Positions 1 to 64,000 of a stretch of 64,000 nucleotides of DNA are shown piece by piece. The translations under genes and the position numbers were made by a program. The notes beneath the pieces are model-generated. The model worked only from the letters and a program-made list of their open reading frames with translations. It did no database searches and was not told where the DNA came from. Source of the stretch: Sulfuricurvum sp. (GTDB lineage Bacteria > Campylobacterota > Campylobacteria > Campylobacterales > Sulfurimonadaceae); contig NZ_JAQTUH010000001.1 of the NCBI RefSeq assembly GCF_028710345.1, positions 248,001 to 312,000 of the forward strand. Direction: 5' to 3'. Numbering within the stretch: the first letter of the stretch is position 1; every line of letters begins with the position of its first letter.

Positions 1-228
1 TGTTTTTTCGACAAAATTAGCACCCACGATAATATCGCTTCCAGAAGCATTAAGCTCTTGGAGGGTTGCAGGGACAATCCCAGCCATTATATTGGAAGCA
101 TCGACGAGAACTTCTCCATCGTCGATAGTCGTCGAGAGTTTCCCTCTCATGATTAATGCTTCAACCTCTTCTTTATCCACTTCTGCCAAACGGGCGTATT
201 CGTTGATGCTCATCCATTGTCCTTGCAT
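1..228 (-). CDS. Partial HTH-like conserved protein (DUF3972-like?)
   Basis: The 3' part lies beyond the window edge; about 76 residues are visible. It starts at an ATG (226-228) preceded by AAAGGG at a good distance. The visible protein begins MQGQWMSINEYARLAEVD and continues with a short helical stretch typical of a small winged-helix/HTH reader domain, then a V-D-A-S-N-I segment. It follows purE by 49 bases on the same strand. I recall a DUF3972-type hypothetical beside purE in Campylobacter (Cj0703), which fits, but the family name is from memory. Function unknown; a DNA-binding role is an inference. Confidence 0.7.
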   Translation of the reverse strand, partial: MQGQWMSINEYARLAEVDKEEVEALIMRGKLSTTIDDGEVLVDASNIMAGIVPATLQELNASGSDIIVGANFVEKT

Positions 229-277
229 AGGTTACCCTTTGATTAATTATGGATTGATAGCAATAAGTATACCTAAA

Positions 278-772
278 TTATAAAATCGTCTCGATTTCCA
301 GTGAATCCATCTCCACTTTTTTCGCTTTAGCGATGCGATCCTCTTCGAGTTTCATACGAAGTTCACTATTTTCCAATGCCAAGATTTGCATTGCAAGATA
401 GGCCGCATTCACCGCTCCCGCTTTACCCAAAGCAACGGTAGCAACCGGCATACCCGATGGCATTTGAACAGTTGAGAGCATTGCATCCATACCATCCATA
501 GCACCACCTTTCATGGGAACACCGATAATCGGTTTGACTGTTTTAGAAGCGAGTACCCCCGCTAAATGGGCTGCCATTCCCGCTGCTGCGATAAACACTT
601 GCGCCCCTTTGGCTTCTGCTGTTATGATGTACTCTTTGGTACGTTCAGGGCTTCGATGTGCTGATGAGATGATAAGTTCGTACTGAACCCCAAACTCTTC
701 AAACGTATCCGAACATGCTTTCATAATCTCATAATCACTTTTGCTTCCCATAATAATTGATACGAATTTCAT
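278..772 (-). CDS. purE: N5-carboxyaminoimidazole ribonucleotide mutase
   Basis: Class I PurE: converts N5-CAIR to CAIR in cytosolic de novo purine synthesis. Seen: GSKSD at residues 9-13, SAHRSPERT at 37-45 with the catalytic histidine, an AAAGMAAHLAG loop near 62-72, and GVPMKGGAMDGMDAML at about 84-99. Length 164 is normal for the family. The ATG is preceded by AAAGGAG. It lies downstream of a U32-family gene with a palindromic repeat between them, and upstream of a small HTH-like gene, the same order as in Campylobacter. The C-terminal 30 residues form a charged helix. Confidence 0.97.
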   Translation of the reverse strand: MKFVSIIMGSKSDYEIMKACSDTFEEFGVQYELIISSAHRSPERTKEYIITAEAKGAQVFIAAAGMAAHLAGVLASKTVKPIIGVPMKGGAMDGMDAMLSTVQMPSGMPVATVALGKAGAVNAAYLAMQILALENSELRMKLEEDRIAKAKKVEMDSLEIETIL

Positions 773-804
773 TTTTTGCTCCTTTGGTTTTGTAATTAAT
801 ACCC

Positions 805-872
805 GTCATTCCCGCGTAGGCGGGAATCCAGCTTTTTTTGGGATGGATCCCCGGGTCAAGCCCGAGGATGAC
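805..872. repeat. GTCATT...ATGAC palindromic repeat, copy A
   Basis: Two hairpins in tandem between GTCATT and ATGAC. The first stem is CCCGC/GCGGG. The second is CCCCGGG/CCCGAGG around a TCAAG loop. It fills most of the gap between the U32 gene and purE, so it may also act as an RNA hairpin between the two messages. Same family as the copies near 5.3, 17.0, 36.8, 43.9, 47.3, 51.4 and 57.5 kb. Confidence 0.85.
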
Positions 873-881
873 GATGGTGTG

Positions 882-2174
882 TTAACATTTCGTGACCATC
901 CCCATATCCTCCGTAGCAGGGATACGAAAAAAGGTAAAGTGAGGCAGAGCGCATGGCAATCTAAAACGGTTCAAATTCCCACTGTGCACCTGATCCCATA
1001 CTTTTCCACCCTCAGCGAGAAGTTGTTTAAAAATAATAACCCATTGACCCTCACATTTCTCTACCGTTCCAATCTCATTATCACATGGGTATAAGAGTGA
1101 CTCATCGGGTACGACGAGTTCCATTACGTCATCAGGAAACGTTTTGTATTTACACTCAAAAAACTCACCCGACTCATCGACCATACCACTTACCTGATGG
1201 GTTCCCATCATCATCGTAAAATCGAGATTTTGGGTATCGTGCTTCTCAAACGGGCGATTGATGAGATAGGCATCGGTAAAACCCCGATTTTGCATCGTAT
1301 TTAGCTCACGTTGATAAACATCTCCATCAAAATGATTGCTATAATAATCATCGATTGCTTTTCGATAGGTTTTGGCAGTAATCGCCGCATAATACGGAGC
1401 TTTTGTCCGTCCCTCGATTTTAACCGAATCGACTGCACCGCTCTCTAAAATCTCTTTCATGTGTGAAGCGAGATTGAGATCTTTGGAGTTCATGATATAG
1501 GTTCCGACACCCTCATCTTCGACGAGTTTGAAAAGGGTTCCTGTTTCAGGATTTGCCGCATACATCTCATAGGGGAACCTGCAATCATTGGCACAGCTTC
1601 CACGGTTGGGGACACGACCGCTTTGGAGTGTAGAGATCAAACACCGTCCACTGTAGGCAAAACACATTGAACCATGGATGAACACTTCGATTTCCAAATC
1701 GGGGAGCTCTTTTTTAATCTCTTTTAAATCTTTAAGTGAAATCTCTCGTGCCGCGATAATACGACGCGCTCCCATATCGTAGTACACTTGTGCATCGAGG
1801 ACATTCATGACATTGGCTTGAGTCGAGAGATGGAGTGGAATCTGCGGTGCGATTTGGTGAGCGAGTTTGAGCACACCGGGAGTTGCAACGATAAACGCAT
1901 CGGGTTCTAGTGATGCCATGGTCGCAATATGTTCTTTTAGCAGTTTGAGTTGAGAATTAAAAGGGAATCCGTTGATGGTGACATAGACCTTTCGTCCACG
2001 CTCATGGGCATAATCAATCCCCTCTTTGAAGCTTTCCAAATCGAACTCTTTGCCGGAGCGGATACGGAGCGAAAAGTGGCTTACTCCGCCATAGACGGCA
2101 TCTGCACCGTAATCAATAGCAATTTTGAGTTTTTCTAAATTCCCCGCAGGGGAGAGGAGTTCCACTTTTTTCAA
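882..2174 (-). CDS. U32 family protein, likely TrhP-type tRNA hydroxylation protein
   Basis: Peptidase-U32 family member of 430 residues. The N-terminus VELLSPAGNLEKLK and the signature EVFIHGSMCFAYSGRC (about 163-178) are visible. Four cysteines (171, 178, 194, 198) are placed like the 4Fe-4S ligands known from UbiU/UbiV. Closest bacterial relatives of this length include TrhP, which acts in 5-hydroxyuridine formation at tRNA position 34, but the family name peptidase is still widely used. The start is a TTG: the upstream frame closes at a stop 24 bases before it, and the protein begins where the family begins. It lies between cheZ and purE on the same strand. Confidence 0.9.
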   Translation of the reverse strand: MKKVELLSPAGNLEKLKIAIDYGADAVYGGVSHFSLRIRSGKEFDLESFKEGIDYAHERGRKVYVTINGFPFNSQLKLLKEHIATMASLEPDAFIVATPGVLKLAHQIAPQIPLHLSTQANVMNVLDAQVYYDMGARRIIAAREISLKDLKEIKKELPDLEIEVFIHGSMCFAYSGRCLISTLQSGRVPNRGSCANDCRFPYEMYAANPETGTLFKLVEDEGVGTYIMNSKDLNLASHMKEILESGAVDSVKIEGRTKAPYYAAITAKTYRKAIDDYYSNHFDGDVYQRELNTMQNRGFTDAYLINRPFEKHDTQNLDFTMMMGTHQVSGMVDESGEFFECKYKTFPDDVMELVVPDESLLYPCDNEIGTVEKCEGQWVIIFKQLLAEGGKVWDQVHSGNLNRFRLPCALPHFTFFRIPATEDMGMVTKC

Positions 2175-2225
2175 AAGCCTATGTCTCGATTCTTCTTAGT
2201 TTTGGGGAATTTTAGCGAAAATCTC

Positions 2226-2945
2226 TTATTTTTGCCCAAAAGAAGCCAGCAATGCTTCGATATCATCACTGCTTACAACATTTTCAGTAGTAGTGTCTCC
2301 ATGAATATGAACGGCAGAACTTACCCGCTTAGCATCATCAATTTTACCGGAGAAGAGGTGATTCATATAGGTAGAGAGTGCGCGCATAACGTTAATAACC
2401 CTCTCAATTTTTTGGCGATGAATATCTTGGTATTGCATAATATCCATAATATTCATAATCGTATCACCACCATCTTGGAGAATTTGCATAATGGCATCGA
2501 GATGCTCTTTTGCCTCTTTGTTTTGGGTGAGTTGCTCACCAAATGCTTCTACGTGAGGAAATTTTGCATGAAGAGTTGTAAAGAGGGCAATATTAGAATC
2601 AATAATAGCTTTTGTTTTTTTAATAGACTTTTCACCATCCCCTAAATCGTTACTAATTCCTTCGATAAGATCAAAAATTTCAGAGGCTTTTTGCTCACTC
2701 TCTTTGGTAACGTCATCGAGTTGATGAACCATTTTATTATCATCAGTCGGTGGCGGTGGTGGCCAGCTGTGAAGTGCTGAAACACGGTAAGCCGCAGCTT
2801 CATCATTATTTTCTTCTTCCACATTATTAGTCTCTTCAGATTGTGTATCAAAATCTTCAGAATCATCCAACATCTCTTCGGTCTCATTAACCTCATTAAG
2901 ATCTAAATCTTCATTCATTAACGCATCAAGCTCTTCTTGTGTCAT
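2226..2945 (-). CDS. cheZ: CheZ-type CheY-P phosphatase
   Basis: Remote CheZ of the Helicobacter HP0170 / Campylobacter Cj0700 type; dephosphorylates CheY-P in chemotaxis. Seen: a long helical region with IMQYQDIHRQ at about 168-178, matching the CheZ catalytic QD..xxQ pattern (Asp174, Gln178), preceded by an acidic Pro-rich stretch. The N-terminus MTQEELDALM resembles the CheY-binding peptide of FliM. The last 15 residues SSDDIEALLASFGQK resemble the CheY-binding tail of E. coli CheZ. I chose ATG 2945 with GAGG upstream over a TTG six codons earlier. Its position beside glnA and the U32 gene supports the call. Confidence 0.88.
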   Translation of the reverse strand: MTQEELDALMNEDLDLNEVNETEEMLDDSEDFDTQSEETNNVEEENNDEAAAYRVSALHSWPPPPPTDDNKMVHQLDDVTKESEQKASEIFDLIEGISNDLGDGEKSIKKTKAIIDSNIALFTTLHAKFPHVEAFGEQLTQNKEAKEHLDAIMQILQDGGDTIMNIMDIMQYQDIHRQKIERVINVMRALSTYMNHLFSGKIDDAKRVSSAVHIHGDTTTENVVSSDDIEALLASFGQK

Positions 2946-2973
2946 AAGTGGTAACCTCGTCAAAAAATTGCAC

Positions 2974-2979
2974 TATAAT
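2974..2979 (+). promoter_or_regulatory. -10 box TATAAT for the PHP phosphatase gene
   Basis: A perfect TATAAT lies 34 bases before the ATG at 3014. The same short gap must also hold the divergent cheZ promoter, and a TATAGT can be read on the minus strand over almost the same bases, so the two promoters may overlap. Confidence 0.5.
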
Positions 2980-3013
2980 ATCATTAAAATGATTATTTTC
3001 AAGAAGGGAAATC

Positions 3014-3793
3014 ATGAAAGTTGATTTGCATAACCATACGACACTGTGCAACCATGCTACAGGGAGTGTAGATGAGTATGTAGAAGCGGCGATTGAATCG
3101 GGTACAGAGTATTTCGGATTTTCCGATCATGCTCCGATGAGGTATGATTTAGAGTATCGGATGAATTTCGATCAGATGGATTTGTATGAATCGTGGGTTC
3201 GTAATGCGAGCGAAAAATATCAAGAGAAAATTACAGTTCTCTTAGGGTATGAGGTAGATTATATTCCAGGTTACGTAGACGAGAGAGTATTAAATCGACC
3301 TTGCGATTATCTTATAGGGAGTGTCCATTTTATCGATGAATGGGGGTTTGATAATCCAGAGTACATTCACCGCTATCAGGGGATGGATATGGACGCGATC
3401 TATATCCGCTATTTTGATTTGGTAGAACAGATGGCTTTGAGTGGTCAGTTTGATATTGTCGGACATTTTGATTTACTGAAAGTCTTTAATTTTTTCCCGA
3501 AAAGCGATATACGGTTGTTGGCACAAAAAGCCCTCAAAGTGATTAAAAAAGCCGATATGGCAATAGAGCTTAATGTTGCGGGTCTTCGTAAACCGGTAGC
3601 AGAAGCCTACCCCTCTTCCTATCTACTTGAAGCGATTGCCGAACTCGAAATACCCATTACTTTTGGTTCCGATGCACACAGACCTGATCAAGTTGGGATG
3701 TTCAGTGGAGAAATCGAAACACTTGCAAAAAAATTTGGATACCGAGAATGTGCCACGTATCGCAACAGAGAACGGCAAATGATTAAATTTTAG
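3014..3793 (+). CDS. PHP-family histidinol-phosphatase (HisJ-like)
   Basis: Polymerase-and-histidinol-phosphatase (PHP) fold metal hydrolase of 259 residues, likely removing phosphate from L-histidinol phosphate. Seen: DLHNHTTLCNHA at 4-15 (metal-binding His pair), GFSDHAPM near 36-43, an E in LLGYEVDYI near 76-84, GSVHF at about 97, DIVGHFDLLK near 150-159 and FGSDAHRP near 219-226, covering the expected ligands. Length fits HisJ. SD AGAAGGGAAA precedes the ATG. The neighbours are not histidine genes, so the substrate is inferred from family only. Confidence 0.88.
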   Translation: MKVDLHNHTTLCNHATGSVDEYVEAAIESGTEYFGFSDHAPMRYDLEYRMNFDQMDLYESWVRNASEKYQEKITVLLGYEVDYIPGYVDERVLNRPCDYLIGSVHFIDEWGFDNPEYIHRYQGMDMDAIYIRYFDLVEQMALSGQFDIVGHFDLLKVFNFFPKSDIRLLAQKALKVIKKADMAIELNVAGLRKPVAEAYPSSYLLEAIAELEIPITFGSDAHRPDQVGMFSGEIETLAKKFGYRECATYRNRERQMIKF

Positions 3794-3827
3794 GCAATTT
3801 ACATTTTTACAATTAATATTAATTTGC

Positions 3828-3833
3828 TATACT
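3828..3833 (+). promoter_or_regulatory. glnA -10 box TATACT
   Basis: TTTGCTATACT, an extended -10 element, lies 31 bases upstream of the glnA ATG in an AT-rich gap. No clear NtrC or sigma-54 (GG-N10-GC) site was seen, so housekeeping transcription is the simplest reading. Confidence 0.55.
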
Positions 3834-3864
3834 GTTTACAATTTTATTTTTTGAGGTGAAATGT

Positions 3865-5295
3865 ATGGGTAAATTTGTAAATAACGTAGAAGAGTTCTTT
3901 ACATTTTGTAAAGAAAATGATGTTCAATTTGTAGATTTTAGATTTACAGACATTAAAGGTGCATGGCATCATGTTTCATACAGAATGAGTGCGGTTAATG
4001 CGGGTCATTTTGAGGGTGGTTTACCATTTGACGGTTCTTCCATCGATGCATGGCAACCAATTAATAAATCAGATATGTTGCTTATCCCTGATGCTGGTTC
4101 GGCGTTTATGGATCCTTTTACTGCTGATCCAACCGTTATTGTTTTCTGTGACGTTTATGATATTTATAAAAAACAACCATATGAGAGATGTCCACGTTCA
4201 ATTGCAAAAGCAGCACTTAAACACGCTGAATCTTTAGGTATTGCCGATGCTGCTTACTTCGGTCCTGAAAATGAATTCTTTATGTTCGATTCCGTCACTT
4301 TCATTGATAATATCAATGAAGCAGGTTATAAAGTTGATACGGAAGAGGGTGGCTGGAATTCAAATAACCCATATCCTGATGGTTTCAACTCAGGTCACAG
4401 ACCTGGGACAAAAGGTGGTTACTTTCCAGCAGCACCAACCGATTCTGGAGTAGATATCCGTGCTGAAATGATGCAAGTGATGGAGCAAGTTGGTCTTGAA
4501 GTAGTTCTTGGTCACCACGAAGTTGCTCAAGGTCAACATGAAATCGGTGTTGTATTCTCAGACATCATCGGTGCAGCGGATAACGTTCAAAAATACAAAT
4601 ACGTTGTAAAAATGGTTGCTCACCTTAATGGTAAAACTGCTACATTTATGCCTAAACCAATGTTTGGTGACAACGGTAACGGTATGCACGTTCACCAATC
4701 ACTATGGAAAGAGGGTAAGAACCTTTTCTATAAAGAGGGTAACTACGCTAATATCTCTGAAATGGGTCTTAACTATGTTGGCGGTATCTTTAAACATGCT
4801 CGCGCGGTTGCTGCATTTACAAATCCAACAACGAACTCATACAAACGTTTGCTCCCAGGATTTGAAGCACCAAGCGTTCTAACATACTCTTCTCAAAACC
4901 GCTCAGCTAGCTGCCGTATTCCATACGGTGCAGGCGAAAAAGCGACTCGTATTGAGATGCGTTTCCCTGACTCTACTGCTTGTCCATACCTTGCATTTGC
5001 AACGATGATGATGGCGGGACTTGATGGTATCATCAATAAAGAGATTCCAATCGGTCCAATGGATGAAGATTTATATGAACTCTCTTTGGACGAAATCCGT
5101 GAAAAAGGTATTCCTCAAATGCCTCACACGCTTCGTGGTTCACTCGAAGCACTTATCCGTGATAATGATTTCTTGAAACCGGTATTTACCGATGAGTTCT
5201 TGGAAGCATACCGACATTACCGCTTTGAGCGTGATGTATGGCCAGATGAAGGTCGTCCAACAGCTTACGAGTTTAAAACTACCTATTCTTGCTAA
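3865..5295 (+). CDS. glnA: Glutamine synthetase, type I
   Basis: ATP-dependent ligation of ammonia to glutamate; cytosolic dodecamer. The 476-residue protein shows the N-terminal beta-grasp ([13 protein letters not shown]), [11 protein letters not shown], the GPENEFF metal ligand region, [12 protein letters not shown], the [13 protein letters not shown] loop and [21 protein letters not shown] near residue 410 contains a Tyr at the place of the adenylylation Tyr397 of E. coli GlnA, so adenylylation control is possible if a GlnE exists elsewhere. ATG 3865 is chosen because GAGGTG sits 6 bases before it; the in-frame GTG at 3856 is part of that SD. Confidence 0.98.
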
Positions 5296-5306
5296 TAACT
5301 CCATCT

Positions 5307-5333
5307 GTCATTCCCGCGTAGGCGGGAATCCAG
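5307..5333. repeat. GTCATTCC repeat, left hairpin after glnA
   Basis: GTCATTCCCGCG and GCGGGAATCCAG form one hairpin 11 bases after the glnA stop, where it may serve as terminator. It is separated by about 117 AT-rich bases from a matching right half at 5451-5491. Confidence 0.8.
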
Positions 5334-5450
5334 CCTCTTTCTATTACAAAACAATATTAAATCCAAATAACTTTTATATTTTCTAGTTCTACTCTTTATT
5401 CTTTAATTGGCGTGCAATTACTTATTCTCGCACTTCTAAGTGGTAAGATT

Positions 5451-5491
5451 TACCCGCCTGTGCGGGCGAAGTGCCCGTAAGGGTGAATGAC
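5451..5491. repeat. Repeat right half downstream of pckA
   Basis: Hairpins CCCGCctgtGCGGG and GGGCgaagtGCCC end in GAATGACGG, the closing end of the GTCATT...ATGAC family. On the minus strand it is 25 bases after the pckA stop and may terminate that gene. The 117 bases between this and the left hairpin hold no gene I can support. Confidence 0.7.
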
Positions 5492-5516
5492 GGAGAGATG
5501 AATATAGGGGTAAAGA

Positions 5517-7106
5517 TTATTCTGTAGGAAGCTGTGGGCCTGCAGCAGAGTAATCAAATCCGCTTTGACCATCGGTATATTTATGGAAATTTTTGATAAA
5601 AAGAGAGGCGAGGTGATCGCGTTGTACGAGATAAGCGTCACGATCTGCCCACGCATTGCGTGGATTGAGAATCGCTGAATCGACACCTTTGAGTGTTTTT
5701 GGGATATTAAAACGGAAAGTATTGGTCGCTTCAAACTCACTCTCATGGATGGAGCCATCTAAAATAGCATGGATACATCCACGGGTATCTTTGATAGACA
5801 TACGTCTACCGACACCGTATCCGCCACCCGTCCATCCCGTGTTGACGAGATAAACGTTGACATTGTATTTATCGATTTTCTCTCCGAGCAATTTTGCGTA
5901 TACGGTTGGATGAAGTGGCAAGAAAGCTTCTCCAAAACATGCACTAAAGGTTGCAACAGGTTCGGTGATTCCACGCTCAGTCCCTGCAACTTTCGCGGTA
6001 TAACCACTAAGGAAATAGTACATTGCCTGCTCTTTAGAGAGTTTACTCACCGGAGGTAATACCCCAAATGCATCGGCAGAGAGGAAAATAATATTTTTCG
6101 GATGATCCGCCATAAGTGATGGCTGATGGTTATCGATAAATTCGATTGGATAAGAGACACGGGTATTTTCTGTTTTTGAACCGTTGCTGTAGTCAACATT
6201 CCCCTCGCTATCAACAACAACGTTTTCGAGAAGCGCACCGCGACGAATAGCTCCATAAATCTCAGGCTCACTGGAAGGATCGAGGTTGATTACTTTTGCG
6301 TAACACCCTCCCTCGAAGTTAAATACACCATCATCATCCCATCCGTGCTCATCATCACCGATGAGTGCACGTAAGGGATCTGTAGAGAGGGTAGTTTTTC
6401 CCGTTCCGCTCAGACCGAAGAAAAGACAGGTATCTCCATCAGCTCCGACATTGGCAGAACAGTGCATTGGAAGTTTCCCTTCCAACGGCAGCCAGTAGTT
6501 CATCATCGAAAAAATTCCTTTTTTCATCTCTCCGCCATACCACGTACCACCGATAATTGCGATGTTGGCTTCGACGTTAAAGAGGACGAATACTTCTGAA
6601 TTCAAACCGTGTTCTTTGTATTTGTCATTCACTGCTTTACATGCATTGAGGACGGTAAAAGTAGGTTTAAAGGTTTCGAGTTCATTTACGGTAGGACGGA
6701 TAAACATATTAGTGACAAAATGGGATTGCCATGCGATTTCGGAGACAAAACGGACAGCTCTTTTACTCGCAGGAGATGAGCCGCAAAATACATCGGTAAC
6801 ATAAAGATCTTTATTGGAGAGTTGCTCTTGTGCTAGGATGAGAAGCTCATCGAAAATTGCGCCATCGATTTTATGGTTAACATCACCCCATGCGATGTAT
6901 TTATTAGAGGGGTCAGTGTTAACAAAATATTTATCTTTCGGGCTACGTCCGGTAAAGATACCGGTATCAACAGTAGTCGCACCGCTACTGGTCATGACGC
7001 ACTCACCATTACGGAGTTCATGCTCTATCAACTCATCAAAACTCAAATTATGAAAAATAGTTTGAGTGTTTTTTATCCCTAATGCACTAATTTCTGTAGT
7101 ATTCAT
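5517..7106 (-). CDS. pckA: Phosphoenolpyruvate carboxykinase (ATP)
   Basis: Converts oxaloacetate plus ATP to phosphoenolpyruvate, CO2 and ADP; cytosolic, linking the TCA cycle to gluconeogenesis. Seen: [11 protein letters not shown] in the N-terminal third, the [12 protein letters not shown]-loop and [22 protein letters not shown], the metal/kinase-2 region. From ATG 7106 it is 529 residues, normal for the ATP-dependent family. An upstream in-frame ATG at 7136 would add ten residues but lies almost on the predicted transcription start; AAAGGTGAAGAG precedes ATG 7106. An autotroph using the reverse TCA cycle would use it at the PEP/oxaloacetate node (inference). Confidence 0.97.
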
Positions 7107-7146
7107 TCTCTCTTCACCTTTAAAGCTCTTCAACATTGTGAGGCGA

Positions 7147-7152
7147 ATTATA
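7147..7152 (-). promoter_or_regulatory. Possible pckA -10 box in a small palindrome
   Basis: On the minus strand TATAAT lies 40 bases before the chosen ATG and sits inside an inverted repeat AGGCG...CGCCT (7141-7157), which could be an operator. A second TATAAT-like run lies about 15 bases upstream. The rest of the gap up to 7365 is AT-rich with no other feature seen. Confidence 0.4.
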
Positions 7153-7365
7153 CGCCTTTAAATTATAAATGAGAATTAAAGTGAGCAATTATTGGTAAAA
7201 GAGTAAACAATATATTCATACAGTAGTATTAATAATACAAATATTATCATTATTAGTCGATTGATAGCTACACTGTGTTAAAATCCATTATATGAATTAT
7301 ATATTGTATACAAGGTACTATCTGATTCTTTTATAAAAAAGAAAATTTTCTACAGAAGGATTAAT

Positions 7366-9219
7366 TTGATCAAAAACATTAGTGATTATGTCTATAAAAA
7401 TTTCTTAAATAGCCATAGTTTTTATCTTATCATAACATTTTTGATGTTGGAAATTTATCTTTTCCCCCTCTATTTTTTCGGACAGGATTGTCAAATAAAA
7501 AGTTTTGATAATCTTGATATTGTTTTTCCAGTTTTAAAAACATTGGTTTCGAGTGGGTTGATTTTTGCCCCATCAGATACAATTGTCCCTAATATGATGG
7601 GGGGATTACCACGTCTTGTGTATGGGACAGAATTTAATGTTTATCTTTGGCTTTTTTACTTCTTTCCCCCTTTTATTGCCTATACGATTAATGAAACTCT
7701 AATTCATTTTAGTGCGTTTGCGAGCATGTGGATACTATTAAACCGTTATTTCGTTCCCCAACATCATCATTACCGATTGTTGATTATTTATGGTGCATCC
7801 ATTATGTTTGCATTGGCACCTTTTTACACAGGAGCAGGATTAAGTGTCCCTTCGATACCGTTAGCCCTTTTTGTATTTTTAAATATACGCAATAATATTC
7901 AGCGCTGGTATGATTGGCTTTTTATTGTTCTTATACCCTTTTATAGTAGCTTGGTACTAGCCTATTTTTTCGTTCTTTTGTTGGCGAGTTGGGTATGGGT
8001 ATACGATATTATTCGCAACCGTTCTATTAATTGGTATTATTTCGGAGCATTAGCACTAATGTCGCTTATGTTTGTATTGGTCGAATATCGTCTTTTTTAC
8101 GATACCTTTTTTCAGCATCTTTTTATCTCCCATCGAACAGAATTTGCAATGTTTCAGGTAAATACTCTTTTTGAAACATATCGTAGTGCGCATCTGACGT
8201 TTCTTAACGGTACAATCGATATGGATACACGAGCATCTGCCGCTATCTTCCCTTTTGTAGTACTAGTTTTAGTATCAATGTTTATAAACAATAGGTTCTC
8301 ATGGTATCTTTCATCGGTTATTATTGTTTCTTTTTTAGCTTGGATCTTTATTCCTAGATATGTTGAAGTGATTACTGGAAATCGTTATGTGATTCCCACG
8401 CTTTTAATACTCATTTTGGGTGCTATGGTATTTAAGCGACAGTATCGTACATTTGCAGCTACAGTTCTAATATTATTGATTTCAGCATTTTGGCATGGCT
8501 TTTGGTTCTATGAGGGGACGGGTAAACTTGCCCAAACTGTACATATTTTACGGGAGTTTAATTTTGCTCGTATGGCATTACTTCAGATGGTGGTTTGGGT
8601 AATAGCAGCAGCGCTTGGTTTTGTGATTATTAGCCGTAAAATTCGTTTTGCTCCTGTGTTGATTATGGGCGTAGTATTGTTTCACTCCTATGTTATGTTT
8701 AATATCCGACCCTTTAAAGCATCAAATTCTCCATTTACCTATCGAGCCTATTTTGCTGAGGATGTATTTACTAAAATTAAAAGGTATATTGATAAAGACC
8801 CCTCAACATATCGAGTAGGAAGTATCGGTTTCGAACCGGCTATTAGCATTTATAATGGACTGTATACCATTGATGGGTATATTACGAGTTATCCATTAGA
8901 ATATAAACACCGTTTTTATGAGATTACAGAAAAAACGCTCTCTATGGACAAAGGTAATCGTGAGCTTTTTTTAGGGTGGGGGAGTAAATGTTATCTCTTT
9001 GATGGTGGAGAATCGAGTTTGTATTTCCGACCCGATGCCACCGTAAAAAAACTATCGCTCAATTTTGAAGCGTATAAAGCAATAGGGGGAGATTATCTCC
9101 TCTCTACGCACCGAATCGAAGAGTCACAAATGAAAAATTTAGTTTTTTTAGAGCAATTTAGTGGCAATGATACGTTTTGGAAATTTTATCTGTATCGGGT
9201 TGATGTAACCAAGCAATGA
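7366..9219 (+). CDS. Polytopic membrane protein, DUF6044/YfhO-like, paralogue 1
   Basis: A 617-residue protein with about a dozen hydrophobic segments and a soluble C-terminal tail of about 150 residues. After the first membrane segment comes SFDNLDIVFP, an acidic DNLD motif in the first outer loop, as in GT-C glycosyltransferase folds, then NMMGGLPRLVYGTEFN. I believe this is DUF6044-like, a relative of YfhO, but cannot search. It overlaps the next gene, a paralogue with the same motifs, by ATGA. TTG start with AGAAGGA 5 bases before it. Three prepilin genes follow. A surface glycosylation role, perhaps of pilins, is inference only. Confidence 0.8.
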   Translation: MIKNISDYVYKNFLNSHSFYLIITFLMLEIYLFPLYFFGQDCQIKSFDNLDIVFPVLKTLVSSGLIFAPSDTIVPNMMGGLPRLVYGTEFNVYLWLFYFFPPFIAYTINETLIHFSAFASMWILLNRYFVPQHHHYRLLIIYGASIMFALAPFYTGAGLSVPSIPLALFVFLNIRNNIQRWYDWLFIVLIPFYSSLVLAYFFVLLLASWVWVYDIIRNRSINWYYFGALALMSLMFVLVEYRLFYDTFFQHLFISHRTEFAMFQVNTLFETYRSAHLTFLNGTIDMDTRASAAIFPFVVLVLVSMFINNRFSWYLSSVIIVSFLAWIFIPRYVEVITGNRYVIPTLLILILGAMVFKRQYRTFAATVLILLISAFWHGFWFYEGTGKLAQTVHILREFNFARMALLQMVVWVIAAALGFVIISRKIRFAPVLIMGVVLFHSYVMFNIRPFKASNSPFTYRAYFAEDVFTKIKRYIDKDPSTYRVGSIGFEPAISIYNGLYTIDGYITSYPLEYKHRFYEITEKTLSMDKGNRELFLGWGSKCYLFDGGESSLYFRPDATVKKLSLNFEAYKAIGGDYLLSTHRIEESQMKNLVFLEQFSGNDTFWKFYLYRVDVTKQ

Positions 9220-11039
9220 AAGATTTAGTAGAGCGAAAACGTTTTTGGTTTTTTATTAGTAGTATTACACTAACGCTCTATCTATTACCTTTGATACTGT
9301 ATGGTGAGAGCAACTATATCCGCATCCACGATAATCTTGATATTACTGTCCCTATGTTAAATATTTTAGCTCATAGTGGAAAAATTTTTAGTGGTTCGAT
9401 GGAGATTATCCCCAATATGATGGGGGGATTACCACGACTGGTCTATGGGAGTGAGTTTAATTATCTCCTTTGGTTGTTTTTCTTTTTTAAACCGTTTACA
9501 GCGTTGATTATTAATGAGATAATGATTCATATTGTGGCCTATGTAAGTATGATGGTATTGTTATCTCACCTATTGCGTAACGAAACGGTTGAGTATAAAA
9601 CTATCGCTATTCACGGTGCATCTCTACTCTTTGCATTGACCCCATTTTTTACCACTACGGGATTGGGGGTTGCACTGCTCCCTTTTACCCTCTATTTTCT
9701 TTTGGTCATTCGATTAGATAAAGATCGATGGTTTCATTGGATTGGTTTGGGAGTTATCCCTTTTTTTAGTAATTTTGTACTGATTTATCTCTTTTTCTTA
9801 GTAACAGTGACACTGTTTTTTTCCATTCAAATGGTAATAAAAAAAGAGTTGAATCGAAAACTTTTGGGTGCTATCGGCATGATGGTAGTGCTATTTTTAG
9901 CGATTGAAACCCGTTTAGTGGTTGAGATGTTTGTTAATCATGGATTTATTTCCCATCGGAGTGAGTTTATCCGAAAAGCGGTTGATTTATGGGGTGCTTA
10001 TAGCGGGGGGCAAAATGCATTTTTACACGGTCAAATCCATTCGATCAATCTCCAATTTTTGTATCTATTACCCCTTCTTCATGTAGCAATTATCCTGATG
10101 CTACTCAAAAATGAGTTATCTGTAAGGAGCTCTTGGGTCGCGATAGCCTTTTTTTCCCTTACGTTGTTTAGTGGTGTGTGGGAGACGGTGCTGATGTCGC
10201 AATATTATCTGATAAGCATGGTGGGATTCGTGATTATATCATTCCTCTATTTGAAACAATCTCGACTTTTTTTAGGACTTTTGGCATTTATTTTATGGAG
10301 CTCACTCTGGTATGGATTTTGGTATTATAAGGGGTGGATTGAGTTTTCACATGGGATAGCTCTACTGAACATGTTCGATTTTTCCCGTTTTGTTCTACTG
10401 TTGACACCGATATGGTATCTACTGTTTGCCCTTTCCTCTATTATAGTGCTAAAAAAAATACGATATGGGATTGTGATTGTAGCGTTAGTATCGCTGTTAC
10501 AGCTCAACTATGCATTTGAATCGGCACAATTTTATAATAACCCTACCGGCTTAAACTATCAAAAATTTTACGATGAAAGAATGATGGGTGAGATAAAAGA
10601 GTACATCGGCTATCCCACGTCGAGTTATCGTGTAGCGAGTGTCGGTATTCCTCCTGCTGTCTCGCTCTATAACGATTTTTATACGCTCGATGGATATGTG
10701 GCAAATTATCCCCTCTCCTATAAACATCAGTTTGAAAAATTGGTCGAGAAAAGTTTTCCCTATTACCCAAATGGATACCATTTTATCCATAATTGGGGGA
10801 GCAAGTGTTATCTCATCGCCGGAAATTATGATTATGACGAGTACCAAAAGGGGTCAATCATAGATAATTTCCAATTTAACTCACAGCTTTTTTATCATTT
10901 GGGTGGGCGCTATCTCCTCTCAGGGTATAAGATCCGAAACAGTGCCGAAAATCACTTAATATTTCAAAAAGTATTTATCTCTCAACATGGGTATTGGAAT
11001 ATTTATCTTTATAAACTAGATAATATAAGCAAGTACTAA
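9216..11039 (+). CDS. Polytopic membrane protein, DUF6044/YfhO-like, paralogue 2
   Basis: A 607-residue paralogue of the preceding gene: RIHDNLDITVP in the first outer loop, NMMGGLPRLVYGSEFN, FISHRSEF in the middle and YRVASVGIPPAVSLYNDFYTLDGY in the tail are all shared with small changes. The start ATG overlaps the previous stop, so the two are translationally coupled. Tandem duplication followed by divergence is clear from the conserved motifs. The tail (SVGIPPAVSLYN) is presumably periplasmic and could bind an acceptor. Enzymatic activity is not proven by sequence; a GT-C-like glycosyltransferase is the best guess. Confidence 0.8.
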   Translation: MKDLVERKRFWFFISSITLTLYLLPLILYGESNYIRIHDNLDITVPMLNILAHSGKIFSGSMEIIPNMMGGLPRLVYGSEFNYLLWLFFFFKPFTALIINEIMIHIVAYVSMMVLLSHLLRNETVEYKTIAIHGASLLFALTPFFTTTGLGVALLPFTLYFLLVIRLDKDRWFHWIGLGVIPFFSNFVLIYLFFLVTVTLFFSIQMVIKKELNRKLLGAIGMMVVLFLAIETRLVVEMFVNHGFISHRSEFIRKAVDLWGAYSGGQNAFLHGQIHSINLQFLYLLPLLHVAIILMLLKNELSVRSSWVAIAFFSLTLFSGVWETVLMSQYYLISMVGFVIISFLYLKQSRLFLGLLAFILWSSLWYGFWYYKGWIEFSHGIALLNMFDFSRFVLLLTPIWYLLFALSSIIVLKKIRYGIVIVALVSLLQLNYAFESAQFYNNPTGLNYQKFYDERMMGEIKEYIGYPTSSYRVASVGIPPAVSLYNDFYTLDGYVANYPLSYKHQFEKLVEKSFPYYPNGYHFIHNWGSKCYLIAGNYDYDEYQKGSIIDNFQFNSQLFYHLGGRYLLSGYKIRNSAENHLIFQKVFISQHGYWNIYLYKLDNISKY

Positions 11040-11065
11040 TTAATAAAACATAATAATACAATTGA

Positions 11066-11081
11066 GGTTGCAAGTGTAACC
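11066..11081 (+). promoter_or_regulatory. Inverted repeat upstream of prepilin 1
   Basis: GGTTGCAAGTGTAACC, one mismatch from a perfect palindrome, ends 27 bases before the ATG. A near-identical copy stands at the same distance before prepilin 2. It can act as an operator or as a 5'UTR hairpin with an AAGU loop. TAATAATACA just upstream may be the -10 region. Confidence 0.5.
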
Positions 11082-11108
11082 AAAGGATTATTTAGATAGG
11101 AGGTGATT

Positions 11109-11486
11109 ATGAAGCGTTCAGGGTTTACGATGATCGAGCTGATCTTCGTTATTGTTATTTTGGGTATTTTGGCAGCCGTTGCTATTCCACGTCTTGCGGC
11201 AACACGGGATGATGCGGCAGCAACGAAAGCATCGATGAATTTAGCGGCTTTTATCAGTGATATCGGTACATACTATACTTCAAGAGGTTCGTTGGATTTG
11301 ACATCAGCGGCTACTAATGTGGATCTTGCTCAAGATGGGTGTTTTACAGCAACCGCAGTGGGCTCAACGGCGGTCTCTATCGCCTCATCGGGGACGACAT
11401 TAGCGTGTACGACAGCCCATTCCATCGCGTCAAAAGCAGGGAATCTCGGGTTAAAAGATTTTGGCGGATCGAATGTGTCGTATTAA
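11109..11486 (+). CDS. Type IV prepilin / pseudopilin 1
   Basis: 125 residues. A short basic leader MKRSG is followed by FTMIELIFVIVILGILAAVAIP, the class III prepilin signal: cleavage by a PilD-type peptidase after Gly, mature N-terminal Phe and Glu at +5. The mature part has a two-cysteine C-terminal region (DGCFTA and TLACTT), likely a disulfide loop. ATG 11109 is preceded by AGGAGG 5 bases away; the in-frame GTG at 11103 is part of that SD. It is a close paralogue of the next gene (shared RGSLDLTSAATNVDL stretch). Confidence 0.92.
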   Translation: MKRSGFTMIELIFVIVILGILAAVAIPRLAATRDDAAATKASMNLAAFISDIGTYYTSRGSLDLTSAATNVDLAQDGCFTATAVGSTAVSIASSGTTLACTTAHSIASKAGNLGLKDFGGSNVSY

Positions 11487-11537
11487 TTAGGTTGGCTCAG
11501 CAATAATTAATCTAAAGTATTAAATAATACCATCAGA

Positions 11538-11551
11538 GTTACAAGTGTAAC
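11538..11551 (+). promoter_or_regulatory. Inverted repeat upstream of prepilin 2
   Basis: GTTACAAGTGTAAC, a perfect palindrome with a 2-base centre, ends 28 bases before the ATG. The preceding bases (AATAATACCAT) also match those before prepilin 1, so an upstream regulatory block was duplicated with the gene. Confidence 0.5.
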
Positions 11552-11579
11552 TACTTTAAACAATCCAAAGGAGTAAACC

Positions 11580-11966
11580 ATGAAACGTTCAGGTTTTACT
11601 ATGATCGAGTTAATCTTCGTTATCGTTATCTTAGGTATTTTGGCAGCAGTGGCTATCCCAAAACTAGCAGCAACTCGTGATGATGCAAAAGCAGCAAAAG
11701 CGGCACAAAACTTGGCAACCTATATCGCAGACGTTGGTTCATACTATACCTCAAAAGGTTCATTAGATTTGACATCAGCGGCTACCAATGTGGATCTTGG
11801 TCAAGATGCTTGTTTTGCAGCAAGTGCATCTGGAACAACAGGTATTACAGTTACATCAGGCGGTGCTAGTGCCTCTGAGCCAGGATGTCAAGCAGCTATC
11901 TCTATGGCGTCAAAAGCAGGGAATATTGGGGATAAAAACTTCGGTGGTTCAGGGGTAACTTTCTAA
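11580..11966 (+). CDS. Type IV prepilin / pseudopilin 2
   Basis: 128 residues; same prepilin leader and hydrophobic helix as prepilin 1 (KRSGFTMIELIFVIVILGIL). The region SKGSLDLTSAATNVDLGQDACF is nearly identical to its neighbour, and the ends (NIGDKNFGGSGV) also match. Differences cluster between the two cysteines (DACFAA and EPGCQAA), the part expected to be exposed on an assembled fibre. SD AAAGGAG precedes the ATG. Recent tandem duplication is the simplest explanation. Role: pilus or pseudopilus subunit; which machine assembles it cannot be told here. Confidence 0.92.
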   Translation: MKRSGFTMIELIFVIVILGILAAVAIPKLAATRDDAKAAKAAQNLATYIADVGSYYTSKGSLDLTSAATNVDLGQDACFAASASGTTGITVTSGGASASEPGCQAAISMASKAGNIGDKNFGGSGVTF

Positions 11967-11982
11967 GTTATTCTTAACTCGT

Positions 11983-12003
11983 TTCCACTCTCCGGAGTGG
12001 GAA
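11983..12003 (+). terminator. Hairpin after prepilin 2
   Basis: TTCCACTC / GAGTGGGAA with a 4-base loop. It lacks a good U-run, so it may stabilise or partly attenuate the message rather than end it. A second small palindrome GATTGCaaaGCAATC follows at about 12034-12048. Confidence 0.45.
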
Positions 12004-12074
12004 TAAACCGTTATTATTGGATTGATTTTTGAGATTGCAAAGCAATCGTAAAACTCAGTGCATTAGGACAATTT

Positions 12075-12515
12075 ATGATAAGAAGAACCGCTTTTACGAT
12101 GATCGAGTTAGTATTTGTTATCGTAGTGTTGGGTATTTTAGCGGCTATTGCTGTTCCACGACTTGCTGCTACACGTGATGATGCCATGATAGCAAAAGGT
12201 AAAAGTGATGTCTCTGCTATCCGAGCTGCTATTGTAAGTGAACGCCAATCGAGACTTTTAAAAGGTGAAAGTAATTATATTTCAAAGCTAGATGGTAAAA
12301 CAACTGGTGTGATTTTTGATGGTAACGATTCAACACACTCTTTATTACAGTACGGCATTACACCAGAGAGTGGAAAAGATGGAAAATGGAGCGGAAGCAA
12401 TAACTCTTACACTTATCAAATATTAGGAAGCGGTGTAGCTTTTACTTATACTCCTGCAACAGGTTTATTTGATTGTGATCATACTGATTCAAATTGTGCA
12501 CTGTTGGTACAATAA
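12075..12515 (+). CDS. Type IV prepilin / pseudopilin 3 (more diverged)
   Basis: 146 residues. MIRRTAFTMIELVFVIVVLGILAAIAVPRLAATRDDA is a class III prepilin N-terminus; processing would follow Ala rather than Gly, which PilD enzymes can accept but is less usual. The mature part is longer and different from its two neighbours, ending with a CDHTDSNC pair of cysteines. There is no good SD before the ATG (TTAGGACAATTT is the best). It may be a minor pilin. The priA start follows 14 bases after its stop. Confidence 0.9.
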   Translation: MIRRTAFTMIELVFVIVVLGILAAIAVPRLAATRDDAMIAKGKSDVSAIRAAIVSERQSRLLKGESNYISKLDGKTTGVIFDGNDSTHSLLQYGITPESGKDGKWSGSNNSYTYQILGSGVAFTYTPATGLFDCDHTDSNCALLVQ

Positions 12516-12529
12516 CCGTTTTTTCACAA

Positions 12530-14425
12530 TTGACTTATTATCAACTAGCCCTTTTGGGCTCTCCACTTGAATCTCTTACTTATCATTTCGATGTTTCTCT
12601 CACAATTGGTCTAAAGGTTTCTCTTACTCTGAGTAATCGAGAAACAGAAGGCGTTGTCCTCGCAGAAGTGGAAAAGCCTGACTTTAAAACCAATTCTATT
12701 TTAAATATTTTTTCGTTTGTTTATTCTGAATCTCAAATCAAGATAGCTCAGTTTATGGCGGAGTATTATGGATGTTCAGTTGGTGAGGCGTTAGGTCTAT
12801 TTGTGCCGTTTGTAGACCCGCCCTCGTTCCCAAGCTCCAGCTTGGGAATGCAGACCAACCGTACACATTCCCAAGCTGGAGCTTGGGAACGAGAGGGGCG
12901 GGCATCCATCAATATTACTCTCTCTCCCACCCAAACTCAAGCCCTCGATTTTATCCGCTCTCACTCTGTCTCACTACTTTTCGGGGATACGGGTGCGGGA
13001 AAAAGTGAAATCTATATGCGACGTATGGATGAAAGTTTATCAGAACAAAAACGGTGCTTGTTATTGCTCCCAGAAATTTCTCTTACACCGCAAATGGAAA
13101 AACGGTTTTCGAGCCATTTTGGTGATGCGGTAGTATTATGGCACTCCAAGATGACTCCGAAGCAAAAAAAGGTGACACTGGAAAAAATCCACAATGGATC
13201 TGCTCATATTATCGTGGGTCCCCGTTCGGCACTCTTTTTACCGATAAAAGATTTGGGGCTTATTGTGGTGGACGAAGAGCACGATGAGAGTTATAAATCC
13301 TCTTCCAGACCCCGCTACCATGCGCGGGATATGGCGATTTATATGGGGACGCTTTTAAAAATTCCGGTTGTGTTGGGGAGTGCAACACCCTCACTGTCAA
13401 GTTATGCCAAATACCCCTTTTTCAGATTACGCGGGGGGTACTTCTCTTCAAAAAGAGAATTTATTTTTGAACCCTCCATCGAGACGTTAAGCCCATTTTT
13501 GGATGCAAAAATCAAATCCAACTACGATGCGGGGCATCAAGGAATCGTTTTTATCCCGACACGAGCTAATTTTAAGACGATGGTATGTGAGAGTTGCGGA
13601 ACCATCATCGAGTGCCCGTTTTGCAGTGTGGGGATGAGTTTGCACCGTAATGCGCGCGCACTGAAATGTCACTACTGTAACTATACCGAAGTGCTTCCAA
13701 ACCTCTGTCCGAAATGTCAAAGCAAATCGCTCACTACAACCCGTTTAGGGACAGCCGAAGCGGTGGAACATTTTACACACCATTTTTCGGATATGAAAAT
13801 CCAGCAGTTTGATCGAGATGTGATTACGACCCAAAACAAACTTATCAAAGTGCTCGAAGCGTTTAATGCTAGAGAGATCGATTTGTTGGTGGGGACACAA
13901 ATGCTCTCAAAAGGGCATGATTATCACGACATAGCATTAGCAGTGGTGATGGGGATTGATAATCTGTTAGCACAAAGCGATTATCGTTCACGTGAACGTG
14001 CACTCTCACTCCTCATCCAAATCGCAGGGCGGAGTGGACGAAAAAATGATTCTATCGTTATCGTCCAAAGTTGTAATGAATCATTTTTTAGACCGTTTTT
14101 AGAGGATTATGAACTCTTTTTAAAAGAGGAGCTCAAGCTTCGTGAGGGGCGGTATCCTCCCCATAAAAAACTAGCCCGTCTACTTTTCGCCCATAAAAAC
14201 GGTGTAAAAGCAAAAACGGAGATGGAGAGGGCCGTGGGTGTATTGCAAACGGTTGGCTTAATCGATATTGTCGGATTCGGTGCTTCTCCTATCGAGAAAA
14301 TAGCGGATAAATATCGGTTTCAGATTTTGCTCCGCAGTGATAAAGTGACCTCTTTAATCCGCGCTATTAAACATATCAAATCGCCGTTATGTGAAATCGA
14401 TATGGATCCGATAGAGTTTACGTAA
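12530..14425 (+). CDS. priA: Primosomal protein N' (PriA helicase)
   Basis: 3'-5' helicase that restarts replication at stalled forks. Seen in order: N-terminal DNA-binding domain (YYQLALLGSPLESLTY), Walker A GDTGAGKSE, DEEH box, LGSATPS, zinc-binding cysteine clusters (CESC, CPFC, CHYC, CPKC), GTQMLSKGHDY and QIAGRSGRK. The start is uncertain: TTG 12530 matches where PriA proteins begin, with a TTG at 12494 as alternative, and no strong SD. Unusual: a palindromic repeat at 12817-12902 is translated as a linker of about 29 residues between the N-terminal domain and the helicase core. Confidence 0.93.
   Translation: MTYYQLALLGSPLESLTYHFDVSLTIGLKVSLTLSNRETEGVVLAEVEKPDFKTNSILNIFSFVYSESQIKIAQFMAEYYGCSVGEALGLFVPFVDPPSFPSSSLGMQTNRTHSQAGAWEREGRASINITLSPTQTQALDFIRSHSVSLLFGDTGAGKSEIYMRRMDESLSEQKRCLLLLPEISLTPQMEKRFSSHFGDAVVLWHSKMTPKQKKVTLEKIHNGSAHIIVGPRSALFLPIKDLGLIVVDEEHDESYKSSSRPRYHARDMAIYMGTLLKIPVVLGSATPSLSSYAKYPFFRLRGGYFSSKREFIFEPSIETLSPFLDAKIKSNYDAGHQGIVFIPTRANFKTMVCESCGTIIECPFCSVGMSLHRNARALKCHYCNYTEVLPNLCPKCQSKSLTTTRLGTAEAVEHFTHHFSDMKIQQFDRDVITTQNKLIKVLEAFNAREIDLLVGTQMLSKGHDYHDIALAVVMGIDNLLAQSDYRSRERALSLLIQIAGRSGRKNDSIVIVQSCNESFFRPFLEDYELFLKEELKLREGRYPPHKKLARLLFAHKNGVKAKTEMERAVGVLQTVGLIDIVGFGASPIEKIADKYRFQILLRSDKVTSLIRAIKHIKSPLCEIDMDPIEFT
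12817..12902. repeat. Palindromic repeat inserted in frame within priA
   Basis: Two arms of about 34 bases, each containing TTCCCAAGCTCCAGCTTGGGAA or its near match, face each other with CCCGCCC/GGGGCGGG at the ends. The reading frame stays open through it, encoding a Ser/Gly/Glu-rich stretch (FPSSSLGMQ ... QAGAWEREGRAS). Similar palindromes are scattered in many bacterial genomes; this one lies between domains of an essential-type protein. Confidence 0.85.
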
Positions 14426-14448
14426 CTTTCTTTTAACATCAAAATCGT

Positions 14449-14454
14449 TACAAT
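14449..14454 (+). promoter_or_regulatory. TACAAT -10 box close to the ispG start
   Basis: TACAAT ends 6 bases before the ispG ATG, and no SD lies between. If used, transcription would begin at or next to the A of the ATG, giving a leaderless message. Read-through from priA is the alternative. Confidence 0.4.
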
Positions 14455-14460
14455 CACCCC

Positions 14461-15522
14461 ATGATAACACGATACCCAACCAAACAAATTTTTGTCGGAA
14501 ATATCGCTATCGGCGGTGATGCCCCTATCTCGGTACAGTCGATGACCTATTCGCGTACTGCCGATATCGCCGCGACGGTCGAGCAGATTAATCGTCTCCA
14601 TTTTGCCGGATGTGACATTGTCCGTGTTGCTGTCCCCGATGAAGAGGATGCGTATGCTCTCAAAGCGATTAAAGAGCAGATTTCTCTCCCCCTTGTCGCC
14701 GATATCCATTTTAACTATAAACTCGCCCTTATTGCGGCAGAGAGTGTGGATTGTATCCGATTTAATCCCGGAAATATTGGTGAAAAATCGCGTATTCGTG
14801 AGATAATCAAAGCGTGTTCTGAGCGCAATATCCCTGTCCGTATCGGTGTCAATGCGGGAAGTTTGGAAAAAGAGTTTGACCAACGCTACGGTGCCACGGC
14901 TGAGGGGATGGTCGCTTCAGCTGAGTATAACATCAAATATTTAGAAGATTTGGGATTTACCGATATCAAAGTCTCTCTCAAAGCGAGTGATGTACAGCGC
15001 ACCGTCGAAGCGTATCGGATGTTACGTCCCAAAAATAACTATCCCTTTCATTTGGGTGTCACCGAAGCGGGGACGATTTTTCATGCGACGATTAAAAGTG
15101 CTATCGGGTTGGGGACACTGCTCTTAGAGGGGATAGGTGATACGATGCGCGTCTCCATCACGGGGGAACTCGAAGAGGAGATTAAAGTCGGTCGTGCGAT
15201 TCTAAAAGACAGCGGGGTAGCCCGTGAGGGACCTAATATCATCTCCTGTCCGACGTGCGGACGGATTGAAGCTGATTTGGTGAGTGCGGTAAGTGTCATC
15301 GAAGAGCGGGTGAAGCATATCAAAAAACCGCTCGACCTCTCCGTAATGGGGTGTGTCGTCAATGCTATCGGAGAGGCGAAACATGCCGATGTTGCCATCG
15401 CATACGGCAAGGGTTCGGGTCTTGTCATGGTACGCGGTGAAGTGGTTGCACGGTTGGATGAAGACAAGCTGGTCGATAGATTTGTCGAAGAGGTCGAAAA
15501 AATGGCTGGAGAAGAGGATTAA
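14461..15522 (+). CDS. ispG: (E)-4-hydroxy-3-methylbut-2-enyl diphosphate synthase
   Basis: Penultimate step of the MEP isoprenoid pathway: MEcPP to HMBPP, with a [4Fe-4S] cluster. Seen: N-terminal TIM-barrel ([37 protein letters not shown]) and C-terminal cluster ligands ISCPTCGR near 260-267 and [10 protein letters not shown] near 297-306. Length 353 fits the two-domain bacterial form without the plant/chlamydial insert. Its ATG has no SD. dnaB follows after 3 bases. Confidence 0.97.
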
Positions 15523-15525
15523 GAT

Positions 15526-16982
<1,457 letters not shown>

Positions 16983-16983
<1 letters not shown>

Positions 16984-17047
16984 TCATTGCGAGTGCAACG
17001 AAGCAATCCATAAAATAGACTGCCACGGACAGAGTCCTCGCAGTGAC
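16983..17047. repeat. GTCATTGCGAG...AGTGAC palindromic repeat
   Basis: Begins at the last base of the dnaB stop codon. Left arm GTCATTGCGAG with GAAGCAATCC, right arm CTCGCAGTGAC. It ends 2 bases before the GGAGG of comEC, so the element forms nearly all of the dnaB-comEC gap. Confidence 0.8.
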
Positions 17048-17057
17048 GGAGGAAACG

Positions 17058-18320
17058 ATGTCTAAACTTGAACGTGTTGATCTCTTCGACATTAAAAGTG
17101 GATCGATTTTTTTTATTTTTCTTCTGATAATCGCTTCCCTCTCCCTCTCGTATGAATATTATCAATTTACTAAATTTAAAACGTTTGATGATCCACTTGT
17201 TCGAGGTTTTGTTATTGATCAAGAGGTTCGCTTGATTTCGGATATACCGAAAACTTCTATGAAGCTTCGACTCGAAAACGGCTCAAGTGTTCGATGTGTA
17301 CTTTCTCCGTATTTGCGTGATTTACGTGGACGTGAGGTGTTGCTTGAACTTCAGGTAGCTAAGGTCACTTTTTTGGATTATCTCAAAGGGTTTAGATCAC
17401 GTGGTGTGATTGTCGAAGTCTATCCTGATCTGAGCCTCAAGGAGCAATGGTACCGTCGTATTGCATCGGCTCATGATGATCAACGTATGAAAGAGCTTTA
17501 TGGAGCATTGTTTGTTGCAACGCCGATGTCCCAAGAGTTTCAATCCTTGGTCGGAGGCATGGGGCTTAGTGCCGTACTCTCGATTAGCGGATACCATTTT
17601 GGAATATTGAGTTTAGTAGCCTATTTTTTTCTTCGAACTCCATATCGTTGGGTACAAAATCGTTATTTTCCCTATCGACACGGGAATCGTGATTTGTTTT
17701 GGATAGTTGCGGGATTATTGTTTACGTATCTAAGTATTTTGGAGTTTAATCCGGCGATGATTCGCTCATTTGGGATGATTGTTGTGGGCTATCTCCTTTT
17801 TGATCGAGGGATAAAGATTATCTCATTTCAAACGTTATTGATAGCCATCGGTGTGCTAATCGCTTTTTTCCCAAGACTCTTTTTTTCGTTATCGTTTTGG
17901 TTCTCCTCTTTCGGTGTTCTCTCGATTTTTATTTTTATCCGCTACTATGAACACTGGAAACCTTGGCAGATTTTTTTAGCTCTCAATATTTGGTGTTATT
18001 TGGTTTTATTACCGATTTCACTGGCAATATTTGGGACATTTAGCTGGGCGCATTTGGGTTCGATTCCGATTAATCTGATTTTTAATCTCTATTATCCGAG
18101 TGTTTTAGTACTTCATTTAACGCCGTGGGGAGATCTATATGATTCGACATTGATAAAGATGTTTGAAGCAGGAGAAGTACGAAATGTAGTGATTCCGATG
18201 TGGATCGGAATAGGGAGTATCGTATTAGCCATAGGGGCGATGTGGCGTAAAGAGGCTTTTTGGGTGTTAGGTATTCTTGGTAGTGTTACGTTGGGAAGCG
18301 CGGTTTATCAGATAGCATAG
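17058..18320 (+). CDS. comEC: ComEC/Rec2-family DNA uptake membrane protein
   Basis: Inner-membrane channel for single-stranded DNA in natural transformation. 420 residues. One N-terminal membrane segment, a soluble domain of about 100 residues, then the Competence domain with SISGYHFGILSLV near residue 176 and about eight hydrophobic segments. The C-terminal metallo-beta-lactamase domain of long ComEC proteins is absent, as in the short Helicobacter/Campylobacter forms. ATG 17058 is chosen with GGAGG 5 bases upstream; a GTG five codons earlier lies in the repeat. Its last 54 bases overlap the convergent BrkB-family gene. Confidence 0.88.
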   Translation: MSKLERVDLFDIKSGSIFFIFLLIIASLSLSYEYYQFTKFKTFDDPLVRGFVIDQEVRLISDIPKTSMKLRLENGSSVRCVLSPYLRDLRGREVLLELQVAKVTFLDYLKGFRSRGVIVEVYPDLSLKEQWYRRIASAHDDQRMKELYGALFVATPMSQEFQSLVGGMGLSAVLSISGYHFGILSLVAYFFLRTPYRWVQNRYFPYRHGNRDLFWIVAGLLFTYLSILEFNPAMIRSFGMIVVGYLLFDRGIKIISFQTLLIAIGVLIAFFPRLFFSLSFWFSSFGVLSIFIFIRYYEHWKPWQIFLALNIWCYLVLLPISLAIFGTFSWAHLGSIPINLIFNLYYPSVLVLHLTPWGDLYDSTLIKMFEAGEVRNVVIPMWIGIGSIVLAIGAMWRKEAFWVLGILGSVTLGSAVYQIA

Positions 18321-19079
18321 TTTCATTCCGTATATGACAATAATCCATGAGACGTAAATCCATAAAAAGAAAAAAATGAGGGCAGAAAACGAGCCGTACA
18401 TGGTTGCGTAGGTTTTGTTGTAGAAAACGTATTGGACAAAACTGTTTTTTGCTAATCCCCATACTATGGCTACAATAAACGAACTGATTGTAGCAGCTTT
18501 GGTGCTTACATTTGCATTAACGGCAATATGATAGATAATGAAAAAAATTCCCCACAGAAGTAAAAAAGGGAAAATAGAGAGGGCATGAAGGGCAATACCG
18601 CTAACATGTGCTACTAAATAGGCTTTTAAGCTCATTGAAGCGATTAGAACGATAGGGGTAAGGGTGATGAGGGTCCAGTAGGTAGTAATAGCATCCCAAA
18701 GGGCTCTTTTTGAAGTTTTAAAAATTTTACTGACGATGTGCTCAAAGTTTTGGAAAAAAAGGAGTGAAGAGACAATCATGGTCGAAAAACCGATAACTCC
18801 AAGTTGTACCGAATTTTGAAAAAAGGATTCAAGATAGCCTGCAACAGCAGCGGTCTGTACCGGCATCATATTTTCGAAAATAAAGATTTGGATTTTGGCG
18901 TATTGGTCTTGAAAAACCGGTACATTGGCAATAAGACTGAGGGAAATAATCAGTAATGGAACAACGGTAAAAATAGTATAAAAGCTAAGGCTCGATGCGT
19001 ATACGGTGATTTCCCGATCAAAGAACATCAAGAAAATAAGGCGTATGTGACGTAAAGATGCTTTTATTTTTAAGTTCAC
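18267..19079 (-). CDS. YihY/BrkB family membrane protein
   Basis: 270 residues with six hydrophobic segments and the family N-terminus (VYASSLSFYTIFTVVPLLIISLSL). The family was once called ribonuclease BN by mistake; its real function is not settled. The GTG start overlaps the stop of the upstream GlcD-type gene (GTGA), so the two are translationally coupled. The 3' end overlaps comEC on the other strand by 54 bases. In C. jejuni the same set, comEC-brkB-glcD, is adjacent (from memory), which supports a conserved block rather than chance. Confidence 0.92.
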   Translation of the reverse strand: MNLKIKASLRHIRLIFLMFFDREITVYASSLSFYTIFTVVPLLIISLSLIANVPVFQDQYAKIQIFIFENMMPVQTAAVAGYLESFFQNSVQLGVIGFSTMIVSSLLFFQNFEHIVSKIFKTSKRALWDAITTYWTLITLTPIVLIASMSLKAYLVAHVSGIALHALSIFPFLLLWGIFFIIYHIAVNANVSTKAATISSFIVAIVWGLAKNSFVQYVFYNKTYATMYGSFSALIFFFLWIYVSWIIVIYGMKLCYLINRASQRNTTKNT

Positions 19080-20461
19080 ACAAGACCCATTTTTGCTGGA
19101 TTGAGAATATTGTTAGGGTCAAATGCCCGTTTGATGGATTGGAATAATGCCATCTCTTCAGGGGTAAATGCCATCGACATATAGGGTGCTTTGGCTAAAC
19201 CAATACCGTGTTCGCCGCTGAGGGTACCACCCAAATCAATCGTCGCTTGGAACACTTCACGAATCGCTTCGTATCCGATTTTGACTTGCTCTGGATCTTT
19301 TCCATCGACCATAACGTTGGTATGGACGTTACCATCTCCCGTATGACCGAAGCAGGGGATATTGATATTGTATTTTTGTGCGATTGCATAAAACTTTTCG
19401 AGTAGTTCGGGAAGTGCTGAGCGGGGGACGGTAACATCTTCGTTGATTTTTTTAGAGCCATAAACAGAGAGCGATTGGCTGGCATTGCGTCGGGCAAACC
19501 ATAAATCAGAGGCTTCTTGTTTATCCTGAGCTATTTTAAATTCGCTACACCCATTTTCATGAAAGACTTTTTGGATAAGTGAGAGTTGAAAATCGAGGTC
19601 TTGTTCAAGGTTTCCATCTACATCAGTAACCAAAATAGCACCAGCTTCCGTTGGTAGACCTTTGTGATAGACTTGCTCTACTGCACGGATTGTGAGATTA
19701 TCCAAAAACTCCATAGCAACAGGTGTGACACCGCTTGCCATCGTTTTATAAACCGCTTTCATTGCAGTATGAACGGTTGGGAAAATACCCATTGCGGTTT
19801 TGGTCATTTTCGGTTTTGAGAGGAGTTTGAGGGTCACTTCGGTAGTAACGGCTAACGTCCCCTCAGAGGCGATTAAAATCCCCGCAATGTTATACCCTGC
19901 CACATCTTTGATGGTTCGTTTACCTGCTTTAATAATGTCACCATTAGGGAGGACTGCACGGATTGCCATGACATAATCTTTGGTAATACCGTATTTAGCG
20001 GCGCGCATTCCACCCGCATTTTCATTGACATTACCACCGATGGTAGAGTACTCTTGACTCGCAGGATCGGGCGGATAGAAAAGCCCAACTTCCTCAACTG
20101 CTTTTTGCAACTCCATATTCACAACACCCGGTTGGACGATAGCCACCATATTTTGCATATCAATTTCTAAGATTTTGTTCATATGTTTTTCAAAAGCGAG
20201 AACGATACCGCCTGATGAGGGGAGTGCCCCTCCTGTAAATCCGCTTCCTGCACCACGAGGAACAATAACGATACGATGTTCATTACAGTATTTTAATATG
20301 TCGCTGACATCTTGTTCATGGCGGGGGAACAAGACGGCATCAGGTTCAAATTTTTCACGTGTAGCATCATAGCTATACGCGATGAGGTGCGCTTTATCAC
20401 TGTAAACGTTTTCGTTTCCGATTAATGTTTTAAAATATTCAAGTGCTTCTTTCGGAAACAT
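19076..20461 (-). CDS. glcD: GlcD-type FAD-linked 2-hydroxyacid oxidase
   Basis: 461 residues: N-terminal FAD-binding type 4 domain with RGAGSGFTGGALPSSGG and PPDPASQEYSTIGGNVNENAGG, and a C-terminal oxidase domain containing FGHTGDGNVHTNV and SGEHGIGLAK, the metal/active-site region. The family oxidises glycolate or D-lactate and passes electrons to the membrane. No GlcE/GlcF partner lies next to it, so the substrate cannot be fixed. The ATG is preceded by AAGGAG. It sits 3 bases after the PgbA-like gene and overlaps the BrkB gene. Confidence 0.92.
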   Translation of the reverse strand: MFPKEALEYFKTLIGNENVYSDKAHLIAYSYDATREKFEPDAVLFPRHEQDVSDILKYCNEHRIVIVPRGAGSGFTGGALPSSGGIVLAFEKHMNKILEIDMQNMVAIVQPGVVNMELQKAVEEVGLFYPPDPASQEYSTIGGNVNENAGGMRAAKYGITKDYVMAIRAVLPNGDIIKAGKRTIKDVAGYNIAGILIASEGTLAVTTEVTLKLLSKPKMTKTAMGIFPTVHTAMKAVYKTMASGVTPVAMEFLDNLTIRAVEQVYHKGLPTEAGAILVTDVDGNLEQDLDFQLSLIQKVFHENGCSEFKIAQDKQEASDLWFARRNASQSLSVYGSKKINEDVTVPRSALPELLEKFYAIAQKYNINIPCFGHTGDGNVHTNVMVDGKDPEQVKIGYEAIREVFQATIDLGGTLSGEHGIGLAKAPYMSMAFTPEEMALFQSIKRAFDPNNILNPAKMGLV

Positions 20462-20464
20462 GGT

Positions 20465-21259
20465 TTACTCCTTAAAATCAAAATGGCGTAATAGTGCACT
20501 TTTTTCGCCAAATTTTGCTTTGTAGAGTTCATATAATTCTTTATTTTTTGGGTTATTTAAAGCAATTTGTTCGAGATAATAAGGCTCATACGATTCGAGT
20601 TTAGAACTTCCCTCTCCCCACCACGCTGAACGTATTGTAGGGACTCGTGAATAAAAAGGGGTTTTTGATTCTTTGCCGATAGAGTTAGAAGAGAGAGTTT
20701 GAAGGAGAGAAAAGTTTTTGCAATCGAGAGTAAAGAGGGTCTCAGTAGTTTGAATATAGAGTAGCCCTACTGATCCAGCACTGCAAAAACGGTGAAAATC
20801 GGAGACAAGTGGAGTAGGATGTCCTTCATGGGAAAGGTACGTTGCGTATAAATCGGGATGAGTCCATTCGATATTGGGGATACTTTTACTCACTGCATTG
20901 TAAGTATCATCATTGGGTGCGATCAAAAGGCCGCGCCCATAATCAGAGGCTATAATCACTTCATCTTGAGCTTTTGGACTCCATTTACCATTTGGAAGGG
21001 AGTTTTGCCGAATCCCGTCATACTCTGAAAATATTATAAGGGCACGATTGGAAGGAGGTGTTGTTTGTGTTACACGTGCATTTGCAATAATAGCACTATG
21101 AGTTGTATCGAAATGACGCACGACAAAACCGCTCATACCTACTTTTAGTTCTGCTGATTCAATAGTTCCGTGATCTCCTTGTACATCCAGTAACGGTGTT
21201 GAAATCGAGGAAGCTTCAAGCGTCACTAGGGCTAGAAGTAATAAAAACCAAATGCGCAT
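20465..21259 (-). CDS. PgbA-like secreted protein
   Basis: 264 residues with a signal peptide (about 1-16). The motif VGMSGFVVRHFDTTHSAII near residues 41-59 matches the N-terminal domain named for H. pylori plasminogen-binding protein PgbA. In a free-living organism plasminogen binding is unlikely to be its job; the domain probably serves an envelope function. Its place between glcD and an M23 endopeptidase repeats the Helicobacter/Campylobacter order, hinting at a role near peptidoglycan (inference). The last 15 residues are charged. Confidence 0.75.
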   Translation of the reverse strand: MRIWFLLLLALVTLEASSISTPLLDVQGDHGTIESAELKVGMSGFVVRHFDTTHSAIIANARVTQTTPPSNRALIIFSEYDGIRQNSLPNGKWSPKAQDEVIIASDYGRGLLIAPNDDTYNAVSKSIPNIEWTHPDLYATYLSHEGHPTPLVSDFHRFCSAGSVGLLYIQTTETLFTLDCKNFSLLQTLSSNSIGKESKTPFYSRVPTIRSAWWGEGSSKLESYEPYYLEQIALNNPKNKELYELYKAKFGEKSALLRHFDFKE

Positions 21260-21291
21260 ATGGGTAACCTTTATTTGAGAAAATATGGTGG

Positions 21292-21297
21292 ATTATA
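21292..21297 (-). promoter_or_regulatory. -10 box for the pgbA-like/glcD/brkB operon
   Basis: Minus-strand GCTATAATCC lies 32 bases before the start of the PgbA-like gene. The three genes below it are packed with 3-base gaps or overlaps, so this is probably the operon promoter. Confidence 0.5.
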
Positions 21298-21376
21298 GCT
21301 TATAGTCTCTTTGTAAACAGATTTTTTGCTATCATTTAAGACTCTTTTTGCAAAAAAATAGTTTTCAAGGATAATA

Positions 21377-22570
21377 ATGGGTCGAATAGTTTTACTTTTA
21401 TTGTTCCCCATTTTCCTCTTTGCATCCCACGTAGAACTTTTTAAATGGAATAACGGAGAGAGTTTTCTTACGTTTTTAGAGCGTAAAAAGCTCCCTCTCT
21501 CACTTTTTTATAATCTTGATAACGATGATAAAAAACTCACCGAAGATATCCCCTATACCGCTAACTGCCAAATGCTTGTCAGCTCAAAACATACTATGGA
21601 TCAAATTTTAATCCCTGTTAATGATGAGTTGCAACTTCATATCTATTTAACCCCCAAGAAACGTTATGCTATGGATGTGATTCCGATTATTAGTGAAACC
21701 TATAAAGAGATTTTGTATACCGAAATCAGTACGGTTCCTTATGATGCGATTTTAAAGGCATCCGGATCGGCAAAATTGGCATCAAAGTTTGTAAAAATAT
21801 TTAAAGGGCGGGTTGATTTTAAAAAAAATGTTAAACCCGGTGACCCAATAGTGATTGTATACGAACAAAAATACAGACTCTCTAAACCGTTTTCGATGCC
21901 TGAGGTAGCAGGGGCTATGGTAGAAATCGGTGGGGTAAAATATGCTTTGTATAAGCACAATGATGGACATTTTTACGATGCTAAAGGGGCACAAATCGAG
22001 AAATTACTATTTAAAATTCCGATCAAAAATCCCCGAATCACTTCGAATTTTTCCAAAAGTCGTTACCACCCAATACTGCATCGTTATCGTGCCCATTTGG
22101 GGGTTGACTTTGGAGCTCGCCCAGGGACACCGATTTTGGCAACGGGAGATGGCCGTGTTTGTTTCGAAGGATCCTATAACGGATATGGAAAAACAATTAA
22201 AATTCGCCATTCTAATGGTTTGGTTAGTTTGTATGCCCATCAAAAATCGTTTTGCAGTGGTATTCACAATGGCAGTAGTGTTAAACAAGGTGAAGTAATC
22301 GGTTATGTAGGTTCTTCAGGTCTCTCTTCAGGGCCACATCTCCATTTTGGAATGTATGATGGAAGTACAGCTATTAATCCTCTAGGCGTTATGAAGAAAA
22401 CCACCGAAGGGTTTAGCGGTAAAGAGCAAAAGGTATTTGCAGCTATTCGTTCCAAATTGGATAGTGTTTTTAATGAAAAATTGAGAACAAAACCGAAAAA
22501 AGTCCCTTTTGTTGATTTCCAAAATATCTATTATGTCGATAAAGATACGTTTAGGGTAAAAGCATTTTAA
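21377..22570 (+). CDS. M23 peptidoglycan endopeptidase (Csd3/Pgp3-like)
   Basis: 397 residues with a signal peptide (MGRIVLLLLFPIFLFAS). C-terminal LytM/M23 domain: His240 and Asp244 in AHLGVDFGARPGTP, His288 in SLYAHQKSF and HLHFGMY at 321-327 give the full zinc and catalytic set. Two N-terminal domains of about 200 residues resemble the inhibitory and oligomerising regions of H. pylori Csd3 (HP0506). Csd3 cuts peptide cross-links and sets helical cell shape; a similar shape role here is inference. ATG preceded by AAGGATA. Confidence 0.9.
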   Translation: MGRIVLLLLFPIFLFASHVELFKWNNGESFLTFLERKKLPLSLFYNLDNDDKKLTEDIPYTANCQMLVSSKHTMDQILIPVNDELQLHIYLTPKKRYAMDVIPIISETYKEILYTEISTVPYDAILKASGSAKLASKFVKIFKGRVDFKKNVKPGDPIVIVYEQKYRLSKPFSMPEVAGAMVEIGGVKYALYKHNDGHFYDAKGAQIEKLLFKIPIKNPRITSNFSKSRYHPILHRYRAHLGVDFGARPGTPILATGDGRVCFEGSYNGYGKTIKIRHSNGLVSLYAHQKSFCSGIHNGSSVKQGEVIGYVGSSGLSSGPHLHFGMYDGSTAINPLGVMKKTTEGFSGKEQKVFAAIRSKLDSVFNEKLRTKPKKVPFVDFQNIYYVDKDTFRVKAF

Positions 22571-22580
22571 GGGAGAAACT

Positions 22581-22595
22581 CCCGATGAAATCGGG
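22581..22595. terminator. Hairpin between M23 peptidase and TonB receptor
   Basis: CCCGAtgaaaTCGGG is followed downstream by a further imperfect pair GAATCCT...AGGATTC (22602-22637). It overlaps an alternative GGGAgaaaCTCCC. It lies between two convergent genes and probably terminates both. Confidence 0.5.
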
Positions 22596-22651
22596 AAAGA
22601 GAATCCTGAAATTTTGACGAAACATAAGGATTCCCCAAGAGGGGGAAGAGA

Positions 22652-24787
22652 TTAGAATTTGTAACTCATAGCGATATTAAATGAGCGTCCAATACCTTGT
22701 AAAGGGGTGGTGTAGTTTGTTCCGTTATTAACTAAATCGACTCCGCCGAGTGGAAGAGCATATGCTTGATTAAATAAGTTAGTAACCGATAAATCCATAT
22801 TTAGCTCTTTAGTCCAAGCATAACCAGTACGGAGATCAACCACTGCATATCCTGGGGTCATCGGCTCATTGCGAAGGGTATCAACTGAATCTTTTTTTGC
22901 TACGCTTTCGATGTCAATTCCATTGTTCCATGCACCGGAAACACGATCCAGTGAAACTTTAGCATGGAGTGGCATCATGTGGTAAAGTGATCCACCATTA
23001 TCACGAAAACCTCGTGTATAGCTAAGGTTTCCTTTAAGGGTTCCTTTTCCATTGTTGCTGTTATCCCATAATGTTGTGTATCCTGAAAGATCAGTACCAA
23101 ACAAGTGTGCATCGGTATTTACGAATTGAAAATAACTACGTTTCGTGACACCTGAACCAGTCGATGTAAGAAGTTTAATATCAACATAATCACTTACTTT
23201 GGTGTAGTAAGGGGTTAGTTTTAGCCCCCATTCTTTGTCTGCGCTGTCATGAAAAGAAATGGTTGTACTAATAGTATTAGCTACTTCAGGTTTTAAATCA
23301 AGATTCCCGACGTATCCATTTCCATCACCAAACCAGTTGATCATACGCATATCCATTAGCATTGGATTGGTAAGTGTGATACCAGGTTTACTTCCTGCCC
23401 ATGCATAGCGTTCATACATATTGGGTGAACGTGTTTTTCGCGCAAAGCCGAGTTCTATATCGGTAGACGTGCTGTATTCATATTTTGTTGTAGCTGTTAC
23501 ATCATAATTGCTATCAGTCTTTTTGTGTTCAAGTGCATTAAAGTAAGCTGCATTTACTGGATCGTTTGCACCCATTGCATACATACCTGTTCCGTCATTA
23601 TATCCCACTACATTATCTGTATCCATACTGATTCGATCAAAACGTACACCGAGAATAGAAGAGAGTTGTTCACTCCATTGAGAATTGGCTTCTGCAAATA
23701 CTCCTAATCGATCCCGTTTTCCATTATTTATATTCCAAAAGGTATTGGGATTCATTCCAGCCATCATACCACCAGCCGCTGGCCAATAATCATCAAGGCG
23801 GTATCGATCATAGTCAGCACCAAATTTAATGGTTTGAGTAGAGCTTAAAGGCATAGTTGCTTTAATATTGAGGCCACTTTCTTGGGCTTCAGTATTCATA
23901 GGCATATTTCCAGAGTGTTCCGAAAGAATTTTATTCATATAGTGATCAGTATCTTGTCGAAATGCATTCGCATCGATTAATAAAGCACCCACTTTCCCTT
24001 TATAGCTTAGATTACCTGAAGTCGATTTATTGCTAAGCATATCCATGTATTCGTTTGGAAAACCAATATAATCAACATTGCTTTGAGCTATTTTCAATGC
24101 TATGACATCATCTGGGTCAATTTTATAGGCGATGGTTGCAGAATGGTTTTCTTGTTTATAAAGAGTGTCTTTGACGAGTACACCCTTTCCATTTTTATAA
24201 TCATCAGCTTGTTCAGCGTATCCTGAATAGTTTACACTGATTTTATTATTTGCGGCAGTTGCACTTACAGAAGCTCCTCGTGCTTGATTATTGCTACGAT
24301 AAAAAGCTGATACATCGCCACTGATGAGAACTTCGCCATTATTTTGAGCGAAAATCGGATCTTTGGATTTGACCATAATGGTTCCACCGATACTATCACC
24401 GCCTGCACTAACAGGAGTTATCCCTGCCATTACTTCGATTGATTCGATTTTTGAGGTATCGATATACGAAAGTGCCGGATTCATATGGTTTGGACATGCT
24501 GATGTGATGGTCATACCGTCGATATCGATTTTGACACGATCATCTGCCATCCCGTGAATAGCTGGTAATGAGGCACTGCTACCCATATTGTAAATACTGA
24601 CACCAGGAATATCGGCTAAGGTTGCGGCTGTATCTCCTGTCATTTTTGTGGATTTGGATGTTGAAATCTCTTTAGCACTCAAATCCGCTTGAGGTGCAAC
24701 GGCATCAACCGTAATTTTTTGAATCGTTACCGAATCACTGGCAAGTGCAGCAATCGCGGCAAGCGAAAGGAGGGTAATTTTTTTCAT
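22652..24787 (-). CDS. TonB-dependent receptor, OprC/NosA-like copper type
   Basis: 711 residues: signal peptide (to about residue 16), plug domain (about 35-155) and 22-strand barrel ending in aromatic SYKF. The plug carries ACPNHMNPALSY with Cys98 and Met102, the CxxxM copper site spacing known from Pseudomonas OprC and the NosA family. Further methionines (MPMNTE, GGMMAGMNP, NPMLMDMRMIN) could complete the site. Likely substrate: copper, for cbb3 oxidase or nitrous oxide reductase (inference). No TonB/ExbBD genes are adjacent. ATG with AAGGAAA upstream. Confidence 0.88.
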   Translation of the reverse strand: MKKITLLSLAAIAALASDSVTIQKITVDAVAPQADLSAKEISTSKSTKMTGDTAATLADIPGVSIYNMGSSASLPAIHGMADDRVKIDIDGMTITSACPNHMNPALSYIDTSKIESIEVMAGITPVSAGGDSIGGTIMVKSKDPIFAQNNGEVLISGDVSAFYRSNNQARGASVSATAANNKISVNYSGYAEQADDYKNGKGVLVKDTLYKQENHSATIAYKIDPDDVIALKIAQSNVDYIGFPNEYMDMLSNKSTSGNLSYKGKVGALLIDANAFRQDTDHYMNKILSEHSGNMPMNTEAQESGLNIKATMPLSSTQTIKFGADYDRYRLDDYWPAAGGMMAGMNPNTFWNINNGKRDRLGVFAEANSQWSEQLSSILGVRFDRISMDTDNVVGYNDGTGMYAMGANDPVNAAYFNALEHKKTDSNYDVTATTKYEYSTSTDIELGFARKTRSPNMYERYAWAGSKPGITLTNPMLMDMRMINWFGDGNGYVGNLDLKPEVANTISTTISFHDSADKEWGLKLTPYYTKVSDYVDIKLLTSTGSGVTKRSYFQFVNTDAHLFGTDLSGYTTLWDNSNNGKGTLKGNLSYTRGFRDNGGSLYHMMPLHAKVSLDRVSGAWNNGIDIESVAKKDSVDTLRNEPMTPGYAVVDLRTGYAWTKELNMDLSVTNLFNQAYALPLGGVDLVNNGTNYTTPLQGIGRSFNIAMSYKF

Positions 24788-24816
24788 GTTTTTCCTTAAA
24801 GACTATTTACCATTTT

Positions 24817-24822
24817 ATTATA
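24817..24822 (-). promoter_or_regulatory. -10 box for the TonB receptor gene
   Basis: Minus-strand CTATAATAAAA lies 29 bases before the ATG in an AT-rich gap. No clear Fur-type palindrome was seen. Confidence 0.5.
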
Positions 24823-24844
24823 GAAAAAAAGTGTTACATTAGTG

Positions 24845-25861
24845 TTAAGACGGAAGATGTAAACCCACTTCTTCGGGAAATTGCATCGTTACGCAGTGAA
24901 GTGAACCGTGTTGACGAATGAGGACTGAACAATCGATAGGGATGATATCGCGTCCCCTAAATGCTTTTTCACATATGGCGATAGCTTCTGCATCATGTGA
25001 ATCATTATAAATCGGTAACAAGACAGCATCATTAATAATGAGAAAGTTAGCATAGGTTGCAGGGAGGCGTTCTTCATCATAAAAAATCGGATTAGTCATT
25101 GGCAGGGCAATGAGGTTAAACGGTTCGCCCTCAACATCACGAAGTGCTTTTAGCTCCTCCTCCATTTTTTTGAGGGCATCGTAATGCTCATCTATTTGAT
25201 TGTCACATTTGACGTACATAATCGTATCGGACTCGATAAAGCGGGCAAGGGTATCGATATGGCTATCAGTATCATCACCGGCTAAATAACCGTGGTTGAG
25301 CCACAATATCTGCTCCACCCCAAACTCTTTTTTTAGAATGGCTTCGGTTTGAGTTTTGGATAAATGGGGGTTACGGTTTGGATTAAGCAGACACTCTGCT
25401 GTGGTGAGGAGTGAGCCGTTAGCGTTGGTTTCTACCCCGCCACCTTCCAAAATAAGATCGATTTTCTCCATCGATTCGCCATACACGTTTCCAATTGCAC
25501 TGCTCATGGCATTATCACGCGAGGCATCAAATTTCCCGCCCCATCCGGTAAAGGTAAAATCGAGCAGTAGCGGCTCACCCTCTTCTTCATCGATAACACT
25601 GAGAACACTGCAATCGCGTGCCCATGTGTCATTGGTTTGGTAGGGGATAAAGATTAAATTTTCATTGGGTTCAAAATATGTTTTGACAAAATCAACATCA
25701 TCGCAGATAATAAGACACGGTTGGTATTGCGCTACCGCATTGGCAATGTTAACAAAACAGTGACGTGCCTCTTCGAGATAGGGTACCCAGTCGCTTTGGG
25801 GATGGGGGAAGATGAGTTGAACGAAACTTTGAGGTTCAAATTCGGCGGGGAAATAACGCAT
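24845..25861 (-). CDS. aguA: Agmatine deiminase / peptidyl-arginine deiminase family
   Basis: 338 residues of the guanidino-group-modifying fold. Seen: NDTWARDCS (substrate Asp), EGGGVETNANGS with Glu, AGDDTDSHIDTLARF with the catalytic His, and QHGSLHCVTMQFPEE with the catalytic Cys near the C-terminus. The family converts agmatine to N-carbamoylputrescine for polyamine synthesis. SD AAGGATAA precedes the ATG. It is divergent from alr with only about 27 bases between the two starts. Confidence 0.93.
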   Translation of the reverse strand: MRYFPAEFEPQSFVQLIFPHPQSDWVPYLEEARHCFVNIANAVAQYQPCLIICDDVDFVKTYFEPNENLIFIPYQTNDTWARDCSVLSVIDEEEGEPLLLDFTFTGWGGKFDASRDNAMSSAIGNVYGESMEKIDLILEGGGVETNANGSLLTTAECLLNPNRNPHLSKTQTEAILKKEFGVEQILWLNHGYLAGDDTDSHIDTLARFIESDTIMYVKCDNQIDEHYDALKKMEEELKALRDVEGEPFNLIALPMTNPIFYDEERLPATYANFLIINDAVLLPIYNDSHDAEAIAICEKAFRGRDIIPIDCSVLIRQHGSLHCVTMQFPEEVGLHLPS

Positions 25862-25876
25862 TAATTATCCTTGGAA

Positions 25877-25882
25877 TATAAT
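25877..25882 (+). promoter_or_regulatory. alr -10 box, 6 bases from the ATG
   Basis: A perfect TATAAT is followed by ACCCTT and then the alr ATG, with no SD. Transcription starting the usual 6-8 bases after the -10 box would begin on the start codon, giving a leaderless message. Confidence 0.5.
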
Positions 25883-25888
25883 ACCCTT

Positions 25889-26902
25889 ATGGGAACTATT
25901 AAATTGAGCCGTGAGGCATTAGAACATAATATTGACATTATCGCACATCAAGTCGGTGGAAAAGATAAAATTGCGGTGGTTTTAAAAGATAATGCCTATG
26001 GGCATGGGGCAATTATGATTGCTGAAGCGGTATCGAATTACGGCATAAATCAAGCGGTAGTGCGGTTGGAGCGTGAAGCAGATGAGATTAGTGAATTTTT
26101 CGAAAATATCCTTATTTTAGGGGACCAGCCACACACTCCAAAAGCCAATTTTAGCTACGTTATCAATTCTCTTGAAGAGATAGAGCATTTTCCAAAAGGG
26201 TGTCGAGTTGAGCTGAAACTCGATACAGGGATGCACCGTAACGGTGTGGCACTTGGGGAGATTGAAGAGGCTTTTTTGCAAATGAGCGAGAGAGGTTTAA
26301 ACTGTATCGGTGTAATGAGCCATTTACGAGCTTCGGATACTCTGAGCAGTGAATGGTTTTGGCAACGACGAAATTTTGATGATGTAAAAGATAAAGTATT
26401 AAAATTGGGAGAAAAATATGGGTGGAAACTCCGTTTTCACCTCTCCAATTCGGGGGGGATATTCCGCTCTTCTAGCTGTAGTGATGATATGGTACGTGCC
26501 GGTATTGCCCTTTATGGATGTTTGGAAATGGAGAGAACCCTTCCACAACCTAATCTTAAGAGCGTCCTTTCATTGTGGGGTAATCGAGTAGCTACACGTA
26601 TCCTCAAAAAAGGGGAGAGGGTTGGTTATAACGGTATTTACGAGGCATTAGAGGATGAGGTAGTATCGACCTATGATTTGGGGTATGCTAACGGTTTAGA
26701 TCGTTTGGCATCGAATCGATATAGCACTCCTGAGGGGATTGCGTTGCGAGGGCGTATTTCGATGGATAATGCAATTTTTTCGAGCGATAAAGATGAATTG
26801 CTTATTTTTGACAATGCCAACGATTATGCTAAAGTGGTCGGTACTATCGGGTATGAGATATTGGCGTGTTTGGATAAAGATTTAAAGAGGGAATGGATTT
26901 AG
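25889..26902 (+). CDS. alr: Alanine racemase
   Basis: PLP enzyme making D-alanine for peptidoglycan. Seen: VVLKDNAYGHG with the PLP lysine near residue 34, ELKLDTGMHRNG, FHLSNSGGIFRS, RAGIALYG, GYNGIYEA and the partner-subunit region GRISMDNA. 337 residues from ATG 25889, somewhat shorter than the 360-380 of many Alr proteins but usual for this phylum. An in-frame TTG at 25871 is upstream of the -10 box and so less likely. Its stop overlaps the convergent small gene by 4 bases. Confidence 0.94.
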   Translation: MGTIKLSREALEHNIDIIAHQVGGKDKIAVVLKDNAYGHGAIMIAEAVSNYGINQAVVRLEREADEISEFFENILILGDQPHTPKANFSYVINSLEEIEHFPKGCRVELKLDTGMHRNGVALGEIEEAFLQMSERGLNCIGVMSHLRASDTLSSEWFWQRRNFDDVKDKVLKLGEKYGWKLRFHLSNSGGIFRSSSCSDDMVRAGIALYGCLEMERTLPQPNLKSVLSLWGNRVATRILKKGERVGYNGIYEALEDEVVSTYDLGYANGLDRLASNRYSTPEGIALRGRISMDNAIFSSDKDELLIFDNANDYAKVVGTIGYEILACLDKDLKREWI

Positions 26903-27291
26903 GTCGTTATTTTTACAAGTGCATCCCCAAATATTGCTCCATCGAGGCGCATTTCGATGAGAGTTTCTAAATCGTCCATCTCTTCACAATATCCGAGTAT
27001 TTTCGCATCAAAAAGATAGTGTTCGGCAATACGCTGAATCTCAGAACCATTTTTTGTGGTGACAATTAGGTAGGTGGCACCTAAATTTTCTCCTAATACT
27101 GCTTCTAATTCTGAACTGATATAGAGTGCAAAACGGATTTTATTATCACGTAGGTGGGTAATAATATCGATATTTTGCTCTTCAAAGAGAAGGGCAATGA
27201 TAGAGTTTGAAGGGGTTTTGAGTATTGCATCGATAGAGCTGATATGGTAAAACTGCTCTGAGGGGATGAGTGGATGACCAAACAATATCAT
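26899..27291 (-). CDS. Conserved hypothetical protein
   Basis: 130 residues from ATG 27291 (MILFGHPLIPSEQFYHI). The ATG overlaps the TGA of the upstream PP0621-type gene, so the two are coupled. The sequence looks cytosolic and alpha/beta, with a pattern of short strands (NSIIALLF, IRFALYIS, TYLIVTT) ending in a helix and DGAIFGDALV. I recognise no catalytic motif. It may bind a nucleotide or act as a partner of its neighbours. Gene order beside rsmG is shared with relatives as I recall. Confidence 0.8.
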   Translation of the reverse strand: MILFGHPLIPSEQFYHISSIDAILKTPSNSIIALLFEEQNIDIITHLRDNKIRFALYISSELEAVLGENLGATYLIVTTKNGSEIQRIAEHYLFDAKILGYCEEMDDLETLIEMRLDGAIFGDALVKITT

Positions 27292-27503
27292 GAAGCATCC
27301 TTGAGACATTCGACTGAACAGTAACATTTTCCGCTACGCATTAATGCCTCCTTGGTTTGAACATAAGTCCCACATTGTGTACAGGGTATCATCGCTTCAT
27401 CTGTGGAAGCGTCATTTTTTGGTGAGGATATAGATTTTGTTTTTGCAAAAAACATATAATAGACGGTAGTAATAAGGGCAATAAAAAGTAAAAATTTCAA
27501 CAT
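27288..27503 (-). CDS. PP0621-family small zinc-binding membrane protein
   Basis: 71 residues: one N-terminal membrane segment (MLKFLLFIALITTVYYMFF) and a C-terminal MIPCTQCGTYV...CYCSVECL with a treble-clef-like cysteine pattern (CxxC and CxCxxxC). This matches the small PP0621 family; function unknown. It starts 3 bases after the rsmG stop and ends in the start of the next gene. The soluble part would face the cytosol or periplasm depending on signal processing, which the sequence does not settle. Confidence 0.82.
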   Translation of the reverse strand: MLKFLLFIALITTVYYMFFAKTKSISSPKNDASTDEAMIPCTQCGTYVQTKEALMRSGKCYCSVECLKDAS

Positions 27504-27506
27504 AAT

Positions 27507-28067
27507 TTACGACTCGATTAAAAGATAGTGACGATTCTGTTTTTCGATGATTTTATAGTTTAACGACTCATCCACTTCATCATACACCTTTTCCCCTTTG
27601 TAAAAAAGTAAAAGAGTTCCGGTAGTCCGAAACGGCTCAGAGAGTTTTAAAAGCATTTTGGTGTCGGTTACGGCACGTGAAGTGATAAAATCGTAAGGCT
27701 CATGAGGGAGGTTCTCGACGCGCAAGGCTTTTACATCAACGTTTTTAAGCCCCAAATTTGCTTTGACAAATTGGAGAAAGCTAGCACGTTTTGAAAGGGG
27801 TTCGACAAGGGTAAAATGGGTTTGAGGCAATGCAAGCGCTAAAATCATCCCTGGAAATCCGGCACCGGAACCTATATCCATCGCTTTGGTAATAGGAGGT
27901 AAAAAAGTGATTGGTTGAACCGCATCGATAATAAATTCATCGATTTGGGCAGAAGTTTTAGCACCGGTGAGATTGTGTACTTTATTCCATTGCAGTAGTA
28001 GCTCTCTGTAGCGGAGAACTTGCGGTAAAAAAGTTTCTACTACCGAAATATTTTGAGAAGAAAGCAT
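27507..28067 (-). CDS. rsmG: 16S rRNA (guanine527-N7)-methyltransferase
   Basis: SAM-dependent methylation of G527 in 16S rRNA. 186 residues from ATG 28067. Seen: LLLQWNKVHNLTGAK at the N-terminus, the SAM motif MDIGSGAGFPGMILA, LVEPLSKRASFLQ and FITSRAVTD. A TTG at 28085 could add six residues; neither start has a clear SD. Loss of RsmG is a known route to low-level streptomycin resistance. It heads a three-gene run with the PP0621-type gene and a hypothetical. Confidence 0.95.
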   Translation of the reverse strand: MLSSQNISVVETFLPQVLRYRELLLQWNKVHNLTGAKTSAQIDEFIIDAVQPITFLPPITKAMDIGSGAGFPGMILALALPQTHFTLVEPLSKRASFLQFVKANLGLKNVDVKALRVENLPHEPYDFITSRAVTDTKMLLKLSEPFRTTGTLLLFYKGEKVYDEVDESLNYKIIEKQNRHYLLIES

Positions 28068-28083
28068 GTTAGCAAGTGTGCTC

Positions 28084-28119
28084 AAAAAAAACCGTCCCGT
28101 ATTGTATAAATTAGACGGT
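28084..28119 (-). terminator. Terminator of the hybrid kinase gene
   Basis: Minus strand: ACCGTC and GACGGT pair across a 17-base loop, followed by a run of seven or eight T. The stem begins in the last codons of the kinase gene and the T-run ends at the rsmG start region. Confidence 0.5.
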
Positions 28120-30300
28120 TATTGTATCTAAAGTTTCTTTAGGGGAGGCGAATGGTGTAATCGGCTTTTTAATCTGATTTCTTGATTTTTCAAATGCGTG
28201 ATAGAGGGTGGTATAAAAAACATTAACGTCAATAGGTTTGGCTATGTGCCCATTCATACCGGCTTGCGAAATTTTTTCAATTTCACCTTCTAGTGTATTG
28301 CCGGTAATAGCAATAATGGGTATGAAATCTTTTTCAGGTTCTTTTCGGATAATTTGCGCCGCTTCATATCCATCCATAATCGGCATTTGAATATCCATTA
28401 ATATAACGCAAATATCAGGGTTCATTTCCACAATTTCAACTGCCTCTTTTCCTGTTTTTGCGGTGATAATATTGATAGATGTACCTGAGAGTAAGCCAGA
28501 GATAATAGAACGGTTGATCTCATTGTCTTCCGCGAGTAGTAAGGAACGACCTGCGAAACGTTTTAATCCCTCTTTGAGTTTTTTGGTATTATCAAGATGT
28601 TTTTCTTCATTGGTCGCATACCCGTATACTGATAAAATAATTTTAAATAAGGCTTGTTGATTATACGGCTTTTGGAGGACAAATTCGCGCTGTTTTTTAG
28701 TATCTTCTCCGATCCATACGAGTTTAAGGGTATCATTTTTAATTTGCTCTTGTAGCTCTTTTTTTATGACTGGATTTAGGGTTATTTTAGAATCAAGAAA
28801 GAGAATATCAATAGAATAATATTTCATGGACGCTAATAGTTCACTCGCATCAGGGAGTGTTTTGACTTCATAATGGTAGTATTCCAGCCCACGCTGAAGA
28901 ACAGAAATATTATCAGGATTAGGATCAACTATCAGGGCATTTTTGTTCATCAAATCGGTGCTTGGAAGGCGATAGCGTCGTTTCTCATACTCAAAATCAG
29001 AATGAAGTTTGATGTCAAATGAGAAAGTGCTCCCTTTTCCAAGGATGCTGTGAACGTAAATACTTCCCCCCATGAGTGATACAAGATTTTTACAAATGGA
29101 GAGCCCTAGTCCACTGCCACCATATTTTCGTGAGATTGTATCATCGGCTTGGGTATAAGGGGTAAATAAATTTTTTACCTCATGCTCATCAATACCAATA
29201 CCGGTATCAATAACCTCAAAATTAATTTTTAGATTGACACGTGAGATTTGTTGTCCCCGTGCACGCAAGATGACTGAGCCTTGTTCGGTAAATTTAACGG
29301 CATTATTGAGTAAATTTACCAGTACTTGTAATAGTCTTAATGGATCACCAATCAGTTTATGAGGGACACTTTGATCAATATCAAAAATGACTTCAATCCC
29401 TTTTTCTTGCGCTTTATGAGCAACAATATTAGATATATCATCGAGGAGTGTATTGAGATCAAAAGGTATTTGCTCAATACTGACTTTGCCCGCTTCAATT
29501 TTAGAGTGATCCAAAATATCATTAATAAGACTAAGTAGTACATGTGCTGAGTCTTTGAGTTTGGTAATTTGGGTTCGTTGCGTTACTGTAAGACGTGATT
29601 CTAAAACTAGATGACTTATGCCGGTGATTGCATTGATAGGGGCGCGAACTTCATGACTCATCATAGCGATAAAATCATTTTTAGCTTGGATTGATTGTTG
29701 TAATGCCTCTTTTTTCTCACGAAGTTGTGTATATTCACTCTGAAGATGCCGAAATGTTTTTTCTCTCCAACCAATCCATCCGGCCCCTAGGCTAACTATA
29801 CTTCCCAATAAGATCCAAATAGATAGGGGAATCGTTGTTGAATGTCCGTGGGAAACAGCAGGAATTTTTTCAGGGGTAAGGGTTGATGCGATAGTCAAAG
29901 CAGCAGGATGGTTTTTGTTGGATGGTTGAACTTTAGTAGGCTGCTGTGTAAGTTCTTTGTTATGCTGTGCCAATAAAAAGAGGTAGTCATCCGCTACGCC
30001 ACGACTAACGGTTGCTTTGGGATGGTTTTTATGAACTGTTTGGAGGAAAAGCTCGGCATCTTCCCGTTTGTTAAAAGGTTCAGCAGCAATAATGTACCCA
30101 TCACCAGATTTTCGATATTGAATAATAAACTCTTTGGTATGGGCGTATTGTGAGACAGCACTGGTGGGATTATTTTGATAAGTTTCATATGCTTGTCGTG
30201 CGTCACGTTTAGAATTAAAACGTTCTAAAACAACTTTGTAGTTGTCGCTTAGAGCGAAAAGAGAGAAAGAAAAAGTAAAAAGTATTAATAGTAAACGCAT
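28111..30300 (-). CDS. Hybrid sensor histidine kinase with SPOR-like periplasmic domain
   Basis: 729 residues. Signal/anchor at 1-17; periplasmic region 20-155 whose first 80 residues (YKVVLERFNSKRDARQ ... GYIIAAEPFNKREDAE ... HPKATV) follow the beta-alpha-beta-beta-alpha-beta pattern of SPOR domains; membrane segment about 158-178; coiled coil; HisKA with His216 in MMSHEVRAP; HATPase (NLLNNAVKF, GTGIG, GSGLGLSI). Then a weak receiver-like domain (LIVDPNPDN, LFLDS) and a true receiver (LLLAEDNEINR, VILMDIQMP, AITGN, AKPID). No response regulator is adjacent. SPOR domains bind stripped glycan strands, so a cell-wall signal is inferred. Confidence 0.85.
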   Translation of the reverse strand: MRLLLILFTFSFSLFALSDNYKVVLERFNSKRDARQAYETYQNNPTSAVSQYAHTKEFIIQYRKSGDGYIIAAEPFNKREDAELFLQTVHKNHPKATVSRGVADDYLFLLAQHNKELTQQPTKVQPSNKNHPAALTIASTLTPEKIPAVSHGHSTTIPLSIWILLGSIVSLGAGWIGWREKTFRHLQSEYTQLREKKEALQQSIQAKNDFIAMMSHEVRAPINAITGISHLVLESRLTVTQRTQITKLKDSAHVLLSLINDILDHSKIEAGKVSIEQIPFDLNTLLDDISNIVAHKAQEKGIEVIFDIDQSVPHKLIGDPLRLLQVLVNLLNNAVKFTEQGSVILRARGQQISRVNLKINFEVIDTGIGIDEHEVKNLFTPYTQADDTISRKYGGSGLGLSICKNLVSLMGGSIYVHSILGKGSTFSFDIKLHSDFEYEKRRYRLPSTDLMNKNALIVDPNPDNISVLQRGLEYYHYEVKTLPDASELLASMKYYSIDILFLDSKITLNPVIKKELQEQIKNDTLKLVWIGEDTKKQREFVLQKPYNQQALFKIILSVYGYATNEEKHLDNTKKLKEGLKRFAGRSLLLAEDNEINRSIISGLLSGTSINIITAKTGKEAVEIVEMNPDICVILMDIQMPIMDGYEAAQIIRKEPEKDFIPIIAITGNTLEGEIEKISQAGMNGHIAKPIDVNVFYTTLYHAFEKSRNQIKKPITPFASPKETLDTITV

Positions 30301-30369
30301 AATTTCCTCAGTTTGCTTTTTGCAAGTGTTGATTCTACCTTAAAAAAGTAAAAGAAATGTTATAAATTA

Positions 30370-30957
30370 CTAGATGATATGTCCCATACACTCTTTTTTG
30401 GTTCTAAGATATCCTTCATTATAAGGGTTCGGGTCAATAACAACAGGGATTCGCTCTACAATCTCGACATCCAAATCTTCGACTACGAGAACTTTCGCGG
30501 GATTATTGGTCAGAAGACGAATTTTTTTGAGTCCGAAATCGTTAAATACTTCCCGTACAACATCGTAAGTACGTTGATCGGGTGCAAAACCAAGTTCTAC
30601 ATTAGCCTCTATGGTATTACGTCCTAGATCTTGCAATGCATAGGCATTGAGCTTGTTCAATAAACCGATATTTCGCCCCTCTTGAGCATGATAAATAATC
30701 AATCCTCCTTGATCAGCAATCAGCTTGAGTGCTTTATGAAGTTGATTATTGCAGTCGCATTTAATACTGCCGAAAGTGTCTCCTGTTAAACATTGTGAAT
30801 GGATACGGACAAGGGGGGCTTCTACAGTGTTAAAATTTTCTGTAAAGATAGCTAGATGTTCTTGACATCCTTCTTTATAGGCACGTATTTTAAAGTGACC
30901 GTATTTGCTAGGGAGGTTGGCAATGGATGATTTTTCAAAGGTTATGTGATTCTTCAT
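30370..30957 (-). CDS. ribA: GTP cyclohydrolase II
   Basis: First step of riboflavin synthesis: GTP to diaminopyrimidine, formate and pyrophosphate. 195 residues from ATG 30957. Seen: zinc site CLTGDTFGSIKCDC (about 80-93), YHAQEGRNIGL with catalytic residues, and RLLTNNPAKV. Stand-alone, without the RibB half that many bacteria fuse to it. A longer frame upstream (24 codons) has no good start signal and runs into the hemB promoter region. It is divergent from hemB. Confidence 0.95.
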   Translation of the reverse strand: MKNHITFEKSSIANLPSKYGHFKIRAYKEGCQEHLAIFTENFNTVEAPLVRIHSQCLTGDTFGSIKCDCNNQLHKALKLIADQGGLIIYHAQEGRNIGLLNKLNAYALQDLGRNTIEANVELGFAPDQRTYDVVREVFNDFGLKKIRLLTNNPAKVLVVEDLDVEIVERIPVVIDPNPYNEGYLRTKKECMGHII

Positions 30958-31032
30958 GTGGAAATTATAATTCGCTTTTCTTAATCTAACACGCGCTACA
31001 CTTGCATAACATTTTATTTTGGAGCACATTTT

Positions 31033-31998
31033 ATGGATCGCTTTCGTCGTACACGTTTAAATACACATCTACGTTCTTTGGTGCGTGAAACCCATGTTGG
31101 TGTGAATGATTTTATTTATCCACTATTTGTGAGACCGGGAGAGGGGATTAAAACAGAGGTCTCTTCGATGCCGGGTGTCTATCAAATGTCTCTCGATGAG
31201 ATTTTGAAAGAGTGTGAACTTCTCCAATCCTTAGGACTTTATTCGATTATTTTATTTGGTATTCCGGAAGTTAAAGATTCGGTTGGGAGCGATGCATTGT
31301 GTGACCACGGAATTATTGCAACAGCCGTTCGTGCTATTAAACATGCGTATCCGAAAATGTTTGTCGTGACGGATTTGTGTTTTTGTGAATATACCGATCA
31401 TGGTCATTGCGGTATTTTAGATCATGTTCATGAAACAGTGGATAATGATTTGACTCTTGGAATTTCAGCACAGCAAGCTCTTGTCCATGCTAGGGCAGGT
31501 GTAGATATGATTGCCCCATCAGGGATGATGGACGGTATTATTACAACATTGCGTGATGCACTTGATGGGGGAGGGTATGAAAATCTCCCTATTATGAGTT
31601 ATTCGACCAAGTTTGCAAGTGGATACTATGGACCGTTTCGTGATGTAGCTGAATCGGTTCCGAGTTTCGGTGATCGCTCTACCTACCAAATGGATCCTGC
31701 AAATCGACGCGAAGCTTTACGTGAAAGTTTGGCCGATGAGGCTCAGGGGGCAGATATATTAATGGTGAAGCCGGCATTGGCGTATCTTGATATTATCCGT
31801 GATATTCGAGAAGCATCAAATCTACCTTTAGCCGTTTACAATGTTAGTGGTGAATATGCGATGCTCAAACATGCCGGTGCGGCAGGTTTGATTGATTACA
31901 ATCGTGTTATGATGGAGACGATGATTGGTTTCAAACGTGCAGGTGCAGATATCATTATTAGTTATCATGCTAAAGAAGTAGCGCGACTTTTAAATTAA
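31033..31998 (+). CDS. hemB: Porphobilinogen synthase (ALA dehydratase)
   Basis: Condenses two 5-aminolevulinate molecules in haem synthesis. 321 residues. Seen: [16 protein letters not shown] with the three zinc cysteines (about 117-132), [22 protein letters not shown] with the active-site lysine, and [14 protein letters not shown] with the second. Cysteine-rich metal site points to the zinc-dependent type. It precedes argF, as in Campylobacter (from memory). SD TTGGAG. Confidence 0.97.
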
Positions 31999-32014
31999 TA
32001 AAATATTTTTATGA

Positions 32015-32020
32015 TATGAT
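32015..32020 (+). promoter_or_regulatory. Possible argF -10 box TATGAT
   Basis: TATGAT lies 24 bases before the GTG start in the 46-base gap after hemB, which is AT-rich. No ArgR box was recognised. Confidence 0.35.
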
Positions 32021-32044
32021 TGTTTTTTGTATCGAAGGAATGAT

Positions 32045-32974
32045 GTGAGACACTTTTTAACATTAAAAGATTACACCAAAGAAGAGATCCTTGAGATTGT
32101 CGATTTGGCGTTAGCGATTAAGCAAGAGCAAAAAGCTCGGACCCCTCACCCTTATTTAGCGGGTCAGACTTTAGCTATGATTTTTGAAAAAAGCTCAACA
32201 CGTACTCGTGTCAGTTTTGAGACGGGGATGTTTCAGTTGGGAGGACATGCCTTATTTCTCTCTAACCGTGATATCCATTTAGGGCGGGGTGAGCCTGTAA
32301 AAGATACGGCGCGTGTGATCTCCTCCATGTGTGATATGGTAATGATCCGTACCTATGAGCACTCAAAACTCGAAGAGTTCTCTACTTACTCCCAAGTACC
32401 CGTTATTAATGGACTGAGTGATAGTTATCATCCCGTACAGTTAATTGCCGATTATATGACAATGGTAGAGTGCGGTCGTCATATACATCCGATAGTAGCC
32501 TATATCGGAGATGGAAATAATATGACCCATTCATGGTTGATGCTAGCGAGTAAGCTAGGTTTTGAACTTCGAGTCGCAACCCCGAAAGGGTACGAATGCG
32601 ATCCTGTGATTGTGGCAGAGGCAATGCAGTTTGCCCAAGTGAGCGGTGCAAAACTCATCTTTACCAATGATCCGAAAATTGCAGTACAAGGTGCAACGGT
32701 AGTGACTACCGATACATGGATATCCATGGGACAAGAGGAAGAAAAAGCTCAGCGACTTCGTGATTTTTCAGGATACATCGTGGATGATTCTTTGATGGCA
32801 ATAGCTGATCCGTATGCTATATTTTTACATTGTTTGCCGGCATACCGTGAAGTAGAGGTGAGTGAGAGTGTTTTAGAAGGAGCGCAAAGTGTTATTTTCC
32901 AAGAGGCTGAAAATCGTCTTCATGGACAAAAAGGGTTAATGGTTTGGCTAGATAAACATCGAAAAGGGGTATAA
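32045..32974 (+). CDS. argF: Ornithine carbamoyltransferase
   Basis: Makes citrulline from ornithine and carbamoyl phosphate. 309 residues from GTG 32045 ([15 protein letters not shown]), with AAGGAA 4-6 bases before it; a TTG at 32027 is possible but has no SD. Seen: [11 protein letters not shown] (carbamoyl phosphate binding, about residues 44-54), the [11 protein letters not shown] loop, and [11 protein letters not shown] with the ornithine-site cysteine. The next gene, a multihaem cytochrome, begins right after the stop. Confidence 0.96.
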
Positions 32975-34162
32975 ATGCGTTGGTTACTGATAATAAGTTT
33001 ACTTGGTGTGTGGATAAATGCTGCTGAAGTAGTGGCAGTTGGTGATAAATACAAAAATTCGGATAAATGCCGAGCGTGTCATAATCATATTGTCAATCAA
33101 TGGGATACGTCGTGGCACAGTAAATCTCATTATGGTAATGATGAGTACTTTCAAAAAACAATCGACTATATGTCTCGTAAAACTCATAAATCGGTAGGTA
33201 CTCTCAAAGTTGAATGTGCAACGTGTCATAATCCTCGTATCTCAGTAACAAAAACAAGTGCGGAGTATGAAGCACTTGCTTCGATTAATGCGGCCGGTAA
33301 CACAAAAGTTGATAAAGCACTAGGCAGTGATACTATTGCTGAAGGGATAAATTGCGTAGTATGTCATAACATCGATCAAATTCACGATGGGTTACCAGAT
33401 AGTGAGCGGGGGATGAATCGTGTAACTTGGATGAAATCAGGGGTAATGAGCGGTCCATTTGATGATGCTAAATCGCCGTATCATCAAGTTGAACATCGCG
33501 ACTTTATGGATACCAACCCTAATCAGCTTTGTTTTGTTTGTCATGCAAACGATACCTCTGAGGAAGGGCATCGTTTTATCAATATGAAAGCTGATTTTAA
33601 AAGTGGTGCTAAAACGTGCGTCGATTGCCATATGAGCCCTCGCAAAGAGGGAGTAGCCGCAACCTTACGTGATTCAAAAGGTGATCAGAAAAAACGTCAA
33701 ATTCGAACCCATGGATTTGTGGGCGCACACACTGAGAGTATGTGGCAGGGCGCATTGAGTGTAAGTGGACGTAAAACCTCTAAAGGTTTGGAAGTGACAT
33801 TGAATAATTCTCAGCCACATGCACTTCCAAATGGTTTTGGATCACGAGAAATTTTGATTGAAGCTAACTATATGAATAATTCTCAACTTGTTAAAAGTGA
33901 AGTTCTTTCGTTAACCTCTAAATTTTTAAGTAAACGTGGTACACCGACAGTCCCTCATTTAGCGGATAAAACAGTTGAAAGCGTATCGATACCGGCACAG
34001 GGTTCTAAATCATTTATCCTTCCATTGGCCCCTAATAGCAATCAAGTTGTGGTTGTGGTTTCGTATCGATTGGTTAATGATGAAGTGAGAGGATTGCTAG
34101 AGCTTACAGATCCGATTTGGTCGAAAAAAATGGTGATTCAAAAAGTAACCATCAAACTTTAA
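32975..34162 (+). CDS. Secreted pentahaem cytochrome c
   Basis: 395 residues with a signal peptide (MRWLLIISLLGVWINA). Five CXXCH motifs: CRACH, CATCH, CVVCH, CFVCH and CVDCH, all in the first 210 residues, with many extra histidines for distal ligands. The remaining 180 residues look like a beta-rich domain with no haem site. It resembles cytochrome c554-type multihaem proteins but I cannot name its partner. No NapC/NrfH quinol anchor is next to it. It is joined to argF without a gap, an odd pairing likely due to shared transcription only. Confidence 0.85.
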   Translation: MRWLLIISLLGVWINAAEVVAVGDKYKNSDKCRACHNHIVNQWDTSWHSKSHYGNDEYFQKTIDYMSRKTHKSVGTLKVECATCHNPRISVTKTSAEYEALASINAAGNTKVDKALGSDTIAEGINCVVCHNIDQIHDGLPDSERGMNRVTWMKSGVMSGPFDDAKSPYHQVEHRDFMDTNPNQLCFVCHANDTSEEGHRFINMKADFKSGAKTCVDCHMSPRKEGVAATLRDSKGDQKKRQIRTHGFVGAHTESMWQGALSVSGRKTSKGLEVTLNNSQPHALPNGFGSREILIEANYMNNSQLVKSEVLSLTSKFLSKRGTPTVPHLADKTVESVSIPAQGSKSFILPLAPNSNQVVVVVSYRLVNDEVRGLLELTDPIWSKKMVIQKVTIKL

Positions 34163-34185
34163 ATTAAGGGGTTTATCCCTTAATT
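34162..34185. terminator. Bidirectional terminator
   Basis: AATTAAGGG / CCCTTAATT with a 6-base loop contains the stop codons of both convergent genes. A/T runs lie on both sides, so it can stop both transcripts. Confidence 0.75.
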
Positions 34186-34383
34186 CATCTCTACTTTAAT
34201 CAGTAGATCATTCCCCTCTTCGACTACAATAAAATTGTGTTTACGACAGAAAGTTTCATTCATCTCTTCAGCCCATCCATTTGCTTCGATGAGTGCATCA
34301 TCTTTGTTTTCAAATGTTTTGACGGATGCCATTCCGCTGCGTTTAAAACATCCACACTCTTTTTCGATTTTTACATTATACAT
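34180..34383 (-). CDS. Small conserved hypothetical protein
   Basis: 67 residues, start MYNVKIEKECGCFKRSG with SD AAGGAGT. It contains CGC and a later FCRKH, so a metal site or redox cysteines are possible. The pattern of strand-helix-strand (VKTFENKDDALIEANGWAEEMNE, NFIVVEEGNDLLIKVE) suggests a compact alpha/beta fold. I believe similar proteins occur in related genomes but know no function. Confidence 0.75.
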   Translation of the reverse strand: MYNVKIEKECGCFKRSGMASVKTFENKDDALIEANGWAEEMNETFCRKHNFIVVEEGNDLLIKVEMN

Positions 34384-34767
34384 AACTCATACTCCTTGGT
34401 AATAATTTTGCAAGTATAATCATTGAAAGTTAAAAATATGTGACGAAATATAAACAATTTGAAACTAAAGATTCACTTTATCTTTTATTACTCTTAGCTT
34501 ATCAGGAGTAATTATGCTTTACTAAGCTATAATTCGCTCGAAATTTTTGGGTGCCTTCGTAAAGCTTTAAAAAATCTAAAACTTTACTAAGGTACCTTCC
34601 ATGGTAGAGAGATTACTCTTTCGAAAATTTATTGCCCACGAGGGCTTAACATCACGTCACGCTCGCACGCATAGCAACATGGGCTTTTTAGGAAATATTT
34701 TTACATAACTATGTGAAAAACGGATTCCTTATTTTGCGCGGGTGGCGTTTATAAAAAAGGTAGAAAT
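34384..34767 (+). other. Gene-free region: promoter and long leader of the DEAD-box gene
   Basis: 384 bases without a supported gene. The left 140 bases are AT-rich and hold the promoter of the small minus-strand gene. From about 34540 the RNA leader can form a 15-pair stem, 34550-34564 with 34582-34596 (one mismatch, one G-U). GCCC at 34634 can pair either with GGGC at 34642 or with TGGGC at 34680, the latter followed by TTTTT. This looks like a leader with a possible early terminator; function not proven. Confidence 0.5.
34528..34533 (+). promoter_or_regulatory. -10 box TATAAT for the DEAD-box gene
   Basis: AAGCTATAATTCG lies 235 bases upstream of the ATG, implying an unusually long 5' leader of about 228 bases. 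A small hairpin GCTTtactAAGC sits just upstream. Confidence 0.5.
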
Positions 34768-36393
34768 ATGAATAACGTAGAAACAGAAGTAGTCGTAGCC
34801 GACACAAATAGTGCAACCTTTGCCGATTTCGGTCTTCGTAAAGAGATTATGCAAAGTATTGATTTTGCTGGATTTAAAACACCGAGTCCAATCCAACAAA
34901 TGGTTATACCGGTTATTATGGAGGGACGTGACGTTGTAGGTCAAGCCCATACCGGTACAGGTAAAACAGCAGCATTCGGTTTGCCATCATTGAATAAAAT
35001 GAACATGAAGGGTGGGATCGAAATCCTTATTATCACCCCTACACGTGAACTTGCTAATCAAGTAAGCGATGAGATGTTTAAATACGGAAAACATTTGGGT
35101 GCACGAACTGTAACCATTTATGGAGGAAGCTCATACAATCGTCAGCTTGATCTTATTGATCGCGGTGCACAGGTTATTATCGCTACTCCAGGACGTTTGC
35201 TCGATATGTTGAGTCGTGATATGCTTAAAGGTTTTGCCCCTTCAACCGTTATTTTGGATGAAGCAGATGAGATGCTTGATATGGGCTTTTTGGATGATAT
35301 TAACGAAATTTTCACCTATCTTCCGACTGAGCGTCAAACATTATTGTTCTCAGCTACAATGCCTCAGCCGATTAAAAATCTTGCAGAGCGTATTTTGGTG
35401 AACCCATTTTTTGCTTCTATTACCAAATCAGAGACGACCAATACCGATATTACGCAACAATATTACGTAATCGAAGAGTCTGAGCGTGATGATGCAATTA
35501 TCCGTTTGATGGATGCTGAAGATGCTCAAAAAACGGTCGTATTTTGTCGTACCAAAAAAGAGGTAGATCGCCTCTCAAACGTTCTATCGGCTGCTGGATA
35601 TTCTGCAAAAGGTCTTCATGGTGATATGGAACAACGTCAACGTGAAAGTGTTATCAAAGGGGTAAAATCGGATGCATTTGATGTATTGATTGCTACTGAC
35701 GTTGCCGCTCGTGGATTGCATATCGATGGGATTACCCATGTATTTAACTACCATATCCCATTTGATCCTGAAAGTTATGTTCACCGTATCGGACGTACAG
35801 GACGTGCAGGTCATAAAGGTGTTGCGATTACTTTGGTTACTCCGTTGGAGTTCAAAGAACTTCAACGTATCCGCTCAAAAGTGGGTACGACGATGGAGCA
35901 CGCTTATATTCCAAGCAAAATGGACGTTAAAAACTCTCAAGTTAACCGTCTTTTGGCTGAAATTGAAAAACAACACGTGTATGATGAAGCGCATAAAGTT
36001 CTCGATGCATTGAAAGAAGATTTCGATCAAGATCAAATTGCCTATAAATTGATCTCTTTATTGATGGAACGTAATACTGTCCAAGGACCAAATCAAATCG
36101 GTATCTCAGCAGAACGTATGGAAAAAATTCTCCATAATCTTGAGAGCCGTGGTGGACACGGTGGCGGTGGTAACCGTCGCGGTGGCGGATACCGTGGTAA
36201 TAACAATCGTAGCGGCGGAGGCGGTGGATACCGTGGTAATAACGACCGTAACGGTGGTGGTGAGCGTAGTTCTTCAGGCGGTGGATACCGTGGAAATAAT
36301 GACCGTAATAGCGGTGGTGGAGAGCGCAGTGGCGGTGGAGAACGAGGCGATCGTTCACGCAGTTTCAGCGGACAAAACCGCTCACGTAGTTAA
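34768..36393 (+). CDS. DEAD-box RNA helicase
   Basis: 541 residues. Q-motif FAGFKTPSPIQ, motif I AHTGTGKTAA, Ia PTRELANQ, II DEADEML, III SATMP, then ATDVAARGLHIDG and HRIGRTGRAG: the full set of ATP- and RNA-binding motifs. After about residue 460 comes a Gly/Arg/Asn-rich tail with repeats of GGYRGNN(D/N)R, which probably binds RNA without sequence preference. Likely role: cold-adapted RNA unwinding, ribosome assembly or RNA decay, as for CsdA/RhlE/RhpA types. SD AAAAAGG precedes the ATG. Confidence 0.95.
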   Translation: MNNVETEVVVADTNSATFADFGLRKEIMQSIDFAGFKTPSPIQQMVIPVIMEGRDVVGQAHTGTGKTAAFGLPSLNKMNMKGGIEILIITPTRELANQVSDEMFKYGKHLGARTVTIYGGSSYNRQLDLIDRGAQVIIATPGRLLDMLSRDMLKGFAPSTVILDEADEMLDMGFLDDINEIFTYLPTERQTLLFSATMPQPIKNLAERILVNPFFASITKSETTNTDITQQYYVIEESERDDAIIRLMDAEDAQKTVVFCRTKKEVDRLSNVLSAAGYSAKGLHGDMEQRQRESVIKGVKSDAFDVLIATDVAARGLHIDGITHVFNYHIPFDPESYVHRIGRTGRAGHKGVAITLVTPLEFKELQRIRSKVGTTMEHAYIPSKMDVKNSQVNRLLAEIEKQHVYDEAHKVLDALKEDFDQDQIAYKLISLLMERNTVQGPNQIGISAERMEKILHNLESRGGHGGGGNRRGGGYRGNNNRSGGGGGYRGNNDRNGGGERSSSGGGYRGNNDRNSGGGERSGGGERGDRSRSFSGQNRSRS

Positions 36394-36397
36394 TAAG

Positions 36398-36416
36398 ATT
36401 TCGGCTTAGCCGAAAT
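36398..36416. terminator. Bidirectional terminator
   Basis: ATTTCGGC tta GCCGAAAT, a perfect 8-pair stem, lies between the convergent DEAD-box and HIT genes and includes the HIT stop codon. Confidence 0.75.
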
Positions 36417-36777
36417 TCTTCGCTAGACTTTCTTTAATCTTTTCTATAAACGGCTCCATTGATACCTCTAAATTAAATCCCTCTCTTTGTTTTATCCCCC
36501 ACATCGGTTCAGGAAAATACTCATCGTTTTCAAAGCGTGCCATAATATGCCAATGGACACGTGGAAGCATATTACCAAAGGAAGCGATATTGATTTTAGC
36601 AGGATTAAAATAGGCAATCATCTCTTTTTCGATAATGTCTAGGGCATCCCATATCGCTTTTTTTTCTTCAGCACTACACTCTGAGAACTCTTTGTGGGGT
36701 GTATGAGTAAAGATTTTGAGCCAAGGGATTTGTGATTCGTGAAGTTCGATGTAAATAAGAGAGTTTGAGTAAATCAT
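36406..36777 (-). CDS. HIT-domain nucleotide hydrolase
   Basis: 123 residues. The histidine triad appears as RVHWHIMARF near residues 73-82; the classical third His of the HxHxH loop is replaced (HWHIMA), so activity may be limited or of the Ap4A-hydrolase-like variant. An upstream GNMLPRVH segment and conserved N-terminus (YIELHESQIPWLKIFTH) fit the family. Substrates would be dinucleoside polyphosphates or nucleotidyl adducts. It stands alone between a terminator and a palindromic repeat. Confidence 0.85.
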   Translation of the reverse strand: MIYSNSLIYIELHESQIPWLKIFTHTPHKEFSECSAEEKKAIWDALDIIEKEMIAYFNPAKINIASFGNMLPRVHWHIMARFENDEYFPEPMWGIKQREGFNLEVSMEPFIEKIKESLAKNFG

Positions 36778-36791
36778 GGATGACCTTGTTT

Positions 36792-36864
36792 GTCATTCCC
36801 AACTTGATTGGGAATCCAGAAGTTTAATTAAAAAAGATGGATACCGTATCAAGTACGGCATGAC
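36792..36864. repeat. GTCATT...ATGAC palindromic repeat, copy C
   Basis: First stem CCCAACttgATTGGG-type (CCCAA/TTGGG), second stem ACCGTA/TACGGC around TCAAG. It has the same layout as other copies but different stem bases. It lies between fabH (ends 36868) and the HIT gene (starts 36777). Confidence 0.85.
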
Positions 36865-36867
36865 GAA

Positions 36868-37860
36868 CTAAATTCCTTTACCTGCAAAAGGAACGAGGGC
36901 ACTGCCCCATGTTAATCCGCCGCCAAATGCATCGAGAAGCATCAATTCGCCATTTTGCAAGCGACCTGATTCATAGATATCATTGATTGCCATCGGAATG
37001 GAAGCTCCTGAGGTGTTACCGTATTTCTCAACGGTGAGAACAACTTGTTCTTCTTTCATGTTAAGAGCATCTCCTACAGCTTTGATAATACGATAATTTG
37101 CTTGATGCGGAACAAAATGTTTAACGGCTGATGCATCAATTTTATTCTCTTCTAATATAGCAACAACATCGCTGGTGAGGGTACGAACCGCAACTTTAAA
37201 GGTTTCATTCCCTTTCATTTTCATAAAACACGCAGAAGCTTCCAAATCATCGTGAACGGAACCGCTTCCACCGTTAGGTGACATGAGAAGATCAGCATAG
37301 GAACCATCTGAACCGGTATGAATATCGATAATAGCTTCTGACTTATCAGTAGTAGCACTTATGAGTGCAGCACCGGCACCATCACCAAACAAGATACAGG
37401 TTCCGCGATCAGTGTAATCAGTAATGGCGCTAAGCTTTTCAGCACCAATGATGAGAACATTTTTTTTCATCCCCGATTCGATAAATGCTTTAGCAACACC
37501 GAGTGCATAGACAAATCCGGTACAGGCAGCCGATAAATCAAAGGCAGTTACTTTTTCAAGTCCAAGTTTGGTAGCAATGATAGCTGCGGTTGAGGGCATA
37601 CAAAAGTAATCAGGTGAAATGGTGGCACAAACAACCATATCGATATCACTCGGGTTGATTCCTGAACGCTCAATTGCTTGTTTGGCGGCATTAACACCCA
37701 TATCACTAGTGGTTTCATCTATTGCAGCGATACGGCGCTCTTTTATCCCTGTGCGCTTGAAAATCCACTCATCACTGGTATCGACCATTTTTTCTAAATC
37801 AGCATTAGAGAGTATTTTAGAGGGGACATAAGAGCCTATAGAACGGAACGCTGCATACAT
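36868..37860 (-). CDS. fabH: Beta-ketoacyl-ACP synthase III
   Basis: Starts fatty acid chains by condensing acetyl-CoA with malonyl-ACP. 330 residues. Catalytic Cys in [14 protein letters not shown] (about 112), His in [12 protein letters not shown] (about 247) and Asn in [11 protein letters not shown] (about 277). N-terminal [15 protein letters not shown] is family-typical. It is the last gene of the ndk-DUF177-rpmF-plsX-fabH operon, 24 bases after plsX. A repeat element follows its stop and may end the transcript. Confidence 0.97.
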
Positions 37861-37884
37861 GATTCGCCTTTGTGTGCCGAATTT

Positions 37885-38874
37885 TTAGTTTTTTAGTTCT
37901 TCGAGACGATTCTCAATATGTATATTTACACCGGTATCAACATAGCGAATGGCTTGAAAAATAGCATTTTTAATTGCTTTAGGGTTGCTTTTCCCGTGAC
38001 TGACGATAGCGCACCCTTTGATTCCGACCAAAGGAGCACCGCCAATTTCAGCATAATCAATCTCTTTTTTGAGAAGATGAAATACTTTCCGCATCAGTAA
38101 AGCACCCGTAATAGCAATCGGTGATTTACGGATGTACTCTTTGATAAAAAAGCTAATAGTAGATGCTACACCTTCAGAGGCTTTGAGCACCAAATTTCCG
38201 ATAAATCCATCACAAATAATGACATCACAAGAACCGTCAAAAATATTGTTCCCTTCAACATTACCGATAAACCCTCGTTGCCCTTCGAGTAGTTTGAAGG
38301 TCTCTTTGGTCACTTCATTTCCCTTAGAATCTTCTTCACCATTGGCAAGTAGTCCTACGCGAGGCGCTGGAATTTTGAGCATATCTTGCGCATAATAATA
38401 ACCCATAATCCCAAATTGGAAAAGGTGTTCAGCTTTACAATCAACGTTTGCACCCGCATCCATTAATATACTGCGTTTACCGCTTTTAGTAGGCATGGAG
38501 GTAACAAGAGCTGGGCGTAAAACGTTTTTAAGTCGTCCTAAACGCAACGTTGCAAGTGTCATTGTCGCACCGCTGTGTCCGGCACTGACAACACCATCTG
38601 CTTCACCATTACGGACTAGTTCTACTGCTTTATAGATAGAACTCTCTTGGCGCTTCAGCGCGTCGGTTGCGGCATCACCCATATCGATGACGTCATCTGC
38701 ATCAATAATCGAAATCTTATCTTTATAGCCCTTGGGTAGCAAAGATAAAATCTCATCTCTTTTGCCAACCAAAATTGCTTCAAACTCTCTCTCTTTTAGA
38801 GCTTCAATGGTTCCTTTAACAATCGGTTCGGGACCAAAGTCCCCTCCCATTGCATCAATTGCAATTTTGATCAT
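37885..38874 (-). CDS. plsX: Phosphate acyltransferase
   Basis: Makes acyl-phosphate from acyl-ACP for PlsY in phospholipid synthesis. 329 residues: [18 protein letters not shown] at the N-terminus, [42 protein letters not shown] and [13 protein letters not shown]. The start ATG is 3 bases after the rpmF stop, typical of this conserved operon linking ribosome and membrane synthesis. Confidence 0.97.
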
Positions 38875-38877
38875 CGA

Positions 38878-39027
38878 TTATTTATACTCACCGGTAACTG
38901 GGTTAGCAAAATGAGACAATTTATACGTGCCGTCTTTGTCTTTTACAGGACGAGCAAGAGAAACTTTATAGTGAGTTCTGCGTTTTGCGGAGCGAGTGTG
39001 ACTCACTCTTCTTTTAGGTACTGCCAT
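38878..39027 (-). CDS. rpmF: 50S ribosomal protein L32
   Basis: 49 residues: [17 protein letters not shown] followed by [13 protein letters not shown] and a C-terminal [12 protein letters not shown]-like end (here [12 protein letters not shown]). The conserved N-terminus [10 protein letters not shown] identifies L32. The four-cysteine zinc ribbon of many L32 proteins is absent, so this is the zinc-independent form. SD AAAGGA lies before the ATG. It lies between the DUF177 gene and plsX. Confidence 0.97.
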
Positions 39028-39051
39028 TGTTATAGTCCTTTCTTTTGTGTT

Positions 39052-39426
39052 TTAAAATTCTTGATCTAATGTTTTGCCTTCACATTGGCTACAGCAAAAA
39101 TAGTCACTTTTTAGAAGTTCAATTTCAGAAGTGAAAAGCTCTTCCATATTAATCATTGCGCTTGTTATCTCAACGATATCAAGTTCTTCCTCGTTGGTTG
39201 TGATAATACCATCCGAAAGATAAAAAGAGACCTCTTCGTCAAGGTTTCGTTCCACCATTTCAGCACATATGTCACAAGGAATTATAATGGTTCCTGATAT
39301 TGTACCGTTTAATTGGGCAATATTATACTTTTTGAGAACAATTGTCCCTGTAAAAAGTGCATTATCTACTTTAACTTCAAACTCTAAGGGGATAGAGTTT
39401 AAGTGTTTAAACGGAATGAGATTCAC
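39052..39426 (-). CDS. DUF177/YceD family protein
   Basis: 124 residues, GTG start directly after the ndk stop. N-terminal beta-rich region (SIPLEFEVKVDN, GTISGTIIIPCDICAEMVERNL) and a C-terminal segment FCCSQCEGKTL. Two CxxC pairs could bind zinc. YceD proteins are linked to 23S rRNA accumulation and are encoded next to rpmF in most bacteria, as here, so a ribosome assembly role is likely (family knowledge). No own promoter seen. Confidence 0.9.
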   Translation of the reverse strand: MNLIPFKHLNSIPLEFEVKVDNALFTGTIVLKKYNIAQLNGTISGTIIIPCDICAEMVERNLDEEVSFYLSDGIITTNEEELDIVEITSAMINMEELFTSEIELLKSDYFCCSQCEGKTLDQEF

Positions 39427-39840
39427 TTAAGAGATCTCGCGACCTGAAAAGAAAAATGCGATTTCAATTGCAGCATTTTCAGCAGAATCGCTTCCATGAA
39501 CCGCATTTGCATCGATATTTTCTGCGAAATCTGCACGAATTGTACCCGCTGCAGCTTCTTTAGGGTTAGTAGCACCCATCAAATCACGGTTTTTAAGGAC
39601 AGCGTTTTCGCCCTCAAGAACAGTGATAACAACTGGACCGCTAACCATGAAATCAACAAGATCGTTGAAGAAAGGGCGAGCTGCGTGTACTGCATAGAAC
39701 GCTTCAGCGTCTTGACGGCTGAGTTGTACTTTTTTAGTAGCGGCGATTTTAAGACCAGCAGTCTCAAAACGATCCAAAATTTTTCCAATGACACCTTTTG
39801 CTACGGCGTCAGGCTTGATGATTGACAATGTTTGTTCCAT
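39427..39840 (-). CDS. ndk: Nucleoside diphosphate kinase
   Basis: Moves the terminal phosphate of ATP to other NDPs. 137 residues: [18 protein letters not shown], the HAARPFF loop, [14 protein letters not shown], and [20 protein letters not shown] with the phosphohistidine in VHGSDS (about 116). ATG 39840 is preceded by AGGAG at 6 bases; the TTG one codon earlier is unlikely. It is the first gene of the operon running to fabH. Confidence 0.97.
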
Positions 39841-39876
39841 CAATGCTCCTGTTTTGTGTGTAAAAAATAGAGTGGA

Positions 39877-39882
39877 ATTATA
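39877..39882 (-). promoter_or_regulatory. -10 box of the ndk-DUF177-rpmF-plsX-fabH operon
   Basis: Minus-strand CGATATAATTCC lies 36 bases before the ndk ATG. The five genes downstream have gaps of 0-25 bases, so one transcript is likely. Confidence 0.5.
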
Positions 39883-39971
39883 TCGAAATAATAATTTAAG
39901 TAATATTAAAGAGAAGAGGAAATGTAAATAAGAGGAAATTTGGAGGAGAAATCCTCCAAAAATTTGTGAAA

Positions 39972-40256
39972 TTAATCGACGACGTTTGCTTTGGATGAGC
40001 GCATTTCAGCACTGATATCATCACGGTGAGCTGGACTTTCACCCACTTCATCCCAAGTGATACAACCCTCTGTAGGACATGCAGTTGCACACGCAGGAAC
40101 ATCATGGTGACCAACACATTCAACACATTTATCACCATAAACGTAGTAAGTCTCTTCACCCGTTGGGTTATCATCCTCGTCTACGATCGCTTCTACTGGA
40201 CACTCATCGATACAAGCGCCACAGTTAATACAGGTGTCGTTAATAACTACTGCCAT
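39972..40256 (-). CDS. 2[4Fe-4S] ferredoxin, Allochromatium type
   Basis: 94 residues. First cluster [12 protein letters not shown]; second motif [18 protein letters not shown], with the extra loop between the first two cysteines, and a C-terminal helix extension, all features of Alvin-type low-potential ferredoxins. It could supply electrons to reverse TCA enzymes such as 2-oxoglutarate and pyruvate synthases (inference). SD GGAGAA precedes the ATG. It precedes ndk on the same strand, with a terminator-like hairpin of TTGGAGGAG/CTCCTCCAA (39940-39958) downstream. Confidence 0.95.
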
Positions 40257-40401
40257 AGGTTCTCCTAAATTATAAATATAGGAAACTATAACAGAAGAAT
40301 TTTAAAGGTAGCTAAAAGGGGAAAAAATTATGGTGTTTATAGAAGAAGGTGTTACGACTTTATCCTATGCAATTCTCATTCCGTGGTGTACACGGAAGAT
40401 T

Positions 40402-41559
40402 TTAGAGGTTCAAATAGGCTTTGATAGCCTCTGCTTTATCAGTTTTTTCCCAAGTAAACTCAGGTAATTCACGACCAAAATGGCCATAAGCGGCTGTTTT
40501 ACGGTAAATTGGGCGTAATAAATCAAGCCCTTCGATAATACCGCGTGGGGTAAGATCGAAAAGTTCTTTGACACAACTCTCGATTTTATCTTCTGCGACC
40601 ACAGCGGTTCCGTGGGTGTTTACCATAATAGAGATAGGCTGAACAACACCGATAGCATACGAGACTTGGATAGTTGCCCGCTCACACGCACCGGATGCTA
40701 CAAGGTTTTTGGCAACGTAACGTGCTGCATAGGCAGCTGAGCGGTCTACTTTGGTCGGATCTTTTCCGCTGAATGCTCCACCACCGTGAGGACATGCTCC
40801 GCCGTAGGTATCGACGATGATTTTACGCCCTGTTAGACCGGCATCCCCTTGAGGACCACCGATAACGAATTTTCCTGTCGGGTTGATGTGATAGATGATA
40901 TTGGATGAGCGTAAATCAGCAGGGATAACGTATTCAATAACCTCTTTAATGACATCAGCATGCAGTTTCTCTTGAGAGATTTCAGGGGCATGTTGGGTTG
41001 AGACGACAACTGTTTCAACTGAGACCGGTTTATCATCGACGTATTTAATACTCACTTGGGTTTTACCATCGGGACGGAGATAGGGGATAATCCCCTCTTT
41101 GCGTACTTGGGCTAAACGCTCTGCAAGACGGTGAGAGAGATAAATAGGTAATGGCATAAGGACATCGGTTTCACGACACGCATATCCAAACATCAACCCT
41201 TGGTCACCTGCTCCGATATCACCGCTCGCTTGGTCAACCCCTTGGTTAATATCGGGAGATTGTTCACCGATACCGTTAAGGACAGCACATGAGCGGTAAT
41301 CAAAACCGTAGGTTGCATCGGTATACCCGATTTCACGAACAACTTGGCGGGCAATCTCTTGCATAGGGGCGTATGCCGTAGTTTTAAGCTCACCGGCGAT
41401 AACGCAAAATCCGTTTGACACGAGTGTTTCACACGCGACACGTGCTTTGGTATCGTGCTCGATAATGTAATCTAAAATCGCATCACTAATCTGATCTGCC
41501 ATTTTATCAGGATGACCCTCGGTGACCGATTCAGAGGTGAAAATGTATTCTTTAGGCAT
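40402..41559 (-). CDS. metK: S-adenosylmethionine synthetase
   Basis: Makes SAM from methionine and ATP. 385 residues: [21 protein letters not shown] at the N-terminus (catalytic His in GHPDK), [32 protein letters not shown] and the [23 protein letters not shown]-loop-like region. SD AAGGAT precedes the ATG. The 145 bases between its stop and the ferredoxin start hold only AT-rich sequence and no supported gene. Confidence 0.98.
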
Positions 41560-41603
41560 AAAAATCCTTGAAGGAAGTATTGATTTTTTTGTGGTTAATG
41601 CGG

Positions 41604-41609
41604 ATTATA
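41604..41609 (-). promoter_or_regulatory. metK -10 box
   Basis: Minus-strand CGCTATAATCCGC lies 44 bases before the metK ATG and overlaps the stop codon of the upstream phosphoribosyltransferase gene, giving metK its own promoter. Confidence 0.5.
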
Positions 41610-42060
41610 GCGAATCAGATTTTAAAAAATCTCTTTCCCAAAAAAAATCAATCCAATCGGTAGCTTCGTGTAAGGAAAAATCGGGTTGAATCAGTGCGGT
41701 TGATTTGGTAAAAAGAGAAGCCGTCTTAAAAACAACTTCGGGATTGTGTTGCTGTAATAGCGGTAAAAGGGCATAAAGTGTTTTGCCGCTATCGACAATG
41801 TCATCAACTATTAAAATCCGTTTGGAAGTTGCAAAAGTAGAGTTACCTATAATCGTTATATCGTTTCGTTGTTCCATATCGTCGTAACTTTCACATCGGA
41901 TGCTTTGAAGATTCCGTACATCCAAATGCATACACAAAGCGTGGGCTAATGTCATTCCTCCGCGCGCGACGGCAACAATCGTATCAGGTCTGAAAGGTTC
42001 ACAAAGTGTTCCAAGGTTCGGAATATCGTTTTTAAAGCGTTCAAAGTCATAGTATATCAT
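41605..42060 (-). CDS. Purine phosphoribosyltransferase (XGPRT-like)
   Basis: 151 residues from ATG 42060 (MIYYDFERFKNDI), aligned with the start of the H. pylori Gpt-like protein as I remember it; an ATG at 42084 would add eight residues. The PRPP loop RILIVDDIVDSGKTL is at about 93-107 and VAVARGGMTLAHAL near 34-47 is the PPi loop. DWIDFFWE near the C-terminus is the purine-binding part. It salvages xanthine/guanine/hypoxanthine to nucleotides; exact base preference cannot be read from sequence. Confidence 0.9.
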   Translation of the reverse strand: MIYYDFERFKNDIPNLGTLCEPFRPDTIVAVARGGMTLAHALCMHLDVRNLQSIRCESYDDMEQRNDITIIGNSTFATSKRILIVDDIVDSGKTLYALLPLLQQHNPEVVFKTASLFTKSTALIQPDFSLHEATDWIDFFWERDFLKSDSL

Positions 42061-42130
42061 CCTAAAATCATACCCTAAGTCCATTTACGCTACAATAAAG
42101 CATTAAAATTTACGAAATAACATTGTATTT

Positions 42131-42192
42131 GGGCTTACTGCCGAAGTAAACTAAGCGTTAGCGTAGTCAATCGGGATTCGATTCCGATGACG
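42131..42192. repeat. AGCGTTAGCGTAGTC repeat upstream of der
   Basis: GGGCTTACTGCC...AAGCGTTAGCGTAGTC followed by an inner hairpin TCGGgattcgattCCGA and ending GATGACG. It shares the 15-base core and layout, in inverted orientation, with the element at 55249-55309. It occupies the der 5' region. Confidence 0.7.
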
Positions 42193-42205
42193 TATAAGGA
42201 AAAAT

Positions 42206-43744
42206 ATGTATAAATTAGCCATAATCGGTAAACCAAACGTCGGCAAAAGTTCTTTGTTTAACCGTTTACTGAAACAGCGTGACGCAATTACCTCTGAACA
42301 AGCGGGTACAACGCGTGATGTCAAAAAACGTATCGCTGTAGTTGTCGATAAACAAGTTGAAATTCTCGATACAGGTGGACTGGACGAAGGATGTGAACTC
42401 TTTGACCGTATCAAAGAAAAATCATTAAAAGCAGCGTACGAAGCCGATATCATCCTCTATATGGTGGATGGGAAAAGTTTGCCTGAAGAGGACGATAAAA
42501 AACTCTTTTATGAACTCGAATCGATGGGAAAAGCGGTTGCGTTGGTCGTCAATAAAATCGATAATGATAAGATGCAAGAGAAGTTGTGGGAATATTATGA
42601 GTTTGGAACCGACCATATATTTGGTATATCGGTTGCCCATAACCGCTCCCTTTTACCGCTCCTCAATTGGGTTGCATCAAAACTTCCAGACTCTGCAATC
42701 GTGAAAACTGAAGAGGATGAGTTGGATGAGGAAGCCGATGAGATGGATGGTTTTGATGCTGCTATGAGTGCATCAGCAGACGATGATGAGTTTGACGACG
42801 AAGATAATGACGATGGATTCTTTATCCCTGAAGAGGATGACGAGGAAGAGGATACTTCAATCGAAGTCCTCGAAGAGGTGTATCGCGGAATTGTCAAAGA
42901 GTATGAACCTGGTGATATCGATAAGATGAAAGTAGCGATTATCGGTCGCGTCAACGTCGGGAAAAGTTCGCTTCTAAATGCTCTTTTGGGAGAAGATCGC
43001 TCTGTTGTGAGTTCGGTTGCGGGGACGACCATCGATCCTATCGATGAGACCATCGAGCATGAAGGAAAAGAGATTACCTTTATCGATACGGCGGGGATTC
43101 GTAAACGGGGTAAAATTTTAGGGATTGAAAAATATGCCCTGATGCGCACCGAAGAGATGTTGGAAAATGCCGATATCGCACTCCTCGTCCTTGATGCCTC
43201 ACAACCGTTTATGGATTTGGATGAGAAGATTGCGGGGTTTGTTGATAAAAATCGTCTTGCATGTTTAATCGTTCTCAACAAATGGGATATGGCTCCCAAA
43301 GAGGATTATGAGAAAATTATCGCCGAAGTACGGGATCGCTTTAAATTTCTCAGCTACGCACCAATCATCACCATCTCAGCACAAAGCAAACAACGGGTAC
43401 ATAAGATTTTCGAGATGTTGCTCAAAATCAATGAGAACTATTCACAACGTATCTCAACCAGTAAGCTCAATGAGGTGATTCAAGCGGCGATGCGTAAACA
43501 TATCTTGCCAAGTATCAACGGTATGAACATCCGTCTCTATTTCGCGACGCAGTACGATATCCGCCCACCGCGTATTGCACTCATCATGAACAAGCCACAA
43601 GGGTTGCATTTCAGTTATCGCCGATATTTGACGAATCAGTTACGAGAACAGTTCGATTTTGAGGGGACTCCGGTACTTTTTAAAGCGAAAGCAAAAAATG
43701 CAAGCAGAAAACCGCAACCGCATAAAAAACGTTCGATGTGGTAA
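42206..43744 (+). CDS. der: Ribosome-assembly GTPase Der (EngA)
   Basis: Double GTPase for 50S subunit maturation. 512 residues, longer than the usual 440-490. G1 domain: GKPNVGKSS (8-16), DTGG, NKID. G2 domain: GRVNVGKSS (about 246), DTAG, NKWD. C-terminal KH-like domain (RQAMRKH-type region and RIALIMNKP). Between the G domains lies a very acidic linker (about residues 170-230, runs of Asp/Glu), longer than I would expect. SD AAGGAAA precedes the ATG. Confidence 0.97.
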   Translation: MYKLAIIGKPNVGKSSLFNRLLKQRDAITSEQAGTTRDVKKRIAVVVDKQVEILDTGGLDEGCELFDRIKEKSLKAAYEADIILYMVDGKSLPEEDDKKLFYELESMGKAVALVVNKIDNDKMQEKLWEYYEFGTDHIFGISVAHNRSLLPLLNWVASKLPDSAIVKTEEDELDEEADEMDGFDAAMSASADDDEFDDEDNDDGFFIPEEDDEEEDTSIEVLEEVYRGIVKEYEPGDIDKMKVAIIGRVNVGKSSLLNALLGEDRSVVSSVAGTTIDPIDETIEHEGKEITFIDTAGIRKRGKILGIEKYALMRTEEMLENADIALLVLDASQPFMDLDEKIAGFVDKNRLACLIVLNKWDMAPKEDYEKIIAEVRDRFKFLSYAPIITISAQSKQRVHKIFEMLLKINENYSQRISTSKLNEVIQAAMRKHILPSINGMNIRLYFATQYDIRPPRIALIMNKPQGLHFSYRRYLTNQLREQFDFEGTPVLFKAKAKNASRKPQPHKKRSMW

Positions 43745-43770
43745 GTTTCACTTCTTTGCTTTGATGTTTC

Positions 43771-43845
43771 CCCATTCGCCCTGAGCTTGTCGAAGGGTGA
43801 ATATTCACATAGATGTTCATGGTTCGACAAGCTCACCACGAACGG
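43771..43845. repeat. TTCGCCCTGAGC / GTTCGACAAGCTC palindromic element
   Basis: Left arm ATTCGCCCTGAGCTTGTCGAA and right arm GGTTCGACAAGCTCACCACGAAC share a GCTTGTCGAA/TTCGACAAGC pairing core with an AT-rich centre. This type is common in many bacterial genomes. A degenerate partial copy is visible at 44341-44365. Confidence 0.8.
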
Positions 43846-43856
43846 GTATTTTCTTC

Positions 43857-43885
43857 GTCATTCCCGCGAAGGCGGGAATCCAGCT
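43857..43885. repeat. GTCATTCC repeat, single-hairpin copy
   Basis: GTCATTCCCGCGaagGCGGGAATCCAG: only the first hairpin of the family, without the closing ATGAC half. It is 11 bases after the preceding palindromic element. Confidence 0.8.
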
Positions 43886-43953
43886 TCTAAAAAAATAAAA
43901 TTCATATTGATTATGCTACAATTTATTCAAACAAAAAAATAACGAGTATAAAT

Positions 43954-44325
43954 ATGAACTTGCGAAAAGAAATTGAAAAATTAATTTATTGGTATGTACC
44001 AATACTATTAGTTGCTTTAGTTTTTGATTTTATAATCGGAGCGCATATTAAATCTACTAATGATACATCATCATTGGTAGTTTGGGGATATGCAAGTGCT
44101 AGTATTATAATAAACTATCTACATCATTTTGTGATTGCAATTTGGCTTTATGTTATATCCAAACAATTGAATCAAAAATATATTTTATGGTCACTTTTTG
44201 GATTAGTAGCCCATTTATTCGCATTAGTAATTTTTCTTGTTTTATATGTATATGAAAAAAATCATGGAATAGAGAATAATGAGATTAATCAAGCACGTAA
44301 AAAACTATTTATATGGTCAAAATAA
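43954..44325 (+). CDS. Small four-helix membrane protein, unknown
   Basis: 123 residues with an N-terminal amphipathic stretch (MNLRKEIEKL) and three or four hydrophobic segments (about 12-30, 45-65, 68-85, 75-100), ending in a basic tail. The base composition is markedly AT-rich compared with the core genes nearby, and repeats lie on both sides, so it may be a recent arrival. A weak SD (AACGAG) precedes the ATG. No family recognised. Confidence 0.65.
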   Translation: MNLRKEIEKLIYWYVPILLVALVFDFIIGAHIKSTNDTSSLVVWGYASASIIINYLHHFVIAIWLYVISKQLNQKYILWSLFGLVAHLFALVIFLVLYVYEKNHGIENNEINQARKKLFIWSK

Positions 44326-44390
44326 TTTGATTTATTCTTTGTAGTAGTGAGCATGTCAAACCATGAATTTATCCTTTGACATATCCTATT

Positions 44391-44399
44391 GGGTATGAC
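44391..44399. repeat. 9-base direct repeat, left flank of brnTA
   Basis: GGGTATGAC occurs here and at 44964-44972, enclosing the toxin-antitoxin pair. Could be the trace of an insertion event; also related to the ATGAC repeat end, so chance or shared origin is possible. Confidence 0.35.
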
Positions 44400-44459
44400 G
44401 GGGAAGATTTCATTGATATAAATTGTGCTACAATAATCTCATCAGCAAAGGGGCTAGGG

Positions 44460-44741
44460 ATGGGCTTGAAATTTGAATGGGATGATAAAAAAGCAATTTC
44501 TAATCTGAAAAAGCATGGTGTCTCGTTCGAAGAAGCAAGTACGGTTTTTGGGGATTGGCTTGCTATTACAATCGAAGATCCTTTGCACTCTGATGATGAA
44601 AATAGATTGATTATCATCGGGAAATCCGAGTATCTCAATACTTTAGTTGTTGTCCATGTTGAAAGATACGAAGCAATTCGGATTATTTCGGCACGAAGTG
44701 CTACTAAAAATGAACAAATTTTTTATGAGGAACAGCAATGA
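44460..44741 (+). CDS. brnT: BrnT-type toxin (RelE-like ribonuclease)
   Basis: 93 residues from ATG 44460 (MGLKFEWDDKKAISNLKKHGVSFEEAS), the standard BrnT opening. Also DWLAITIEDPLHSDDENRLIIIGKS and ISARSATKNEQIFYEE, which matches the RxxxxxEx(3)Y end of the family. The BrnT fold is RelE-like and inhibits translation. A frame extends 28 codons upstream into repeat-derived sequence but without SD; AAAGGGGCTAGGG lies before the chosen ATG. It overlaps the antitoxin gene by 4 bases. Confidence 0.9.
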   Translation: MGLKFEWDDKKAISNLKKHGVSFEEASTVFGDWLAITIEDPLHSDDENRLIIIGKSEYLNTLVVVHVERYEAIRIISARSATKNEQIFYEEQQ

Positions 44742-44947
44742 AAAAACAACCTGATATGCTGGACGAGTATGATTTCAGCAAAGGTGTTCGCGGTAAATAT
44801 GCGTCAGAGTATCATCAAGGTGTCAATATCGTTAAGATAGATGAAGATGTAACAAAAGTATTTCCCGATTCTAAATCTGTGAATGAAGCATTGCGTACTC
44901 TTATGCGTCTTCTTGCCAAAAATCACGAAATGGTTCAATCGGCATAA
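44738..44947 (+). CDS. brnA: BrnA/CopG-type antitoxin
   Basis: 69 residues. DFSKGVRGKYASEYHQG then VNIVKIDEDVTKVFPDSKSVNEALRTLMRL: an N-terminal toxin-neutralising stretch followed by a ribbon-helix-helix DNA-binding domain. Its ATG overlaps the stop of the toxin gene (ATGA), giving toxin-first order as usual for brnTA. The pair probably autoregulates its promoter. A 9-base repeat follows 17 bases later. Confidence 0.88.
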   Translation: MKKQPDMLDEYDFSKGVRGKYASEYHQGVNIVKIDEDVTKVFPDSKSVNEALRTLMRLLAKNHEMVQSA

Positions 44948-44979
44948 GCTACTTTGTTTTATAGGGTATGACAAAGATA

Positions 44980-45423
44980 CTAAAACGGTTTAACAACCAC
45001 CAGCGCGACAATACCGATCAGTAAAAGGGTCGGTATTTCATTATACATCCGAAAAAACTTCCCGCTTTTATAATTAGCATTTTCTTTGAGTTTGAGGCGA
45101 TAATGTCCCAATGAAAAAAAGTAAGCGACGAGAATAGCTACTAGTGTGAGCTTGGCGTGCATAAATCCCCCCATTTTAAAGATATTGATTCCATAGTGTG
45201 CGGTTGACATCACGATTAATGCGATTCCAGAGAGTAAGGTTGCCCAAAATGCGGGGACACCGATGTATTTGTAAATCTTCATCTCCATGATTTGTATCAC
45301 TTCGATAAAACCGCTGTTATCGGCATGTTCTGCATGATAGACAAAAAGACGGGGGAGATAAAAGAGTACTGCAAACCATGACACCATGGAGATAATATGA
45401 AACCAAAGCATCCAGTTGTACAT
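44980..45423 (-). CDS. hemJ: Protoporphyrinogen oxidase HemJ
   Basis: 147 residues, four membrane segments. MYNWMLWFHIISMVSWFAVLFYLPRLFVYH is the HemJ opening, with the conserved His9 and Arg26 region; GGFMHAKLTLV and MYNEIPTLLLIGIV are the later conserved segments. HemJ oxidises protoporphyrinogen IX in the haem pathway, fed by hemB-type steps encoded at 31 kb. SD AGGAAAAAT-like before the ATG. The downstream gap carries part of the brnTA flank. Confidence 0.93.
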   Translation of the reverse strand: MYNWMLWFHIISMVSWFAVLFYLPRLFVYHAEHADNSGFIEVIQIMEMKIYKYIGVPAFWATLLSGIALIVMSTAHYGINIFKMGGFMHAKLTLVAILVAYFFSLGHYRLKLKENANYKSGKFFRMYNEIPTLLLIGIVALVVVKPF

Positions 45424-45474
45424 ATATTTTTCCTCATAATAATTTTGGAAAGATTAGCAAAAGGAAGCTAAAAG

Positions 45475-45906
45475 TTACAGATGTTTTTTAACAAAGGCAA
45501 TAATTTGAGGGGTTGGTAAAGCTCCGCTAAACTGATCGACGATGCGGTTGTTTTTAAAGGCAATAATGGTCGGGATAGAGCGGATACCAAAGCGCGAGCC
45601 AAGTTCTTGAACCTCTTCGGTGTTGATTTTGACAAACTGTGCTTTGAGGGGGAAACTGCGTGCCGCCTCTTCGAACGAAGGTGCCATACTGCGACACGGT
45701 CCACACCATGGTGCCCAAAAATCGGCAATAATGAGACGTTCATCGTTCACCATCAGTTTATCAAACGACGTGGTGTTGAGTGAGAGTGGTTTGGTTTCGA
45801 GAAGTGAGCCTTTGCAGTGACCACACGCAGCTTTTGTGTAAGACTCTTTTAGAGGAATGGCATTTACACCCCCGCAATGGGGGCATACCACATTAATCTT
45901 ATTCAT
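45475..45906 (-). CDS. trxC: Thioredoxin 2 (zinc-containing)
   Basis: 143 residues. N-terminal zinc ribbon CPHCGG...CGHCKG (residues 8-34), then a thioredoxin domain with WAPWCGPC active site (about 68-75) and the cis-Pro loop RSIPTIIAF. TrxC-type reductants are linked with oxidative stress defence. SD TGGAGG-like region lies in the 6-base gap from hpf. It follows hpf on the same strand. Confidence 0.93.
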   Translation of the reverse strand: MNKINVVCPHCGGVNAIPLKESYTKAACGHCKGSLLETKPLSLNTTSFDKLMVNDERLIIADFWAPWCGPCRSMAPSFEEAARSFPLKAQFVKINTEEVQELGSRFGIRSIPTIIAFKNNRIVDQFSGALPTPQIIAFVKKHL

Positions 45907-45912
45907 TGGAGG

Positions 45913-46254
45913 TTACTCCGCTTCTACTTCTTCGGGGAGAGCAATATCGCGAAGAGAGGTTGCGTGGTGGTCTTTCATTTTATCGTGAAGCCGTCCGAGT
46001 GCTTTGTTCGCACGCTCGATCGCAAGATCGATAGCGGTATCAATATCGTGGTCACTATCGGAGATAACCACCGGTTGTGCGTGAGCAATATGCATATCAA
46101 ATTCGACGGCAACATTTTGTTTCTCTTTTTTAATCATGACATTAACAGTGGTAATATCCAAATGGTAGCGTTTAAAATTTTCAATAGCGGCTGCGATATG
46201 GTCGTTTAGGTGAGAGGTGAGAGTAATCTCTTTTGCGCGAATTTGAACGTTCAT
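45913..46254 (-). CDS. hpf: Ribosome hibernation promoting factor (short HPF/RaiA)
   Basis: 113 residues from ATG 46254 (MNVQIRAKEITLTSHLNDHI), with AAAGGA before it. The beta-alpha-beta-beta-beta-alpha fold pattern and DTAIDLAIERANKALGRLHDKMKDH basic helix fit HPF/YfiA proteins that bind between 30S head and body in starvation. It lacks the C-terminal dimerisation domain of long HPF, but carries a 15-residue acidic tail (LPEEVEAE). Confidence 0.92.
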   Translation of the reverse strand: MNVQIRAKEITLTSHLNDHIAAAIENFKRYHLDITTVNVMIKKEKQNVAVEFDMHIAHAQPVVISDSDHDIDTAIDLAIERANKALGRLHDKMKDHHATSLRDIALPEEVEAE

Positions 46255-46330
46255 AATAAATCCTTTATAGGTAGATATGAGCATAATGTAACACACTTTT
46301 TCTTAAGAGGAAGCTTAAGTGACATTGCGG

Positions 46331-46336
46331 TAGAAT
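46331..46336 (+). promoter_or_regulatory. Possible trpS -10 box TAGAAT
   Basis: GGTAGAATTAT lies 22 bases before the GTG start, with AAGGAG between. No tryptophan-rich leader peptide or T-box was seen. Confidence 0.35.
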
Positions 46337-46358
46337 TATCTTTATTCAAGGAGATAAA

Positions 46359-47324
46359 GTGCGCGTTTTAACAGGTATTCAACCATCCGGTGATTTACAC
46401 ATCGGAAACTATTTTGGATCAATCCTCCCTATGATTGAATCACAAAACGATCATGAAGTATTTGCCTTTATCGCTAATTATCATGCGATGACGAGTCTCA
46501 ACGACGGTGAAAAGCTCTCAAAACTGACCATGCAGGCGGCTACGGACTTTTTAGCGCTGGGGATGGATCCTCTCAAAAGTACCTTTTGGGTGCAATCGGA
46601 TGTCAAAGAGGTCTTGGAACTTTATTGGGTTCTCTCAGGGTTTACACCGATGGGATTGTTAGAGCGTGCTCATAGCTATAAAGATAAAACGGCTAAAGGG
46701 ATAGCATCCAATCATAGTCTTTTTTCGTATCCTGTCCTCATGGCAGCCGATATTTTACTTTTTGGTTCGCAAGTCGTTCCAGTAGGGAAAGATCAGATTC
46801 AGCATGTTGAGATTGCCCGTGATATCGCCCTTAAATTTAACAACCAATACGGTGATATTTTTACATTACCTGAATTTCGTGTCGATGAAAATGTGGCTAC
46901 TGTTCCCGGAACGGATGGACAAAAAATGTCAAAAAGTTATGGCAATACGATTACGATTTTCGGCGAAGAGAAAGCGCAACTTAAAACAGTGAAGAAAATC
47001 GTAACCGAAGTAATCGGTGTCGAAGAGCCAAAAGAATTCGAAAACTGTAATGTGTATAATATTGTGAAACTTTTTTTGGATGAGAATGAGCGTGTCGCAT
47101 TGCAAGAGCGCTATACTCGTGGTGGTGAAGGTCACGGGCATTTCAAGCTTTATCTCGCCGAAGTGATGTGGGAGTATTTTCGCTCATTTAGAGAAAAACG
47201 CTCCTATTATGAAGCGCACCAAGATGAGGTGAGAGAGATTTTGCAAAGCGGTGCTTCCAAAGCGAGTGCTATTGCGCAACCGATTATCGAAAAGGTCCGT
47301 TCGGTTACGGGGATTAAATACTAA
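46359..47324 (+). CDS. trpS: Tryptophanyl-tRNA synthetase
   Basis: Charges tRNA-Trp. 321 residues, GTG start with AAGGAGA before it. Class I signatures: GIQPSGDLHIGNYFG (HIGH-like HIGN) at 6-20 and KMSKSYGN (KMSKS) near 188-195; also LFSYPVLMAADILLF and GKDQIQHVE for tryptophan and dimer contacts. It ends 3 bases before a palindromic repeat that separates it from gmhA. Confidence 0.97.
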   Translation: MRVLTGIQPSGDLHIGNYFGSILPMIESQNDHEVFAFIANYHAMTSLNDGEKLSKLTMQAATDFLALGMDPLKSTFWVQSDVKEVLELYWVLSGFTPMGLLERAHSYKDKTAKGIASNHSLFSYPVLMAADILLFGSQVVPVGKDQIQHVEIARDIALKFNNQYGDIFTLPEFRVDENVATVPGTDGQKMSKSYGNTITIFGEEKAQLKTVKKIVTEVIGVEEPKEFENCNVYNIVKLFLDENERVALQERYTRGGEGHGHFKLYLAEVMWEYFRSFREKRSYYEAHQDEVREILQSGASKASAIAQPIIEKVRSVTGIKY

Positions 47325-47326
47325 TC

Positions 47327-47379
47327 GTCATTGCGGACACGATCCGCAATCTGAGATCCTGAATCAAGTTCAGGATGAC
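47327..47379. repeat. GTCATT...ATGAC palindromic repeat, copy E
   Basis: First stem GCGGA/TCCGC, second stem CCTGAA/TTCAGG around TCAAG, ending GATGAC. It starts 3 bases after trpS and ends 18 bases before the gmhA ATG, so it becomes the gmhA leader. Confidence 0.85.
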
Positions 47380-47397
47380 ATAAATGCAGGAGAACAA

Positions 47398-47985
47398 ATG
47401 AAAAATTACATTATCAAACAAATCGCCGATTCAGCGGCAACGAAACAAGCTATTTTAGAGAATGAACCCCTTTTGGAGTCGATTGTAGCGGTAGCGCAAG
47501 CGTGTGTAGAGGTATATCGAGCAGGTAAAAAAACGATGCTTGCCGGTAATGGGGGATCAGCTGCCGATGCACAGCATATTGCGGCGGAATTGGTTGGGCG
47601 TTATGGATTTGATCGACCTTCTATCCCTTCATTGGCATTGACCACCGATACTTCTAACCTCACCGCTATCGGTAATGATTATGGTTATGACAAGGTATTT
47701 TCTCGCCAGTTAGAGGGGATGGGACAAGAGGGGGATATTTTTATCGGTATCTCTACGTCAGGGAACTCTCAAAACATCATTAACGCTTTTGAATCAGCTA
47801 AACACAAAGGGATTACAACGGTAGCACTTGTCGGGCGTGATGGTGGAAAAATGGCCAATATGGCGGATTACGCGATTATCATCCCTTCCAATGCGACACC
47901 TCGTATTCAAGAGTCTCATATTTTAATCGGTCATATCCTCTGTGATATCATCGAAAAAGAGCTCTTTGCAGGTGGAGTTGCGTAA
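47398..47985 (+). CDS. gmhA: Sedoheptulose 7-phosphate isomerase
   Basis: First step of ADP-heptose synthesis for LPS core. 195 residues from ATG 47398 with CAGGAG before it. SIS domain: [21 protein letters not shown] (substrate and zinc His), [31 protein letters not shown] and the C-terminal [20 protein letters not shown] longer reading upstream passes through the repeat and is rejected. gmhB follows after 1 base. Confidence 0.97.
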
Positions 47986-47986
47986 G

Positions 47987-48490
47987 GTGCACAAAGCTTT
48001 ATTTCTGGATCGTGATGGTGTCGTCAATGTGGAGAAAAATTATCTCCATAAAATCGATGATTTTGAACTCATGGAGGGGATCATCGAGGTGTGCCGTAGG
48101 TATCAAGAGCAGGGGTATCTGATTATCATCGTCACGAATCAGTCAGGGATTTCAAGAGGGTATTACACCGAAGAGGATTTTGCAATTTTGAGTCGCTGGA
48201 TGGTGGAACATTTCAAAAGCTTCGGTATCGAAATCACCCATATTTACTATTGTCCTCATCATGAGAGTATCGATGGAGTATGCGAATGTCGAAAACCTGA
48301 ACCCGGAATGTTTTTAGAAGCGCAACAAACCTATAATCTTGATATGTCTGCATCGGTGATGATTGGAGATAATGAGCGGGATATTGAAGCATCATTGCGT
48401 GCCGGAGTGAAAACAAATATTCTATTATCATCCGATGTGACTGTATCAAAAGCAGAGCGTATCATTACCTCATTGAAAGAGCTTTTGTAA
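47987..48490 (+). CDS. gmhB: D-glycero-D-manno-heptose 1,7-bisphosphate phosphatase
   Basis: HAD-family phosphatase of 167 residues: FLDRDGVVN (nucleophile Asp), [12 protein letters not shown], zinc loop [20 protein letters not shown] with the four ligands, and [19 protein letters not shown] start ([11 protein letters not shown]) 1 base after the gmhA stop with GGAG upstream. It acts between HldE kinase and HldE adenylyltransferase activities; those genes lie 4 kb away. Confidence 0.95.
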
Positions 48491-48975
48491 TGGTTATACT
48501 CAATACCGGCGGAACCTTTAATAAACGTTATGACCCGATAGGGGGGGAGTTGTTTGTTCCGCGTGATAATCGTGCTGTTGAATCGATTTTACAATCACTG
48601 GTGATTGATATACGCATTGATGGAGTTATTTATAAAGATTCGTTAGAGATGGATGATGCGGATAGAGAAATACTTTGTGAAACGATTCGGCAAAGTTCTG
48701 AGACAAGCGTTATCGTTGTTCACGGTACCGACACGATGGAGTTAAGTGCCGAAGCAGTTGCAGTAATGAATCTGAAAAAAACGGTGGTTTTTACCGGTGC
48801 AATGGTACCGTTTCATATTGATCCGATTGAATCAACGGCAAATCTGGCAATGGCGATAGGGTTTGCTCAGCGTTCATGCAGTGGGGTTTATATTGTGATG
48901 CAAGGGGTATGCGGACAATACAATCATGTATCTAAAAATCGAGAAATCGGAAAGTTTTACTATGTCCAAAGTTAA
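48490..48975 (+). CDS. Single-domain asparaginase-like protein
   Basis: 161 residues matching only the N-terminal half of L-asparaginase: [16 protein letters not shown] (first catalytic Thr), VVHGTDTMELSAEAV (TDT motif) and VFTGAMVPF. The C-terminal domain that completes the active-site dimer in full-length enzymes is absent, so either it works as a compact form or has another role. The ATG overlaps the gmhB stop, and the gene overlaps ccoI by 14 bases. Annotated in relatives as asparaginase-domain protein, as I recall. Confidence 0.85.
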   Translation: MVILNTGGTFNKRYDPIGGELFVPRDNRAVESILQSLVIDIRIDGVIYKDSLEMDDADREILCETIRQSSETSVIVVHGTDTMELSAEAVAVMNLKKTVVFTGAMVPFHIDPIESTANLAMAIGFAQRSCSGVYIVMQGVCGQYNHVSKNREIGKFYYVQS

Positions 48976-51355
48976 ATGTGACCATTGTCACTTAGAATTT
49001 TCAGATTCGGTAATGATCCACGATGGCGATCATCGCTTTTGCTGTAAAGGGTGCCAAGGGATTTTTCATCTTCTCCAAGATGAAGGGCTAGAGAGTTTTT
49101 ATGCCAAAATGGGAGACACCACTCTCGCTCCTCCAACGGAGCAGTTTGAAGCGAGTACCAACTTTGATACCCCTGCATTTGCCGAGCGTTTTATTACGAT
49201 GGATAAAGAGGGGCTAAAACAAGTCTCTTTAGTAATTGAGGGGATACACTGCGCGGCATGTGTATGGCTCAATGAAAAAGCACTCCATAAGTTACCCGGT
49301 GTCATTGAAGCCCATATCAATTACACCAATAATAAAGCTCGTATTACATGGGATGGTGACACTCTCAAGCTCTCTGCGATTATCGATATGATCCGTGCTA
49401 TCGGATATAACGCATTTCCGTATGATGCAACGTTTCAAGAGGTGAGAGCCAACAAGGAGCGTAAAGATTACTATTTGCGGATGGCGGTAGCGACGTTTGC
49501 GACGATGAATATGATGTGGATTGCCGTGGCTCAGTATGCGGGGTATTTTACCGGTATTGCACAAGATGTAAAGACGATTCTCAATGTTGCCGAGTGGTTT
49601 TTAGCAACTCCTGTCCTATTTTACAGCGGATGGGTCTTTTATCGCGGAGCATATTACGGTTTACGCAACAAAGCGGTAACGATGGATTTGCTTGTGGTGA
49701 CGGGTTCAAGTTTGGCGTATCTTTATTCTATTTATATTACTGTTTTTGAAAAAGGGGAAGCCTATTTCGATTCGGTAGCAATGATTGTCACTTTTGTACT
49801 ATTCGGGAAATTTTTAGAGGTCTTAAGCCGTAAAAATGCTGCTGATACCCTCGATGTTATGAGTAAACATATCCCGAGCGAAGTGAGCATTGTCGAGGGG
49901 GAGAGTGTTCGAGAGGTAAATGTTTCTGAGGTCAAAGTAGGGGATGTTATCCGTATCCGTAGTGGAGAGAAAGCCGCTATCGATGGAGAGGTGTTAAGCG
50001 GTGAGGGGAGTTTTGATGAGTCCAATCTCACGGGGGAATCAGAGCCGATTTTTAAACGTGTCGGGGATTTGATTATCAGTGGGACAACCAGTATCGATGC
50101 GGTAGTGAATTATCGTGCGAGTAAGGATTTTGCCAATTCAACCCTCTCGCATTTGGTCAATCTGTTAGAGAATGCGATGTCGAAAAAACCCCATATCGAG
50201 CAGTTGGCAAATCGACTGTCTCAACATTTCTCTTCGACCATACTTTTTTTAGCGATTGCAACGTTTTGGATATGGTATTTTTGGCCTCATTCTTTTGATC
50301 GCTCTCTCATGGTGGGGATTTCGGTCATCATTATCGCTTGTCCGTGTGCTTTGGCATTAGCGACTCCGGTGGCAACGCTGGTGGGATTAGCCTTGGGGGC
50401 GAAGCGGGGGATACTCTTTAAATCAGCCGCTCAAATCGAGACGATGGCAAAAGCGACGATGGTAGTGCTCGATAAAACAGGGACGATTACTCAGGGGCGA
50501 CCTGAAGTGGTCTATGCAACTATCCATAAAGGGTATGATGTTAAAGAGCTTTATTCCCTCGTTCGTGCCTCTAAACACCCAATCAGTCGAGGGGTGGCGG
50601 AGTATTTAGAACGGTCTGAGGGGATGTTTGAACAAAGCTCATTAGACGAAGTGCGTGAGATTTCAGCACGGGGAGTTGTCGCACGTTCTAATACTAAAAT
50701 GATTGCCGGAGGGAATGCTTTACTGATGGATGATTTGGGGATTAAAATCGAATCTTTTAGTGAGCAAAGCCTTTTTTATTATGCGATAGAGGGAGAACTT
50801 ATTGCCACGTTTGAGCTTAGAGATTTGCCAAAAGAGAGAGCTCTTGAGTCGATTGAAGCATTAAAACAATTCGGGCTACGTATTGTAATGCTCACCGGAG
50901 ATCATGAGAGTGCTGCAATGCGAGTAGCGGGTGAAGTGGGTATTACAGAGGTGCATGCACACCTAATTCCAGAGCAGAAGGCTGAGTTTATAGCACAAGC
51001 TCATAATGAGGGGTATGGTGTGGTAATGGCGGGAGATGGGGTGAATGACCTCTTAGCACTTGCGCGGGCTGATATCGGGATTGCTATGGGGAGTGGAAGC
51101 GATATTGCTATCGAAGTGAGTGATGTAGTATTGCTCAATGACTCATTGACCTCACTCGTAGAGGCGTTTGCAATCAGTCGCCGTACGTATGGATTGATTA
51201 AGCAAAACCTTGGAATTTCATTGCTCTATAATAGCATTACGATACCATTGGCGATGATGGGGTATGTGATACCGCTTATAGCGGCGATTTCAATGTCGTT
51301 TAGTTCTTTATTGGTGGTTAGCAACTCGATGCGAAGCCGATGGATGTATAAATAA
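48962..51355 (+). CDS. ccoI: Copper P-type ATPase for cbb3 oxidase assembly (CcoI/FixI type)
   Basis: 797 residues from ATG 48962 (MSKVKCDHC). N-terminal cysteine domain CDHC...FCCKGCQ of CcoI-type pumps, then an HMA domain with GIHCAAC (about 92-98), eight membrane helices, TGES (actuator), CPCALA in helix 6, DKTGTIT phosphorylation site, HP motif SKHPISRG and GDGVNDLLALA. CcoI exports copper to the periplasm for CcoN maturation. ccoS lies downstream and a cytochrome c beyond it; ccoNOQP itself is not in the window. Confidence 0.94.
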   Translation: MSKVKCDHCHLEFSDSVMIHDGDHRFCCKGCQGIFHLLQDEGLESFYAKMGDTTLAPPTEQFEASTNFDTPAFAERFITMDKEGLKQVSLVIEGIHCAACVWLNEKALHKLPGVIEAHINYTNNKARITWDGDTLKLSAIIDMIRAIGYNAFPYDATFQEVRANKERKDYYLRMAVATFATMNMMWIAVAQYAGYFTGIAQDVKTILNVAEWFLATPVLFYSGWVFYRGAYYGLRNKAVTMDLLVVTGSSLAYLYSIYITVFEKGEAYFDSVAMIVTFVLFGKFLEVLSRKNAADTLDVMSKHIPSEVSIVEGESVREVNVSEVKVGDVIRIRSGEKAAIDGEVLSGEGSFDESNLTGESEPIFKRVGDLIISGTTSIDAVVNYRASKDFANSTLSHLVNLLENAMSKKPHIEQLANRLSQHFSSTILFLAIATFWIWYFWPHSFDRSLMVGISVIIIACPCALALATPVATLVGLALGAKRGILFKSAAQIETMAKATMVVLDKTGTITQGRPEVVYATIHKGYDVKELYSLVRASKHPISRGVAEYLERSEGMFEQSSLDEVREISARGVVARSNTKMIAGGNALLMDDLGIKIESFSEQSLFYYAIEGELIATFELRDLPKERALESIEALKQFGLRIVMLTGDHESAAMRVAGEVGITEVHAHLIPEQKAEFIAQAHNEGYGVVMAGDGVNDLLALARADIGIAMGSGSDIAIEVSDVVLLNDSLTSLVEAFAISRRTYGLIKQNLGISLLYNSITIPLAMMGYVIPLIAAISMSFSSLLVVSNSMRSRWMYK

Positions 51356-51359
51356 TTTT

Positions 51360-51420
51360 GTCATTCCGTGCTCGACACGGAATCTAAAAAGATAGATCCT
51401 GAATCAAAGTTCAGGATGAC
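51360..51420. repeat. GTCATT...ATGAC palindromic repeat, copy F
   Basis: First stem CCGTG/CACGG, second stem CCTGAA/TTCAGG around TCAAA(G). It lies between ccoI and ccoS, ending 10 bases before the ccoS SD. Confidence 0.85.
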
Positions 51421-51439
51421 AGTGCAAAAAGGAAAAATT

Positions 51440-51658
51440 ATGGATTCTTGGGTAATTGCAATGATGCTAGGGGCTTCATTGGTATTGGGTGGTATTGCGT
51501 TAATTGCTTTTTTATGGGGCATTAAAAACGGTCAATTTGATGATGAAAAGAAGATGATGTCGCAAGTACAGTTTGATGATGAAAAAGATTTGAATGATTT
51601 AGCAGATCAACAGAAAAAACGGGAAGCACTAAAAAAGAAAGATTACAGACCGGAATAA
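51440..51658 (+). CDS. ccoS: cbb3 oxidase assembly protein CcoS
   Basis: 72 residues from ATG 51440 with AAAAAGGAAAA before it. One membrane helix, then the CcoS signature FLWGIKNGQFDDEKKM (about 26-41), followed by a charged tail. CcoS is needed for haem/copper insertion into CcoN. The longer reading upstream translates the repeat and is rejected. Confidence 0.93.
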   Translation: MDSWVIAMMLGASLVLGGIALIAFLWGIKNGQFDDEKKMMSQVQFDDEKDLNDLADQQKKREALKKKDYRPE

Positions 51659-51685
51659 AAAAACTAAAAGAAAAATGGATAAAGA

Positions 51686-51708
51686 ACCAAAGGGATAAAC
51701 CCTTTGGT
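51686..51708. terminator. Bidirectional terminator after ccoS
   Basis: ACCAAAGGG ataaa CCCTTTGGT, a perfect 9-pair stem between the convergent ccoS and cytochrome c genes. Confidence 0.75.
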
Positions 51709-51715
51709 GTTTAAA

Positions 51716-52012
51716 TTATTTGATTCCTGCTACGTATGATGCAACTGCTTTGATATCAGCGTCAGACATTGCTCCAACTTGACCTTTCATCAATGCACCC
51801 ATACCCGCTTTGTTTTGTGTACCAGCTTTGTATGCTTTCAAAGAAGCTTCGATAGTTGCTTCTGATTGACCTTTTACGATAGCTGATTTACCAAGAGCCG
51901 CTTTTTCGAAAGAAGCACCGTGACAAGCAGCACATTTAGCAGTAAGTGCTTTTCCATCAGCAGCCATCATTGATACACCAGCGAATAACATTGCAAGAGC
52001 AATTTTTTTCAT
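51716..52012 (-). CDS. Periplasmic monohaem cytochrome c (c553-like)
   Basis: 98 residues, signal peptide MKKIALAMLFAGVSMMAAD, one CAACH haem site, and a distal Met in ALMKGQVGAMSD. The C-terminal helix DIKAVASYVAGI is typical class I. Small soluble electron carrier; likely donor to the cbb3 oxidase given ccoI/ccoS next door and the same order (Cj1153-1155) remembered from C. jejuni. SD GGAGAA before the ATG. A longer upstream reading has no support. Confidence 0.93.
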   Translation of the reverse strand: MKKIALAMLFAGVSMMAADGKALTAKCAACHGASFEKAALGKSAIVKGQSEATIEASLKAYKAGTQNKAGMGALMKGQVGAMSDADIKAVASYVAGIK

Positions 52013-52043
52013 TTGTTTTCTCCATATTAAAAATTTCGGTGAT

Positions 52044-52049
52044 ATTATA
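52044..52049 (-). promoter_or_regulatory. -10 box for the cytochrome c gene
   Basis: Minus-strand GATTATAATATC lies 31 bases before the cytochrome ATG, in the 124-base divergent gap with hldD. Confidence 0.5.
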
Positions 52050-52107
52050 ATCCTATCAATCTTAAAGCACTCCAACTGTTTCACCTTTAATAAAGAGTTT
52101 GTTACAA

Positions 52108-52113
52108 TATGAT
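52108..52113 (+). promoter_or_regulatory. Possible hldD -10 box TATGAT
   Basis: ACAATATGATACT lies 23 bases before the hldD ATG. It would drive hldD-hldE-yfaZ. Confidence 0.4.
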
Positions 52114-52136
52114 ACTACCTTTAAGAAGGATTCTTT

Positions 52137-53147
52137 ATGCTCTATAGCAATGTTGATTTTAACACCAAAACTATTCTCATTACGGGAGGGGCAGGATTCA
52201 TCGGTTCCAACCTCGCTTTTTATTTTCAAGAGAACTATCCTGCGGCGCATGTAGTGGTTTTGGATTCATTTCGCTCCAATCTCACCCTATCAAACGGTAA
52301 TCTTAAAAGTTTCGGTCATTTTAAAAATTTATTAGGATTTCGCGGAACGGTGATTAGCGGCGATATCAATGATAAAGCTCTTTTGCTCGATTTACGTGAG
52401 CGTTATACATTTGATTATATTTATCATGAAGCGGCGATTTCAGATACAACGGCGTTGGAACAGGATTTGATGATTCAAACCAACGTTAATGCGTTTGGAG
52501 ATTTACTCGATGTAGCAGTGGCTCATGGGGCTAATATGATTTATGCTTCATCGGGTGCTACTTATGGAGATGCCCCCTCTCCTCAGAGAGTGGGACGGGA
52601 AGCCCCTCAAAACGTTTACGGTTTTTCGAAGCTAATGATGGATCATCTAGCAGGTAAATATAGCCAAAAACATAACCATATTAGTATCGTCGGATTACGC
52701 TATTTTAATGTTTACGGCCCGCGCGAATTTTTCAAAAATAAGACAGCATCGATGGTGGTGCAATTCGGTCATCAGCTTTTAAGCGGTAAAAATCCGAAAC
52801 TCTTTGAAAATTCCGATAAGATTGTTCGTGATTTCATCTACATTGAGGATATCATGCAAGCCAATATTTTAGCGGCATCTCCTCGTCAATCGGGTGTATT
52901 TAACGTAGGGACAGGGAATGCGCGATCGTTTCAATCGATGGTAGATATTCTCCAAAGCGAGTTGGGAACATCGTATGTGTGTGAGTATGTCCCGAACCCT
53001 TTTATCGGACGTTATCAATTCCACACCGAAGCAGATATTCAAACAACACGTGACGTTTTAGGATATGAGCCCCGTTTTAGTTTTGAAGAGGGGATAGCAG
53101 CTTATATTCCAGAGATTAAACGTCTGTTTGCGGAGGAGCTTTCATGA
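52137..53147 (+). CDS. hldD: ADP-glyceromanno-heptose 6-epimerase
   Basis: Converts ADP-D-glycero- to ADP-L-glycero-D-manno-heptose. 336 residues of the extended SDR family: TGGAGFIGSN near 17-26, YHEAAISDTT, SSGATYGD with the catalytic Ser/Thr area, VYGFSKLMMD with Tyr/Lys, and RYFNVYGPRE. The ATG has AAGGATT upstream. The stop overlaps the hldE start (ATGA). Confidence 0.96.
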   Translation: MLYSNVDFNTKTILITGGAGFIGSNLAFYFQENYPAAHVVVLDSFRSNLTLSNGNLKSFGHFKNLLGFRGTVISGDINDKALLLDLRERYTFDYIYHEAAISDTTALEQDLMIQTNVNAFGDLLDVAVAHGANMIYASSGATYGDAPSPQRVGREAPQNVYGFSKLMMDHLAGKYSQKHNHISIVGLRYFNVYGPREFFKNKTASMVVQFGHQLLSGKNPKLFENSDKIVRDFIYIEDIMQANILAASPRQSGVFNVGTGNARSFQSMVDILQSELGTSYVCEYVPNPFIGRYQFHTEADIQTTRDVLGYEPRFSFEEGIAAYIPEIKRLFAEELS

Positions 53148-54571
53148 TGCGCCATTTTAAACCTCGTATTCTCGTTATCGGTGATTTGATGATTGACCAC
53201 TATTTGTGGGGAGGGTGTGAGCGTATTAGTCCCGAAGCACCGGTACAAGTGGTAGATATTGCCCGTGAAACGACGGTACTTGGAGGGGCTGGGAATGTTA
53301 TCAATAATCTAGCGGCACTCGGTTCGAGCGTATTTGTTGCCGGTGTTATCGGAGATGATGAGATCGGGGAAGAGCTTCAAAAAATGTTGAATAATCTCGG
53401 TGTCTCTACGGATGGTCTAGTGATTCAAGAGGCTCGTAAAACTTCCAAAAAAAGTCGTATCGTAGCATCAAATCAACAAATCCTCCGTTATGACCGTGAA
53501 TCGAAAGAGGCAATTTCTGAATCCTCTGCTCACGCCGTAGTAGCGTATGCCGCAAGTATTATGGATCAATGCGATGTCGTTATTCTCTCAGATTACGGCA
53601 AAGGGGTCATTACTGACGCTGTTGCGCAGGGGATTATTTCCCATGCTCGTGCTTTTGGGAAAAAAGTATTGGTCGATCCTAAGGGGAAAGATTACACCAA
53701 ATATCGGGGTGCTTATCTTCTTACTCCAAACAAAAAAGAGGCTTCAGAAGCAACGGGAATGTCGATTAATGATGATGTGTCGTTACGACAAGCTCTTTTA
53801 TCTTTGAAAGAGACGTGTGATTTGGAGTGTTCGATGATTACCCTCTCTGAAGATGGTATTGCAATCGATGATGGGACAATGCGCCGTTTTCCGACGGTGG
53901 CTCGTGAGGTGTTTGATGTGACGGGGGCTGGTGATACGGTCATCGCGTCACTCTCCTTTGCTCTCTCTTGTGGTATGAGTATTGATGACGCTGCCAAGTT
54001 CGCTAACCGCGCGGCTGCCGTGGTGGTGGGTAAAATCGGTTCGGCTACCGTAACGCTCGATGAAATAGAAGAGTATGAAGCATCACTTCATCAGAGTGAT
54101 TCGCGCGATCATCTCAAAACACACACTCAAATTGTGGAGATTGTAGAGCGTCTTAAAGCGAAAAACAAACGAATCGTCTTTACCAACGGCTGTTTTGATA
54201 TTCTCCATGTGGGTCACGTCAAATATCTTCAAGAGGCAAAAAGCTATGGGGATGTATTGATCGTCGGGCTCAATACCGATAATTCTGTCCGTACCCTAAA
54301 AGGACCGACCCGTCCAGTGAATAGAGAAGAGGATCGTGCCTATATTTTAGGCGCATTGGAAGCGGTCGATTATGTGGTCCTTTTTAGTGATGAGACTCCG
54401 TATGAGTTGATCAAAAGTATTGCCCCCGATATCCTCGTCAAAGGGGGAGATTATGAGGGAAAAGCGGTTGTTGGAGCAGAATTTGCTAGTGAATTACGAC
54501 TGGTTCAATTTGTCGATGGTAAAAGTACGACAGCAACAATAGAAAAAATTAATAAAGGGACAACATGCTAA
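53144..54571 (+). CDS. hldE: Bifunctional heptose kinase / adenylyltransferase
   Basis: 475 residues. N-terminal PfkB/ribokinase domain (VIGDLMIDHYLWG, GGAGNVINNLAALG, DVTGAGDTVIASL with the catalytic Asp) phosphorylates heptose 7-phosphate at C1; C-terminal nucleotidyltransferase domain (NGCFDILHVGHVKYL with the HxGH motif, LVKGGDYEG) makes ADP-heptose. The fused form is usual in Proteobacteria and this phylum. SD GGAGGAG precedes the start; a second ATG follows directly. Confidence 0.97.
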   Translation: MMRHFKPRILVIGDLMIDHYLWGGCERISPEAPVQVVDIARETTVLGGAGNVINNLAALGSSVFVAGVIGDDEIGEELQKMLNNLGVSTDGLVIQEARKTSKKSRIVASNQQILRYDRESKEAISESSAHAVVAYAASIMDQCDVVILSDYGKGVITDAVAQGIISHARAFGKKVLVDPKGKDYTKYRGAYLLTPNKKEASEATGMSINDDVSLRQALLSLKETCDLECSMITLSEDGIAIDDGTMRRFPTVAREVFDVTGAGDTVIASLSFALSCGMSIDDAAKFANRAAAVVVGKIGSATVTLDEIEEYEASLHQSDSRDHLKTHTQIVEIVERLKAKNKRIVFTNGCFDILHVGHVKYLQEAKSYGDVLIVGLNTDNSVRTLKGPTRPVNREEDRAYILGALEAVDYVVLFSDETPYELIKSIAPDILVKGGDYEGKAVVGAEFASELRLVQFVDGKSTTATIEKINKGTTC

Positions 54572-55152
54572 AAAAGATAGCATTAACATTATTGGTAAGT
54601 ACCGCTCTTTTTGCGGAGAATCATGTAGGTATCAATGTAAACGAACACGATGTAGGTGGCGATATTCGCTTGGATTTGGGACGTATGGGTTATGCGATAA
54701 ACAATGCTTATATCGGTGCGCGAGTGCTCAATGGAGATAAAAGAAACAGTGATACGATTAATGATACTGATCCATTACTAGAAGCTTCTTTTATGGTGAT
54801 GCAATCTGTACGTGGAGTACCAGAACTAAAAGTTGGTTTTGGGGTTAAAACTGAATACACTAAGATTGACGGGTCGTATTATCTCGCTGCTCCTTTAGGT
54901 GTTGAGGGTGAATTACAACTTCCACTTCAGCTCCCTTTTCCTACCTATATGAACGGTGCTTTTTATTATGCACCCTCAGCACTTAGTTTTCAAGATAGTG
55001 ATGGGTATACGGAGATTCGAGTTGGAGTAGATTTTGAGCCGATAGAGCATGCGCGAATTGGTTTTGGGTACCGCAGTATCGATACTGATTTGATCATGCG
55101 TAATGTTACCTATAACGATTCATGGTATTTTAATATGAGACTCGATTTTTAA
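54565..55152 (+). CDS. YfaZ-family outer membrane protein
   Basis: 195 residues with a signal peptide (MLKKIALTLLVSTALFA). Alternating polar/nonpolar strands (YAINNAYIGARVL, LKVGFGVKTEYT, YTEIRVGVDFEPI, ARIGFGYRS) and a terminal aromatic (NMRLDF) indicate a small beta-barrel. YfaZ family function is unknown. It overlaps hldE by 7 bases and probably shares its transcript. A relic of waaF on the other strand begins at its stop codon. Confidence 0.85.
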   Translation: MLKKIALTLLVSTALFAENHVGINVNEHDVGGDIRLDLGRMGYAINNAYIGARVLNGDKRNSDTINDTDPLLEASFMVMQSVRGVPELKVGFGVKTEYTKIDGSYYLAAPLGVEGELQLPLQLPFPTYMNGAFYYAPSALSFQDSDGYTEIRVGVDFEPIEHARIGFGYRSIDTDLIMRNVTYNDSWYFNMRLDF

Positions 55153-55236
55153 ATAATCTTCTTTATTGCTTCTATCACCTCATTTGAGGTAATACTTGTC
55201 ATACACTCATGATGTCCCAACGGGCATTCGCGCTTT
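55149..55236 (-). pseudogene. Relic duplicate of the waaF 3' end
   Basis: On the minus strand this reads KRECPLGHHECMTSITSNEV followed by IEAIKKII and stop, closely matching the C-terminus of WaaF (KRECPLGHHECMTSITADEV) encoded 150 bases away. No start or upstream part remains. About 60 bases are highly similar to the intact copy, and the ends differ. A repeat element (55249-55309) lies between the two copies. Confidence 0.85.
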
Positions 55237-55248
55237 TTATTGTTCTAA

Positions 55249-55309
55249 CGTCTTCGAAGCGAAGCTCCGTAGACTACGCTAACGCTGTGTTTCACTCGGC
55301 GTGATGCCC
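55249..55309. repeat. AGCGTTAGCGTAGTC repeat forming the end of waaF
   Basis: Minus strand: GGGCATCACGCC...CAGCGTTAGCGTAGTC then GGAGCTTCGCTTCGAAGACG. It shares the 15-base core and layout with 42131-42192. Its first 18 bases encode the last residues and stop codon of WaaF (GHHAE). Confidence 0.75.
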
Positions 55310-56272
55310 TTGAAGCGCGATAGTATTAACAGCTTTAATCACCTCATCTGCGGTAATACTTGTCATACACTCATGATGTCCTAACGGACATTCGCGCTTC
55401 ATACACGGTGCACACTTCATATCGTGTCGTACAATGATACTTTTTTCATTCATCCATTGGGAAGTCTCTAAATGACGTGTCGGTCCGAATATTGCAACGG
55501 TGGGGACTTGATACGCTGCCGCAACGTGCATAGGACCGCTGTCGTTGGTGATAAAGAGATCCAACCCGCCGATAAAGCTACACAACTCCACAATCGATGT
55601 TTTCCCTGCAAGATTGGTAACATTGATCCCCTCTAGGCGAGATTCAATATCGTTTGCCATCCCCACTTCATTGGGTCCTCCGAAGAGGATAATTTCAAAA
55701 CGATCACTGTAGGCGCGTGCCACTTCGGCAAATTTGTCCGGATACCACCGTTTGGCACTCCCATACGTTGCCCCAGGATTAATCCCTAATGTTGGACGCG
55801 AAAAGCGGTGCGGTGGGATATGAAGTTTGAGGTTTTCGATGATGAGCAAAGCGGAGCTAAGGCTTTGGGCAATATCACGATATTGTTCTACCAGATGGGA
55901 GGGGTGTGAAGGTGTGATAGCATGTGTGAGTAGCAATGATGAATGCCAACTTTTGCGCCCTGCTGTGATTGGTGTACCGCTCCAATAGAGGAGCAGTGAT
56001 GAGTGGAGCTGATTGCGAAAGGTAATCGCTATATCATGCGCACCCAACTCTTTTGCAAAATTATAAGTATTGAGGAGACGATTTCCCCCTTTTTTTGTCT
56101 CATCGATAATATAGCGTTTGCATTGAGGGTGATATTTTAACGCTTCGATACTCACGAATGATCCCACTAAAGTGAGTTCGGCTTCAGGGTAGATTTTACA
56201 CAGTGCTTCGATTGCAGGGGTCGCCATCACTGCATCACCGAGCCAGTTGGGGAGGATGATGAGTATTTTCAT
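55292..56272 (-). CDS. waaF: ADP-heptose:LPS heptosyltransferase II
   Basis: Adds the second heptose of the inner core at the cytosolic membrane face. 326 residues, GT9 family: LPNWLGDAVMATPAIEAL (N-terminal), GINPGATYGSAKRWYP (ADP-heptose binding), FITNDSGPMHVAAA near 244-257, and KCAPCMKRECPLGHHECM. The end differs from family expectation: the last codons come from a repeat element, and a second copy of the old tail lies beyond it. The ATG overlaps the stop of the upstream GH-like gene. Confidence 0.95.
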   Translation of the reverse strand: MKILIILPNWLGDAVMATPAIEALCKIYPEAELTLVGSFVSIEALKYHPQCKRYIIDETKKGGNRLLNTYNFAKELGAHDIAITFRNQLHSSLLLYWSGTPITAGRKSWHSSLLLTHAITPSHPSHLVEQYRDIAQSLSSALLIIENLKLHIPPHRFSRPTLGINPGATYGSAKRWYPDKFAEVARAYSDRFEIILFGGPNEVGMANDIESRLEGINVTNLAGKTSIVELCSFIGGLDLFITNDSGPMHVAAAYQVPTVAIFGPTRHLETSQWMNEKSIIVRHDMKCAPCMKRECPLGHHECMTSITADEVIKAVNTIALQGHHAE

Positions 56273-57444
56273 GACTCTGCCTTATAGGTATAGATAGGGG
56301 AGGAGGTGGGAGTCCATGTGATATGTAACTCTCCTCTATGGGTGGAGCAGATCAGGTTGTATTCATTTGATCGTTGCGTATAGCGGATAAATTGGGCATC
56401 CTGTAAATGAGAAACCATCGTTTTATACGCTTCAAAAGCGCTTCGCTTCCGGATAAGCCCTTCACGATTATCGATTAAACCGTATCCAGGAGCGATGAGT
56501 TGATGCCAATAAACACAGCTCACTTGTTGTGAAGCAAAGGCGAGAAGATGGTAGCGAACCATGTAATCACTGTAATCCTCTTCGCTGACACACTCATATT
56601 CACTCGTTGGAGCATAAGGGGCAGTCCCTTTTATCGGCCAGTTGGTTTCGGTGATGATAAGTTCCTTAGAGACTTTAGGACTTAGAGAGATCAAACTGCT
56701 TAAAAGGTTGATTTTTTCCATAAGGGAAAACCCCATTTGTGTATTTTCAGGTGCTCCGCGACGATCGACATAGAGGAGACTTCCGAGTGCGTCAAATTTG
56801 ATTTTTGCGAGGTTAAAGAGGGTGTGCGCAGTGAAATGGTACTCGAAATCGATTACGTTCGAACCGATAAGTTTGAGATGGGGAAAGCGTGTTTTTTTCA
56901 GCTCATACGCAACAGCATAAAAATCGAGGTATTCGTTGACACTGAAAAATCCCCATTTAGCGCGGTTAATGGTACTACCGATAACATAGGTAGTGCAGAG
57001 ACCCTCCAGTGCTTCGAAAATTTGGATGAGATGATCTTTAGTGAGGGTTGGAGAGGTGATATGTTCACGATCTTGCAACAGCGCAACCGTAATCTCTTTG
57101 TTCGTAAAACTACGGATAAACGCGACGTATTCATGTAGCTTCTCCATCTCCCACAACGGAATGCGGATAAGAAGTTTTTTGACACCTAACTCATCAATTA
57201 AGTAAGGGGTTGTATTGGGCTCTTTGTCCAGATTCACCCCCATTCCGAAAAATGACTCCCCTGTAAGAGAGCGGCGTGGAATAAATGGTATCAATAGTAT
57301 GGCTATTGGGAGGAGGATGAGGGCAATAAAAAATGTTTTAATAAGAGAGGGGAGGGCACTGCGACGCATGGCACGTTTAAGTGCACGATCACGAATAATA
57401 GAGGGCTGGTCGGAGTAGTAATCCCAAGAAAATGGTTGTTTCAT
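56269..57444 (-). CDS. Membrane-anchored glycoside-hydrolase-like TIM barrel
   Basis: 391 residues: cytosolic N-terminus, one membrane segment (about 36-54), then an outer domain with the look of a clan GH-A barrel. ELIITETNWPIKG places Glu266 like a catalytic nucleophile. The expected acid/base Glu in the earlier strand is missing (YVIGSTINRAKWG at about 153-165, where a Glu normally stands before Asn). It may be an inactive or altered enzyme. Located in the LPS core cluster, overlapping waaF by 4 bases, so a role on core or capsule sugars is likely but unproven. Confidence 0.75.
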   Translation of the reverse strand: MKQPFSWDYYSDQPSIIRDRALKRAMRRSALPSLIKTFFIALILLPIAILLIPFIPRRSLTGESFFGMGVNLDKEPNTTPYLIDELGVKKLLIRIPLWEMEKLHEYVAFIRSFTNKEITVALLQDREHITSPTLTKDHLIQIFEALEGLCTTYVIGSTINRAKWGFFSVNEYLDFYAVAYELKKTRFPHLKLIGSNVIDFEYHFTAHTLFNLAKIKFDALGSLLYVDRRGAPENTQMGFSLMEKINLLSSLISLSPKVSKELIITETNWPIKGTAPYAPTSEYECVSEEDYSDYMVRYHLLAFASQQVSCVYWHQLIAPGYGLIDNREGLIRKRSAFEAYKTMVSHLQDAQFIRYTQRSNEYNLICSTHRGELHITWTPTSSPIYTYKAES

Positions 57445-57502
57445 ATACGTATTATACCGTTATCTTTACATCGAATCGGGTAAAATACCAATTCATAGAT
57501 TT

Positions 57503-57556
57503 GTCATCCCCGCGAAGGCAGGAGTCTAGCTGGATTCCCGCCTTCGCGGGAATGAC
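57503..57556. repeat. GTCAT...ATGAC palindromic repeat, copy G
   Basis: GTCATCCCCGCGAAGGCAGGAG joined to CTGGATTCCCGCCTTCGCGGGAATGAC, two facing halves. It lies between the divergent GH-like and GT9 genes and ends 31 bases before the GT9 ATG. Confidence 0.85.
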
Positions 57557-57587
57557 GAAAAACGGTTATTTTGAAGGAAGAGAGAGA

Positions 57588-58559
57588 ATGAATATACTGG
57601 TGGTACGCAACGATAAACTGGGTGATTTTATTACCGCATTGCCGACATTGTATGTCCTTAAACACCATAACCCGCAAAACCGAATCATCGCCCTTGTAGC
57701 TCCCCTAAACCGTAAACTCGCCGAATCGTGCGATTTTATCGATGAGGTGATTATCGATAATGGTGAAGATATTTTAGCACTGGCGTTGAAACTGAAACAC
57801 GCCCATATCGATGCCTCAATCACCCTTTTTTCCAATACTCGCGTCGCGCTGGTGCAGTGGATTGCCCGCATTCCCATCCGAATCGCCCCCGCCACTAAAA
57901 TAGCTCAAATCTTTTACAATCGCCGCATTACGCAACGTCGCAGTGAAGTAAAAATGGGAGAGTTCGAGTACAATCTTCAGCTTACCCGTGCACTTTTTCC
58001 TGAGATATCGTTGGATTTTCCCAAACCCCTTTTCCATTTTGATGAGGATATTTTCAAAACCTTTTGTGAGGAATTTACGATTACCAAACCCATCATCGCT
58101 TTTCACCCCGGTTTCGGAGGATCATCCGATGCGAATTGGACACTCCATGAGTACGTTGAACTGGTATGGATTGCCCAAGAATTTGAGAGCGTCGATATAC
58201 TCATGACATTTGGCCCCGATGAAGAAAAATTGTACCATGAGGCACAAGAGTTAGTGGATGAGCGGAGGGTGAAACTTTACCGCTCACGTGGAAGTGTGGT
58301 CGATTTCGCAGCTCTTCTTAGCCGATTTAGACTCTTTGTCAGCACCTCGACGGGGACGTATCATCTAGCATCTGCCAGCGGTTGTGAAACCTTTACTTTT
58401 TTCGGTGATTCACGATTTGCTTCTGCGTTACGATGGAAAAGTATCGGAGAGGAGAGTAAACAGCACCATTTTATGATTCCATTAGAGCCAAAAGGGCGCG
58501 CAGAGATGTTTGAGCAGGTCAAGCAGGAGTTGAGAAATTTCCTCTCAGCCATCGCTTAA
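57588..58559 (+). CDS. GT9 glycosyltransferase (heptosyltransferase family)
   Basis: 323 residues from ATG 57588 (MNILVVRNDKLGDFITALPTLYVLK), with AAGGAAGAG upstream. GT9 pattern: FHPGFGGSSDANW for nucleotide-sugar binding and LFVSTSTGTYHLASASG in place of the usual TNDSGPMHLAAA, a change at a normally conserved site. Likely adds heptose or a related sugar to the LPS core; it is not WaaC or WaaF by clear motif. Its last 41 bases overlap the convergent LPS-kinase gene. Upstream in-frame codons derive from the repeat. Confidence 0.88.
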   Translation: MNILVVRNDKLGDFITALPTLYVLKHHNPQNRIIALVAPLNRKLAESCDFIDEVIIDNGEDILALALKLKHAHIDASITLFSNTRVALVQWIARIPIRIAPATKIAQIFYNRRITQRRSEVKMGEFEYNLQLTRALFPEISLDFPKPLFHFDEDIFKTFCEEFTITKPIIAFHPGFGGSSDANWTLHEYVELVWIAQEFESVDILMTFGPDEEKLYHEAQELVDERRVKLYRSRGSVVDFAALLSRFRLFVSTSTGTYHLASASGCETFTFFGDSRFASALRWKSIGEESKQHHFMIPLEPKGRAEMFEQVKQELRNFLSAIA

Positions 58560-59286
58560 GTGATTTTTTAAAATTTTTAGTCCGTTTGTTAGTGTCATTA
58601 TGCCGTTTCATCTCCGCAATCGTCACGGCCACATTAAATCCGCTCAATCTTGCATATTCCCGACCCATTATCTCTAACTCCTCATCGCTTGCCCAGAGTT
58701 TATTGAAGTTTTCGCAACCCTGTAGAGGAGAAATTTCTCGAAACTCCATCCGATTGATGTCAACAATGCTAAATTGATACCCGCTTTCTGTTTTTTTGAT
58801 GAGAATATTACCGGGCGAATAATCGAGATGCCATACCCCTTTTTGGTGTAAACCATAGGTATAAGTGGCAAATGCGGTGAAAATGGCTTCCCTATCTTCG
58901 AGCGGTTCAAGTAGGGGTGTGCGGATGGTGAAATCGTAGTCGAAAAATTCTGAGATAAAATAGCTATCCGCCAATAGAGCTGATTCGAAAAATTCAATCA
59001 ACGCAATAGGTTCAGGGGTAGCGATGTTTAACTCTTTTAGGCGAAGCGCATTGTGATACGATTTGTACGCTTTGCTTTTACGAAAATAGGTATAGACGAT
59101 ACGATTAAGCAGATGGGGGACTTTAAACGATTTAACAACCGTTTTAATCCCCTCTATCTCAATGATTTTGAGTTCATTGCGGGCTTTATGTATAGAGTGA
59201 TTATCACCGGTAAAGATTGTTTGAATTGATTCCAATGAGTCAGAGAGATAAGCGTAGTGAAGAGGAGTGGTTAATGAAAATTTCAT
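58519..59286 (-). CDS. LPS core kinase-like protein (WaaP/InaA/KdkA superfamily)
   Basis: 255 residues with protein-kinase-like fold. Seen: VVKSFKVP with the ATP-site Lys (about 51), HKGVWHLDYSPGNILI-type catalytic loop (GVWHLDYSPGNIL, about 155-167) and VDINRM as the metal-binding DFG-equivalent. Such kinases phosphorylate heptose or Kdo of the core at the inner face. The basic C-terminus (KRTKNFKKSLKRWLRG) probably touches the membrane. The gene overlaps the PIN toxin gene by 4 bases upstream and GT9 downstream. Confidence 0.85.
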   Translation of the reverse strand: MKFSLTTPLHYAYLSDSLESIQTIFTGDNHSIHKARNELKIIEIEGIKTVVKSFKVPHLLNRIVYTYFRKSKAYKSYHNALRLKELNIATPEPIALIEFFESALLADSYFISEFFDYDFTIRTPLLEPLEDREAIFTAFATYTYGLHQKGVWHLDYSPGNILIKKTESGYQFSIVDINRMEFREISPLQGCENFNKLWASDEELEIMGREYARLSGFNVAVTIAEMKRHNDTNKRTKNFKKSLKRWLRGNFSTPA

Positions 59287-59711
59287 AATCCCAACCTTTC
59301 ACAAAATTGTTCACTACTTAGGAGAAGAATATCGGGGCTATAAAAGCGTTGATCGTTGGAAATAATGCAATCGCATAAAGCTTTTTTAGCGAGGATATAT
59401 TGGATGGTGTCTTCCAAATCTTTAAAATAACTGTTTTGAGCCATAAGTGCACAGGTCTCTTCAACTTCATTGTTTGAAAAATCAATTATTTTACAAAAAC
59501 GATTGATTTTTGTAATTTCATTGAGTGCTTGTTTTTTGTCTTTTTTAGCACTAAGATAATAAACCGTTGTTACGATGTCGCAGCTCGTAAAAAGGTGTAC
59601 GTTTCGTTGCAGTGAATCAATAATTATTTTTTTGCTCTGAATATGCGATATTCTTGTATCATCCACAAAGTCCACCAAAATATTGGCATCCAAAAAGAGT
59701 CGCTTAAACAT
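59283..59711 (-). CDS. PIN-domain toxin (VapC-like)
   Basis: 142 residues. LFLDANILVDFVDD at the N-terminus (first Asp), FKDLEDTIQYILAKKA (Glu/Asp cluster) and DCIISNDQRFY (last Asp): the acidic set of PIN ribonucleases. Family members cut tRNA or rRNA. It follows an RHH antitoxin gene with 8 bases of overlap, and overlaps the LPS kinase gene start by 4. Its place inside the LPS cluster suggests later insertion. Confidence 0.9.
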   Translation of the reverse strand: MFKRLFLDANILVDFVDDTRISHIQSKKIIIDSLQRNVHLFTSCDIVTTVYYLSAKKDKKQALNEITKINRFCKIIDFSNNEVEETCALMAQNSYFKDLEDTIQYILAKKALCDCIISNDQRFYSPDILLLSSEQFCERLGL

Positions 59712-59943
59712 CCATTTGTGCTTTTATTTCTTGAATAGTTAAATTTCCAAATACGCCTGAAGCGCTACCTACGATGCTCATCGCCGCTTCTAGTCTCTTT
59801 TGTTTTGCAATTTCTTCATAACGTTGTTCAATCATTTCGCTGATTGCTTTGGTTAATGAGAGGCCTTCTATTTTGGCGATCTCTTCCAAGTGGGCAACAA
59901 CAGTACTGTCAAAAACGAAATTTTTACGCAATGTAGCTGACAT
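59704..59943 (-). CDS. RHH-type antitoxin partner of the PIN toxin
   Basis: 79 residues: NFVFDSTVVAHLEEIAKIEGLSLTKAISEMIEQRYEEIA is a ribbon-helix-helix domain; the C-terminal tail (GSASGVFGNLTIQEIKAQMDV) would wrap the toxin. SD AAGGAAT lies before the ATG. Upstream direct repeats at its promoter are probable binding sites for autoregulation. Confidence 0.88.
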   Translation of the reverse strand: MSATLRKNFVFDSTVVAHLEEIAKIEGLSLTKAISEMIEQRYEEIAKQKRLEAAMSIVGSASGVFGNLTIQEIKAQMDV

Positions 59944-59975
59944 CTGTATTCCTTGTTATGTATGAATTATTATGT

Positions 59976-59981
59976 ATTATA
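59976..59981 (-). promoter_or_regulatory. Promoter of the RHH/PIN toxin-antitoxin pair
   Basis: Minus-strand GGTTATAATACAT lies 32 bases before the antitoxin ATG. ATGTAT repeats (59959 and 59972 on the plus strand) around it look like RHH operator half-sites. Confidence 0.45.
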
Positions 59982-60012
59982 ACCATTTATTTCCAAAACA
60001 GTCGTTATAACG

Positions 60013-60018
60013 TATAAT
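60013..60018 (+). promoter_or_regulatory. -10 box of the deacetylase/glycosyltransferase operon
   Basis: CGTATAATTAACG lies 29 bases before ATG 60048, next to a CGTTATAACG palindrome (60003-60012). It probably drives the four overlapping genes up to 63433. Confidence 0.5.
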
Positions 60019-60047
60019 TAACGTCATAGAATAAAAAGAGGATGCTC

Positions 60048-60785
60048 ATGTTGAATGTCATTATGTACCATCATATCAACAGTGATGACCTCCCCCTCTC
60101 TAACAGTGATTCGATGATGGAAGAGCATCTAGCATTGATTGCGGAGCGTTATACGACGGTTTTCCCCGGTGATGAGCTAAGTAAACGCTCTATTTGTTTG
60201 ACGTTTGATGATGCCTACTTTGATTTTTATCATTATGTATTTCCATTGCTCAAAAAGTACAATCTTAAAGCTCTTCTTGCCGTACCTTCGGCTTATATCC
60301 TCGATGATACCGAGATTGCACTGGAAAAACGTCTCTCTTTAAAACATTGCGAAATTTACGAAAACTATCAAACTTTCGCTCCGTTTTGTACCTATGCGGA
60401 GCTAAGAGAGATGGTGAAAAGCGGACATGTAATGGTCGCTTCTCATGGGATGAACCATCTTAATTTGAGTGAAGATGGGGTTGATTTGGAGCAAGAGATT
60501 TTTGGCTCAAAAGTCGCACTCGAAGAGAAACTAGGGTTTAGGGTTGATTCGTTTGTCCTCCCCTATGGTAAATACAATGATGCAGTAGTTGCATTGGCTC
60601 GTGAACATTATTCTTACGTGTTTCGAATCGGTAATGCCCTCAACCCTTCATGGGATGGTATCGGAGGACTGATTTATCGGATAAAAGGGGATGGACTACA
60701 AAGAGCGGATGAGTTATTTGCCCCCCTCAAACAATTAGGATTTTGGTTTAAAACCGTGGTAAAAATAGTAAAAGGGTTACGATGA
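60048..60785 (+). CDS. Polysaccharide deacetylase family protein
   Basis: 245 residues from ATG 60048 with AAAGAGG at 6 bases; ATG 60042 is too close to that SD. NodB fold: MYHHINSDD, CLTFDDAYFDFYHYVFPLL (catalytic Asp pair), SHGMNHLNLSE (zinc His pair) and FVLPYGKYND. Substrates may be N-acetylated sugars of LPS or capsule. No signal peptide, so it works in the cytosol, perhaps on lipid-linked sugars. Its stop overlaps the next gene (ATGA). Confidence 0.9.
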   Translation: MLNVIMYHHINSDDLPLSNSDSMMEEHLALIAERYTTVFPGDELSKRSICLTFDDAYFDFYHYVFPLLKKYNLKALLAVPSAYILDDTEIALEKRLSLKHCEIYENYQTFAPFCTYAELREMVKSGHVMVASHGMNHLNLSEDGVDLEQEIFGSKVALEEKLGFRVDSFVLPYGKYNDAVVALAREHYSYVFRIGNALNPSWDGIGGLIYRIKGDGLQRADELFAPLKQLGFWFKTVVKIVKGLR

Positions 60786-61543
60786 ACGTATCGGCGGTAA
60801 TGATTGTCAAAAACGGAGCACATACCATTCAACGTTCACTTGAAAGTTTGAGCGAATTTGATGATGTTATTGTCTACGATAACGGTTCGAGTGATGGGAC
60901 ACAAGAGATAGCCCGTAAGTTTTCCAATGTAAATCTGATTGAAGGGGAATTTGACGGATTTGGAACGACCAAAAATCGTGCGGCAAGTTTTGCCAAGAAT
61001 GATTGGATTTTGATTATCGACAGTGACGAGGTGGTTGATGATGAGTTGTTGCACGCACTAAAAACCGAAATTCTGGATCCAAAAACCATCTATATTGTCA
61101 ATTTTCTCGCCTATTATAAAGAGATTCCTATCCGTCATTGCGGTTGGAATAACCAAAAAATACGCCGTCTTTACAACCGAAGTGTCACGCGCTTTAATGA
61201 TAATTTTGTCCATGAAAACATTATCGATGAGGGGATGAAAAAGCTCCCCATTGCTGGAAACATGAAACACTATAGCTACATGAGTATCTCTGATTTTATT
61301 GTCAAACTTGAGCGCTACTCAACCCTTTTTGCGACCGATAATGTCGGTAAAAAATCATCATCTCCCTCCAAAGCTTTTTTTAACGGACTCTACTCATTTT
61401 TCCGAACCTATATTCTCAAGCGGGGATTTTTGGACGGATATGCGGGGCTAATTATCGCATTTTCTCATATGGCGACCAATTTTTACAAATACATTAAACT
61501 GTATGAGATGAACTTAGAAGAAGAGAGTAAACGTGGCAACTAA
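60782..61543 (+). CDS. GT2 glycosyltransferase (WaaE/KdtX-like)
   Basis: 253 residues. VSAVMIVKNGAHTIQRSLESL, VYDNGSSDGTQEIA and WILIIDSDEVVDDE (DxD-type DSDE) define a GT-A fold. KRGFLDGYAGLIIAFSHMATNFYKYIKLYE at the C-terminus is an amphipathic membrane-contact region typical of WaaE-like enzymes that add glucose to heptose I. It overlaps its neighbours on both sides by 4-11 bases. Confidence 0.9.
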   Translation: MNVSAVMIVKNGAHTIQRSLESLSEFDDVIVYDNGSSDGTQEIARKFSNVNLIEGEFDGFGTTKNRAASFAKNDWILIIDSDEVVDDELLHALKTEILDPKTIYIVNFLAYYKEIPIRHCGWNNQKIRRLYNRSVTRFNDNFVHENIIDEGMKKLPIAGNMKHYSYMSISDFIVKLERYSTLFATDNVGKKSSSPSKAFFNGLYSFFRTYILKRGFLDGYAGLIIAFSHMATNFYKYIKLYEMNLEEESKRGN

Positions 61544-62615
61544 AATCTGTGAATTATGTCTCTCTCCCGATTTGGGAGGATTAGAACTTTATATGATGCG
61601 TGCTTCGCGTTATTTGGGAGATACCTGTATTAGTGTTATCAATGAAAAAGGGAAGTTAAAGGGCTATTATGAGAATACCTCTTATCGCTATGCAACGCTA
61701 AAACGACGTAATGTTCTCCTTTCATGGCTCAATGCCCGTCACTTTGCCCGTATTATTGATGATGAAGAGATCGATATCATCCATTTGCACTGGACGAAAG
61801 ATTTACCTTTGGCGATTATGGCTAAACTCCTCTCAAAGCGTCGTCCTAAAGTTGTGCAGTCTCGTCACATGACAATGACCCGTTTCAAAGACGATTTTTA
61901 TCACCGATTCCTCTATAAAAATCTCGACATGATGCTCGCTGTAACTCATCAGGTAAAATCACAGATTGAAAAATTTATCCCTTTCGATATTCGACCTAAA
62001 ACCGAGGTGCTCTACATCGGTGCAGAACAGCCGGCGCTAATTTCGTCTGAGGAACGTGTAGAACGCCGACGTCAACTTGGGCTTAACGATTCTTTTACGG
62101 TGGGGATTGTCGGGCGAATCGAAGAGCCGAAGGGACAGCATATTCTCCTTGAAGCGGTTAAGTCATTGCATCAAAACGGTATCGATGCCAAAGCAATGAT
62201 TGTCGGTCATGCGATGGATGATGGGTATCTCCAAAAGCTTCAAAACGACTATGCTGATGTTGCAGTATTTACTGGATTTACCCGTGAAGCTCAGACGATG
62301 ATGCAGTTATGTGATGTGATTGTCTTGGCAACGGAGAATGAAACATTTGGCTTGGTACTAATAGAAGCGATGATGTGTGGGGTGTGTGTCGTTGCAAGTG
62401 CCAGCGGTGGACCGTTGGAAATTATCGATGATCATGTTAATGGATTGTTCTTTAAAACGTTTGACAGTAGTGATCTGGCAGACAAGCTAATATTACTTTA
62501 CCGTGATAGTACTTTTCGTCAGGTATTTGCCGAAGCAGGAAGAATCAAAGCGTTAGAAGTATTTGAGAGTGAAAAGCAGTTTGAACAGTTACAAAAAGTT
62601 TTGGAGAATTTATGA
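61533..62615 (+). CDS. GT4 glycosyltransferase
   Basis: 360 residues, GTG start overlapping the previous gene. N-terminal LSPDLGGLELYMM donor/acceptor region, VGIVGRIEEPKGQHILLEAV at the start of the GT-B C-domain, and ATENETFGLVLIEAMMCGVCVVAS, the EX7E sugar-nucleotide motif. Transfers a sugar to the growing core or O-chain with retention; sugar unknown. SD GAAGAGAG lies before the GTG. Confidence 0.93.
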   Translation: MATKICELCLSPDLGGLELYMMRASRYLGDTCISVINEKGKLKGYYENTSYRYATLKRRNVLLSWLNARHFARIIDDEEIDIIHLHWTKDLPLAIMAKLLSKRRPKVVQSRHMTMTRFKDDFYHRFLYKNLDMMLAVTHQVKSQIEKFIPFDIRPKTEVLYIGAEQPALISSEERVERRRQLGLNDSFTVGIVGRIEEPKGQHILLEAVKSLHQNGIDAKAMIVGHAMDDGYLQKLQNDYADVAVFTGFTREAQTMMQLCDVIVLATENETFGLVLIEAMMCGVCVVASASGGPLEIIDDHVNGLFFKTFDSSDLADKLILLYRDSTFRQVFAEAGRIKALEVFESEKQFEQLQKVLENL

Positions 62616-63433
62616 GAGCCAGTGTGATCGTAGCCGTTTACAAAGATGTAGAATCGCTTTCTTTAATCATAGAGGCGTTAAAGCATCAAACTTATAAAAA
62701 TTTCGAAGTGATTATCGCCGAAGACGGAGAAAATCCTCAAATGCGAGAATATGTGATGAACATCACCGATTTGGATGTGAAACATACAACACACGAAGAT
62801 ACCGGAGTACGTAAGTCACGTTCTCAAAATAATGGAATTATTGCCAGCAGTGGAGAGTACCTTATTTTTATCGATGGTGATTGTGTCCCTTATACGACTT
62901 TTGTAGAAGCTCATGTAGCATTAGCCAAGCCAAAGACGGTTTTATCGGGTAGACGTGTTAATTTATCGGAATCCTTGACTAAAAAAGTGAAATCTAAAAC
63001 GCTTGATTTACTAGATATCGAAAAACGGCTCTATAAATATATCGGTTTGGCATTTGAGAAAAATTCCAAATATGAGTATGGTATTTATCTCTCACCTAGA
63101 GGGTGGTTATATCCCCTTCTATCGAAACTTCGCAAAAGAAATACATCGATTTTAGGGTGTAACTTCTCATGCTTTCGAGAAGATATGATCGCATTGAACG
63201 GGTTTGATGAATCGTATGGTGAAAATTCGATTAGTGATGATACTGATTTGGATTGGCGGTTTCGTGCTGCTGGATTAGAGATCAAATCATGCAAGAATGT
63301 GGCTAATCAATTTCATCTATGGCATACGTTCAATGAACGAGACGTCGGGGCAGATTGTTGGGAAAAGATGCTCAAAAATAAAGAGAAAAACCGATTTGTA
63401 TGTGAGATAGGAATCAATACTCACGTTAAATAG
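62612..63433 (+). CDS. GT2 glycosyltransferase
   Basis: 273 residues. ASVIVAVYKDVESLSLIIEAL, VIIAEDGENPQ, YLIFIDGDCVPY (DxD as DGD) and the acceptor region GCNFSCFREDMIALNGFDE with ISDDTDLDWRFRAAG (catalytic ED-like Asp). Typical of chondroitin-synthase-like or Rhamnosyltransferase-like GT2 enzymes. It overlaps the GT4 gene by 4 bases and ends the four-gene operon; 95 AT-rich bases follow. Confidence 0.9.
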   Translation: MRASVIVAVYKDVESLSLIIEALKHQTYKNFEVIIAEDGENPQMREYVMNITDLDVKHTTHEDTGVRKSRSQNNGIIASSGEYLIFIDGDCVPYTTFVEAHVALAKPKTVLSGRRVNLSESLTKKVKSKTLDLLDIEKRLYKYIGLAFEKNSKYEYGIYLSPRGWLYPLLSKLRKRNTSILGCNFSCFREDMIALNGFDESYGENSISDDTDLDWRFRAAGLEIKSCKNVANQFHLWHTFNERDVGADCWEKMLKNKEKNRFVCEIGINTHVK

Positions 63434-63528
63434 TTAAAATTATCCATAATATCATTCAAAAATGTATTGGTTGTTACGAAAAAATTACCTTTATTATGTT
63501 ATAAATCGTATTATATAATGGAGTTTTG

Positions 63529-64000
63529 ATGAAAGTTTTATTATTAGCTGGTGGATATGGAACACGTTTAAGTGAAGAGACCGATATACGACCAAAACCA
63601 ATGGTAGAAATTGGTGGAAAACCAATACTATGGCATATAATGAAAATTTACAGTCATTATGGTTTTAATGATTTTGTTATTCTTCTAGGATATAAAGGTT
63701 ACTACATCAAAGAGTATTTTGCCAACTATTTTTTGCATCAGAGTGATGTAACGATAGACATGCAAAATGGGAAGATGGAAGTTCTTAATAACTCAAGTGA
63801 GCCATGGAAAGTGACATTACTTGACACAGGATTAGAGACGATGACAGGTGGACGTGTTAAACGGGCACAGCACTTTATCGGACATGAGCCATTTATGCTT
63901 ACTTATGGAGATGGAGTAAGTGATGTTAATATTGATGAACTGGTTAAATTTCATACCTCACATGGTAAAGCGATGACAATGTGTTCTACTCAGCCCGAAG
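63529..64000 (+). CDS. rfbF: Glucose-1-phosphate cytidylyltransferase, partial
   Basis: The gene runs past the window end; 157 residues are visible. VLLLAGGYGTRLSEETDIRPKPM is the nucleotidyltransferase signature, and GGKPILWHIMKIYSHYG plus YGDGVSDVNIDEL and MTGGRVKRA are typical of RfbF. It makes CDP-glucose, the entry to CDP-dideoxyhexoses of O-antigen, so an rfbG/rfbH-type cluster is expected outside the window. GGAG lies 5 bases before the ATG; a TATAAT overlaps that region. Confidence 0.94.
   Translation, partial: MKVLLLAGGYGTRLSEETDIRPKPMVEIGGKPILWHIMKIYSHYGFNDFVILLGYKGYYIKEYFANYFLHQSDVTIDMQNGKMEVLNNSSEPWKVTLLDTGLETMTGGRVKRAQHFIGHEPFMLTYGDGVSDVNIDELVKFHTSHGKAMTMCSTQPE

Follow-up and report, generated by a model that had tools for sequence, protein, structure and literature searches.

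The palindrome inside the priA gene of this Sulfuricurvum genome is probably a REPIN/MITE derived from a RAYT, and the PriA linker in which it lies would be a recurrent landing site that tolerates insertions by virtue of being disordered and unconstrained in length, a reading to which we give a probability of roughly 0.78. The linker of a replication helicase thus seems to be in the course of being rewritten by mobile DNA. The features concerned are given in Table 1, with coordinates in the window, the 64-kb stretch of DNA that was analysed.

Table 1 Features of the priA region, in window coordinates
Feature	Position	Strand	Basis
Putative REPIN/MITE-like element, 71 nt, two inverted REP units	12823..12893	.	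Inverted repeat, fold, dispersed copies, RAYT ends
Left REP unit, 28 nt	12823..12850	+	Arm alignment
Spacer between REP units, 15 nt	12851..12865	.	Arm alignment
Right REP unit, 28 nt	12866..12893	-	Identical to the unit that follows the RAYT gene of this genome (L092)
priA, replication restart helicase, 631 codons from likely start TTG at 12530	12530..14425	+	NF004069 equivalog, Pfam domains, ORF, relatives
Hypervariable interdomain PriA linker holding the insert	12812..12905	+	Alignment of relatives, linker letters, low pLDDT at 98-124
Single cousin-type REP-like hairpin between upstream pilin-like genes and priA	11978..12004	.	L008 985-1011

The palindrome within PriA that had been reported from the sequence is real and far beyond chance. 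The inverted repeat occupies 12818-12850 and 12866-12898, with 33-nt arms that are 94% complementary and a 15-nt spacer, and holds a perfect 71-nt core in which the arms are complementary at 28 of 28 positions, each arm being itself a 10-nt hairpin. No other inverted repeat of its class in the window is as strong, and the long runners-up reach 76-83% complementarity. Folded as RNA, the core comes to -56.8 kcal/mol versus a mean of -16.9 for shuffled sequences (z = -12.7), and none of 200 shuffles was as stable. All six frames of the 71-nt element are without stop codons, and its length is not a multiple of three. The head of the element is CTCG and not the GTAG of classical REPs, and the insert starts CTCGTTCCC, without the combination of CGTC head and AT-starting 8-9 bp stem that marks CGTC REPs. 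A TIR-type (TIRtron) description would suit the element better than that of a classical GTAG REP. GC-rich, roughly inverted linker flanks lie just outside it, at 12812-12822 and 12894-12903. The arms are perfect in the window copy, whereas the intergenic copies read carry mismatches, which suggests that the insertion is young. No empty site was found next to the window copy, and target duplication is therefore not readable.

The frame had been noted to stay open through the palindrome, and the ORF that spans it (12494-14425, 643 codons) is indeed uninterrupted; the start of priA was placed by comparison with relatives. PriA scored 855.5 bits against the NF004069 equivalog model (cut-off 767) and its Walker A and DEEH residues are invariant, so that model score and helicase residues both place it in the PriA family; it is the only full-length PriA match in its own genome. 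In three comparisons dN/dS was ~0.06-0.23 on both sides of the insert, and PriA is intact and under purifying selection. The element corresponds to residues 98-122, which lie between the Pfam 3'BD (residues 15-93) and DEAD helicase (residues 133-291) domains, as the original prediction of an insert in the linker between DNA-binding domain and helicase had it. The flexible Ser/Gly stretch that was also foreseen was rejected, as the insert would be translated as SFPSSSLGMQTNRTHSQAGAWER, which is not Ser/Gly in the strict sense. In an AlphaFold2 model, residues 98-124 form the only long stretch with pLDDT below 50, a weak sign of disorder as it falls in a gappy part of the alignment. Solved PriAs have a winged-helix domain between the 3'BD and the helicase; the window PriA is ~64 residues shorter than 4nl4 at the linker, and no Pfam winged-helix domain model matched it. 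Directly upstream of priA is a tandem set of three pilin-like genes (11103-12515) whose N termini are nearly identical.

A check for other copies in the genome found the window repeat dispersed, at 12 distinct places in its own genome (G000) with the priA copy included. The same genome encodes a RAYT of 177 aa (G000:C7:121329-121859) that matched NF047646 at 99.2 bits (cut-off 80), has the HLH motif and is flanked by REP copies on both sides. Of these copies, the one downstream of the gene is identical over 28 nt to the right arm of the insert. Pfam PF01797 by itself matched no transposase in the genome, and it took a relative's protein as query, or the NCBIfam model, to reveal this RAYT. In two sister genomes (G007 and G032) a 179-codon RAYT frame lies between inverted copies of the window repeat of 42 nt (98%) and 33 nt (100%). 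This sister-species protein scored 98.8 bits against the NCBIfam REP-associated tyrosine transposase, and the own RAYT is 75% identical to it. Cousin RAYTs in G003, G007, G009, G028, and G030 bear TTCCCACTC-type repeats. The element is thus an inverted doublet, is dispersed, and has its repeat type at the flanks of a RAYT, as REPINs do, and on these sequence features it appears to be the REPIN/MITE of a RAYT of its own genus.

Among 41 genus genomes, RAYT matches were found in nine (two of them weak) and the window repeat in 25. The window repeat type occurs in the PriAs of G000, G003, G007, and G032, all of which are among the seven of 41 genomes with a strong RAYT match (p = 5e-4 for co-occurrence among the 37 genomes with a readable linker, with kinship ignored). 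The best-known palindromes within bacterial proteins are those of Rickettsia, said to have been described by Ogata in 2000 and 2002. The comparison with Rickettsia made in the original prediction holds insofar as a dispersed palindromic repeat is read in frame, but Rickettsia is an analogy only, the element probably belonging to the genus RAYT. A second RAYT element of G000, with ends CTCGTTCCCAACG..TGGGAATGCAT, breaks the assembly at C7:1, C8:124569, C14:38174, and C17:26434 (L163, L164, L168, and L165, respectively). The contig ends of C8 and C17 have 127 identical nt of this element in common, and its other side forms the ends of C7 and C14; this pattern suggests two or more nearly identical copies that moved recently.

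Only one insert had been noticed at first, but unrelated repeats fill the same linker in many sister species. In an alignment, the stretch after LFVPF or LFVPY is hypervariable across the PriAs of the genus, and the linker was confirmed not to be a conserved PriA region in relatives. When 39 Sulfuricurvum linkers were compared with 156 non-PriA loci (427 kb), 23 matched dispersed loci at E <= 1e-3, whereas control segments matched in 2 of 38 cases upstream and 1 of 39 downstream, one of the upstream matches being a real second insert (L020). The L037 linker was over-long (480 nt) in this comparison; with the right bounds, its matches still lie inside the linker. The 23 linkers fall into family A (the window type and its cousin; three linkers), CGTC (seven), C (eight), D (three), and E (two), and one CGTC-family linker holds a nested A repeat. 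Because the locus pool was recruited with five of the linkers, five families were found by design, and since all of these families were taken from PriA linkers, both match and density counts are inflated. Family C translates as RPEPVEG..VRQAHHER. Family D, GLDPQSEILNRVQDD, likewise has CGTC at its start and is possibly a subfamily of CGTC, which leaves four or five unrelated families. These repeats are widely dispersed: C was found in 39 of 41 genomes, the CGTC query in 30, E in 34, and D at many places of G029 and G019. The window itself has four CGTC REPs (804-829, 5306-5331, 43856-43881, and 57532-57557) and a family C palindrome at 43771-43846 that adjoins a CGTC copy.

Nested elements are present in the linkers of L037 and L034. 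Two priA genes have a second insert, of a different family in each, in approximately the same N-terminal loop (L020 1465-1498 and L035 1429-1481, oriented along priA). Several species have a short linker without a repeat. Beyond the genus, where loci with a motif match were read and those without one, Arcobacter among them, were mostly left out, repeat-bearing linkers were found in Sulfurimonas PriAs (L256, L257, L262, L264, and L268), and the L262 repeat has seventeen further matches in its genome. The readable linkers of other bacterial families are short (14 of 20 order-level loci; Sulfurospirillum and Campylobacteraceae records), and that of L148 is longer, without a recognised repeat.

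A single old insertion that diverged in place into the present linkers would account for their one common position, and it is one of two options given for Rickettsia RPE-4/6/7 (PMC3767692). However, the inserts in the linkers match dispersed copies elsewhere at 90-100% identity and show no relation to one another, and on a tree built from PriA minus the linker no repeat family forms a clade. At least 19 changes were counted overall among 36 labelled rows (L014, L023, and L030 were left out of the count, and L021 and L158 were assigned to families by eye): three changes for the three rows of family A, nine for nine of C, eight for eight of CGTC, three for three of D, and two for two of E. Supported sisters differ from each other, as with L108 (C) and L160 (A), L021 (C, by eye) and L232 (D), and L034 (E) and L248 (none). 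Of the inner branches of this tree 14 of 36 are open, and recombination of priA may likewise shuffle the family labels. Given the lack of clades and the identity to dispersed copies, descent of the inserts from one origin was rejected for most of the families; as an account of the present linkers this reading is largely refuted and extremely improbable. We give an equally slight chance to an artefact of assembly or binning, in which repeats would have been misjoined into priA in metagenome assemblies. Most of the records are metagenome bins and G013 breaks inside the linker, but the frames are open on both sides in many independent assemblies, including the two-contig genome G029, and normal priA sequence flanks the inserts.

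Density was counted with 107 non-PriA repeat copies as queries against 29 PriA loci. The linkers had 17 repeat places in 2.1 kb (7.9 per kb), the N-terminal part two in 8.2 kb, and the helicase part none in 43.8 kb. The flanks had three in 81.5 kb, all of them in the 15.4 kb without ORFs (0.19 per kb). Repeat density in the linker is thus ~40 times that of nearby non-coding DNA, an upper figure, as linkers were the source of the families. A linker density above that of non-coding DNA is not what tolerance alone would predict. This excess speaks for a targeted hotspot, in which the linker DNA or resident hairpins attract single-strand transposition and tolerance merely lets the elements stay; the nested elements, the two copies within one priA (L020 and L035), and the gathering of nearly all intragenic copies in a few genes point the same way. 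Against it stand the bias in the density, the absence of an established common target sequence, and the landing there of unrelated families without a known RAYT, and we consider targeting unlikely, though the most substantial of the alternatives.

We scored a copy as intragenic when an ORF with at least 50 codons on each side spanned the repeat. By this measure none of 33 sampled copies of family A was intragenic (window copy excluded), against 10/30 for C, 4/30 for CGTC, 2/12 for E, and 4/12 for D. Ten of these 20 intragenic copies are in PriA (four being query copies), six in B12/radical-SAM-like proteins, three in restriction-modification-like proteins, and one in a short, doubtful frame. 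Less biased samples gave 2/22 listed copies of C, 0/15 fetched copies of D, and 0/3 fetched copies of E (of 12 listed) in G029, and 0/20 copies in G000; for family D, the remaining three listed places in G029 are two PriA copies and L221. Both samples indicate that most copies are intergenic and that the intragenic ones gather in few genes. PriA as the sole host gene was rejected, as the radical-SAM-like and restriction-modification-like proteins are also hit repeatedly. In the B12/radical-SAM-like protein (named, like the next, from its sequence) C or CGTC repeats occur at the same place, after YELCKELLS (L111, L112, L120, L132, and L174), and this gene appears to be a second recurrent linker. 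L221 is the same gene as L111, and the G029 protein has a second insert near its C terminus. In the restriction-modification-like protein, family C repeats lie at different places in three genomes (L116, L119, and L131).

The inserts might also be adaptive linker cassettes, kept by selection because the repeat peptides or a message hairpin alter PriA activity or expression. Inserts are common (23/39) in a single-copy gene under purifying selection and the priA message hairpin is very stable, but the peptides of different families and frames are unrelated, several species do with short repeat-free linkers, and family turnover is rapid. We regard this as very unlikely.

Under the preferred reading of a RAYT-derived element in a tolerant linker, the palindrome would be a non-autonomous element built from a pair of end repeats of a RAYT transposon in inverted orientation. 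Presumably the hairpins are recognised by this RAYT, an HUH/tyrosine transposase, which carries the element in single-stranded form to a new site. One copy would have entered PriA in the short stretch that joins the 3' DNA-binding domain to the helicase; its survival there would be owed to a net change that kept the frame, to the lack of stop codons, and to a linker that is disordered and can vary in length. The linkers of sister species hold other, unrelated palindromes, in places nested or doubled, with repeats probably gained or swapped at a higher pace than species diverge, and tolerance is the presumed main cause of their concentration. Larger Y1 transposases (~220-350-codon frames, L078-L089) have other end repeats or none that were found and were rejected as mobilisers, so no mobilising transposase emerged for families C, CGTC, D, or E. 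A bolder version, in which the linker is a true hotspot for RAYT-type single-strand transposition and arrived hairpins attract more, to be exchanged as in-frame cassettes in Sulfuricurvum and Sulfurimonas, seems to us doubtful and quite improbable; if true, it would tie priA to the fork structures used by such transposases.

Like REPINs and their RAYTs (Bertels and Rainey 2011, PMC3116915; Nunvar 2010, PMC2817692), the window element is an inverted REP doublet forming a hairpin, and its genome encodes a tyrosine transposase that has these repeats on its flanks; unlike them, it has a CTCG head and not GTAG, and the window copy lies in frame in a housekeeping gene. TIRtrons and their TIRYTs (Di Nocera 2013, PMC3733652) resemble it in that their tyrosine transposases have long end repeats that are partly self-complementary. 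The same work describes replication and repair genes with REPs inside them in frame, as well as different REPs at about the same recB site in two Xanthomonas, and there too no transposase was found for CGTC REPs. PriA, Campylobacter, and Helicobacter are absent from the main text of PMC3733652, and no report of such repeats in PriA was found in the literature searched, in which subscription journals were thinly covered. Compared with the intragenic GTAG and CGTC REPs of that paper, the present case differs in that one PriA linker is hit by four or five families, across the genus and beyond. In Rickettsia, in-frame palindromes occur in protein-coding genes (PMC3767692, PMC10969869), and different RPE groups are found at the same site of orthologues, with a hotspot as one of two explanations (PMC3767692). 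The likeness in these two respects is taken as analogy only, and the present case differs in that one element is tied to a transposase of the same genome and that common origin of the inserts is largely excluded. For Rickettsia, the choice between a hotspot and one old, diverged insert was left open (PMC3767692); with unrelated families, one of them with a transposase in the same genome, and with sisters that differ, hotspot versus tolerance becomes directly testable in free-living bacteria.

Follow-up and report, generated by a model that had tools for sequence, protein, structure and literature searches.

The open reading frame at positions 28111-30300 (minus strand) of the window, the 64,000-nucleotide stretch of Sulfuricurvum sp. 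DNA which was analysed, encodes a hybrid histidine kinase whose periplasmic sensor, residues 19-101, is a SPOR domain as judged by predicted fold and homology. In this sensor the SPOR fold appears to be kept while the known binding face is changed, according to residue comparisons and structural modelling. Within Sulfuricurvum, gains and losses of the kinase coincide with those of a second protein, which consists of a SPOR domain, a transmembrane (TM) segment and a helical tail.

Architecture of the kinase and identity of its sensor domain

The reading frame is a real gene: it begins with ATG, a Shine-Dalgarno-like sequence (TGAGGAAATT) which is a plausible ribosome site lies upstream, and the predicted protein of 729 residues has 11 orthologs in the genus, which share 54-65% identity and were aligned over nearly their full length. 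Pfam matches were obtained for HisKA (residues 206-271), HATPase_c (318-432) and Response_reg (twice), along with a sub-threshold SPOR match (19-98). From the N-terminus, with all features on the minus strand, the protein is predicted to comprise a signal peptide or N-terminal anchor (residues 1-18; 30247-30300; hydropathy segment at 1-19, with putative cleavage), the divergent SPOR domain (29998-30246), a periplasmic linker of approximately 55 residues rich in Pro, Thr, Ser and Gln (102-156; 29833-29997; composition and alignment), a single TM segment (about 157-178; 29767-29832; hydropathy segment at 155-177) and a charged helical linker into the kinase (181-206; 29683-29760; inferred from sequence). 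The flexible linker and the one TM segment were found in all orthologs by alignment and hydropathy.

The cytoplasmic domains were assigned with Pfam and alignments. The HisKA domain (29488-29685) carries the phospho-acceptor His216, invariant in 15 aligned kinases, and is followed by an HATPase_c domain (29005-29349) with the N box and both G boxes. It had been predicted that a degenerate receiver precedes a true one; the order held, as did the second receiver (residues 587-695; 28216-28542), in which the acidic residues, Asp, Thr and Lys are all kept, but the first (about residues 453-550; 28651-28944) is degenerate only in part, as the family retains Asp503 and Lys544 but has another residue in place of the Thr/Ser (WIGED) and varies at the first acidic pair. 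The NCBIfam BarA model matched the core through both receivers, including the degenerate one (E 8.9e-123), with an equivalog score of 411 bits, below the cut-off of 890. The protein is classed from its sequence as a hybrid of the BarA/GacS type, with a HisKA-HATPase-receiver-receiver core and intact catalytic motifs. No HAMP domain was found in the window kinase, and an HPt domain was absent from it and from all 10 aligned genus orthologs; two relatives in other genera (L063 and L075) do have an HPt domain.

For the sensor, 50 related N-terminal domains (the sensor family) were gathered from genomes of the same family. The SPOR match in the window spans the whole Pfam model (PF05036) and scored 17.7 bits with the N-terminus and 20.5 bits with the domain alone, under the curated cut-off of 21, and the domain is therefore termed divergent SPOR-like. 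SPOR was matched by 40 of the 50 relatives at E<=1 (best 1.2e-6), no other family recurred among their Pfam matches, and some members passed the cut-off, one TolC-like relative reaching 25.4 bits. In hhalign the family profile was aligned over its full length with 32 canonical Campylobacterota SPOR domains (96.7%, E 3.9e-10 in one comparison), with an insertion between a1 and b2 in the sensor family. A sequence-profile search of the PDB gave no SPOR match, the best hit being at chance level (E 0.07), so the link to SPOR rests on Pfam, profile-profile and fold comparison.

The AlphaFold2 model of the domain, with the family alignment as input, had a pLDDT of 91.3 and a pTM of 0.83. Its strands (4-11, 42-48, 51-59 and 80-83, domain numbering) and helices (14-26 and 62-72) follow the strand-helix-strand-strand-helix-strand order which had been recognised by eye, with a short additional helix between a1 and b2. 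The top Foldseek match in the PDB was the CwlC SPOR domain (E 2.2e-3). After structural re-alignment, five of the top seven entries were SPOR domains, with RlpA at Z 7.5 (2.7 A over 72 residues) and 7.4 (with and without glycan), CwlC at 6.8, DamX at 6.1 and DedD at 5.6; these Z-scores are middling by themselves, and other ferredoxin-like folds ranked behind at Z 4-5.7. The first match was an uncharacterised exported protein (6ozd, Z 7.9), and MzrA was also among the matches (Z 5.2). The original prediction of a SPOR-like periplasmic sensor was thus borne out by Pfam, the hhalign profile and the predicted fold, with glycan-binding SPOR domains, and not an unrelated fold, among the best matches.

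The glycan-contact face of the sensor

RlpA holds glycan via Q270, R302, R309, R311 and backbone atoms, the last of these making most of the contacts, and the residues that form a basic patch differ from one SPOR domain to the next (PMC6895207). The RlpA contact positions were mapped onto the sensor family through the profile alignment, and the SPOR-domain residues considered were K22, V24, R63, S65, G66, I70, A72, E74 and P75. At the Q270 position Gln was found in 32/32 canonical Campylobacterota domains, with VQVGSF and VQIGAF as examples from the canonical SPOR proteins that the present genome encodes, vs 0/50 members of the sensor family (25 Val, 21 Ile, 4 Arg), and at the R309 position in beta-3 Lys/Arg was found in 31/32 vs 0/50 (41 Ile). 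V24, I70 and A72 stand where the canonical face has Gln, Arg and Arg. The register of R302, R311 and R63, counted back from the EPF/GPF turn and RlpA numbering, is less certain than that of Q270 and R309; on this register R63 occupies the R302 position and is Arg in 44/50. K22 is kept in 41/50, Glu is found in 45/50 at E74 (a position which ends the contact-bearing strand and is Gly in canonical SPOR domains), P75 is invariant, and an RxSG and an EP motif are conserved. The mean net charge is +1.3 in the sensor family vs +7.0 in canonical SPOR domains. Four kinases of one other genus, close relatives which represent a single evolutionary event, have the charges swapped, with Glu at R63 and Lys at E74, which suggests a salt bridge between these residues and a pairing of R63 inside the protein.

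As the Gln and the beta-3 Lys/Arg are lost, it is doubtful from these alignments that peptide-free glycan is bound in the known manner, and the earlier proposal that the domain binds such glycan and reads wall turnover is unsupported as stated. The domain could still bind the wall, because the RlpA contacts are mostly to the backbone and basic patches vary between SPOR domains. It is unlikely, in our estimate, that it does so like FtsN or RlpA, with the kinase reporting septal wall turnover directly: the shared fold and the possibility that K22 and R63 make a substitute basic patch are in its favour, but both signature contacts are missing from every member, the charge is low, Glu replaces Gly at the end of the contact strand and R63 may already be paired within the protein.

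Distribution of the kinase, its candidate partners and the SPOR-like module

Pfam searches and locus comparison identified ribA (GTP cyclohydrolase II; 30370-31029, minus strand) as the constant upstream neighbour and rsmG (gidB; 27507-28085, minus strand) as the constant downstream neighbour. The gene order was hemB-ribA-kinase-rsmG wherever the flanks of the kinase could be inspected, and in kinase-less genomes ribA and rsmG were adjacent or overlapping. Genus-wide, a conserved 142-amino-acid protein without a Pfam family (26899-27327, minus strand, in the window) was found between rsmG and an alanine-racemase-like gene. A decayed remnant of the kinase was located between ribA and rsmG in one genome of 1.5 Mb (G092; L229, 1048-1470), where a fragment of the SPOR domain (E 4e-17) and a stretch like the kinase C-terminus survive without the core, which shows that in this lineage the kinase was lost, not gained.

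At the thresholds used, 12 of 41 genus genomes had both the kinase and the SPOR-TM-helical-tail protein, 28 had neither and one (G124) had the tail protein only; a profile search of eight kinase-less genomes returned no sensor-family member at E<=1e-4. The presence or absence of the two proteins agreed in 29 of the 30 genomes placed on a tree, and in 20000 simulated runs of independent evolution the number of agreements never reached 29 (maximum 27). About seven changes were counted for the kinase and about six for the tail protein, counts which are approximate as the tree genes adjoin the kinase locus and several nodes are weak (support 36-54). Part of the correlation could also stem from genome reduction in which both genes were lost.

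The tail gene lies behind an EAL-HDOD gene, whose end it overlaps by approximately 4 bases, and in most genomes proA comes next. The kinase-linked EAL-HDOD ortholog (at least 60% identity) was found only in kinase-bearing genomes (11 of 12), while the TM-receiver protein encoded upstream of the EAL-HDOD and tail genes was found also in genomes without the kinase. In L058 (3776-9846) two TM-receiver proteins, whose C-terminal part is HPt-like without the phospho-His, are followed by DNA polymerase IV, EAL-HDOD, the SPOR-TM-helical-tail protein and then proA. The tail domain was predicted with confidence to be a helical bundle (AlphaFold2, pLDDT 91.6); it had no recurrent Pfam match, and its structural matches in the PDB (FliS and HPt-type bundles, Z about 7) are not diagnostic. 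A phosphotransfer role for the tail was rejected, as no His is conserved in 12 aligned tails.

The present genome also encodes a SPOR-TM-HPt protein (HPt match, E 2.2e-8), with a gene for a receiver-GGDEF protein (c-di-GMP synthase) next to it. In L020 the SPOR-TM-HPt gene (3657-4817) lies directly before receiver-GGDEF (2776-3660), and the same pair was seen in L022, from another genome. As only 2 of the 41 genus genomes have this pair, it cannot be the general output of the kinase.

Across the phylum, 37 of 397 drawn genomes gave profile matches (E<=1e-4), with canonical SPOR proteins appearing among the weakest. Almost all carriers of the SPOR-like domain are proteins of the envelope or a membrane. 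The carriers comprise hybrid kinases, some with HPt and others lacking it, SPOR-TM-HPt proteins, SPOR-TM-receiver proteins (with an HPt-like C-terminal part lacking the His, and of which a SPOR-less version also exists), a GspD-like secretin, TolC-like outer-membrane proteins and an ankyrin protein, with tandem copies also found. The secretin (L069, 1566-3740) has the domain at its N-terminus, as do two TolC-like efflux proteins (L088, 1429-3246, and L090, 1-1827), one of them over the Pfam cut-off, and in L094 (1078-2325) tandem SPOR-like domains are followed by one TM segment. A search with the full kinase gave three full-length matches (one Sulfuricurvum and two Campylobacterales MAGs); the remaining matches, 77 other hybrid kinases, covered the kinase part only and none had a SPOR domain. 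Most likely, the sensor belongs to a set of SPOR-like modules that is specific to Campylobacterota and reused in envelope and signalling proteins there; a type of domain familiar from cell division seems to have been put to use in signalling. Somewhat short of an even chance is given to the broader idea that SPOR is a general sensor or anchor module of Campylobacterota signalling, whose altered face binds a new ligand or a matching SPOR partner and so wires together the kinase, an HPt relay and c-di-GMP proteins.

The same findings bear on a protein-protein sensor, in which the V24/I70/A72 sheet face would be an interface and the kinase would sense the SPOR-TM-tail protein, or itself as a dimer, with no glycan contact. 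The hydrophobic residues at the contact positions and the tight co-occurrence of the two proteins are consistent with this, but co-occurrence is no demonstration of contact and the TolC-like and secretin carriers suggest an envelope-anchoring role; we consider it improbable.

Proposed mode of action and comparison with known systems

Our preferred explanation, to which we assign an even chance of being right, is that of an orphan BarA/GacS-type kinase with a divergent SPOR sensor, which is tethered or held in position by the cell wall or a SPOR partner bound to it. It builds on architecture, fold, homology, residue changes and co-occurrence, which were observed or computed, and from these we infer the tethering, ligand, partner contact, phosphotransfer and output. 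The SPOR domain would serve as a tether or localiser at the end of its flexible linker, ahead of the one TM helix; tethering or localisation is favoured because a rigid signal is unlikely to pass through 55 flexible residues, although the sensor may be of a conformational, ligand type despite the long linker. The docking site of the domain would be either the cell wall itself, which is not a given as the contact residues are lost family-wide, or another SPOR protein attached to the wall. In Sulfuricurvum the partner would most likely be the SPOR-TM-helical-tail protein encoded behind the EAL-HDOD gene, to which the presence of this protein without the kinase in G124 is a counterpoint. Docking would place or cluster the kinase and thereby alter autophosphorylation at His216 and passage of the phosphoryl group to the C-terminal receiver. 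As the genus kinase lacks an HPt domain, onward transfer would need a separate HPt protein, and in the present genome the candidate is the SPOR-TM-HPt protein encoded before receiver-GGDEF, through which a relay could lead to c-di-GMP.

It is very improbable that this is an ordinary hybrid kinase with a generic ferredoxin-like periplasmic domain merely resembling SPOR, as could be read from the sub-cut-off score and the Z-scores of 6-8, since SPOR domains dominate the structural, profile and family-wide Pfam matches.

No SPOR-sensor kinase was described in the open-licence papers searched, most of which were judged on title, abstract and term counts. A kinase family built on the SPOR fold would connect two-component signalling with cell-wall state or position in a direct and testable way; the changed face makes a sharp prediction as to whether the fold has acquired a new ligand, and the co-gained SPOR-TM-tail protein supplies a concrete pair with the kinase.

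The SPOR-TM-tail protein resembles the polar landmark proteins FimV/HubP, whose general layout is described in PMC12918733, in the order of a wall-type periplasmic domain, a TM segment, an acidic cytoplasmic stretch and a small C-terminal helical domain; it differs in having a SPOR-like domain where they have LysM, and its sequence gave no link to FimV. The window kinase is highly similar to BarA/GacS kinases in its HisKA, HATPase, degenerate receiver and receiver and matches them in the order of these parts, but it has a SPOR sensor in place of the BarA periplasmic domain and, like its Sulfuricurvum orthologs and in contrast to some relatives in other genera, no HPt. Finally, the sensor has in common with the SPOR domains of RlpA, DamX, DedD, FtsN and CwlC the fold, the strand order, a profile alignment over the full length, a GPF-like turn after beta-3 (EPF in the sensor) and an aromatic residue at the F274 position (F/Y in 42/50). 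It departs from them in the missing contact residues, the a1-b2 insertion with its short helix, the RxSG and EP motifs, the near-neutral charge and the N-terminal position on a kinase; for SPOR proteins of known function, the roles described are in division or morphogenesis (PMC6895207).
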